DNA of 31,018 bases, taken from a virus. Within the stretch, counting starts at the first letter, position 1; each line of letters starts with the position of its first letter. Shown piece after piece: positions 1 through 31,018 of this stretch. The stretch is taken from positions 1 through 31,018 of IMG/VR virus record IMGVR_UViG_3300006030_000068; one strand, given 5' to 3'. Made by a program: the position numbers and the translations under genes. The notes beneath the pieces were generated by a model. The model was not told the origin of the DNA. It did not search any database and was given only the letters and a program-made list of their open reading frames with translations.

Positions 1-79
1 TGGTAATTCGAACCCCGTTTAAATTCTAGCGAGCGAATTTTTAAAACAGGTTAACCGTAATCTACTTTATGGGTAAATA

Positions 80-667
80 ATGACAGAACAGGTTAATAAT
101 CAGTTAACACGCACGGAATATGCGGAATATAAAGGTGTGAGTAAGCCGATGGTGTCGAAATGGGCGCGAGATAATCGGTTAGTGTTAACTCCTGATGAAA
201 AATTTGTGTTAGTTGCTGAGTCTGACGCGCGAATTAGGTTAACCGCAAGCCTAAACAATTCATTTAATGAAAAAGTCGGCGCGGAAGAAAAAGAAAAAGT
301 TAATAAAATCATAGAAGAAAAAGGATTAACCGAATTAACCTGGGATGTTAAATCGACGCAATTGGACTTGGAAACAGACGATGCAGAGGTTTTGTTTCGC
401 AATGCGCGGGCGTTAAGAGAAAAAGCGGCGGCATTACAAGCGGCGGCGGAGCATGAGAGGTTTGTCGGGGCGCTTGTCGAAAAAGAGCAAGTAGAAAAAC
501 TGATATTTGAAAGAGGCCGACAATTTCGTGATGGAGTAATGGCATGCTCAAGGAGAATTGCGCCGGATGTGATCGGTAAAGAATCGATACAAGAAATTGA
601 GGCGCTGATTCAAAAGGAATTACGGTCAATGCTTGAGCAGTTTGCTAGATTACCAATTATCGAATGA
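80..667 (+). CDS. Terminase small subunit (Nu1-like)
   Basis: This 195-residue protein probably recognises the phage packaging site and recruits the large subunit. The N-terminal 35 residues read as a winged helix-turn-helix (TRTEYAEYKGVSKPMVSKWA), the DNA-binding layout of small terminases. The middle and end are charged and helical, fitting oligomerisation and large-subunit contact. Its stop overlaps the start of the GpA-type large terminase by four bases, so the two are translationally coupled. The start at 80 has a weak GGGT ribosome binding site eight bases upstream. Family assignment rests on the HTH, the size and the position; I see no diagnostic catalytic motif, and none is expected. 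Four GTTAAC hexamers lie in and just before the first part of this gene. Confidence 0.85.
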   Translation: MTEQVNNQLTRTEYAEYKGVSKPMVSKWARDNRLVLTPDEKFVLVAESDARIRLTASLNNSFNEKVGAEEKEKVNKIIEEKGLTELTWDVKSTQLDLETDDAEVLFRNARALREKAAALQAAAEHERFVGALVEKEQVEKLIFERGRQFRDGVMACSRRIAPDVIGKESIQEIEALIQKELRSMLEQFARLPIIE

Positions 668-2526
668 TCTGTTATCCAAAAGCATACGATTCACTTCAAG
701 CGAGTTTGCTGCCGGATTTAGATTTGACAGTTGACGATTGGTCAGATCGATTTATGGTAATACCGAAAAGTTCCGGTTCAAATGAATACGGTAATTATCG
801 AACAGATCGGACACCGCACGCACGGGAAATCATGAGGTGCTTGTCAGATTCTCACCCATGCAAGGAAGTTGTTGCAATGGTTGCTTCTCAGATGTTCAAA
901 ACGCAGGTTTGTTTGAACTGGTTTGGATCAACAGTACATCAGTCTCCGAGTAACTTTCTTTGGCTAATGCCGACAGGCAAGCTACATAAACGACTAGCGG
1001 CAAGGATCGACAAAACGATTGCAGCGGTTGACGTGTTGCGTGAGCGTGTTGCGAAACCAAATTCACGATCAGCAATCAATAATATTGATACAAAAGAGTA
1101 CAAAGGCGGGACTTTGTTCATCGCGACGGCTGGTAGCGCGGCAAATCTGGCAGAGGTTCCTGCGCGGCGTGTTGCAGTAGATGAGGTTGATCGATGCGAA
1201 GCGAACGTTGACGGCGAAGGCGACCCTATCAAGCTGGCAAAAGCGCGGCAGACGACATTCACGTATAACAGAAAATCATTTTTTTACTCAAGCCCAACAA
1301 TTGACGGAGAATCAAAAATTGATGAATTGTATCGATTTGGTACACAGCGCCGAGCATTGGCGGAATGTGTTCATTGTGGGCATCCGCAAGAATTGATCTT
1401 TGAAAACCTGGTCCGTACTGATGACGGCTTAGTTTTGTATCCGTGCGAATCGTGCGGCGCAATGCACAAGGAATCTGACAAGCCGCAAATGTTCAGGCGC
1501 GGCTTATGGTCGGAGGCGGAAATTCAAAACGCTGAAGTGGAATCATTCAAGGCAAGCGCAATGTATCAGCCCTATGGTTGGTTGGCATGGGCTGATTTAA
1601 TGGATGAGTACGAAACAGCCAAGAAAGCGCAAGAGGCTGGCAATGATTCCATGATGATTGTTTTCTACAATACTCGGCTTGCAAGAACATGGAAGCGCAC
1701 GATTCAAAAAGTAAGCTTCGAGGCTATCAAGGAAAGGGCAGAAAGTTACAGTTTGCGATTATGTCCAAGCGGCGTTTTATTTCTGACGGCTGGAATCGAT
1801 ACTCAAGACAACAGGCTAGCGGTTCATATTATTGGATGGGGCAGGAATTTACATGCGTGGGTAATCGATTATGTCGAATTACCAGGAGATCCGGCAGAAG
1901 ATAAGGTTTGGAATGATTTGACTGATTTATTAAATCGAAACATTGAGCATGTATCTGGCGCTGAACTAAGAGTGATTGCAAGCGCAATTGATACCGGCGG
2001 CCATCGCGGGGAAGCCGTTAAAAACTTTGTGAGATCAAAGCTTATTCAGTGCCCGATAGCAATACACGGAGCGGTGAAAATTAACGCGCAGCCATTGAGC
2101 AAGGGAAGTATGCAAGATGTGACATGGAAGGGCGTGCTTGATAAGCGAGGCGTAACACTTCACAGCGTGGGGACGATTGAAATTAAACATCATTTGTTTG
2201 CGCGATTACAAAACGACGCTGGCAAAGAGCCGGAAGAAATAACGCTGCATTTCAGCAACCAATTGACAGACGAATATTTTGCCGGAATTGTCAGCGAATC
2301 ATATAACCCAAATAAACGCAGATACGAGAAAAAACCAGGAGTTCGCAACGAGCCGCTTGATACGCTTGTGTACGCATATTCAGCACTGCATCACGCGACA
2401 ATCAGAGCGCATCGTTTTACTGAGGCGGACTGGCTAAGGCTAGAGCAAGCAATCACAGAAAAAAAGGTATCGATGTCGGTATCGGCTGGCAAGATCAACA
2501 TAAACACTTTTGCGAGGTTTCGATGA
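664..2526 (+). CDS. Terminase large subunit, GpA family
   Basis: This is the ATP-driven DNA packaging motor and nuclease, 620 residues, close to the usual size for lambda gpA relatives. The ATPase half shows a deviant Walker A (SQMFKTQ, about residues 75-81) as in GpA proteins and a Walker B with catalytic glutamate (RVAVDEVD, 169-176). Two CxxC pairs (C235/C238 and C261/C264) look like a zinc knuckle between the domains. The nuclease half has an acidic strand TAGIDTQ (D379), then AIDTGGHRGE and a late EPLDTLVYAYSAL, matching the RNase H-like metal-binding residues. The start overlaps the small subunit and the end overlaps the next gene (ATGA), so all three are coupled. Identification is firm. 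Confidence 0.96.
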   Translation: MICYPKAYDSLQASLLPDLDLTVDDWSDRFMVIPKSSGSNEYGNYRTDRTPHAREIMRCLSDSHPCKEVVAMVASQMFKTQVCLNWFGSTVHQSPSNFLWLMPTGKLHKRLAARIDKTIAAVDVLRERVAKPNSRSAINNIDTKEYKGGTLFIATAGSAANLAEVPARRVAVDEVDRCEANVDGEGDPIKLAKARQTTFTYNRKSFFYSSPTIDGESKIDELYRFGTQRRALAECVHCGHPQELIFENLVRTDDGLVLYPCESCGAMHKESDKPQMFRRGLWSEAEIQNAEVESFKASAMYQPYGWLAWADLMDEYETAKKAQEAGNDSMMIVFYNTRLARTWKRTIQKVSFEAIKERAESYSLRLCPSGVLFLTAGIDTQDNRLAVHIIGWGRNLHAWVIDYVELPGDPAEDKVWNDLTDLLNRNIEHVSGAELRVIASAIDTGGHRGEAVKNFVRSKLIQCPIAIHGAVKINAQPLSKGSMQDVTWKGVLDKRGVTLHSVGTIEIKHHLFARLQNDAGKEPEEITLHFSNQLTDEYFAGIVSESYNPNKRRYEKKPGVRNEPLDTLVYAYSALHHATIRAHRFTEADWLRLEQAITEKKVSMSVSAGKININTFARFR

Positions 2527-2819
2527 AAAAAGATGTCGTGGATGATATTTTTGATCGAGTGAAGCAGATTTTAGGCGAAAAGTTTACCGGCGAAGTGTCG
2601 GTGTTGTTGGAGAAAGAAGAAAAAGCGGTCAGGGTTTATTATGGAGGCGGTCGGTATTACATAGGCCATATTTCCAGGCGAGAAAGCGCACAAGCGAAAA
2701 ATGTTGTACTTGAATTGATGCGGCAAGGTATGTCAGCGAGAGAAGCTGGCAAAAAAGCGGGTATTTGCCAAGATACTGTGTATCGTTTTTTACGAAAGAA
2801 GGCTGTTAATGCGTTATAA
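2523..2819 (+). CDS. Small HTH protein in packaging module
   Basis: This 98-residue protein has an N-terminal helical part, a short beta stretch (VRVYYGGGRYYIG) and a C-terminal helix-turn-helix (about 66-94, SAREAGKKAGICQDTVYRFL). The order of a beta-rich middle followed by an HTH recalls the Mor/C activator family of Mu, but the match is weak and I do not name it. It begins inside the terminase stop codon (ATGA), so it is made together with the terminase. Lambda has no equivalent here. It could be a late-gene regulator, a packaging cofactor, or a DNA-binding protein with another role. Coding status is well supported by the overlap; function is unknown. Confidence 0.7.
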   Translation: MKKDVVDDIFDRVKQILGEKFTGEVSVLLEKEEKAVRVYYGGGRYYIGHISRRESAQAKNVVLELMRQGMSAREAGKKAGICQDTVYRFLRKKAVNAL

Positions 2820-2830
2820 AATATAATAAT

Positions 2831-2851
2831 TTTCCTCCAAAATGGAGGAAA
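2831..2851 (+). promoter_or_regulatory. Hairpin hiding the ribosome binding site of the gpW-like gene
   Basis: A perfect 9-bp inverted repeat, TTTCCTCCA (2831-2839) and TGGAGGAAA (2843-2851), is separated by three A residues. The right arm contains the GGAGG ribosome binding site (2844-2848) for the start at 2854. In RNA the stem would bury this site. A TATAAT hexamer lies at 2822-2827 with no convincing -35 box. No T tract follows, so this is not a terminator. The expected effect is restrained or coupled translation; this is inferred from structure only. Confidence 0.7.
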
Positions 2852-2853
2852 GT

Positions 2854-3081
2854 ATGGCCGGAATTACACTAGCGCAAGCAGAAGCAAGACTCCAAAATTA
2901 TCTTGATGCAGAGGAAAAAGTACTCTTGGGTCAAGCATACGAAATAGCAGGGCGCAGAATGACGCGAGCAAACCTGCAAGAAATCCGCGAAGGCATAAAG
3001 CTGTGGGATGAGAAAGTGAAAGCGCTTTCTGCATTTGCAAGCGGTACGCCACGCACTCGCACAATTTGCCCAGGGTGGTAA
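2854..3081 (+). CDS. gpW-like head-tail joining protein (DUF6148-like)
   Basis: This 75-residue protein has the pattern LAQAEARLQNYLDAEEKV, then GQAYEIAGRRMTRANL, then a helix EIREGIKLWDEKVK. That helix, beta-hairpin, helix layout is typical of the small phage proteins placed between terminase and portal (lambda gpW position). Such proteins plug the portal after packaging and prepare the tail-binding surface. I chose the ATG at 2854 because GGAGG lies five bases upstream. The in-frame ATG at 2842 has no room for a ribosome binding site and lies inside the hairpin. The stop at 3081 is one base before the portal start. Assignment depends on position and fold pattern more than on residue identity with gpW. 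Confidence 0.75.
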   Translation: MAGITLAQAEARLQNYLDAEEKVLLGQAYEIAGRRMTRANLQEIREGIKLWDEKVKALSAFASGTPRTRTICPGW

Positions 3082-3082
3082 C

Positions 3083-4636
3083 ATGGCAAAAATGAATTTT
3101 ATTGATCGCGCCATTGCTGTATTTTCGCCCAAAGAAGCAATGCGAAGATTGCAGCAGCGTGAAGCGTTGGCCTTGCTTGGAGGCTATAACGGCGCATCAA
3201 GAAGCCGCGCAGCCTTGCAGAACTGGAACCCATACGGCGGCGATGCAAATTCAGACATCATTCTAGATTTGCCGACACTACGAGCAAGATCACGAGATTT
3301 GGCCAGGAATGCGCCTGTCGGTGGATCAGCAATCAATACCGTTGTATCAAATGTAATCGGAACCGGTTTGTCGATGCAATCTAATCCGGACGCGAATACG
3401 CTTGGGTGGAGTGATGAACAAGCTGGCGAGTGGAAAAGGTTAGTAGAGGCAGAATGGCAGTTATGGGCAAACAGTTACGAATGCGACGCGACCAGAACCA
3501 TGAATTTTTACGGGCTGCAAAGTTTGGCGCTGCGGTCAATGCTTGAATCCGGTGATGTGTTAGCGATTACGCCATCGATTAGAGACAGAATGCCGTATCA
3601 ATTAGCGATACAGATTGTTGAAGCGGATCGACTCTGTAATGAAAAAAACGCGCAAGATTCAGAGAAAAAAATCTCAGGTATCGCGCTTGACGAAAACGGC
3701 GCGGCGGTAAGCTACGACATTGCAAAGAAACATCCGGGCGCGTTGCGTGTTTCCGGTCAGGAATGGATAACTATTCAGGCATACGGCAAAGAGGGGCGCA
3801 AAAATGTCATACACCTATTCGAGCGTAAACGACCAGGGCAAATGCGCGGAGTCCCATACCTTGCGCCAGTTATTGAGCACCTAAAACAGCTATCAAGATA
3901 TTCTGATGCAGAGCTTCAAGCGGCTGTTGTTTCCGCTGCGTTTGCGGTATTTCTTAAGATGGACGCGGATGCGTTCAGTAGCGTGCTGAATGAGCAAAGC
4001 CAGCAATCTTATATAAACCGATCAAGCGAATGGGACGGCAAGATTAGCGTAGATTCACCCGGCAACGTTATCAATCTAATGCCAGGAGAGGAAGCTAGCG
4101 TTCCAAATCTTGGCCGCCCCAATGCTAATTTTGATCCTTTCTTTTTGGCAATGCTTAAGCAGATCGGGCCAGCGTTAGAAATCCCATTTGAAATACTTGT
4201 AAAACATTTTTCAAGCAGCTATTCAGCCAGCCGTGCAGCGTTGCTTGATTTTTGGCGCATTGTACGGGTTAGGCGCGATTTCATGGCCACATATTTTTGT
4301 GAGCCGATTAAAAATCTTTGGTTTGAAGAAGCCGTGGCATTAGGCCGCATTCCTGCGCCTGGATTTTTTGCTGATCCAAGACTTAAGCAGGCATACACAA
4401 GGGCACTTTGGATCGGAGACGGGCCAGGAAGCATTGATCCTGAAAAAGAAATCAACGCAGCAATTAAGCGAATAAATGCCGGTGTGTCAACGCTCGAAAA
4501 AGAATCGGCGGCTTATGATGGTGGAGATTGGGAAGCTAACATCAATCAGCGGATGAAGGAAAAACAAATGATGGATGATGCCGGTTTATCCATTGATCCA
4601 AACCAACAAACCGAAACACTTCCGCAGCAAACATAA
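3083..4636 (+). CDS. Portal protein, lambda gpB family
   Basis: This 517-residue protein forms the ring at the capsid vertex through which DNA enters and leaves. The N-terminal region (SRDLARNAPVGGSAINTVVSNVIG) and the block ESGDVLAITPS are characteristic of lambda-type portals, as is the later SSYSASRAALLDFWR segment near residue 395. Length fits the family (about 500-535). The reading frame is open further upstream, but the ATG at 3083 has AGGG at a suitable distance and sits one base after the gpW-like stop; the upstream ATG at 3035 would overlap that gene by 47 bases. The C-terminal tail is polar and glutamine-rich. The next gene has its own GGAG site 13 bases downstream. Confidence 0.95.
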   Translation: MAKMNFIDRAIAVFSPKEAMRRLQQREALALLGGYNGASRSRAALQNWNPYGGDANSDIILDLPTLRARSRDLARNAPVGGSAINTVVSNVIGTGLSMQSNPDANTLGWSDEQAGEWKRLVEAEWQLWANSYECDATRTMNFYGLQSLALRSMLESGDVLAITPSIRDRMPYQLAIQIVEADRLCNEKNAQDSEKKISGIALDENGAAVSYDIAKKHPGALRVSGQEWITIQAYGKEGRKNVIHLFERKRPGQMRGVPYLAPVIEHLKQLSRYSDAELQAAVVSAAFAVFLKMDADAFSSVLNEQSQQSYINRSSEWDGKISVDSPGNVINLMPGEEASVPNLGRPNANFDPFFLAMLKQIGPALEIPFEILVKHFSSSYSASRAALLDFWRIVRVRRDFMATYFCEPIKNLWFEEAVALGRIPAPGFFADPRLKQAYTRALWIGDGPGSIDPEKEINAAIKRINAGVSTLEKESAAYDGGDWEANINQRMKEKQMMDDAGLSIDPNQQTETLPQQT

Positions 4637-4649
4637 ACAGGAGTAATAA

Positions 4650-5066
4650 ATGGCAAATGCAATATATCCAAAATGGAAAGAGGCTCTTTTGCAAAATAGC
4701 GCCGATAGTGATTTAGATGGAACCGGATCAACAGGCGTTTGGGCTGCTTTGATTGATACAGGGACATATACATATAGCAGCGCCCATGAATTTTATTCGT
4801 CTTTGTCGGGCGTGGTTGGTACTGATGTCGAGGTCGGGGCAACAAAGTCATATACTAACGGCACTTTTGATGGTGCTGATGTCACGTTTTCATCAGTGAG
4901 CGGTGCTACAGTAGAAGCAATTGTTCTCTATAGGAAAAATGCCGGAGCTAATACCACATGGCGATTAATTGCTTATCTTGACACCAGTTTTACTGGTTTG
5001 CCAGTTACTCCGAACGGCGGAAATATAACGGTAACATGGAACGCATCAGGAATATTTACGCTGTAA
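4650..5066 (+). CDS. Phage structural-type protein of unknown function
   Basis: This 138-residue beta-rich protein has the look of a common small virion-associated family. It opens with ANAIYPKWKEALL, then DLDGTGSTGVWAALIDTG, TYSSAHEFYSSLSGVVG, a DGADVTFSSVSGATVEAIVLY strand pair, and ends PVTPNGGNITVTWNASGIF. It has no signal peptide or membrane segment. A good GGAG site precedes the ATG. It is the first of three genes inserted between portal and protease, where lambda has none. A role in decorating the virion or in forming a fibre base is plausible, but the sequence does not show which. Confidence 0.75.
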   Translation: MANAIYPKWKEALLQNSADSDLDGTGSTGVWAALIDTGTYTYSSAHEFYSSLSGVVGTDVEVGATKSYTNGTFDGADVTFSSVSGATVEAIVLYRKNAGANTTWRLIAYLDTSFTGLPVTPNGGNITVTWNASGIFTL

Positions 5067-5072
5067 ATATAA

Positions 5073-6668
5073 ATGGCCATTTCTGAATTAACGGCACAGA
5101 GAAACACTAACGGAGGTGCTGCTAGCACGTCCGTTACGTTCACCTATCCATCAACACCAACACAAGGCAATCTTCTTGTTGCGGTTTTCAGTTGGCGAGG
5201 CGACACAGAAGTTACCGGCACGCCTTCTGAATGGTCGTTAGCAACTAATAGCGGCAATGGCGCTGGAATCGATGGCGCAATCTATTACAAAATCGCTGGC
5301 GCATCAGAGCCGACGGTACACACATGGACTTTGGGCGTATCGAATAAGTTTGCAGGCTGCGCCTCTGAATGGTCTGGAATCGTTTCAGCATCGCCATTAG
5401 ATAAAATAAACTCGAATACAGGAACCGGAACTGCTGGTACTTGCGGCTTAACCGGCACGCTATCGCAAGCAAATGAGCTTGTGGTGGCGATGTTTTCTAA
5501 TATCAACACATATACCTGGGCGTCGCACAATAACGGGTCCGCTGAGATATTGGAAGCTGCGTCAACTGGTGGCAGTGCATCAACGCGCAACAACACATCG
5601 CTTGCAACAAAGATAGTAAGCAGCACAGCAAGTGTTAACTACGGCGCGACACTATCAACATCTGGCACATGGTCGAGCGCAGTAGCAACATTTAAAGAAG
5701 AATTAAATCAAACGATTACACAGTCAAGCCTGTTTACAGAGTCTGACTCCATTTATGCTGGAACTGTAACGCCTGGAGCGGTAACAGTAACGCAAAGCAG
5801 CAGTTATACAAATTCTGCAACGTTCTTTGCTGGGGCTGTTACGCCAGCATATACGATAACACAAAGCAGCGGTTATGTGAATGAATCGGCATTTTTGTCC
5901 GGTAGCGTGACTGCTGGTGAGGTAACTGTTGCTCAGAGCAGTGTCTTTGCGAATGATGGCGTTTTTTATTCAGGAAGCGTTACGCCGGGCGAGGTAACAG
6001 TACTGCAATCGAATATTTATTCAAATACTAACGCATTTTATGCTGGAGATGTAAGCGCGGCTGGTGCTATAACAGTTACGCAAGATGGCGCATTCAGTAA
6101 TAGCGCGGCATTTTATCCGGGCGTGGTTACTGCTGGCGCGGCATCAATAACACAAGACGGTATTTATTCAAACTCCGCCGTGTATTATGGCGGAGATGTA
6201 ACGACGGGCGCGGTAGATGTAGATCAAAACAGCAGTTATGCAAATACGCAGACGTTTTACCCTGGCGCAATTTTTGCCAGCGGGGAGAATATCACCCAGG
6301 CAAGCGCACACGAAAATGCGGCGACATTTTATAGCGGTGAAGTAAATAGCAATTATTCTTTATTGTTTGACAATGTATATATTAATGAATCATTGATATA
6401 TTCAGGAAATCTAACAACGGGCGTCACACAGGTAGATCAAACAACAATCTATGAGAATTCAAGCAGTTTTTTTGATGCGAATGTTGCTCGGCAGATACAG
6501 GCAGCTATAGAGGTTGTGGTGAGTTTAAATGAAACAGTTATTAATTGCATTTATGATGTTCTTGATATAAATGTAAGCGAGGCGGCGAATAATATTCGGT
6601 GTTCGCATATAGAGAATTCAATAATTGTCGACTATTCTGGCGATTTTAATATAGTGGTAAGTGTATGA
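5073..6668 (+). CDS. Repeat-containing beta-rich adhesin/fibre-like protein
   Basis: This 531-residue protein has three parts. Residues 1-210 form a Ser/Thr/Gly-rich beta-sandwich-like domain (LLVAVFSWRG, VHTWTLGVSNK, ELVVAMFSNI, WSSAVATFKEE). Residues about 214-475 are eleven imperfect 23-25-residue repeats with the pattern ITQSSxYxNSxxFYxGxVTxG. A 55-residue tail (VVVSLNETVINCIYDVLDI) ends it. No catalytic motif or signal peptide is seen. The repeats are diverged at DNA level, so the expansion is old or under selection. It is likely a surface protein of the virion, by analogy with repeat-bearing phage fibres, but its place between portal and protease is odd. The start lacks a clear ribosome binding site and lies six bases after the previous stop, so reinitiation is likely. 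The end overlaps the next start (ATGA). Confidence 0.75.
   Translation: MAISELTAQRNTNGGAASTSVTFTYPSTPTQGNLLVAVFSWRGDTEVTGTPSEWSLATNSGNGAGIDGAIYYKIAGASEPTVHTWTLGVSNKFAGCASEWSGIVSASPLDKINSNTGTGTAGTCGLTGTLSQANELVVAMFSNINTYTWASHNNGSAEILEAASTGGSASTRNNTSLATKIVSSTASVNYGATLSTSGTWSSAVATFKEELNQTITQSSLFTESDSIYAGTVTPGAVTVTQSSSYTNSATFFAGAVTPAYTITQSSGYVNESAFLSGSVTAGEVTVAQSSVFANDGVFYSGSVTPGEVTVLQSNIYSNTNAFYAGDVSAAGAITVTQDGAFSNSAAFYPGVVTAGAASITQDGIYSNSAVYYGGDVTTGAVDVDQNSSYANTQTFYPGAIFASGENITQASAHENAATFYSGEVNSNYSLLFDNVYINESLIYSGNLTTGVTQVDQTTIYENSSSFFDANVARQIQAAIEVVVSLNETVINCIYDVLDINVSEAANNIRCSHIENSIIVDYSGDFNIVVSV
5712..6498 (+). repeat. Eleven protein-level repeats of about 24 residues
   Basis: Inside the adhesin-like gene, eleven units each begin with a strand such as TITQSS, carry an aromatic-Asn pair (YTN, YVN, FAN, YSN, YAN, YEN), then FY or FF, then G-x-V. 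Units 1-7 are closest to the consensus; units 9-11 drift. The period is about 72 bases. The DNA copies are not near-identical, so this is a coding repeat, not a satellite. Confidence 0.85.
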
Positions 6669-6967
6669 CAAAATTATATATTAATACGGATGTTACCGTT
6701 ACATTAACGCCAGGAACAGGCTTCACGATGTCCGATGTTGTTAGTGCAAGCGTGCAATTAACGCATTCAGAAACAGAGGAGTCGTTAGTGTTAACGTCCG
6801 GATCTGGGCAGATCACATTGAATGTTAATGATATGACGGTAAATATTCCAGATTCAGGCGGGATAACAGCCCCAGGCGTTTATTGGGTGCGAGTGACATT
6901 TACTGACGCGCAAGGCAATGTGCGCGGGTTAACGCCTGATACAGAGACGTTAAAGTTCTGGAAGTAA
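6665..6967 (+). CDS. Small beta-sandwich protein of unknown function
   Basis: This 100-residue protein is all-beta in appearance: alternating hydrophobic strands (KLYINTDVTVTLTPG, VVSASVQLTH, ITLNVNDMTVNIPDS, GVYWVRVTFTDAQGNVRGL) end in ETLKFWK. The pattern resembles an immunoglobulin-like or carbohydrate-binding module used in phage structural proteins. It overlaps the repeat protein's stop (ATGA) and is the last of the three genes inserted between portal and protease, so it may work with the repeat protein as a partner or cap. A strong RNA hairpin follows its stop codon. No residue pattern lets me assign a function. Confidence 0.7.
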   Translation: MTKLYINTDVTVTLTPGTGFTMSDVVSASVQLTHSETEESLVLTSGSGQITLNVNDMTVNIPDSGGITAPGVYWVRVTFTDAQGNVRGLTPDTETLKFWK

Positions 6968-7004
6968 TTGCAAATATAAAATTACGATATTTGCCTGTAA
7001 TTAC
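6964..7004 (+). promoter_or_regulatory. Long intergenic hairpin before the protease gene
   Basis: GTAATT plus GCAAATAT (6964-6977) pair with ATATTTGC (6987-6994) and AATTAC (6999-7004). This gives a 14-bp stem with a 4-base bulge (CTGT) and a 9-base loop. It starts on the stop codon of the gene ending at 6967. No T tract follows, so termination is unlikely. A barrier to 3' exonucleases or an RNase III processing site is the likelier role (inferred). Confidence 0.6.
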
Positions 7005-7024
7005 TAGCGCTTAGCCGTTATTGT

Positions 7025-7050
7025 GCCACCAATCCATAAAGGTTGGCGGC
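7025..7050 (+). promoter_or_regulatory. Hairpin with ribosome binding site in its loop, before the protease
   Basis: GCCACCAA (7025-7032) faces TTGGCGGC (7043-7050) with one mismatch and a 10-base loop. The loop ends in AAAGG, the likely ribosome binding site of the ATG at 7052. The right arm lies between that site and the start codon, which would otherwise be an awkwardly long 9-base spacer. This may tune protease/scaffold translation. Confidence 0.45.
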
Positions 7051-7051
7051 T

Positions 7052-8380
7052 ATGCGGCTTTCTGATGTAATCAATGCACCCTGGGCAATTCAGCCTGAAA
7101 TCCTAAACGAAATTCAAAGCGTTTACGCGGCGCATGCCCGCAACGAGCACATTAATATAGCTGCGGTTGAAGCGCGTCTAGGTAAGCCATTAGCAAACGA
7201 GCCGCAAGGTTATACAGTGCAAGATGGCGTGGCGGTAATACCGATTCACGGCGTTATCGGCAAGCGGATGAATATGTTTTCGCAAATATCCGGCGGCACA
7301 TCTACCCAATTAATAGAGCGCGATATAAAAACCGCTCTTTCTGATCCAAAAGTAAATTCTATTTTGTTGCATATCGATTCACCTGGCGGCACGGTGGACG
7401 GCACGCAAAATCTTGCAAGCGTAATCCGAGACGCAAAGACACAAAAGTCGGTTATGGCATTTGCTGACGGCACGATAGCAAGCGCGGCGTATTGGATCGG
7501 GTCGGCTGCTGATGGCGTTGTGGCGGCATCTGATACAACCCAAATCGGGTCAATCGGTGTTGTCGCAACACACACAGATTACTCGAAAGCTGAGGAATCG
7601 CAAGGGATCAAGACCACTGAAATCACAGCGGGCAAGTACAAGCGCATAGCAAGCAGTAATGCGCCTCTTACAAAAGAAGGGAAAGAGTACATTCAAGATC
7701 AAGTCGATCAGCTTTATACGATTTTTGTGGATGAAGTGGCACAAAATCGCGGGGTTGATGTTGATACGGTAATAGAGGACATGGCCGACGGTCGTGTTTT
7801 TTTGAGCAAGCAAGCAAAAAAGCGCGGGATGATTGACGACATCGCAAGCTTAGAAACTACGATTAACAACATGGCAACAGGAGTTTGGCCGATGAATAAG
7901 CAAGTACAGCAAGACAAGCAGCCGGAACCGGTTGCGATGACTATTGAAACGGTAAAAGCGGAATATCCAGAAATAGCGCAAGCACTGGCCAAAGAAGGTG
8001 CAGAGCAAGAACGCGCAAGAATTCAGGCATGTGAAGCGGCTGCTTTAGCTGGTCATGAAGCAATTGTGAACGCCATGAAATACGACGGCAAATCAAGCGG
8101 TCAAGACGTTGCGATGGCGATTGTTCAAGCCGAGCAAAAGTTACGCGCAAATCATCTTGAATCGGTTCGAGCAAATGCGCCTCAAGTGGTTCCGTTGGCA
8201 GCAGTTCCGGCTATCGAAAAGGATGATTCCGTAATCGATAAAAGCAAGCCGGTTGACCAATGGGCGCAAAAAGCATGGGATGCTGATGAAAATATCCGAG
8301 CCGAATTTGGTAATTTTGAAAGCTATTTGGCTTTTGAGAAAGCGTTTGCTGCTGGAAAAGTAAGAGTGGCACGAGCTTAA
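7052..8380 (+). CDS. Capsid maturation protease, S49 family (lambda gpC-like)
   Basis: This 442-residue protein is a ClpP-fold serine protease fused to a scaffold domain, as in lambda gpC/Nu3. The protease part shows VAVIPIHGVIG, ILLHIDSPGGTVDG (the S49 oxyanion region), the catalytic serine in TIASAAYW (about S144), IGSIGVV, and the catalytic lysine in TAGKYK (K195 or K197). It would cleave the scaffold and capsid proteins inside the prohead. From about residue 281 the sequence turns charged and helical (YPEIAQALAKEGAEQERARI), typical of scaffolds. A TTG at 7043 is in frame, but the AAAGG directly abuts it, so the ATG at 7052 is preferred. An internal start with its own ribosome binding site makes the scaffold alone. 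Confidence 0.93.
   Translation: MRLSDVINAPWAIQPEILNEIQSVYAAHARNEHINIAAVEARLGKPLANEPQGYTVQDGVAVIPIHGVIGKRMNMFSQISGGTSTQLIERDIKTALSDPKVNSILLHIDSPGGTVDGTQNLASVIRDAKTQKSVMAFADGTIASAAYWIGSAADGVVAASDTTQIGSIGVVATHTDYSKAEESQGIKTTEITAGKYKRIASSNAPLTKEGKEYIQDQVDQLYTIFVDEVAQNRGVDVDTVIEDMADGRVFLSKQAKKRGMIDDIASLETTINNMATGVWPMNKQVQQDKQPEPVAMTIETVKAEYPEIAQALAKEGAEQERARIQACEAAALAGHEAIVNAMKYDGKSSGQDVAMAIVQAEQKLRANHLESVRANAPQVVPLAAVPAIEKDDSVIDKSKPVDQWAQKAWDADENIRAEFGNFESYLAFEKAFAAGKVRVARA
7892..8380 (+). CDS. Nested in-frame scaffold protein (Nu3-like)
   Basis: Inside the protease gene, AGGAG (7879-7883) lies eight bases before an in-frame ATG at 7892. Translation from there gives 162 residues with no protease residues. 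The product begins MNKQVQQDKQPEP and is charged and mostly helical, rich in Glu, Ala, Lys and Gln, ending in a block with WAQKAWDADENIRAEF and YLAFEKAFAAGK. In lambda the scaffold Nu3 is made from exactly this kind of internal start in gene C, in excess over the protease. The ribosome binding site seen here is better than that of the full-length gene, which fits a higher scaffold dose. The internal start is inferred; the motif and spacing are directly visible. Confidence 0.72.
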   Translation: MNKQVQQDKQPEPVAMTIETVKAEYPEIAQALAKEGAEQERARIQACEAAALAGHEAIVNAMKYDGKSSGQDVAMAIVQAEQKLRANHLESVRANAPQVVPLAAVPAIEKDDSVIDKSKPVDQWAQKAWDADENIRAEFGNFESYLAFEKAFAAGKVRVARA

Positions 8381-8386
8381 TTTTTT

Positions 8387-8419
8387 AACCCTAACGCCGT
8401 GATGGCGCTGGAGAACTAA
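8387..8419 (+). promoter_or_regulatory. Leader element copy A (GNRA-like hairpin plus ribosome binding site)
   Basis: First of three related leaders. AACCCTAA is followed by stem CGCC (8395-8398), loop GTGAT, stem GGCG (8404-8407), then GGAG (8410-8413) and the ATG at 8420 six bases later. The hairpin sits directly before the ribosome binding site of the decoration protein gene. Confidence 0.7.
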
Positions 8420-9196
8420 ATGACTACACTAGCAGCAAACAAACAACGCCAATTCGAGCTTGGCGATTTAAATCACATTCCGGTCATTGCATCGGACATC
8501 ATCTACGAGGGCGCAGCGGTTGGAGTGGTTCCGGCTTCTGGTCACGCGCAACCGTTAACAGCTACTGATAGATTTGTGGGTTTTGCGGTATCCAAAGCAG
8601 ATAATTCAGCAGGCGCAGCAGCAGCGATCAATGTCGAGGTGGTGTATCGCGGCGAGGTTCAGTTATCTGTAACTGGCGCGGTAATAACCGATCTTGGCCA
8701 GCCAATCTACGCAACCGATGACGACACTTTTCAATTTTCTCCGGTTGGTGGTGTGTTCATTGGTTTTGTAAAACGCTTCGTTTCAAGTGGGGTGGTTATC
8801 GTCGAGTTTGACGCGTACGCATTCCGTGATCCGTGGGCACACAAAACCAAGCGCGAAGAATTGACCGGAACTAAAACATTTGATGCTGAGGATTCAGGCA
8901 AGTTGTTCACAGTTACAGCGGACGGCGATGCCGACGCATTGACGCTTCCTGCAATAGCTACCGGCTTATCCGGTATCACTATTCTGGCAATTGGCGCATT
9001 TGGTACGACGGCGGTAACGATTGATCCTAATGCGTCAGACATGATCATGGGGCCTGATATTACCGGCGCTGATAACAAAGATTTGATCTTGACCAAAGCA
9101 ACTCAACGCCGCGGCGATTTTGTCACGCTGATTGCTGGTGATGCTGATGGATACATGGTCACTGAAATGCGCGGCACATGGGCGCGTGAAGCATAG
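8420..9196 (+). CDS. Capsid decoration protein, DUF2190-like
   Basis: This 258-residue beta-rich protein occupies the position of lambda gpD between protease and major capsid protein. The first 130 residues show the small-barrel pattern of DUF2190 capsid cement proteins: IIYEGAAVGVVPASGHAQPL, DRFVGFAVSKADNS, INVEVVYRGEVQLSV, then GGVFIGFVKRFVSSGVVIVEFD. Residues about 140-258 form a second beta domain (TFDAEDSGKLFTVTADGD, LTLPAIATGLSGITI) like those seen in tail and decoration proteins, so this is longer than a minimal cement protein. It is preceded by leader copy A with GGAG six bases before the ATG, which suggests strong expression. DUF2190 membership is by pattern; the role as cement is from position. 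Confidence 0.8.
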   Translation: MTTLAANKQRQFELGDLNHIPVIASDIIYEGAAVGVVPASGHAQPLTATDRFVGFAVSKADNSAGAAAAINVEVVYRGEVQLSVTGAVITDLGQPIYATDDDTFQFSPVGGVFIGFVKRFVSSGVVIVEFDAYAFRDPWAHKTKREELTGTKTFDAEDSGKLFTVTADGDADALTLPAIATGLSGITILAIGAFGTTAVTIDPNASDMIMGPDITGADNKDLILTKATQRRGDFVTLIAGDADGYMVTEMRGTWAREA

Positions 9197-9207
9197 ATTT
9201 TAGTAGC

Positions 9208-9249
9208 AATTGAGGCGGGGTAACGCTGTGAAGCCGTGATCCCGCAATT
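9208..9249 (+). promoter_or_regulatory. Compound hairpin between decoration and capsid genes
   Basis: AATT (9208-9211), a GAG bulge and GCGGG (9215-9219) pair with CCCGC (9241-9245) and AATT (9246-9249). The loop holds a smaller hairpin, ACGCT/AGCCGT with one bulged C, closed by GTGA. No T tract follows. The inner part (TAACGCTGTGAAGCCGTGAT) resembles the leader that comes just after it and may be a decayed copy. A stabilising or processing structure for the capsid message is likely (inferred). Confidence 0.55.
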
Positions 9250-9252
9250 ACA

Positions 9253-9285
9253 AACCTAACGCCGTGAGGCGCTGGAGAAATAAAG
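9253..9285 (+). promoter_or_regulatory. Leader element copy B (GNRA hairpin plus ribosome binding site)
   Basis: Second leader. AACCTAA, stem CGCC (9260-9263), tetraloop GTGA (9264-9267, a true GNRA loop), stem GGCG (9268-9271), then GGAG (9274-9277) and the ATG at 9286 eight bases later. It lies directly before the major capsid gene. Confidence 0.72.
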
Positions 9286-10239
9286 ATGGCAGATCAAAGC
9301 ATTCTATCTAGTCGCGCAGTGATTGGCATGTATTACGCGCAACTCGAACAAAGCGCCGGGGCAACATGGATCGGCAGCGTATCAAATCTCTTTAATTCAG
9401 ATCAAGCAAGCGAAACGTACCCGTTTCTTGGCCAATCGCCAACAATGCGCGAATGGTTGGGCGGCAGAGGTGAGAAAGCGCTTGCATCAAATAGCGTTAC
9501 GATTATTAACAAGCATTATGAAGCAACGCTTGGCATAGCTACTAAAGATTTACGAAGAGATAAAACCGGCCAGATTCAAGCAAGAATCCAAGAGTTTGTT
9601 GATCAGGATATGCGGCATTGGGGCAGCTTGTTAAGTGATTTTATTCTGGCAGCACCTTCAACAACTTGCTACGACGGTCAATACTTCTTTGATACCGATC
9701 ACTCCGAAGGTAGCTCAGGTTCTCAAAGCAACGACATAACCGTTGATATTTCAGCGCTTCCGGCAGCTTCTCATGGGTCAACGACCGCGCCAAGCGTGGA
9801 AGAAATGCAGCAAGCGATCATGCTTGGTATCGCTCAAATACTGTCCTTCAAAGACAATCAAGGCGAACCAATGAACGACAATGCACGCGAATTTCTTGTC
9901 ATGGTTCCGGTGAGCTTATGGGCAACGGCAACAGCTGCAACAAGCGCAGTATTAACCGCATCGCTGGCGCAAAATTTGAACCCGAACGGCATGAATGGGA
10001 TGAATGTGCGTGTGGAAATGAATCCGCGTCTTACCTGGACAGATTCGTTCGCAATTTTCCGCACTGACTCTCCAATTAAAGCGCTGATTCGCCAAGCAGA
10101 AACGACGCCACAATTGCAAATACTGGATGAAAATTCAGAGCACGCATTTAAAAATCAAGAAATTCTGATTGGCATTGATTCTTGGCGTAACGCTGGTTAT
10201 GGGTACTGGCAACGTGCTTGTTATGTGACTCTGGTGTAA
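9286..10239 (+). CDS. Major capsid protein, Mu gpT-like
   Basis: This 317-residue protein is the main shell subunit. Its N-terminal third has the recognisable gpT pattern: YPFLGQSPTMREWLGGRG, then NSVTIINKHYEATLGIATKDLRRDKTGQI, followed by DQDMRHWGSLLSDFIL. The centre has AREFLVMVPVSLWATA and the C-terminal half SFAIFRTDSPIKALIRQAE. These fit Mu-like major head subunits (HK97 fold), which are about 300 residues. Lambda's gpE is unrelated at this level, so this head combines a Mu-type shell with lambda-type terminase, portal and protease. It is preceded by leader copy B, consistent with very high expression. I see no long N-terminal propeptide, which agrees with a separate scaffold. Confidence 0.92.
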   Translation: MADQSILSSRAVIGMYYAQLEQSAGATWIGSVSNLFNSDQASETYPFLGQSPTMREWLGGRGEKALASNSVTIINKHYEATLGIATKDLRRDKTGQIQARIQEFVDQDMRHWGSLLSDFILAAPSTTCYDGQYFFDTDHSEGSSGSQSNDITVDISALPAASHGSTTAPSVEEMQQAIMLGIAQILSFKDNQGEPMNDNAREFLVMVPVSLWATATAATSAVLTASLAQNLNPNGMNGMNVRVEMNPRLTWTDSFAIFRTDSPIKALIRQAETTPQLQILDENSEHAFKNQEILIGIDSWRNAGYGYWQRACYVTLV

Positions 10240-10241
10240 TC

Positions 10242-10544
10242 ATGGAACGCTACCTAACGACCGACACGGTCGAGTTATTAAGTGGCGTTCTTGATCTGAA
10301 TGAAGATCAAGCAAGACGGCGCAAAGGATGGCTTAAGAAACTTGATTCCGGTTTGTTTGAAATCATTAAGCCGGTACAGTTCAAGGCTGGCGAGGGATTA
10401 GGCTTTGAAGGCGAATTATCCAAGTATCACTTGGAGCGCATGATAAGCGAATCCGGTGAACCTGTTGTGAAATCCGAGGAACCACAAGAGCCGGTTACGT
10501 TCGAGGCCATTGCCACAAAAGCAAAGGGCAAAGCTAAAAAATGA
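10242..10544 (+). CDS. Small protein in the FI-like position
   Basis: This 100-residue, charged, mainly helical protein lies between the major capsid gene and the gpFII-like gene, where lambda has FI. It begins MERYLTTDTVELLSGVLDLN, has a basic patch (QARRRKGWLKKL) and ends in a lysine-rich tail (ATKAKGKAKK). The ATG at 10242 is two bases after the capsid stop, with a weak GGTG upstream; an earlier ATG at 10218 lies inside the capsid gene and is less likely. The basic tail could bind DNA or acidic capsid surfaces. I do not recognise the family, and an FI-like packaging-helper role is positional inference only. Confidence 0.65.
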   Translation: MERYLTTDTVELLSGVLDLNEDQARRRKGWLKKLDSGLFEIIKPVQFKAGEGLGFEGELSKYHLERMISESGEPVVKSEEPQEPVTFEAIATKAKGKAKK

Positions 10545-10816
10545 TGACTGAGGACGCATCGGTTTTTTTTGATACCGACGATTTCGCGGAGACGGTAACT
10601 ATTGACGGGGTTTCTGTCAATGGCGTCTTTGATGCGGAATTTGTAACGGTTGATTATGTTGAAACAAAAAAACCGGTGTTTTCTTATGTTCGCACCGATG
10701 CACCTAGCGCTGCTTATGACTCTACTTTAGTGCGAAGCGGCACAACGTACAAAGTAAAGGGCGTGCAGCCGGATGAAACAAACATGATTAATAAGCTGAT
10801 TCTGGAGAAACAGTAA
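10541..10816 (+). CDS. Head-tail joining protein, gpFII-like
   Basis: This 91-residue protein matches the gpFII layout: an acidic N-terminus, VNGVFDAEFV (compare the VIRGVFDDP region in lambda), a central FSYVRTDAPSA strand, and GTTYKVKGVQPDETNMINKLIL at the end. In lambda this protein forms the connector to which the preformed tail attaches. Length is slightly less than lambda's 117 residues. It starts at an ATGATG that overlaps the previous stop; either ATG could serve. Its own stop overlaps the next start (TAATG). Assignment is by fold pattern and gene order. Confidence 0.78.
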   Translation: MMTEDASVFFDTDDFAETVTIDGVSVNGVFDAEFVTVDYVETKKPVFSYVRTDAPSAAYDSTLVRSGTTYKVKGVQPDETNMINKLILEKQ

Positions 10817-11256
10817 TGGCGAATCATGTTCGGCAACAGTTACGAGAAGCAGTAGCAACTGCTGTGACTGGATTATCCACGACCGGCAGCCGCGTCTATC
10901 AAAGCCGAGTTTATCCGCTGGATACATCAAGCTTGCCTTGTTTGCTGGTCACGAGCGATGGCGACAAATCCGAAGCAATCACCGTGCATTCACCTTACCA
11001 GCAAGAACGCGCCACAACGATCAGGATTGAGGGCTTGGCAAAGGCCGTGAGCAACATTGACGATACGTTGGACACGATCAGCAAAGAAGTTGAAACCGCC
11101 ATTGCTGGATCATCTACCGCAATTGTTAAAGGCATGATTTATCAAGGCGCACAAATTGATTACGACGGCAGCGGAGAGCAGCCCATTGGCAAAGTAACCA
11201 TGATTTTCACAAAGGATTTATACACCTTATCGAACGCACCAGATGTACTGATTTAA
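10816..11256 (+). CDS. Tail terminator, gpU-like
   Basis: This 146-residue protein sits directly before the major tail gene, as lambda U does before V. It has an N-terminal helix (VRQQLREAVATAVTGL), a central SSLPCLLVTSDGD strand matching the FPAVAVYL region of gpU, the strand ERATTIRIEGLAKA, then a helix of DDTLDTISKEVETAI. This alpha-beta order is that of tail terminators, which cap the growing tail tube and fix its length together with the tape measure. GGAG lies upstream and the ATG overlaps the previous stop. Lambda gpZ, a separate gene before U, is not evident here, so one protein may cover both steps. Confidence 0.75.
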   Translation: MANHVRQQLREAVATAVTGLSTTGSRVYQSRVYPLDTSSLPCLLVTSDGDKSEAITVHSPYQQERATTIRIEGLAKAVSNIDDTLDTISKEVETAIAGSSTAIVKGMIYQGAQIDYDGSGEQPIGKVTMIFTKDLYTLSNAPDVLI

Positions 11257-11265
11257 TTGATTAAC

Positions 11266-11300
11266 AACCTTAACGCCGAGATGGCGCAGGAGAAAGCAAG
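11266..11300 (+). promoter_or_regulatory. Leader element copy C (GNRA-like hairpin plus ribosome binding site)
   Basis: Third leader. AACCTTAA, stem CGCC (11274-11277), loop GAGAT, stem GGCG (11283-11286), then AGGAG (11288-11292) and the ATG at 11301 eight bases later. It precedes the major tail protein gene. Confidence 0.7.
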
Positions 11301-11948
11301 ATGGCAAACGCTCAGGTATTACGAAATGCGGTTGTGCAGATTCAGACCGCATTGGGATCAGCAAAAACAATCACGGGAATAACAAAAGCGTCTCCGGCTG
11401 TAGTGACAGCAACGCATGATTATAACGTAGGTGATTACGTTCTTATATACGATGTTGGCGGGATGACACAGGTAAATGATCGAGTTTACCGTGTTTCAGC
11501 CGTTAGCACGACAGTTTCGTTTACGCTCGAAAGTATTGATTCTTCTGGTTACACAACATACACAAGCGGCGGCACTGCCAAGAAAATCACATTTGGCGCG
11601 TCATTCGACAACATCACGCAGTTGGATATACCTGATGCAACACCTGATGAAATCGACGTTACCTCAATCCATGACGACGAGCGACAAATTGAGTTTGGTC
11701 ACGCTGCGGCGCAGAAAGGTTCATTTAGCTGTATTGCTGATCCATTAGCTACTGCAGTTGTTGAGGTTGGTACGGCTGACAGGGCGCAAGAGCGCAGAGC
11801 CTTTTTGGTGACGTTGGCTTCCGGTTACAAAGCGCTATTTAACGCCTATTGCTCAGGCGGAACAGGTTTCAGCGGCGGCGTAGGTGCTGCCGGTACTGGT
11901 CAGATTTCTCTCTCGCTGCGTACTAAAGCGCAGTGGTTCTCAAGCTAG
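11301..11948 (+). CDS. Major tail tube protein, gpV-like
   Basis: This 215-residue protein is expected to form the stacked rings of the tail tube. Features include DYNVGDYVLIYDVGGMTQVNDRVYRV, a small beta domain similar to inserts in tail tube proteins, then the tube core pattern FGASFDNITQLDIPDATPDEIDVTSIHDDERQIEFG. That last motif (a target strand then a D-E-I-D-V-T-S turn) is typical of tail tube subunits. A glycine-rich stretch (GTGFSGGVGAAGTGQ) lies near the C-terminus. It has its own leader and is followed at once by a rho-independent terminator, as expected for a highly expressed tube gene that must exceed the downstream tail proteins. Confidence 0.88.
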   Translation: MANAQVLRNAVVQIQTALGSAKTITGITKASPAVVTATHDYNVGDYVLIYDVGGMTQVNDRVYRVSAVSTTVSFTLESIDSSGYTTYTSGGTAKKITFGASFDNITQLDIPDATPDEIDVTSIHDDERQIEFGHAAAQKGSFSCIADPLATAVVEVGTADRAQERRAFLVTLASGYKALFNAYCSGGTGFSGGVGAAGTGQISLSLRTKAQWFSS

Positions 11949-11962
11949 AAGCGTGGGGATTT

Positions 11963-11989
11963 GCCCCGGCGCTTGTCGGGGCTTTTTTT
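11963..11989 (+). terminator. Rho-independent terminator after the major tail gene
   Basis: GCCCCG (11963-11968) pairs with CGGGGC (11977-11982) across an 8-base loop, followed by seven T residues (11983-11989). It lies 14 bases after the major tail stop and 17 bases before the next ATG. With no visible promoter after it, it probably reduces rather than stops transcription into the tail assembly genes, or is overridden by antitermination. Confidence 0.88.
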
Positions 11990-12005
11990 CAACATGGGGT
12001 GAAAA

Positions 12006-12344
12006 ATGAGCTTAGCAGAAAGAATCAGAGAATCAAGAAAGATCACAATCGAAGTCGGGAATATCAAGTTTTTTGGCACACGGGCAACGGCTGAACAATT
12101 TTCAGCATATTCAATCAATTCCACGTTAGATGCGCAGGTTGCGCGTAATCACGTCACAGGATGGGAAGGCGTGAAAGAGTGTGATTTGATTGAAGGCGGT
12201 TCAAAAGAAATTGTCGCATTCAAGCGTGCTGATTTTGATGAGGTGATTGGAGACCGTCCTGACTGGGCTGGAGAAATTGCAAAGGCTGTTTTATCTGACG
12301 CGATAGATCGCATCAACAAAAGGGCAGAAAACGCAAAAAACTAA
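12006..12344 (+). CDS. Tail assembly chaperone, gpG-like
   Basis: This 112-residue protein is the short product of a lambda-like G/GT pair. It starts MSLAERIRESRKITIEVGNIKF and is mixed alpha-beta with a helical, charged C-terminus (DAIDRINKRAENAKN). In lambda, gpG coats the tape measure and recruits tube subunits without entering the virion. The last codons read GCA AAA AAC TAA, so a slippery heptamer touches the stop codon. The ATG has a GGGGTG-type site upstream, just after the terminator. The family is recognised from position, size and the frameshift; sequence identity with gpG is low. Confidence 0.82.
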   Translation: MSLAERIRESRKITIEVGNIKFFGTRATAEQFSAYSINSTLDAQVARNHVTGWEGVKECDLIEGGSKEIVAFKRADFDEVIGDRPDWAGEIAKAVLSDAIDRINKRAENAKN

Positions 12345-12568
12345 ACGCCTGGCTGGCTTATGAGGATTTGGGCAAATATATCCAAGGAGCGCAGCCAGTA
12401 GAGTTAGGAGAGTTTCAAAAAAAATCACTTGCCGGTTTTAATTTGTTGGGCGGCGAGCTTAACTGGCAAGCGGTTGATGATGTGGCGGAGTATTTAGAAA
12501 TCAGTGACATAGAGTTATTCATCGATAACCTGATAACACTAAAAGACTATCAAGCGAACAAGAAATGA
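12006..12568 (+). CDS. Tail chaperone frameshift fusion, gpGT-like
   Basis: A -1 slip at 12335-12341 joins the 112-residue chaperone to a second reading frame ending at 12568, giving about 187 residues. The added part (75 residues) begins LNAWLAYEDLGKYIQGAQPV and continues with SLAGFNLLGGELNWQAVDD and EYLEISDIELFIDNLITLKDY. This second frame has no ATG; its only nearby start is a TTG at 12368, well into the conserved-looking part. That is just what is expected of a T domain expressed only by frameshift. In lambda the T part binds the major tail protein. The fusion stop overlaps the tape measure start (ATGA). Confidence 0.85.
12335..12341 (+). promoter_or_regulatory. Programmed -1 frameshift site, A AAA AAC
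   Basis: The heptamer fits X XXY YYZ in the zero frame (GCA AAA AAC) and is followed immediately by the TAA of the short chaperone. After a -1 slip, reading resumes at CTA (12341). No strong stimulatory stem is evident downstream; the adjacent stop codon may raise the slip rate. Slip efficiency cannot be judged from sequence. Confidence 0.85.
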
Positions 12569-15500
12569 GCGAAGCCACAACAAACATAGTAATCACGGCG
12601 CGAGATAGCACCGCCGGGGCGTTCGCTTCTGTCAATTCAAATATCACAGGTCTTGCCAGTAGCGCAGCAAGATTAAGCACATCACTTGCAGCGGTTGGCG
12701 CTGGCGCAGTTGTTGGATCATTAGCAGCATTCACGCGCAAAACAATCGACGCACAAGACGAATTATTCAAGTTGTCACAAAAAACCGGTATTGCGGTTGA
12801 ATCGCTTGCCGGTCTTGAGTTTGCATCAGAGCAAGCCGGGGTCGAATTGGATAAGGTCGCAAAAGCCACTCGCGCTTTTTCGTTGTTGGTCGCTGAGGCT
12901 GCGGATAAATCAAGCGGAGCCGCAAAAAAACTTGGCCAGCTTGGCTTATCTTACAAAGATTTAAAAGATTTATCGCCGGAAAAGCAACTACTCGCACTCG
13001 CTGACGCATTAAGCAAATTTAGCAGAGAAGACAGGGCGGTAGCATTAACAGCAACACTTGGGAACCGAATGGCCGATTTAGTGCCATTGCTTGCCGGTGG
13101 ATCAGCAGAGTTACAGAAACTAATCGAGCAAGGCAAGAAATTCAATCCGGTCACGGAAGAATCAGCCCGTCAAGCAGAGCGATTTAACGATCAGATCAAC
13201 TTACTAAGCAAATCTGTTTCAGCACTTGGGCGCGAGATGGTGCAAGGTTTTATTCCTTCGCTTACCCGCGTATCTGACGAAATGGTGAAGGCAAGCCAGC
13301 AGGGCGGCATCCTTGCCGGTGTGTTTGCTGGCGTTAAACAACTTTTTGTCGAATCGTTTGGCAATCCGAAAATATTGGGCGATGTTGGACAGATACGGCG
13401 CGAAATATTGCTGACGCAGGAAACCATCAAATCGATGGAGTTGAAGAAAGATTCAATACTCTTCGATAAAAACGCACTAGAGCACGAGCATGAAAAACTC
13501 GCGCAGCTTGAAATTGATTTACAGAATGCAATTGTTAAGAGCCGAGAAACGGTAAAAGCAAATGATGACGCGGCTAATTCTGCTAAGAAATTTGCTATAG
13601 CGGTTAGCGAAGTAAGCAACAACGCAACAAAGACCGCGCCGAAGATCGATCGATTAACGCGAGCAATGAGCGATCAATCACGTATTGAAAGCGAGTACGT
13701 GAAACTGTTGGTAATTGAACGCAAGGCGCGGGAAGATTTGATACGCCCATATCAGCAAAGCGCAAAAGCGGCACAAGACCGGCTTGTGGATATGCGTAAT
13801 GAAGTCGCGGCGCTGGAATTATCTAAGAAAAATCAGATTAGCCTTGAGCAAGCGATTGAACAAACAACCATTGCAAGGCTGGAAGAAAAGCGCGTAATCG
13901 CTAAAGATGCAGGCGCTATTGCTGCAATTAACGAAGAAATAGCGGCACGGCGCGAAATGATCGGGATTATTCAATCCAGAGAGGCGCAGCAAAACGGCGA
14001 CAAGATACGCCAATCAGAATTGCAAGCTTATGATCAATTTGCAATACAGGCGGCGAGAAATATTCAAACAAATCTTGCGGCAGGAATAGAAATAGGATTT
14101 CGAGACGGCTTTAAATCAGGCGTGCGCGGATTGTTGGACGGTATATTAAGCACAGTCTCATCGGTCGTTTCTCAGGTTGTATCAATCCGATTATTAAATG
14201 CGGTGGGCGCGGGTAGCTTGCTTGGTTTGAGTGGATCGGCGGCGGCATCAACCGGTGGCGGCATTAGTGCGCTTAATGCGCTTTCGCTTGGCAGCAATGC
14301 GGTCAGCTTGTTTAAAGGCGGTTTTGGTGCAACGTCATTAATCGGCGGCGGCCTTTCGATGTTTGGCGGCAACGTCGGCGCGTTTGGCGCTGGTTTGGCT
14401 GGAGATGCTTTGGGCGGTTTAGCTGCTGGTGGATTCACAAGCGGAGCGGCAAGCGCTGCAAGTTTAGGCGCAAGTGTTGGCGCATTCGCTGGCCCGGCGG
14501 TCGCTTTGTTTGCTGTCGATGCAATAGGTCGCATGTTGGCCGGTGACAAGAAACTTGGCGGCGCTGAAATGATCCCGGTGATCGGTGGGTTTTTAGCTGC
14601 AATGTTTGGGCGTGGGCCGTACAAATTCCGTCAGCAATCATTGCAAGGAACGGCAACAGCCGAGGGTTTTAGCGGCACGATAACAGACGTTTACCGAAGC
14701 AAGGGCGGCTTGTTCATGAGCAACAAGCACAAATCGTTCACCAATCCATTGACCGCTGAAATGGACGCGCTATTTGACGAAACGATCAGCGGTTTTGCTA
14801 ATTCTGCGCGCGACTTTGCAAAAAATCTTGGTTTAAGTACGCAATTTATAGATACTTATAACAAAGATTTTCAAATCAAATCAGAGAAAAAAGAAAAATT
14901 AACCGAAGAAGCAATAGCGTCATTGCTTGACGGTATCGGCAACGAGTTTGCAGTAGGCGTTTTGCCGATAGTTGATACTCTTAAAAAAGCTGGCGAAGAT
15001 TCATTTGATGCGCTTTCTCGGTTAAATACTGAATACTTATCACTTGTCGATGCGGCAACGCTGGCGCTTGGTAAAAACTTGGATGATGCGCGAGCGTATA
15101 TCAGTAGTGTGTCATTCGAGGATCGCACCGGCTTCATCGACGCGGCAGGCGGCATAGATCAACTTAATCAAAAGGTTGCTTTCTTTGCTGAAACGTTCTT
15201 AACTGAACAGGAACGGCTTGCACCAATACAGTCAAAAGTTAATGAGCAACTAAAAGAGTTAGGTATTAATACCGACATAACGCGAGAGCAATTTAAAGCG
15301 TTAGTGCAATCTTTTGGACAAGTTAATGGAGTATCAAAAGAGACATTCCTGGCTTTGCTTAATCTTGCGCCTGCATTCTCGGCTGTTGTTGATGCTGCAA
15401 ATAACTTTAAAGATGGCTATCAAACAACCGGAACGCGCAGCGATTACGATCCATTTGTTGCGTCATTTGAAAGAGCGGAAGGCAAGCTAATAACGGCCAT

Positions 15501-16119
15501 TCAAAACGCTAATAGCCGGTATGAGTCTGTTGTGACTCCGCTCAAGAATCTAAGAACTTCTATTGCTTCGTTAATCGATAGTCTGAAATCGTTAAGAGAA
15601 TCAATTGATCTAGGACAACAAAGTGGATTAAGCCCAACAGGGAAGTTGCTTGCATCGCGAAACGCGTTATTGTCGGCAAATACCGAAAACATATCAGGGC
15701 GCGTAACAGGATTCCTGGATATAGCAAAATCACAGGCTGGAACGCGGCTTGATTATTTGCGTGATGTGGCATTTTCTAAAACTATTATCGATCAATTATC
15801 AGCAGATCAAGCAAGACAACTTGATAGAGCAAATAAAGATATATCTGCGGCAGCTAAATATAGAAAACTTGAAATACAAAACGCTATTATTAATTCTGGT
15901 TTTTTAACCTCCGGGATAAATGCCGGATTTTTGATGTCAAGCGGTTTTAGTGGTGGATATAAACCGCCTTCAGAAATAGCTGATAACAGTAACGCTATTA
16001 TGGCGGCTTTACTATCGATGAATGCAGAGCTATCAAAAAGCACAAAAGCACAGGCTGATATGTACCGGCTTTGGTTGGGTATGACAAACGGCACAGCACT
16101 AAACACGGTGGCGGCATGA
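12565..16119 (+). CDS. Tape measure protein
   Basis: This 1184-residue protein is the longest in the window and follows the tail chaperones, as tape measures do. It begins with the usual motif of these proteins (NIVITARDSTAGAFASVNSNI), then QDELFKLSQKTGIAVESLAGLEFASEQAGV and KLGQLGLSYKDLKDLSPEKQLL, which are typical of tail tape measures. Long charged helical regions lie at about 240-500. A glycine/alanine-rich hydrophobic region covers about 540-660 and may insert in the host membrane during DNA entry. The C-terminal 450 residues are again helical. By the usual rule of about 1.5 angstrom per residue the tail would be near 170-180 nm, an estimate. No peptidase motif is seen. Confidence 0.95.
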   Translation: MSEATTNIVITARDSTAGAFASVNSNITGLASSAARLSTSLAAVGAGAVVGSLAAFTRKTIDAQDELFKLSQKTGIAVESLAGLEFASEQAGVELDKVAKATRAFSLLVAEAADKSSGAAKKLGQLGLSYKDLKDLSPEKQLLALADALSKFSREDRAVALTATLGNRMADLVPLLAGGSAELQKLIEQGKKFNPVTEESARQAERFNDQINLLSKSVSALGREMVQGFIPSLTRVSDEMVKASQQGGILAGVFAGVKQLFVESFGNPKILGDVGQIRREILLTQETIKSMELKKDSILFDKNALEHEHEKLAQLEIDLQNAIVKSRETVKANDDAANSAKKFAIAVSEVSNNATKTAPKIDRLTRAMSDQSRIESEYVKLLVIERKAREDLIRPYQQSAKAAQDRLVDMRNEVAALELSKKNQISLEQAIEQTTIARLEEKRVIAKDAGAIAAINEEIAARREMIGIIQSREAQQNGDKIRQSELQAYDQFAIQAARNIQTNLAAGIEIGFRDGFKSGVRGLLDGILSTVSSVVSQVVSIRLLNAVGAGSLLGLSGSAAASTGGGISALNALSLGSNAVSLFKGGFGATSLIGGGLSMFGGNVGAFGAGLAGDALGGLAAGGFTSGAASAASLGASVGAFAGPAVALFAVDAIGRMLAGDKKLGGAEMIPVIGGFLAAMFGRGPYKFRQQSLQGTATAEGFSGTITDVYRSKGGLFMSNKHKSFTNPLTAEMDALFDETISGFANSARDFAKNLGLSTQFIDTYNKDFQIKSEKKEKLTEEAIASLLDGIGNEFAVGVLPIVDTLKKAGEDSFDALSRLNTEYLSLVDAATLALGKNLDDARAYISSVSFEDRTGFIDAAGGIDQLNQKVAFFAETFLTEQERLAPIQSKVNEQLKELGINTDITREQFKALVQSFGQVNGVSKETFLALLNLAPAFSAVVDAANNFKDGYQTTGTRSDYDPFVASFERAEGKLITAIQNANSRYESVVTPLKNLRTSIASLIDSLKSLRESIDLGQQSGLSPTGKLLASRNALLSANTENISGRVTGFLDIAKSQAGTRLDYLRDVAFSKTIIDQLSADQARQLDRANKDISAAAKYRKLEIQNAIINSGFLTSGINAGFLMSSGFSGGYKPPSEIADNSNAIMAALLSMNAELSKSTKAQADMYRLWLGMTNGTALNTVAA

Positions 16120-17036
16120 GAGTAATACGGCCATTATCAACAGATTTTACGATAACTGATGCGATGCTGACGAGCAGCACGGTGTCGGAGCCGGACGCAG
16201 GCGAAACCCCATGGAATCCGGCAACGGCTTACACGGCTGGTGATTTGGCATATCTGGCATCTAATCACACGGTGTATGAGCGATTAATCGGCGGCACAAC
16301 GGCAACCAGCCCAGACGCAGACACAACAAATTGGGCTGAATACGGCAAGACAAACAAATGGGCAATGTTTGACACTTACCGGAATAGCCAAACAACAGCA
16401 GCGTCACCGTTAACGGTATCAATCACGCCCGGCGAATTTATCGATTCTGTTGCTATTGCCGGGATGACAAATGTAGATGACATTGTTTTAACTGTAACAC
16501 GTGATAGCGTAGAGATCGACCGGCGCGAAGAAGATTTAAGTACCAGAGAAGTGTTAGACTGGGAAGATTATTTTTACGAGCCATTCACAACTAAATCAGT
16601 AATTGCTTTTTTTGATCTGCCATCATATACCGATGCGGTTATCACAATAACATTCACGGCGGATGCTGGTGACGTTTCGGTTGGCGCAGTAATAACCAAT
16701 TTAAGTAAAGACATAGGGACTGTAAGACCGAGCGCGGTATCTGATGTGCTTAATTTCAGCAGCGTTACGCGAGATGAGTTCGGTAATTCGGAGATGGTGC
16801 AACGAAGAAACGTACCAAAAACCATTCAGGAAATCATTGTCGGCAAAGAGCGTATTAATATGATTCGAGGTTTGCGCGATGATTTGAATGCGACTCCGGC
16901 GGCATGGGTTGGCATGGATGATTCAGATCATGACTATTATGAAGCTATTTTTATAATAGGATTCTACAAGAAATTTAGTATTGATATGAGGCATCCGCGG
17001 CATGCGGTTATTAGTTTAGAAATTGAGGAAATATGA
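16116..17036 (+). CDS. Tail tip protein, possibly distal tail protein
   Basis: This 306-residue protein follows the tape measure, a place where distal tail or tip proteins are found. It opens RVIRPLSTDFTITDAMLTSS, then a short carbohydrate-binding-like motif (WNPATAYTAGDLAYLASNHTVYERL, WAEYGKTNKWAMFD) of the kind seen in chitin-binding or tail-fibre modules. Beta-rich segments follow (LTVSITPGEFIDSVAIAGM, AVITITFTADAGDVSVGAVI). The C-terminus (IIVGKERINMIRGLRDDLN) is more helical. The true start is the ATG at 16116, which overlaps the tape measure stop; the earlier ATG at 16071 lies inside that gene. It is not similar to lambda gpM. Confidence 0.72.
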   Translation: MRVIRPLSTDFTITDAMLTSSTVSEPDAGETPWNPATAYTAGDLAYLASNHTVYERLIGGTTATSPDADTTNWAEYGKTNKWAMFDTYRNSQTTAASPLTVSITPGEFIDSVAIAGMTNVDDIVLTVTRDSVEIDRREEDLSTREVLDWEDYFYEPFTTKSVIAFFDLPSYTDAVITITFTADAGDVSVGAVITNLSKDIGTVRPSAVSDVLNFSSVTRDEFGNSEMVQRRNVPKTIQEIIVGKERINMIRGLRDDLNATPAAWVGMDDSDHDYYEAIFIIGFYKKFSIDMRHPRHAVISLEIEEI

Positions 17037-19111
17037 CGACATTTACAACGCCACCAGAAGCACCAAGTAGACCGGGATTTGCCGCAAAAGCGGAAGCCTT
17101 TGTAGATTGGCAGCTTACATTCCGATCAGAGCTTGTTCAGTTTCAGGGTGAATTATCAAGCCTTGCCGCTGGCACTGCTGTCGCTTTGCAGTATTCTTTC
17201 AGCACCACAACGACCGACGCGGAACCTGGAGACGGCTATCTGCGGCTGGATAATGCAACACAGAACGCAGCGACAACAATACGCATTGACAATGTTGATG
17301 GGGCAGCAATTGATCAATCGACGCTACTTGGTACTTTTGACGATTCAACAAGCACGGTAAAGGGGCATATTAAGCTTGTTAAATTAAGCGATCCTTCCAA
17401 GTGGATCATATTTTCAGTTTCTTCGTTGGCATCGCCGAGCGGATACAAAAATATAACCGTTGCGGTTGTGGCATCAAGCGCAGCATCGCCATTTTCAAAT
17501 GCTGATAGTTTGTTGCTATTATTCACTCGCACGGGCGACAAAGGCGATACTGGAGCCGGTGGCAGTTATGACGAAACAGCCGCAGATTTAGGGACGATAG
17601 TAAAAACAACCGCCGGAACGATCGCGGAAAAATATTGCAAGCTTGCTTTGTACGCATCCGGCACGTACACGCTTCCTGATTTATCAACGATAACCGGTGA
17701 TATTAAATTCGGGTTAGTGTGTCCGAGTAATGCAAGTTCTCCACCTGCAAGCGTGTCAACTTCTGACGGCTGGACTATTTCTACCGGCTTCAGCGCAGGC
17801 ACAGAAAAATCAATTTTCCCGACAAGTATTGCAACCGCTCATGGCACCTGGGATAGCAGCACCATGTATCCGCCGACACTAGGAACAATTACCGGGTCGG
17901 CAGCGAATACAGTATGCGGATCAGCGAATCTTGATACGAATTATGATGTCGTATTGTTTCACGATGCAACAAGCTGGTATACGGCTGCAATCAATAACAG
18001 CACCGGCGCATGTGGAGCGGTCGCAACAGTGGCGGCTTATAATTCAGAAAATTATTGTGCAATATACAAAGATAGTACCACGTCTTATGTCGCATTTGTG
18101 CAGCATGGCGCGACAGCTTGCACGGTACGAGCTGGAAGCGTAAATACCGGCACGCTTGCAATCACGCAAGGATCAGCACAAACGACCGCAAAGGAATTTG
18201 TAGATACGCCTGTTAAGCTTGCTGCAAACGTGTACTTGATGGCGTTAAATCAGACTAATGATTTGCAGGCAGCAACAATTAGCGCGACAACTACGGTAAC
18301 GCTTGGCACTGCGGTAGCGTCAGGAGCGCAAAATAACGGCGTCGGTAATTTAAAAATAGCACGGTCAAGCGATACGGAAGGATTCGCGGCATATCTTGCA
18401 AATGGCGGCGGGGCTGGGGCAAGACAATTATCATGCAGAGTTCTGACCGTTGCGGCAGGTGTAATAACACCTGAAACGGCATCGGGCGCAGGCACTAACG
18501 TATGCGCCAACAATGGATTGCGTTGCTTGGTTCCGTATCAGGAAGGCACGGCATACATCGCTTGCGCTCAGGACGGCACCACCGCCACAACAGGAAACTA
18601 TTACGGCATGACGGCCAGCGGCACAACGGCTGGCATCGGCACGTTAAGCGCAAAAACAAATAACCTCCCGGCGCAGTTTTCTACTCAAACATACACGCAC
18701 AAAAGAAAGCGGCCAATTAAGGCGTACAACACAACGACAATGGTGTTTGGTCATTTAGCAGCAGGGCCATTTGCGGCGACGATTTCAGGATCAACTTTAA
18801 CGATAGGAACGTCAGGCGGGCCAGCGTCAACTTGTGATTTTCTAACTGACGCCACGGCTGGAACAAGCTTTTACGCTGTAGGCGCTTCGGCATTCGACAA
18901 AATAACAATTAGCGGCACAACCATATCATCAAGCTGGCAAGTGGCTGTCTCACCAACAATCATTATTAGCGACACCTTGACCGATAAGGCGGCAAGCTAT
19001 AGCGGCACTTGGTACAAATGGACATTACCGACAATGTCATGCGCCATAACGGCCACCAAATGGCTATACGCAACCGGCAACGATTTGAAATACTGCGGGG
19101 CAATATCATGA
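17033..19111 (+). CDS. Tail fibre-like protein with predicted beta-propeller
   Basis: This 692-residue protein begins with a proline-rich attachment motif (FTTPPEAPSRPGFAAKAEAFVDW), common at the N-terminus of phage tail proteins. It has a short collagen-like piece (TGDKGDTGAGG, near 168-176) and then DLGTIVKTTAGTIAEKYCKLALYASGTYTLP. From about 285 to 620, segments of 45-50 residues repeat a pattern of VxxYxDxTxxYVAxV followed by TVxxGxVxxGTLAI and a T-rich turn. That suggests a beta-propeller of about six blades. It is unusually rich in cysteine for a tail protein in this region. It overlaps both neighbours by ATGA. It probably binds a host surface sugar or protein, which is inferred. Confidence 0.75.
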   Translation: MTTFTTPPEAPSRPGFAAKAEAFVDWQLTFRSELVQFQGELSSLAAGTAVALQYSFSTTTTDAEPGDGYLRLDNATQNAATTIRIDNVDGAAIDQSTLLGTFDDSTSTVKGHIKLVKLSDPSKWIIFSVSSLASPSGYKNITVAVVASSAASPFSNADSLLLLFTRTGDKGDTGAGGSYDETAADLGTIVKTTAGTIAEKYCKLALYASGTYTLPDLSTITGDIKFGLVCPSNASSPPASVSTSDGWTISTGFSAGTEKSIFPTSIATAHGTWDSSTMYPPTLGTITGSAANTVCGSANLDTNYDVVLFHDATSWYTAAINNSTGACGAVATVAAYNSENYCAIYKDSTTSYVAFVQHGATACTVRAGSVNTGTLAITQGSAQTTAKEFVDTPVKLAANVYLMALNQTNDLQAATISATTTVTLGTAVASGAQNNGVGNLKIARSSDTEGFAAYLANGGGAGARQLSCRVLTVAAGVITPETASGAGTNVCANNGLRCLVPYQEGTAYIACAQDGTTATTGNYYGMTASGTTAGIGTLSAKTNNLPAQFSTQTYTHKRKRPIKAYNTTTMVFGHLAAGPFAATISGSTLTIGTSGGPASTCDFLTDATAGTSFYAVGASAFDKITISGTTISSSWQVAVSPTIIISDTLTDKAASYSGTWYKWTLPTMSCAITATKWLYATGNDLKYCGAIS

Positions 19112-19383
19112 TCACAATTTACCCAGTTGGCGAAATCTCAGAGGTTCCAGAATCGATTGAACCGCTGAAAGCGCTGCTTATTTTAGATAGCTACGGTTTA
19201 TCGGTAGCGTATCAAGCATGGGCAACAGATCCGGCGCGGACGTTTGCAGAATTGGCTTTTATTAATCGAGCAACAGTTTGGAAAAGAAATGATCCGGTGT
19301 TATTGGCTGGCGCGACGGCGTTGAATTTAACATCCGATCAGGTAGATGCGCTTTTTATAGCGGCGGCAAAATTATCAGCGTAA
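19108..19383 (+). CDS. Small tail-region protein of unknown function
   Basis: This 91-residue protein starts at an ATG overlapping the fibre gene's stop (ATGA); longer readings upstream would lie inside that gene. It begins MITIYPVGEISEVPESIEPL, then a helix-rich region (KALLILDSYGLSVAYQAWA, DPARTFAELAFINRATVW) and ends LTSDQVDALFIAAAKLSA. The last part looks like a two-helix bundle. It has no membrane segment. Small helical proteins after a fibre gene are often fibre assembly chaperones, as in many phages, and that is my best guess, without motif support. Confidence 0.65.
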   Translation: MITIYPVGEISEVPESIEPLKALLILDSYGLSVAYQAWATDPARTFAELAFINRATVWKRNDPVLLAGATALNLTSDQVDALFIAAAKLSA

Positions 19384-19394
19384 GGATTCTATCA

Positions 19395-19595
19395 ATGACG
19401 GAAAGAAAAATAGGCGGATGCCCGTATTTAAACAAGGATGACATTGAAAACATTGCAGAAAGGGCCGCAGAAAAAGCGGTAGAAAAAATGACCGCTAGGG
19501 TTTATCAGGAAGTTGGCAAGGGATTTATTAATAAATTTCTTTGGGCTGTTGGTGTAATAACCATCAGCTTTGCAGTTTGGTTGAGTCACAAATAA
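19395..19595 (+). CDS. Small C-terminal membrane-anchored protein
   Basis: This 66-residue protein has a cytoplasmic-looking amphipathic helix (DDIENIAERAAEKAVEKMTARVYQEVG) and one C-terminal membrane segment (about 46-64, FLWAVGVITISFAVWLS) with a short basic end. The layout is like XhlA-type or other single-span lysis accessory proteins, but also like general tail-anchored phage proteins. It lies among tail genes, three kilobases before the endolysin. A holin or antiholin role is possible and not proven by the sequence. Confidence 0.65.
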   Translation: MTERKIGGCPYLNKDDIENIAERAAEKAVEKMTARVYQEVGKGFINKFLWAVGVITISFAVWLSHK

Positions 19596-19610
19596 TTTAG
19601 CGAGGCAAAT

Positions 19611-19853
19611 ATGGCAGTAGTTACTTTTGACGATGGATTAAGGAAACATACAGACAACACAACAAGCGCGACATACACATATTTGTATAGTTCGTGGGAC
19701 GCAAATGCGACGACATCACAAGCAAAATGGTTATGCAAGCGCATCCATAATGCGGACGGCACTTGGTCGTACGCCGACGGCATTTCCGATTTTTCAGATA
19801 GAAATCAACTTATAACCGTTGCTCAAGGGTTGACGGCTACTTATGCGGGGTAA
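19611..19853 (+). CDS. Small protein of unknown function in the tail region
   Basis: This 80-residue protein begins MAVVTFDDGLRKHTDNTTSATYTYLYSSWDANATTSQAKWLCKR-like strands and ends in DGISDFSDRNQLITVAQGLTATYAG. Hydrophilic, Thr/Ala/Tyr-rich, with no membrane segment or signal peptide. GAGGCA lies upstream of the ATG. It ends two bases before the next start, so it is co-translated with the 309-residue protein after it. I do not recognise it; a small virion or fibre subunit is plausible from composition and place. Confidence 0.6.
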   Translation: MAVVTFDDGLRKHTDNTTSATYTYLYSSWDANATTSQAKWLCKRIHNADGTWSYADGISDFSDRNQLITVAQGLTATYAG

Positions 19854-19855
19854 AT

Positions 19856-20785
19856 ATGGGCTGGCTTGATGGATTTTATGAAAATACGTGGCTAAATATT
19901 ATACGACAAAATTCTAGCGGTGCTTTAACAGATCAAACCGGGACGGTAATTTCAGGAATGTCGTCTCACACATGGGCGCAATTTATTCACGCAGATTTCG
20001 ATTTAACAACCGCACGTTATGTGCGGGTTACGGATAGGCATTCGACGAGAGACGCTTCTGCTACACCGGGGTCAATATGGTATGTGGATCCAACAGCGTC
20101 TACGGCAAGTCGTAAGCGACAATTAGTCAGTGCGCCGATATATTTTGCTACAGCAGCGGCAGCACCAGATCCGGCATCATATCCATACCTGAGATGTTAT
20201 TTTGCTGATTTTGGTAAGGGTGGCTCTGATTGGAAAAGTAACGGCACGATATATCGTCCGTTGCTAACTAATCTTATCATCTATATGAATACGACAGGCC
20301 ATACTCATGGCGGCACGTTTACAACTGAAGAAATTGCACATCAACTTACAATACCTAGAGATATTAACGGGGCGAGCTTGTGGCAGCCTGGGGATGTGAT
20401 AAGCATTAACGAATATGTGTGCTATAAAACCGGGACTGCTGATACTTATAATATCGCTATGCGTGTTGGCAGCGCTGGAACGACCGCAGATACTTCTGTT
20501 TATAGCGGCACTAACACAGGATCGGCTATCAATTGGAAAGGGCACAAATGGCAGCGTAACGCGGATAGTGCCGGGAATTCAATTATTGAACGTGTAGACG
20601 TGGACGCCCTTACTGCACTAAGTGGCGCTTCGACTAGCAGCAAATCAGCGGCGGATACTTTAACCGGCTATGATATAGATAGCGCGACGACTTATATTAG
20701 TTTGACTTACAAAGTCAATGCGTCGTCAACTGATACAGCGCTTAAATCTGGCTATTGCGAGATGTCGTTCATTAGGGGGTCTTAA
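19856..20785 (+). CDS. Tail-associated protein of unknown function
   Basis: This 309-residue beta-rich protein begins MGWLDGFYENTWLNIIRQ and carries patterns such as HADFDLTTARYVRVTDRHSTRDA and GSIWYVDPTASTASRKRQL. It then has a segment rich in Tyr and Trp (PYLRCYFADFGKGGSDWKS), and ends with VNASSTDTALKSGYCEMSFIRGS. Composition (high Ser, Thr, Gly, aromatic) matches receptor-binding or tail-tip proteins. No membrane, signal or catalytic motif is seen. Start two bases after the preceding stop and end overlapping the spike start (TAATG) show it belongs to the same translation unit as the beta-helix spike. It may be an adaptor for that spike. Confidence 0.65.
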   Translation: MGWLDGFYENTWLNIIRQNSSGALTDQTGTVISGMSSHTWAQFIHADFDLTTARYVRVTDRHSTRDASATPGSIWYVDPTASTASRKRQLVSAPIYFATAAAAPDPASYPYLRCYFADFGKGGSDWKSNGTIYRPLLTNLIIYMNTTGHTHGGTFTTEEIAHQLTIPRDINGASLWQPGDVISINEYVCYKTGTADTYNIAMRVGSAGTTADTSVYSGTNTGSAINWKGHKWQRNADSAGNSIIERVDVDALTALSGASTSSKSAADTLTGYDIDSATTYISLTYKVNASSTDTALKSGYCEMSFIRGS

Positions 20786-22314
20786 TGGCCGGTTATTTTA
20801 TCGATCCCGGAATTGGAACCGGTGATGGTTCATCAGATTTAAGTCCTGCAGGAAGTTTGCCCGGTACGTTATCTGCAGGCACAAATTATTTAATTAAAGC
20901 AGGCACAACTTTACAACGATCTGCCGCAATATCTATTGCAAGCAAGGATGGTATTGTATTTGATACATGGTACGGCGCAGGGCAGGCGTCAATTGTTGCT
21001 AGTGCTCCGAACATTTCGCTGTTTAGCACTAGCGGAACAACCGCCACATTGACGTTAAATAACCTGAGTTTAACGAGTCTTGGCGGTGCGAATGTTATGT
21101 CATTTAACAGTCCGCTAACAAGTCTTATTTTAAGCGCCATTGAATCAATTTTACCTGGGGCATCTACAAACAATCATGTTAACTTCATATCAGGGCAATC
21201 AATATCCGGGGTGGATATCAGCAATCTTACGGTTGAGAACGGTAATCGAGCGTTATCTTTGTTGTGTAGTACAGCCAGCCTGACTTATGACAATTGGACG
21301 ATTGACGGCTTAATTGCATCCGGATTGCTCGATAGAATCATAAGACTGACAACGGAATCTACCAATAATGCCTGGTTAAGTTCTGTGTTTAACAATCTGA
21401 CAATCCAAAATGTTGACTGTGACAGAAATTACGGTGGGATATGGATCAGATCAGGTTACGATGCAAATTACCATAATCCGCCAGTTCAAGGGGACAATAT
21501 TCTACTTGAAGATATACGTTTAACTAATTCAGCAGAGTTCTCAGATAATACACTCCCAGGCGGTATCAGCCTTATTGGTTGCAAAAATAGCACTGTTCGG
21601 CGTGTAACCGGAATCAATCTAACAACTACTGGAGCTATAATTGGATCATCATCTAACGACAACATGATTTATGAGGAGAATTACTGCGAGCACGCTGTAT
21701 CAGTCAACGGTATAGATGGCGGCGGATTGTTCTGTGACCGCGGCACTAAAAACAGCACATTTAGATATAACACTGTTGTCGATTGCCCTGGTTATGATAC
21801 GGATGGTACTGTGTTGGCTGTGACCAATGCTGGTGGCGGGGTATGTATTTGGGATGCCACCAACAACAAAATCTATGGGCATGTTATTAAAGATTCCCGT
21901 TACGGTTTTAGCTATGGACACGCCAACGAAACTGGCAATCAAATTTTTAATAATACGGACATTGGTTGCACAGATGCCTCATTGATGAAACTCGGTACGA
22001 GTGCTTTGACTGGAAACATTACGCAACAAAACAACGTTTCAATTGGATCGGCTACACTACTATCGTATTCTGGTACGTCATATTGTACACAATCGGGGAA
22101 TCAGTTATTTGCAAATGCTTATGTCGCTGGGGTAAGACTGGATGGCAATGGCATCCCGTCAGGCATTATAAGTGGGTCAGGATGTGTAAGTGCTGGAACT
22201 GATTTAACTGCTTATTACGAAGATAAAAACGGTATAGCGTTTTTTTCGCCGCCAGATATTGGCGCATTTTCTATGCCGCGCGGGTCTGTAAACGGATTTG
22301 GCATATTTTGGTGA
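20785..22314 (+). CDS. Tail spike with right-handed parallel beta-helix
   Basis: This 509-residue protein has the repeated short strands and Asn-rich turns of a pectate-lyase-like beta-helix. Runs such as VDISNLTVENGNRALSLL, FNNLTIQNVDCDRNYGGIWI, ILLEDIRLTNSAEFSDN, NSTVRRVTGINLTTTGAII and NNKIYGHVIKDSRYGFSYG each give one coil. The N-terminal part (IDPGIGTGDGSSDLSPAG) is a typical opening for spike proteins, and C-terminal residues (LTAYYEDKNGIAFFSPPDIGAF) resemble the end cap of polysaccharide lyase-type helices. It likely binds or degrades surface polysaccharide. I cannot pick out catalytic residues, so enzymatic activity is unproven. Confidence 0.82.
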   Translation: MAGYFIDPGIGTGDGSSDLSPAGSLPGTLSAGTNYLIKAGTTLQRSAAISIASKDGIVFDTWYGAGQASIVASAPNISLFSTSGTTATLTLNNLSLTSLGGANVMSFNSPLTSLILSAIESILPGASTNNHVNFISGQSISGVDISNLTVENGNRALSLLCSTASLTYDNWTIDGLIASGLLDRIIRLTTESTNNAWLSSVFNNLTIQNVDCDRNYGGIWIRSGYDANYHNPPVQGDNILLEDIRLTNSAEFSDNTLPGGISLIGCKNSTVRRVTGINLTTTGAIIGSSSNDNMIYEENYCEHAVSVNGIDGGGLFCDRGTKNSTFRYNTVVDCPGYDTDGTVLAVTNAGGGVCIWDATNNKIYGHVIKDSRYGFSYGHANETGNQIFNNTDIGCTDASLMKLGTSALTGNITQQNNVSIGSATLLSYSGTSYCTQSGNQLFANAYVAGVRLDGNGIPSGIISGSGCVSAGTDLTAYYEDKNGIAFFSPPDIGAFSMPRGSVNGFGIFW

Positions 22315-22319
22315 TAACT

Positions 22320-22796
22320 ATGAAAATGAGCGATCACGGAAGATCTTTGCTGACCGAGTGGGAAGGATCAAGCAGCGAAGCTTATCAGGATATGGCTTGG
22401 CTTTGGACTATCGGAGTCGGTCATTTATTAACAAAAGACGAATTAACAAGCGGGAAAATCCTGATACTTGGCGAAGCGGTGAAATATCACGATGGCTTGA
22501 CTAGCTTACAAATTGATCGATTGCTAACGCAGGATCTAGCCGGAGCAGAAGGTGCGGTGAACAGCGGCGTTAATATCGGCCTGAATCAGAACCAGTTCGA
22601 CGCGCTTGTTTCGTTTGTGTTTAATGTGGGGCGGCAGGCTTTTTATCAATCCACATTACGCAGGATATTGAACGAAGCACGTTATACCAAAGTACCTGAA
22701 CAAATGCGGCGCTGGAAATGGTCGGGCGGTAAAGTTGATCACGGGTTAATCAATCGGCGTGAAAACGAAATCAAGTTATTCGAGGGCATGATATGA
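22320..22796 (+). CDS. Endolysin, GH24 lysozyme (T4-like)
   Basis: This 158-residue enzyme cleaves the peptidoglycan glycan strand. The catalytic triad is present with the exact family spacing: E15 in EWEG, D24 in YQDM and T30 in WTIGVGH, matching T4 lysozyme E11, D20 and T26. Later family blocks are FDALVSFVFNVG and QMRRWKWSGGKVDHGLINRRENEIKLF. No signal peptide or SAR segment is seen at the N-terminus, so release needs a holin. I chose the ATG at 22320 (MKMSDHG...), which has GGTGA upstream and aligns with usual GH24 starts; a TTG at 22308 and a GTG at 22311 are also in frame. The gene ends overlapping the next start (ATGA). Confidence 0.94.
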   Translation: MKMSDHGRSLLTEWEGSSSEAYQDMAWLWTIGVGHLLTKDELTSGKILILGEAVKYHDGLTSLQIDRLLTQDLAGAEGAVNSGVNIGLNQNQFDALVSFVFNVGRQAFYQSTLRRILNEARYTKVPEQMRRWKWSGGKVDHGLINRRENEIKLFEGMI

Positions 22797-23038
22797 AGAA
22801 AATATTATTGATTATTGCATTGCTAACATTGCTCGGATGCAAATCTGAGCAAGCTAAAGAGATGCTGCAAACAGCAAGCCGAGAAGCCAAGATCCTGAAT
22901 GCCAAATATTGCGCCGAAGAAAACGCGCATTGGCGCGAAGTGTTTATCACGGCAATCAGATCACAGATCCCGCTTTATCCTGATGGCGGTTATTGTGAGA
23001 TGAGAGAGCTTGTTAACGATCTGATCGAGGTGGTTTGA
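22793..23038 (+). CDS. Lipoprotein in lysis cassette
   Basis: This 81-residue protein has a type II signal peptide: MKKILLIIALLTLLGC with lipobox LLGC (13-16). The residue after the cysteine is lysine, so sorting to the outer membrane is expected. The mature part, about 66 residues, is helical at first (SEQAKEMLQTASREAKILNAKY) and then carries two more cysteines (CAEEN and GGYCEMREL). It overlaps the endolysin stop (ATGA). An outer-membrane spanin subunit is possible from position and lipidation, but it is not proline-rich like Rz1, and no long coiled-coil partner (Rz) is present. Confidence 0.72.
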   Translation: MKKILLIIALLTLLGCKSEQAKEMLQTASREAKILNAKYCAEENAHWREVFITAIRSQIPLYPDGGYCEMRELVNDLIEVV

Positions 23039-23124
23039 TGAAAGTGTTTTTGGCGTCAGTATTGGTATCGGCATTGATTGTTTTAGCATTCACATCAGGC
23101 GTCATTGTGCGCGGTTGGTTTTGA
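23038..23124 (+). CDS. 28-residue membrane peptide
   Basis: A tiny reading frame starts at an ATG that overlaps the preceding stop by one base (TGATG) and encodes a peptide that is nearly all membrane segment: MKVFLASVLVSALIVLAFTS then GVIVRGWF. It has one basic residue at each end, a simple single-span layout. The coupling to the lipoprotein and the placement before the holin-like gene favour real translation. Single-span toxin-like peptides can act as holins or pinholins, but length alone cannot show that. Confidence 0.55.
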   Translation: MKVFLASVLVSALIVLAFTSGVIVRGWF

Positions 23125-23142
23125 TTAAAAGGAGTGGTTTGT

Positions 23143-23427
23143 ATGAATAAAGTATCAGCAATATTTTCAATCCCTGATGTTTTGAAACAAGGAAAAATGG
23201 TTGCAAATCCGGCAGCCTGGAAAACTGGACAGATCACGGCATCTGTATTGTCTGCGCTATTGGTTACGCTGCTTAACTTGGGGCGAGTATTTGGCTATGA
23301 ATTACCGGTCACGGATGAGCAGATTAATATTATCAGTGCTGGTGTTGTTACACTTGTCGGCTTGTTCGTCGTACCCGTTGCGACAGTCGCAAGCACAGAA
23401 AAAATCGGATTTAAAGCTAACGATTAA
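23143..23427 (+). CDS. Holin-like protein, two membrane spans
   Basis: This 94-residue protein has a polar N-terminus, two membrane segments (about 31-50, ITASVLSALLVTLLNLGRVF, and 62-83, NIISAGVVTLVGLFVVPVATVA) and a short charged tail (EKIGFKAND). AAAGGAG lies eight bases before the ATG at 23143; an in-frame GTG at 23134 would overlap that site and is rejected. Two spans with both ends inside fit class II holins, which make the inner-membrane hole that frees the endolysin. The gene has a second, out-of-frame lipoprotein gene starting within it. Holin identity is from topology and place in the cassette. Confidence 0.75.
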   Translation: MNKVSAIFSIPDVLKQGKMVANPAAWKTGQITASVLSALLVTLLNLGRVFGYELPVTDEQINIISAGVVTLVGLFVVPVATVASTEKIGFKAND

Positions 23428-23518
23428 GCCGGTTATGTTAACGCTGGATCGCACCGAATTGCCTGGGTATGTACCAAATGCACAGGCAATCGGGATAAAG
23501 ATTAGGATTGAGTTTTAA
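23297..23518 (+). CDS. Nested out-of-frame lipoprotein (possible o-spanin)
   Basis: A second reading frame begins inside the holin-like gene and continues 91 bases beyond its end, filling what would otherwise be a gap. From the ATG at 23297 it gives 73 residues; a second ATG at 23315 gives 67. Either way a type II signal peptide follows: SRLILSVLVLLHLSAC with lipobox LSAC and serine after it. The mature part is basic then ends ELPGYVPNAQAIGIKIRIEF. GGGCGAG lies nine bases before 23297; 23315 has no good site. The frame being open past the holin stop and the clean lipobox support it. Nesting of a lipoprotein in a lysis gene recalls Rz/Rz1, though the host gene here is not Rz-like. Confidence 0.65.
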   Translation: MNYRSRMSRLILSVLVLLHLSACSSYPLRQSQAQKKSDLKLTIKPVMLTLDRTELPGYVPNAQAIGIKIRIEF

Positions 23519-23520
23519 CT

Positions 23521-23832
23521 ATGCGTAAATTGTTAACTATTATTGTATGTACACTGTTAACGGCATATGTTTATGCCGAGTCGACAATAAACACAGATCC
23601 GCGTTATTGTGGTGAGCCGAAGCGAAGCGCATCAGGACGCATCATACGCAGCATTACAGAACGAAATAGATTTGAGGCTATCTACCCATTGCCTGCACAA
23701 TTTAAACGCGATGAGTGGCAAGTAGATCACGTTATCCCGTTAAAATCTGGTGGCTGTGATAAATTATTCAATATGCAATGGCTGCCGAAAAAGATAAAAA
23801 CTTGTGCGGGCGATATGTGCAAAGATCGATAG
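23521..23832 (+). CDS. Secreted HNH nuclease
   Basis: This 103-residue protein has a cleavable signal peptide (MRKLLTIIVCTLLTAYVYA, cut after A19), so the mature enzyme should act in the periplasm. The HNH motif is clear: WQVDHVIPLKSGG with D69 and H70, then FNMQWLP with N84. Four cysteines in the mature part (C30, C79, C95, C100) can form two disulphides or bind a metal. It is the last gene of the rightward operon, straight after the lysis genes, with its ATG two bases after the previous stop. It may destroy DNA in the periplasm (for example from superinfecting phages), or host DNA at lysis; both roles are inference. Confidence 0.85.
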   Translation: MRKLLTIIVCTLLTAYVYAESTINTDPRYCGEPKRSASGRIIRSITERNRFEAIYPLPAQFKRDEWQVDHVIPLKSGGCDKLFNMQWLPKKIKTCAGDMCKDR

Positions 23833-23975
23833 GTGTGAAACGTATTAACCTCAATACCCAAATAATCGGCGCATTGAGCGGCAGACCAGGGGCGTTTATC
23901 AAGCGGCACAGATGCACCGCTGATGTTATCCGATATTGCCCGGCTTAGTTTTTCTATTAGTTCAAGTTCGTTCAT
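23727..23975 (-). CDS. Short HTH protein, excisionase/AlpA-like, probably truncated
   Basis: This 82-residue reading frame begins one base after the stop of the preceding leftward gene (TGA C ATG), so translation coupling supports it. It starts MNELELIEKLSRAISDNISG and has a helix-turn-helix of the type found in excisionases and AlpA proteins (RPWSAAQCADYLGIEVNTFH). Such proteins usually go on with a proline-rich DNA-contact loop and another helix, but here the last 25 residues (SHCILNNLSQPPDFNGIT) look unlike the family. They lie opposite the HNH gene, overlapping it by 106 bases. The C-terminus may have been replaced where the two operons meet. A TTG at 24002 is an alternative start, less likely. 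Confidence 0.55.
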   Translation of the reverse strand: MNELELIEKLSRAISDNISGASVPLDKRPWSAAQCADYLGIEVNTFHTYRSLHISPAQVFIFFGSHCILNNLSQPPDFNGIT

Positions 23976-23976
23976 G

Positions 23977-24174
23977 TCAAAACCGAATTGGTGAAATATC
24001 AATTAATTGTTTTGCCGCCTCTAATTCTTCCCAAGTAATCAAATTTCCGCCGATCATAAGCCCATTATGAATAGCAAAAATACCAACCTCCAGGCCAGGA
24101 AAGCAATGTTCGTCAGGAACGTGAAGTTTCCATTCAGTTTGATCATATTTGTTTACACCTTCTCTTGTAATCAT
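23977..24174 (-). CDS. Small protein of unknown function, early operon
   Basis: This 65-residue protein begins MITREGVNKYDQTEWKLHV and ends NLITWEELEAAKQLIDISPIRF. It has a mixed alpha-beta look, with a central hydrophobic strand (GLEVGIFAIHNGLMIGG) and a final helix. No family is recognised. Its ATG overlaps the TGA of the broken small gene upstream, and its TGA is one base from the next start. Such chained overlaps are typical of phage early genes. Confidence 0.65.
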   Translation of the reverse strand: MITREGVNKYDQTEWKLHVPDEHCFPGLEVGIFAIHNGLMIGGNLITWEELEAAKQLIDISPIRF

Positions 24175-24311
24175 TTAATCCTCTCCATCCCTTCCTGCAA
24201 TTCTTCAATGATCAAAAAATCATATTCTTGATTAGGATCTTTGTACTCGTATCCAGGCTTGCACATTGATATATCTGATTCGCATGGATTTAGATCGTGT
24301 ATTCAATCCAT
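24171..24311 (-). pseudogene. Small early gene interrupted by an in-frame TGA
   Basis: Reading from the ATG at 24311, codon 3 is TGA (24305-24303), and after it the same frame stays open for 43 codons: IHDLNPCESDISMCKPGYEY then KDPNQEYDFLIIEELQEGMERIK. The only ATG after the stop is at 24266, giving 31 residues with no ribosome binding site. Reading TGG at codon 3 would give MDWIHDLNPCES, a natural-looking phage small protein. The remainder overlaps the next ATG (ATGA), as a real gene here would. Another ATG at 24319 with AAAGGA upstream runs in a different frame and stops after nine codons. A point mutation or sequencing error is the simplest reading. Confidence 0.45.
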
Positions 24312-24352
24312 TCGCTCATAATCAATCCTTTCTCTCATATAACTTAAACAAA

Positions 24353-24562
24353 TCAATTTTCATAATCTGGCTCATCTACCAAGTACATGTTGCGCGGCTT
24401 TGGTGCAACTCCGTCAAGCATTGAATCAAGTTTCCAGAATGTTTTGGCTCGTATTATTTGACCATCAACTTCTGTTACATATTCAGATCCTTCCATCCAC
24501 ACAAAAACAGGGAACTTTTCCCAATGCTTCAGGTGTAGCGTTATTGCTTCGTTTTTAGTCAT
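24353..24562 (-). CDS. Small protein of unknown function, early operon
   Basis: This 69-residue protein starts MTKNEAITLHLKHWEKFPVF and continues VWMEGSEYVTEVDGQIIRAKTFWKLDSMLDG, ending in an acidic tail (YLVDEPDYEN). It looks alpha-beta with several tryptophans. AGGG lies upstream of the ATG. It follows ssb in the leftward operon and is separated from the broken gene after it by about 40 bases. I do not recognise the family; small acidic early proteins of phages often bind host enzymes, but nothing here shows a target. Confidence 0.62.
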   Translation of the reverse strand: MTKNEAITLHLKHWEKFPVFVWMEGSEYVTEVDGQIIRAKTFWKLDSMLDGVAPKPRNMYLVDEPDYEN

Positions 24563-24595
24563 ATCCCTGCGCTTGCTTCGCCTCTGATTGTTTGC

Positions 24596-25009
24596 TCACC
24601 ATGGGATATCATCTCCTATATCTTCAAATCCGCTAGGCGGCTGTGATCTGGTCGTCTGTTTATCTTGCGCCGGTTCGCTAGGTTTCGATCCGAGCATTTT
24701 CATATCGGTAGCGATGATGTCTGTTGTGTAGCGTTCGATACCGTTCTTATCGGTATATTTCCTAGTTTGCATTCTGCCGGATATATATATCTGCTTTCCT
24801 TGAGTCACGAATTTGGAAACAATCTCCGCAAGTTTGCCGTAGATGGTTACATTTACCCATTCTGTACGTTCTTGTTTTTCACCGTTTTTGTCTTTGTAAT
24901 GATCATTGCATGCAAGCGACAAATTCACTACTTGATCGCCGTTTGTTAGATAGCGTGATTCAATCTTTCCTACATTGCCAATAAATTGACATAAATTAAG
25001 ACTTGCCAT
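24596..25009 (-). CDS. ssb: Single-stranded DNA-binding protein
   Basis: This 137-residue protein covers single strands during phage replication and recombination. The OB-fold is clear: NLCQFIGNVGKIESRYLTNG, VVNLSLACNDHY, RTEWVNVTIYGKLAEIVSKFVTQG, QIYISGRMQTRKYTDKNGIERYT. A polar linker follows, and the C-terminal tip reads FEDIGDDIPW; most SSB tips end in DDIPF, so the final residue is Trp rather than Phe. The tip recruits partner proteins such as recombination and repair enzymes. The ATG lies inside the 3' end of the HNH gene (14-base overlap) and uses GGGAG there. It belongs with ERF and the YqaJ exonuclease. A shortened second ssb lies 490 bases upstream. Confidence 0.95.
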   Translation of the reverse strand: MASLNLCQFIGNVGKIESRYLTNGDQVVNLSLACNDHYKDKNGEKQERTEWVNVTIYGKLAEIVSKFVTQGKQIYISGRMQTRKYTDKNGIERYTTDIIATDMKMLGSKPSEPAQDKQTTRSQPPSGFEDIGDDIPW

Positions 25010-25466
25010 TGTATTGCTCCCTATTTATGAATTTTGCGTTTTCAGGCTTGTTTTTTATCCAGTAAGACACCGTACCGCTGCTTAAATTAAGTAAGCGCTC
25101 AGCCTCGTTTATGCTCCCATAAAAAACACCAAGAACCATAACTGGCTTGGATTGAGAATGCCTTATCCCAGACCTGGCTCTGCCACTGTTTTTCATATCA
25201 AGCATATTTTCTTTATGAGTTCCAACGCGCAAATGATTTGGATTTATGCATAGTTTGTTATGGCATGTATGCAGAATTTCAAACCCATGAGGTATGGGGC
25301 CGTTATGTAATTCATAACTCAGCCTGTGACACCCAACAAACTTGCCAAATGCTTTTATATGCCCATATCCAGATGATCCACATAAACCTTTCCACTCTAT
25401 GCACCCGTTTTCTAATTTAATAGTGTTTTCATAAAGTCTTTGAAACGGTGGTTTTTTTGTTGGCAT
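24996..25466 (-). CDS. HNH homing endonuclease with C-terminal HTH (NUMOD1-like)
   Basis: This 156-residue protein is a free-standing homing endonuclease. The N-terminal part has GCIEWKGLCGSSGYGHI, then the HNH_3 pattern: HRLSYELHNG (H47), FEILHTCHNKLCINPNHLRVG (H66, H69, N75, N77, H78) and THKENMLDM. The C-terminal 45 residues (VMVLGVFYGSINEAERLLNL then SSGTVSYWIKNK) form a NUMOD1-like helix-turn-helix that would bind the target. These enzymes cut a cognate gene that lacks the insertion and spread by repair. It lies between a shortened ssb and an intact ssb. The ribosome binding site is weak and follows an inverted repeat. Confidence 0.9.
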   Translation of the reverse strand: MPTKKPPFQRLYENTIKLENGCIEWKGLCGSSGYGHIKAFGKFVGCHRLSYELHNGPIPHGFEILHTCHNKLCINPNHLRVGTHKENMLDMKNSGRARSGIRHSQSKPVMVLGVFYGSINEAERLLNLSSGTVSYWIKNKPENAKFINREQYNGKS

Positions 25467-25477
25467 GATTTTTATCC

Positions 25478-25503
25478 GGTGAAATTTCAGCCATTATTTC
25501 ACC
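25478..25503 (-). promoter_or_regulatory. Inverted repeat at the ssb-remnant/HNH junction
   Basis: GGTGAAAT (25478-25485) and ATTTCACC (25496-25503) form an 8-bp stem with a 10-base loop. It covers the stop codon of the ssb remnant and lies 11 bases before the HNH start. Free-standing homing endonucleases often carry hairpins that hold back their own translation, and this one is placed to do so (inferred). Confidence 0.5.
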
Positions 25504-25633
25504 ACATAAATCTTTTGTCAACATATATGATTGCTAAGGTTATATTCGTAACCGCTTCACCATTTGACATATAGCGAGTTTCCGGGTCTTTCCCAAGCAA
25601 ACCAATGAGTATTGCTTTATTTACTGATGCCAT
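25499..25633 (-). pseudogene. Truncated ssb remnant
   Basis: From an ATG at 25633 with GGAGA ten bases upstream, 44 codons read [35 protein letters not shown], then IYVDKRFMW and stop. The first 35 residues match the classical bacterial SSB N-terminus (compare [31 protein letters not shown] in E. coli) better than the intact ssb downstream does. After residue 35 the similarity ends. The homing endonuclease follows directly, so the gene was probably cut short by its arrival. The ribosome binding site and start are intact, so a short peptide may still be made. Confidence 0.82.
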
Positions 25634-25657
25634 TTATATTTTTCTCCTGATTTAAAC

Positions 25658-26221
25658 CTATAATTTTCTCGGTTTATAAGAATGTTTTTTAAAGATGCCA
25701 TCCATAAAACGATAAAATGATGGTGTAATTACGCGCGATGATGCGCGGCTGCTTTTTATCCCCATTGTCACAGAAACATTATGATATTGATTGTAAGAAC
25801 AATTCAACTCTTTTAATGTCTCTTCCTTACCTTTCCCGGCTAAAATCTGCAAGAAAATTTTCTCTGACATGGACATCTTAAAAAGATTATATTTTTTCCG
25901 TACCACGGTTATATAAGAATCAACCGTGTAATTAGAAATTACTTTTCCTGTTGAATCTATTGGTAATAGTTTTTTTTCGTCGAGATTGCTGTATACAAAA
26001 TGCAGCGGTACGTCGGCTTCGATTTCGGCTTTAATGGCTAGCATCAATTTGTCGCGAATTGCCGGAGCTAATGGTTTTGCTCGTGTGTTTTTTCGTTTGA
26101 TGTTGGTCTCGTCAGATTTAATAACTGTTATATAGTGCTCTTTGCTAATGAGCGGACAATACAGGCCAAGCAACACAAGCAAGCTTGGTGGGTGTAGTGG
26201 GTGCGGTCGCAAGGCTGTCAT
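25658..26221 (-). CDS. Basic protein of unknown function
   Basis: This 187-residue protein begins right after the helicase-methyltransferase stop (TAAATG). The first 30 residues are proline- and leucine-rich (TALRPHPLHPPSLLVLLGLY) and may not be part of the mature fold; the true start could lie further in. From about residue 40 it is basic and helical (SDETNIKRKNTRAKPLAPAI), with VDSYITVVRKKYNLFKMSMSEKIFLQILAGKGKEETLKELNCSYNQYHNV resembling a helix-turn-helix in its spacing. It ends KKHSYKPRKL. A DNA-binding regulator or replication protein would fit its place. I recognise no family. Confidence 0.65.
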   Translation of the reverse strand: MTALRPHPLHPPSLLVLLGLYCPLISKEHYITVIKSDETNIKRKNTRAKPLAPAIRDKLMLAIKAEIEADVPLHFVYSNLDEKKLLPIDSTGKVISNYTVDSYITVVRKKYNLFKMSMSEKIFLQILAGKGKEETLKELNCSYNQYHNVSVTMGIKSSRASSRVITPSFYRFMDGIFKKHSYKPRKL

Positions 26222-28750
26222 TTATGCCGCCGTCAGATCAAATAATGTCGGGGTTTGATTTTGCTTTTCTACTGATTCGAGGTAATAGCAGCTATCAGCA
26301 AAATAACGTGCAGATAACTCAACACCGTAATATTTACGCTGTTTGAGTAGGGCGCGATAACCAACAGAGCCAATACCGGAGAATGGATCAAGCACAAGGT
26401 CGCCAGGGTTTGTGAATCGCTCGATGATCCTGTCGGCAATATCGAATTGCATTGGACACAAATGCTGCTCTTTGCCTTTCTTTTGTTGCAGCATGTTCAA
26501 CGTCCGCATACGTGCAACATCTGTCCATACTTCGTCAGACCATGAAGGTGGCTGTAACAACATGAACGTCACAGGAAGGCGACCATAACCGTCTATGGTT
26601 TCGCCAATCTTTACATGTGATTCGTAGCTGTATACATTCTGCAGATTATGGTCACGGAACCACTTGAAAATAACATCATGGTCGAGTGTCTCAAGTTCTT
26701 CAGGCATCATTAACCGTTCCCCAGCGCTGCGCCAGAATCCATGCGCGTCTGTTTGCCAACGAGAGCGGCTATAAGCTTCTTTGGTTTTCTTGACAGGATC
26801 GTCAGCATAAGCGTCCGATGTGTCAGTCGGAGTTTTGCGGAAGATGAGAAGGTATTCAGGCATGCCGCACGATATTTTAGATGAGTCTTTGCACACCTCG
26901 GACCATCCGAGACGATATGTTTGATTATTTTCACGCACAACGTCGGTAACTACAGTAATCATTCCCATATAACCAAAGCCATGCTTCTTGTAATGCTCAA
27001 TCGTTTTGCAGTGGAATGGGTAAACAGTTTGATAACCTAGTCCAGTCATGCCACCAGGAACGATGCGATCTTTGACATGAATTACAGCGTTTCGGCCTGG
27101 TTTTAGTGCTCTTAATAAATCAGGCGTTAAATAATCCATTTGCTCGAAAAAATGCTCATTCGTGTCAGTGTGTCCGAAGTCGGCAAAGTTTGGACTATAT
27201 TCGTACTGCGTTGAGAACGGGATCGATGTTAAAACCAGGTCGATACTGTTATCGGCCAACAGTTTCACTTCGTCAACGCAATCGTTATTTACAAGCGTGA
27301 AATTATTCCCAAGCACTTCGATTCTTTCTGTGCCCATTTTCCGTTGCAGAGCGCTTTCTATTGCTGCGTTATTTAATCCATACTCTTTAATAATAGATGT
27401 CATTTTGCCTACCATTTCGTTATGTTTGATCCATTTGTTTTCTAAGATTTCACGCACACCAGACTCTGCCTCAGTGTAGATAATGTCGACACGTACCTTT
27501 TTTGTTTGCAGGAAACGATATAAGCGGTGAATCGCTTGGATGAAATCATTGAATTTGAAGCCGATACCAAGAAAGATTGCCCAATTACAATGCCGCTGGA
27601 AATTGCAACCGGAGCCAAGCATCATCGGCTTTCCAGCTAACTCCTGAATGTCACCGTTTGAAAATCCTATAATGTTCCGTTCTTTTGATTCGTCATCCTG
27701 AGAACCATAAACGACAGAAACGCCTTTAATAGCTTTTTGAATTGCTTGTCGTTCGGCTTCCAAGTCATGCCAAATGATACGGTTAGCATCTGGATCAAGC
27801 GCTCGCAATTCCATCATCTTATTAATCCGTCGCGGCAGTGATTCGCGCTTTTCTTTGGCTGACAATTCAAGGCCGATTGCTTTTTGTTTAAACATTAGCT
27901 TTTGACCATGCCTATCAATACCAGCATCTTCTAAGTCATCGCCCAATTCGTGCCAGTAGACTTCTAACTCTGGCAAAACGTATCCATCATCACTATGACC
28001 AAGATCGCTTGGCTTTTGAACAAATAGAGCCCATGATGAAATCCAAAGCCAAAATTCTTCTTCCTTGTGTGCGTGCAATGTTAGATTGTCGGCTTTGGTA
28101 GAGTCACGTTTAAAGAAGCGTGTTTTTGCTTGTGATACATCCATAACACCTAGAAAGGCCGAGTACGCTAATAGCTCAATGTATTCATTCGGGGAAGGTG
28201 TGGCGGTAGCAACAAACCGGTAAGGGACAGATGCGCCTAAAATGCGGTTATCCATCGTTTTACGATCACCGGCAAAGATGGCCATAAACTCACGAAATGT
28301 CTTAGTTCCACCAAAACCACGCAGACAACTTGCTTCATCTAAACTTGCAACAGCAAACAATCTCGGATCAAGTTTGCCGTCACGAACTGATTCATAATTC
28401 GTAAGGTAAATACCTTCGCCGTTTGTTTCTTCAATGCGTCGAATGAATTTAACAGTCATTCCAAGCATTTCAGCATCACGTACGAACTCTTGACGGACTC
28501 CGAGCGGTATCACAATCAATCCCATGCCTCCGCAGCGCGTAAGCGTTAACCTAACCGTTTCAAGCTGGATGATTGACTTGCCTAATCCGAACGATGCGAA
28601 ACAAGCGGCGCGTCCCATTTTAACCATCCATTTTACGATGTCTTTTTGGTGAGGTTTCAGCAGCGGATTGATTTCGTTGTAATCAATCTCGAAACCGAGA
28701 TTTTGAGCGACAGTTACTTTGCTTTTTAGAAATTCTTTGTATGGCAGCAT
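26222..28750 (-). CDS. SNF2-like helicase fused to DNA methyltransferase
   Basis: This 842-residue protein joins two enzymes. The N-terminal half is a superfamily 2 ATPase: LLKPHQKDIVKWMV (Q-like motif), FGLGKS (54-59, Walker A), LDEAS (137-141, motif II), TATPSPN (182-188, motif III) and QAIHRLYR (405-412, motif VI). The C-terminal half is a beta-class amino-methyltransferase by motif order: the catalytic motif IV (VLTSIPFSTQYEYS, about 507-518) precedes the SAM-binding motif I (DPFSGIGSVGY, 788-798). Motif IV is TSIPF, not the usual SPPY or DPPY, so its activity or target is open. It could modify phage DNA against restriction, or act in replication. Phage P1 DarB is a helicase-methyltransferase fusion and is a useful comparison, but I do not claim homology. 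Confidence 0.88.
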   Translation of the reverse strand: MLPYKEFLKSKVTVAQNLGFEIDYNEINPLLKPHQKDIVKWMVKMGRAACFASFGLGKSIIQLETVRLTLTRCGGMGLIVIPLGVRQEFVRDAEMLGMTVKFIRRIEETNGEGIYLTNYESVRDGKLDPRLFAVASLDEASCLRGFGGTKTFREFMAIFAGDRKTMDNRILGASVPYRFVATATPSPNEYIELLAYSAFLGVMDVSQAKTRFFKRDSTKADNLTLHAHKEEEFWLWISSWALFVQKPSDLGHSDDGYVLPELEVYWHELGDDLEDAGIDRHGQKLMFKQKAIGLELSAKEKRESLPRRINKMMELRALDPDANRIIWHDLEAERQAIQKAIKGVSVVYGSQDDESKERNIIGFSNGDIQELAGKPMMLGSGCNFQRHCNWAIFLGIGFKFNDFIQAIHRLYRFLQTKKVRVDIIYTEAESGVREILENKWIKHNEMVGKMTSIIKEYGLNNAAIESALQRKMGTERIEVLGNNFTLVNNDCVDEVKLLADNSIDLVLTSIPFSTQYEYSPNFADFGHTDTNEHFFEQMDYLTPDLLRALKPGRNAVIHVKDRIVPGGMTGLGYQTVYPFHCKTIEHYKKHGFGYMGMITVVTDVVRENNQTYRLGWSEVCKDSSKISCGMPEYLLIFRKTPTDTSDAYADDPVKKTKEAYSRSRWQTDAHGFWRSAGERLMMPEELETLDHDVIFKWFRDHNLQNVYSYESHVKIGETIDGYGRLPVTFMLLQPPSWSDEVWTDVARMRTLNMLQQKKGKEQHLCPMQFDIADRIIERFTNPGDLVLDPFSGIGSVGYRALLKQRKYYGVELSARYFADSCYYLESVEKQNQTPTLFDLTAA

Positions 28751-28762
28751 TTCAAACCTTTT

Positions 28763-29374
28763 TTATAAATCCATCATTTTGTTGAGTAACGCCTTCATTT
28801 CTTCGATAAACACAATCACCGCCGCTTCAACTTCTTGAATGTCACTCACAGAAGGCTCGAATCGAACGATAGATAAATTATGTTTCGCGCCCAATCGTGG
28901 ATCATAAGAAACAAAATCGCACCACTTTCGACCAGTGCAAGCAAGCTGTAGCGTCATTTGTAACTGATAATCACGCGGTATCTTGCGCTCCAACAGATAA
29001 TCGATATGAGTAGCAGTGTTCGGACATTTGATTTCAACCAATCCGGCGGCATCAACAAAGCCATCCGGCGACGCTCCGCATAAATCAATAGTTGGATGCA
29101 GAATAAAACCGGCCTCGATAACGTCATTTGTTGTTGCAAACTCATACGCTGCGCGAGCAGCTGCTTCGTTCTCTACTCCCCACAGCACAGCCTTGTTATT
29201 ACTAAGATCCGGCGCTTGAGATATGCCGGTTAAGTGTTCTGCGACAAGCTGCGCCATGTAGTTTTTGCGGCTGGCAGATACTCCGGTTTTAGTGGTTGCA
29301 AGCACGTCAGATACACGCGAAGCGGTTACAAAGCCAAGACGCGCAGCGAACCAATCATCAGACCGTTGCTGCAC
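28763..29374 (-). CDS. YqaJ-family exonuclease (lambda exonuclease-like)
   Basis: This 203-residue nuclease digests one strand of double-stranded DNA ends so that the annealing protein can pair them. It starts with QQRSDDWFAARLGFVTASRV, the classical YqaJ opening. Catalytic residues fit lambda exonuclease: D104 in GASPDG, E114 and K116 in VEIKCP, with E68 and E70 in GVENE and the Q-motif YQLQMTLQLACTG (137-149). It uses a GTG start at 29374 inside the end of the ERF gene (17-base overlap), with GAGAGG upstream. ERF plus YqaJ is a common phage recombination pair. Confidence 0.93.
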   Translation of the reverse strand: MQQRSDDWFAARLGFVTASRVSDVLATTKTGVSASRKNYMAQLVAEHLTGISQAPDLSNNKAVLWGVENEAAARAAYEFATTNDVIEAGFILHPTIDLCGASPDGFVDAAGLVEIKCPNTATHIDYLLERKIPRDYQLQMTLQLACTGRKWCDFVSYDPRLGAKHNLSIVRFEPSVSDIQEVEAAVIVFIEEMKALLNKMMDL

Positions 29375-29963
29375 TTTTCGCCTCTCTGGTTTTCTTAAAT
29401 TCTGCTATTTTTAAAAGTGCTTCTTGGTAATCCTCAGCAGGCAGGCTGGACAGCTTCTTGATGTTAAATCGCCCGTAGAACGATTCTAATTTCAATCCGG
29501 CATCTTTGATTTTATCCAGCAGATCTGTTTCTTGATCCTGGCTGATTCGCTCGTATTCGCGTGCTTCTGGTTTTGTTTGGCCGCCGTCCGAGCTATCAAT
29601 AGCATCGTGTTCAACCAATTCAAGCGCGGTCATCCACAGGTAACGGCGCTGATATGTTTGCACAGCGCCGAGATTCTGGATTTCGTGGGCGCCTTTTAAT
29701 TCTGCACGCGCCATCGGACTTGAAATAACAATTTGTTCATCCGGTTTTTCTGTGTTTGTTATAGTTAGTGTGGCCGTATCATTAGCAAACGAAACAACGC
29801 CGCACAAACCAGCTTCAGCAAATGCCTTTAGCGCGTCCGGTATAAAATCGCCCAATTCAAAATATTCATATCCTGCAAACTTATTTTTTCCGCTTTTTTT
29901 CATTTTTACTGCCTGAACAGCAATCCTAGCGGCCATCAATTTTGCGTAAATGTTCATGTTCAT
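29358..29963 (-). CDS. ERF-family single-strand annealing protein
   Basis: This 201-residue protein anneals single strands in phage recombination, working with the exonuclease encoded next. It carries family blocks KNKFAGYEYFELGDFIPDAL (near 26-45), CGVVSFANDTATLTITNTE, and the diagnostic GAVQTYQRRYLWMTALELVEHDA (99-121). The C-terminal part is charged and likely mediates partner contact. GGAG lies five bases before the ATG at 29963, and the start overlaps the previous stop (ATGA). The first two residues repeat (MNMN), so an ATG six bases later is possible, but spacing favours the first. Confidence 0.9.
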   Translation of the reverse strand: MNMNIYAKLMAARIAVQAVKMKKSGKNKFAGYEYFELGDFIPDALKAFAEAGLCGVVSFANDTATLTITNTEKPDEQIVISSPMARAELKGAHEIQNLGAVQTYQRRYLWMTALELVEHDAIDSSDGGQTKPEAREYERISQDQETDLLDKIKDAGLKLESFYGRFNIKKLSSLPAEDYQEALLKIAEFKKTREAKSAATV

Positions 29964-30292
29964 GCTTGCTCCTTCAAAAACTCAGGCGATTCAATGCCGC
30001 GGATACTCTCTTTGAAGCGCTCCATTAATATATTTCTTGCCTCACGGTTACTAAGTTCAAGGTTCAAATCACAGGCATCCATAACGTACTCGACAACCTG
30101 CTGGCAGTGGTAAAGATTCTTGTATTCAGGAGATTCATAGAACTCATCGCCGTCAAGTTCTGCATAATCGTTTTCAATGTTTTTTAGAGCTTCAAGCAAA
30201 GCGCCGAATGTGTTAGATATACCTTCGCGCTCCATTAAAATTTCGATTCGGGCAACATCACGCAGCCATAAATCACGATTTGTTTTATTCAT
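29960..30292 (-). CDS. Acidic protein of unknown function, early operon
   Basis: This 110-residue protein begins MNKTNRDLWLRDVARIEIL and is acidic and mostly helical (EALKNIENDYAELDGDEFYE, QQVVEYVMDACDLNLELSN). I set the start at 30292 because GGGGGCAAGAA lies directly upstream; an in-frame ATG at 30352 would extend far into the preceding gene. It overlaps that gene by eight bases and ERF by four. Its place directly before ERF suggests a recombination or replication accessory protein. No family is recognised. Confidence 0.68.
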   Translation of the reverse strand: MNKTNRDLWLRDVARIEILMEREGISNTFGALLEALKNIENDYAELDGDEFYESPEYKNLYHCQQVVEYVMDACDLNLELSNREARNILMERFKESIRGIESPEFLKEQA

Positions 30293-30572
30293 TTCTTGCC
30301 CCCAATAATGTAATAAGCGGTTCCCACTGTTTTTTCTCGGCCATGTAGCCATTTCGCCAAGCTACAAACATTTCGCCGGTCAGGTACGGATTGTCGGCAA
30401 TGCTTTTGTCGCACAGATATGCCACCGATCCCTGTTTTTCTGCTTTCGCAAGCTGCGCCTTTCTTGCTGCAATAACCGCTTTCAGTTTGGCGCACTGAAA
30501 AGAACAACTCAGAGGCAACGAGCGCAGGCAAGAGAAAAATTCAGTTATAAAAACATTCGCAATTTTTAGCAT
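30285..30572 (-). CDS. RMF/CrpP-like small protein
   Basis: This 95-residue protein ends in a block that resembles ribosome modulation factor and CrpP proteins: SVAYLCDKSIADNPYLTG then EMFVAWRNGYMAEKKQW. The NPY followed by AWRNGY spacing recalls the CPY...QWLGGW block of RMF. RMF makes ribosomes dimerise when growth slows; phage members of this family may act on translation or have been recruited to other roles. The N-terminal 45 residues are helical and basic (KAVIAARKAQLAKAEKQ) after a more hydrophobic opening. GGAGGG is seen just before the ATG at 30572, a strong site. The family link is by pattern only. Confidence 0.6.
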   Translation of the reverse strand: MLKIANVFITEFFSCLRSLPLSCSFQCAKLKAVIAARKAQLAKAEKQGSVAYLCDKSIADNPYLTGEMFVAWRNGYMAEKKQWEPLITLLGARNE

Positions 30573-30727
30573 GATCCCTCCGATGATTTAGCTATTTCTG
30601 TTTGATCTGGGGTGCAAAGTTCTGGATATGTTTCGCACCAGCGCGTATTGGCTGCGTCAAAATCGATAATTAAGATCGTAAACACCAGCACTACACTACA
30701 TAGGATTGCAACGGTTTCGTGTTTCAT
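30566..30727 (-). CDS. Small single-span membrane protein
   Basis: This 53-residue protein starts MKHETVAILCSVVLVFTILI and so has one N-terminal membrane segment (about 5-21), followed by an acidic, periplasmic-looking tail with two cysteines (TRWCETYPELCTPDQTE). GTGAG lies upstream, the ATG overlaps the previous stop (ATGA), and the end overlaps the start of the RMF-like gene. The chain of overlaps is the main support. The segment could be an uncleaved signal anchor. Function is unknown; small early membrane proteins often serve in superinfection exclusion, without evidence here. Confidence 0.65.
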   Translation of the reverse strand: MKHETVAILCSVVLVFTILIIDFDAANTRWCETYPELCTPDQTEIAKSSEGSC

Positions 30728-31018
30728 TTCTCACCCCCATTTTTTTGCACAAAGAAACCAGAGGCAAGATTTGTTGGTTTAATTGGAGCGGAAACAATTG
30801 CCTTTAAACTCCAGTCACAGACTTTTATTTTTAATCCGGCAAAAATTCCGTATTCGCCAGCCTCAATGTCATCGCCAGCCTCAATGCCACCGCCAGCCTT
30901 AATGCCCAAGCCAGCCTTAATGCCACCGCCAGCCTTAATGCCACCGCCAGCCTTAATGCCCCAGCCAGCCTTAATGCCACCGCCAGCCTCAATGTCATCG
31001 CCAGCCTCAATGTCATCG
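30724..31018 (-). CDS. Hexapeptide-repeat protein, partial
   Basis: This gene runs off the right end of the window, so its start is not seen; the stop is at 30724 and overlaps the next start (ATGA). The visible part has nine six-residue units of the form (D/G)(D/G)I(K/E)AG, then a non-repeat end: EYGIFAGLKIKVCDWSLKAI and VSAPIKPTNLASGFFVQKNG. The regular I-x-A-G spacing is that of a short-period beta-solenoid, with one hydrophobic residue per six. It is an early-operon gene, not a structural one. I cannot tell its function; scaffolding or polymer formation are possibilities. Confidence 0.72.
   Translation of the reverse strand, partial: DDIEAGDDIEAGGGIKAGWGIKAGGGIKAGGGIKAGLGIKAGGGIEAGDDIEAGEYGIFAGLKIKVCDWSLKAIVSAPIKPTNLASGFFVQKNGGEK
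30856..31017. repeat. Nine tandem 18-bp repeats in coding sequence
   Basis: Nine 18-base units run from 30856 to 31017, each starting GCCAGCC on the + strand and reading as six codons on the - strand. Adjacent copies are nearly identical at DNA level, unlike the older repeats in the adhesin gene. The array touches the window end and may continue. Copy number is likely to vary by slippage. Confidence 0.92.

Follow-up and report, generated by a model that had tools for sequence, protein, structure and literature searches.

A short covarying hairpin predicted at the ribosome-binding site of late genes in many unrelated phages

The 31,018-nt stretch of viral DNA analysed here (the window) carries three copies of a short leader that, judged from comparison of its many copies, is a conserved and covarying predicted RNA hairpin, one that adjoins the ribosome-binding site of late genes, on their coding strand, in many uncultured phages that are otherwise unrelated and mostly from betaproteobacteria. 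We see about an even chance that it acts in translation initiation as a modular leader, with the ribosome or a host component as its reader; both the effect and the partner are what we infer. Cis-acting RNA leaders are a known kind of element; what appears to be new is this particular leader family and the range of unrelated late genes that carry it, and no description of the leader was found in the literature (open-licence papers). The features of the window are as follows.

8390..8413, + strand: leader copy 1, CC-UAA-CGCC-GUGAU-GGCG-CU-GGAG, ATG at 8420, before a virion structural/decoration-like gene
8420..9196, + strand: gene of copy 1, virion structural protein, phrog_1731 (PHROGs)
9215..9245, + strand: second, longer hairpin, GCGGGGU-A-ACGCUGUGAAGCCGUG-AUCCCGC, just 5' of copy 2
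9255..9277, + strand: leader copy 2, CC-UAA-CGCC-GUGA-GGCG-CU-GGAG, ATG at 9286, before the major capsid gene
9286..10239, + strand: gene of copy 2, Mu gpT-like major head protein, phrog_371 (PHROGs)
11269..11292, + strand: leader copy 3, CU-UAA-CGCC-GAGAU-GGCG-CA-GGAG, ATG at 11301, before the major tail gene
11301..11948, + strand: gene of copy 3, major tail protein, phrog_584 (PHROGs)

The three copies share the form CY-UAA-CGCC-GNGA(U)-GGCG-CW-GGAG. A sequence check of the window places TAACGCC at 8392, 9257 and 11271, the CGCC/GGCG stem at 8395-8398/8404-8407, 9260-9263/9268-9271 and 11274-11277/11283-11286, and GGAG at 8410, 9274 and 11289, followed after 6-8 bases by the start codons (ATG at 8420, 9286 and 11301), while the loops read GTGAT, GTGA and GAGAT in copies 1, 2 and 3, respectively. 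An earlier note on this DNA had reported three hairpin copies at these positions, before decoration, capsid and major tail genes; the sequence check confirms the copies, and PHROGs agree with the gene identities (virion structural at 8420, major head at 9286, major tail at 11301). The same note saw the element at none of the other start sites that it looked at, and this holds for the whole window: a covariance model built from 78 diverse leader copies detects only these three in the 31 kb, at 48-53 bits, with the next match at 13.5 bits. By itself the hairpin is not rare, since CGCC-N(3-6)-GGCG occurs exactly 3 times in the window against a shuffle mean of 1.8. No sigma-70-like promoter was found around the leader copies on the + strand. 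The possibility that the UAA flank is the stop codon of the upstream gene was rejected for the window, where the upstream stop lies earlier, at 8378-8380. It should also be noted that a strong intrinsic-terminator-like hairpin is present at 11963-11990, 3' of the major tail gene.

Copies of the leader are far from chance: the exact element is found in 69 IMG/VR stretches, and the reversed pattern in none. Pairing of the stem was assessed by a scan in which the three inner stem positions on each side were unconstrained. Among 60 distinct copies that have a stem other than GCC/GGC and precede an ORF of at least 60 aa, 51 pair fully; with shuffled 3' arms for the same 60 copies (2000 shuffles), the mean is 18 fully paired and the maximum 30. 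Scan matches without an ORF pair in 2 of 22 cases, no more than expected. This free-stem test is the unbiased one, and the 100% pairing in one alignment is partly by construction because that alignment was filtered for pairing. All four stem pairs show compensating changes (C-G/U-A at position 1, G-C/A-U at position 2, and C-G/U-A/A-U at positions 3 and 4), and at least two different stems occur within each of nine downstream protein groups. For relatives of the window phage, the stem is CGUC/GACG before the orthologous major tail gene (L029) and CGCU/AGCG before the decoration gene (L044). Hence the description of the stem as unchanged is right inside the window but fails in relatives, where the stem varies with pairing kept. 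Compensatory base changes of this type are a general mark of structured cis-regulatory RNA leaders; together with the many copies and the strong preference for capsid and tail genes, the four-pair covariation strongly supports the proposal of one shared RNA element.

Left unconstrained, the loop reads GNGA, in some copies with an added pyrimidine, and UUGG in two copies; the UAA before the stem is present in about three quarters of the distinct copies among the matches listed, UAAA being the main variant. Four loci (L342, L343, L353 and L363) carry CCC-CGCC-GUGA-GGCG-CUGGAG, in which the UAA flank is absent, before an endolysin-like gene. Position -2 is a C in 94% of copies and position -1 a pyrimidine in 95%, and neither was part of any search pattern. 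The element thus reaches two bases further 5' than first described. Beyond -2, the flank holds less than 0.4 bit per base and is G-poor and T-rich upstream.

The leader is closely coupled to the start of translation. Among the matches listed, the gap between hairpin and GGAG is exactly 2 nt in 110 distinct copies with an ORF versus 17 with other spacings, a count weighted upward by copies fetched with stricter patterns, and the AUG mostly lies 5-9 nt after GGAG. A minority subtype among these matches has a longer linker (CUGA(A)(A)GGAG, UGAGGAG or UAAGGAG) and is mostly found before capsid genes; CUGA(A)(A)GGAG precedes capsid genes at L292, L311, L318, L310, L336 and L309. From the near-fixed spacing we conclude that hairpin and Shine-Dalgarno (SD) sequence form one unit, though the linker subtype indicates that the two can be separated by a few bases. 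Furthermore, the position before start codons is conserved over varied genes, as in cis-regulatory leaders generally. In the predicted extended fold of the window copies, two SD bases pair with the 5' flank (CY with GG); this pairing was not retained, being predicted by folding without covariation support and with W28 varying opposite an invariant A12. Two loci have tandem copies before a minor tail gene (L025, 900-981; L075, 3939-4016), in which no start codon follows the SD of the first copy. A terminator-like hairpin with a U tract lies within 60 nt upstream of 25 of 145 copies, compared with 38 of 600 control starts. At L006, L052, L105, L159 and others, the copy directly follows such a hairpin and U tract, with no room for a promoter between them.

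The genes behind the leader are diverse. Among the matches listed, the downstream proteins form at least 42 groups at E 1e-4 (154 elements) and at least 51 at E 1e-3 (185 elements), a few of them chance. They include four unrelated capsid families, namely Mu gpT-like, SU10 MCP (PF17236), P22 coat (PF11651) and HK97-type Phage_capsid (PF05065), as well as major and minor tail, portal, scaffold, ejection and tail-spike genes. Whole contigs carry one to six copies, on the same strand throughout each contig; a contig reached via a chance match (G433) carries none. The leader is also present before a family of small HTH-like genes (L279, L247, L249 and L087) that lie in integrated elements of betaproteobacteria, so it is not confined to virion genes. 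The earlier note had restricted the element to the three most abundant virion genes, which is plausible in this phage; the limit is too narrow in general, because portal, scaffold, ejection, minor tail, tail-spike and island regulatory genes are preceded by it as well.

No known RNA family accounts for the leader. At the curated gathering score, Rfam 15 gives no match in the window or in 8 carrier loci, and a permissive Rfam scan of 8300-11400 returns chance eukaryotic families only. Mu-gpT-DE (RF03012) is named after Mu gpT-like capsid genes, and the capsid of the window is gpT-like; however, its model has 53 positions, the present leader is not tied to gpT, and 0 of 11 contigs (the window and ten carrier contigs) score above 49 bits. 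The leader also lacks the form of a CsrA/RsmA target, which has GGA in a hairpin loop, as the loop here is GNGA and GGAG lies outside the stem.

In 84,980 species genomes, the strict form has 15 matches, of which 11 look genuine. Nine of the 11 are in records with betaproteobacterial names (Variovorax, Undibacterium, Burkholderiaceae, Nitrosomonas, Thiobacillaceae, Rhodoferax, Polaromonas, Acidovorax and one uncultured beta); of the other two, one lies on a phage contig of 7 kb that had been binned as Peregrinibacteria and one in an unclassified Proteobacteria MAG. Lineage was looked up for three of the genuine genome matches and taken from the record name for the others. Matches in Pseudomonas linyingensis, Chlorobiota, a Clostridia MAG and an unclassified Proteobacteria MAG (L079, L082, L086, L083) were rejected as chance by their flanks and loops. 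Each of eight host genomes that were searched contains between one and three copies, and the copies examined are in prophage-like or island regions. In 399 genomes from the order of L075, a covariance model search with strict prefilters finds at least 3 with a match.

The spread of the leader is patchy. Short blastn against cultured phages gives chance-level matches only, and the leader is absent from Rhodoferax phage P26218, EBPR podovirus 1 and MW202879; since the cultured P26218 and EBPR podovirus 1 are without it, host lineage alone is insufficient. It is likewise absent from homologues of the window capsid with 44-65% identity in other viral contigs, from a capsid homologue with 67% identity in a Nitrosomonadaceae genome, and from those of Pseudomonas phage KT1 and Sinorhizobium phage phi3LM21. 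Closely related capsid genes thus manage without the leader, which is therefore not essential. Among the outcomes named in the earlier note as speaking against the element are absence before the matching genes of relatives and stem changes that break pairing: the first is often the case for capsid homologues 44-67% identical, while stem changes in carriers keep pairing. In a pairwise blastp comparison, from which a small diverged shared protein could escape, no protein is common to all 11 carriers and any one is shared by at most 5. Given that flanks cannot be aligned between unrelated carriers, selection acts on a unit of about 24 nt. This small size and the patchiness favour, as far as sequence comparison goes, repeated gain or very short transfers.

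The anatomy of the leader (about 24 nt: C-Y-U-A-A, a 4-bp hairpin with a GNGA or GNGA-Y loop, C-W, GGAG, and AUG 5-9 nt on) supports a role linked to initiation, and the leader probably sets the translation strength of its late genes. In the mechanism that we propose, the hairpin would sit beside the SD helix, at the side of the 30S subunit where the mRNA exits, and the ribosome would be recruited or positioned either directly, via the GNGA loop and the UAA/CW flank, or via a host RNA-binding protein. Efficient initiation would then be secured for genes of which the phage requires much product, or a set amount, late in infection. No protein is common to the carriers, so a phage protein is a less likely reader than the ribosome or a host component, and the recurrence of the leader among such phages points to a common host reader; the patchy spread would likewise favour one outside the phage genomes. 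A phage-coded S21 or CsrA was considered as the reader, but neither gene is present among 22 carrier contigs. The T7 gene 10 leader, also a phage capsid-gene leader, is used for raising translation; it has no sequence or structural resemblance to the present one, a GNGA hairpin found across unrelated phages. A broader proposal, which we hold tentatively and with somewhat less than even confidence, is that a 24-nt hairpin leader, read by a host factor or the ribosome, serves as a common translation signal for late genes in betaproteobacterial DNA phages that are unrelated and in satellite-like islands, and that it has spread or repeatedly arisen before non-homologous capsid and tail genes.

The leader could instead be a translational operator, where a protein on the hairpin blocks the adjacent SD and delays or caps the translation of late genes, as at the MS2 coat protein operator or a ribosomal-protein leader. 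An invariant loop and flank with a variable stem in a short hairpin are typical of protein-bound operators, the tandem copies at L025 and L075 fit such a site, and a satellite-like island has the leader on a regulatory gene. The predicted fold of the window copies, furthermore, covers two SD bases and would thus lower initiation, not raise it, contrary to the reading that we favour. However, as the carriers share no protein, the repressor would have to be a host protein; a CsrA or S21 gene occurs in 0 of 22 carrier contigs, and the longer-linker variants (CUGAAAGGAG) place the SD outside the hairpin. The operator of RNA phages (MS2 type) is a short hairpin that sits at the ribosome-binding site and depends on key bases of its loop and flank, whereas the present leader lies upstream of the SD, has a GNGA loop and belongs to DNA phages sharing no protein. 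Autoregulatory leaders of ribosomal proteins have a hairpin beside the SD and a host component as reader; here, in contrast, there is no Rfam family match, and one to three copies are found in each of eight host genomes. On balance, we regard an operator as unlikely.

Somewhat less probable again is a signal for processing or stability, by which the hairpin would mark or protect the 5' end of processed late messages, or guide a host endonuclease. The T-rich, G-poor upstream flank agrees with this, and the 25 of 145 copies that follow a terminator-like hairpin (38 of 600 for controls) include some where a message could end or be cut. Nevertheless, most copies have no upstream terminator, protection would not need a near-fixed 2-nt spacing from the SD, and a 5' stabiliser would be expected to have a stem longer than 4 bp.

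We think it quite improbable that the leader is a transcription signal such as an antitermination site. Lambdoid boxB (nut) hairpins have a 4-5 bp stem and a GNRA-like tetra- or pentaloop, and CYUAAC beside a hairpin with such a loop recalls boxA and boxB; a terminator also precedes some copies. Unlike lambdoid boxB, the leader is joined in fixed manner to the SD and start codon and occurs in several copies per genome (up to six per contig), and upstream of it no conserved boxA is seen beyond the CY in the flank. Finally, that a good SD and a chance hairpin were merely spread by recent common descent of their genes is barely credible, common as the bare CGCC-N-GGCG hairpin may be, given the 69 matches versus 0 for the reversed pattern, the covariation, the unrelated downstream genes and the lack of flank similarity; this account is refuted as to sequence, though the leader may yet be without function.

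Most cis-acting leaders belong to a single gene family or a single phage lineage. The present leader is tied to a role, that of late and mostly structural genes, and recurs across phages with no common protein. If its reader is found, a feature of betaproteobacterial translation control that is exploited by phages would be exposed. Such a finding would also make the leader usable, from sequence alone, as a marker of late genes in uncultured phages and perhaps of their host lineage. The leader is, besides, a compact candidate part for expression work in betaproteobacteria.

A Nitrosomonas locus (L280, 7028-14102; G004:C10) holds a satellite-like island with an integrase, a HigB/HigA-like pair and replication-like genes, adjacent to an aroC-like gene. 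Its leader precedes a short HTH-like ORF interrupted by a stop, and its terminase small subunit is 65% identical to that of the window; the island may be dependent on a phage similar to that of the window.

As for the longer hairpin at 9215-9245, it belongs to the lineage of the window and holds the leader's core UAACGNNGUGA. Lacking a U tract, it is not an ordinary terminator. Its outer stem shows compensating changes among the window, L029, L074 and L044 (GCGGGGU/AUCCCGC, GCAGGAU/AUCCUGC and GCGGUGU/AUGCCGC).
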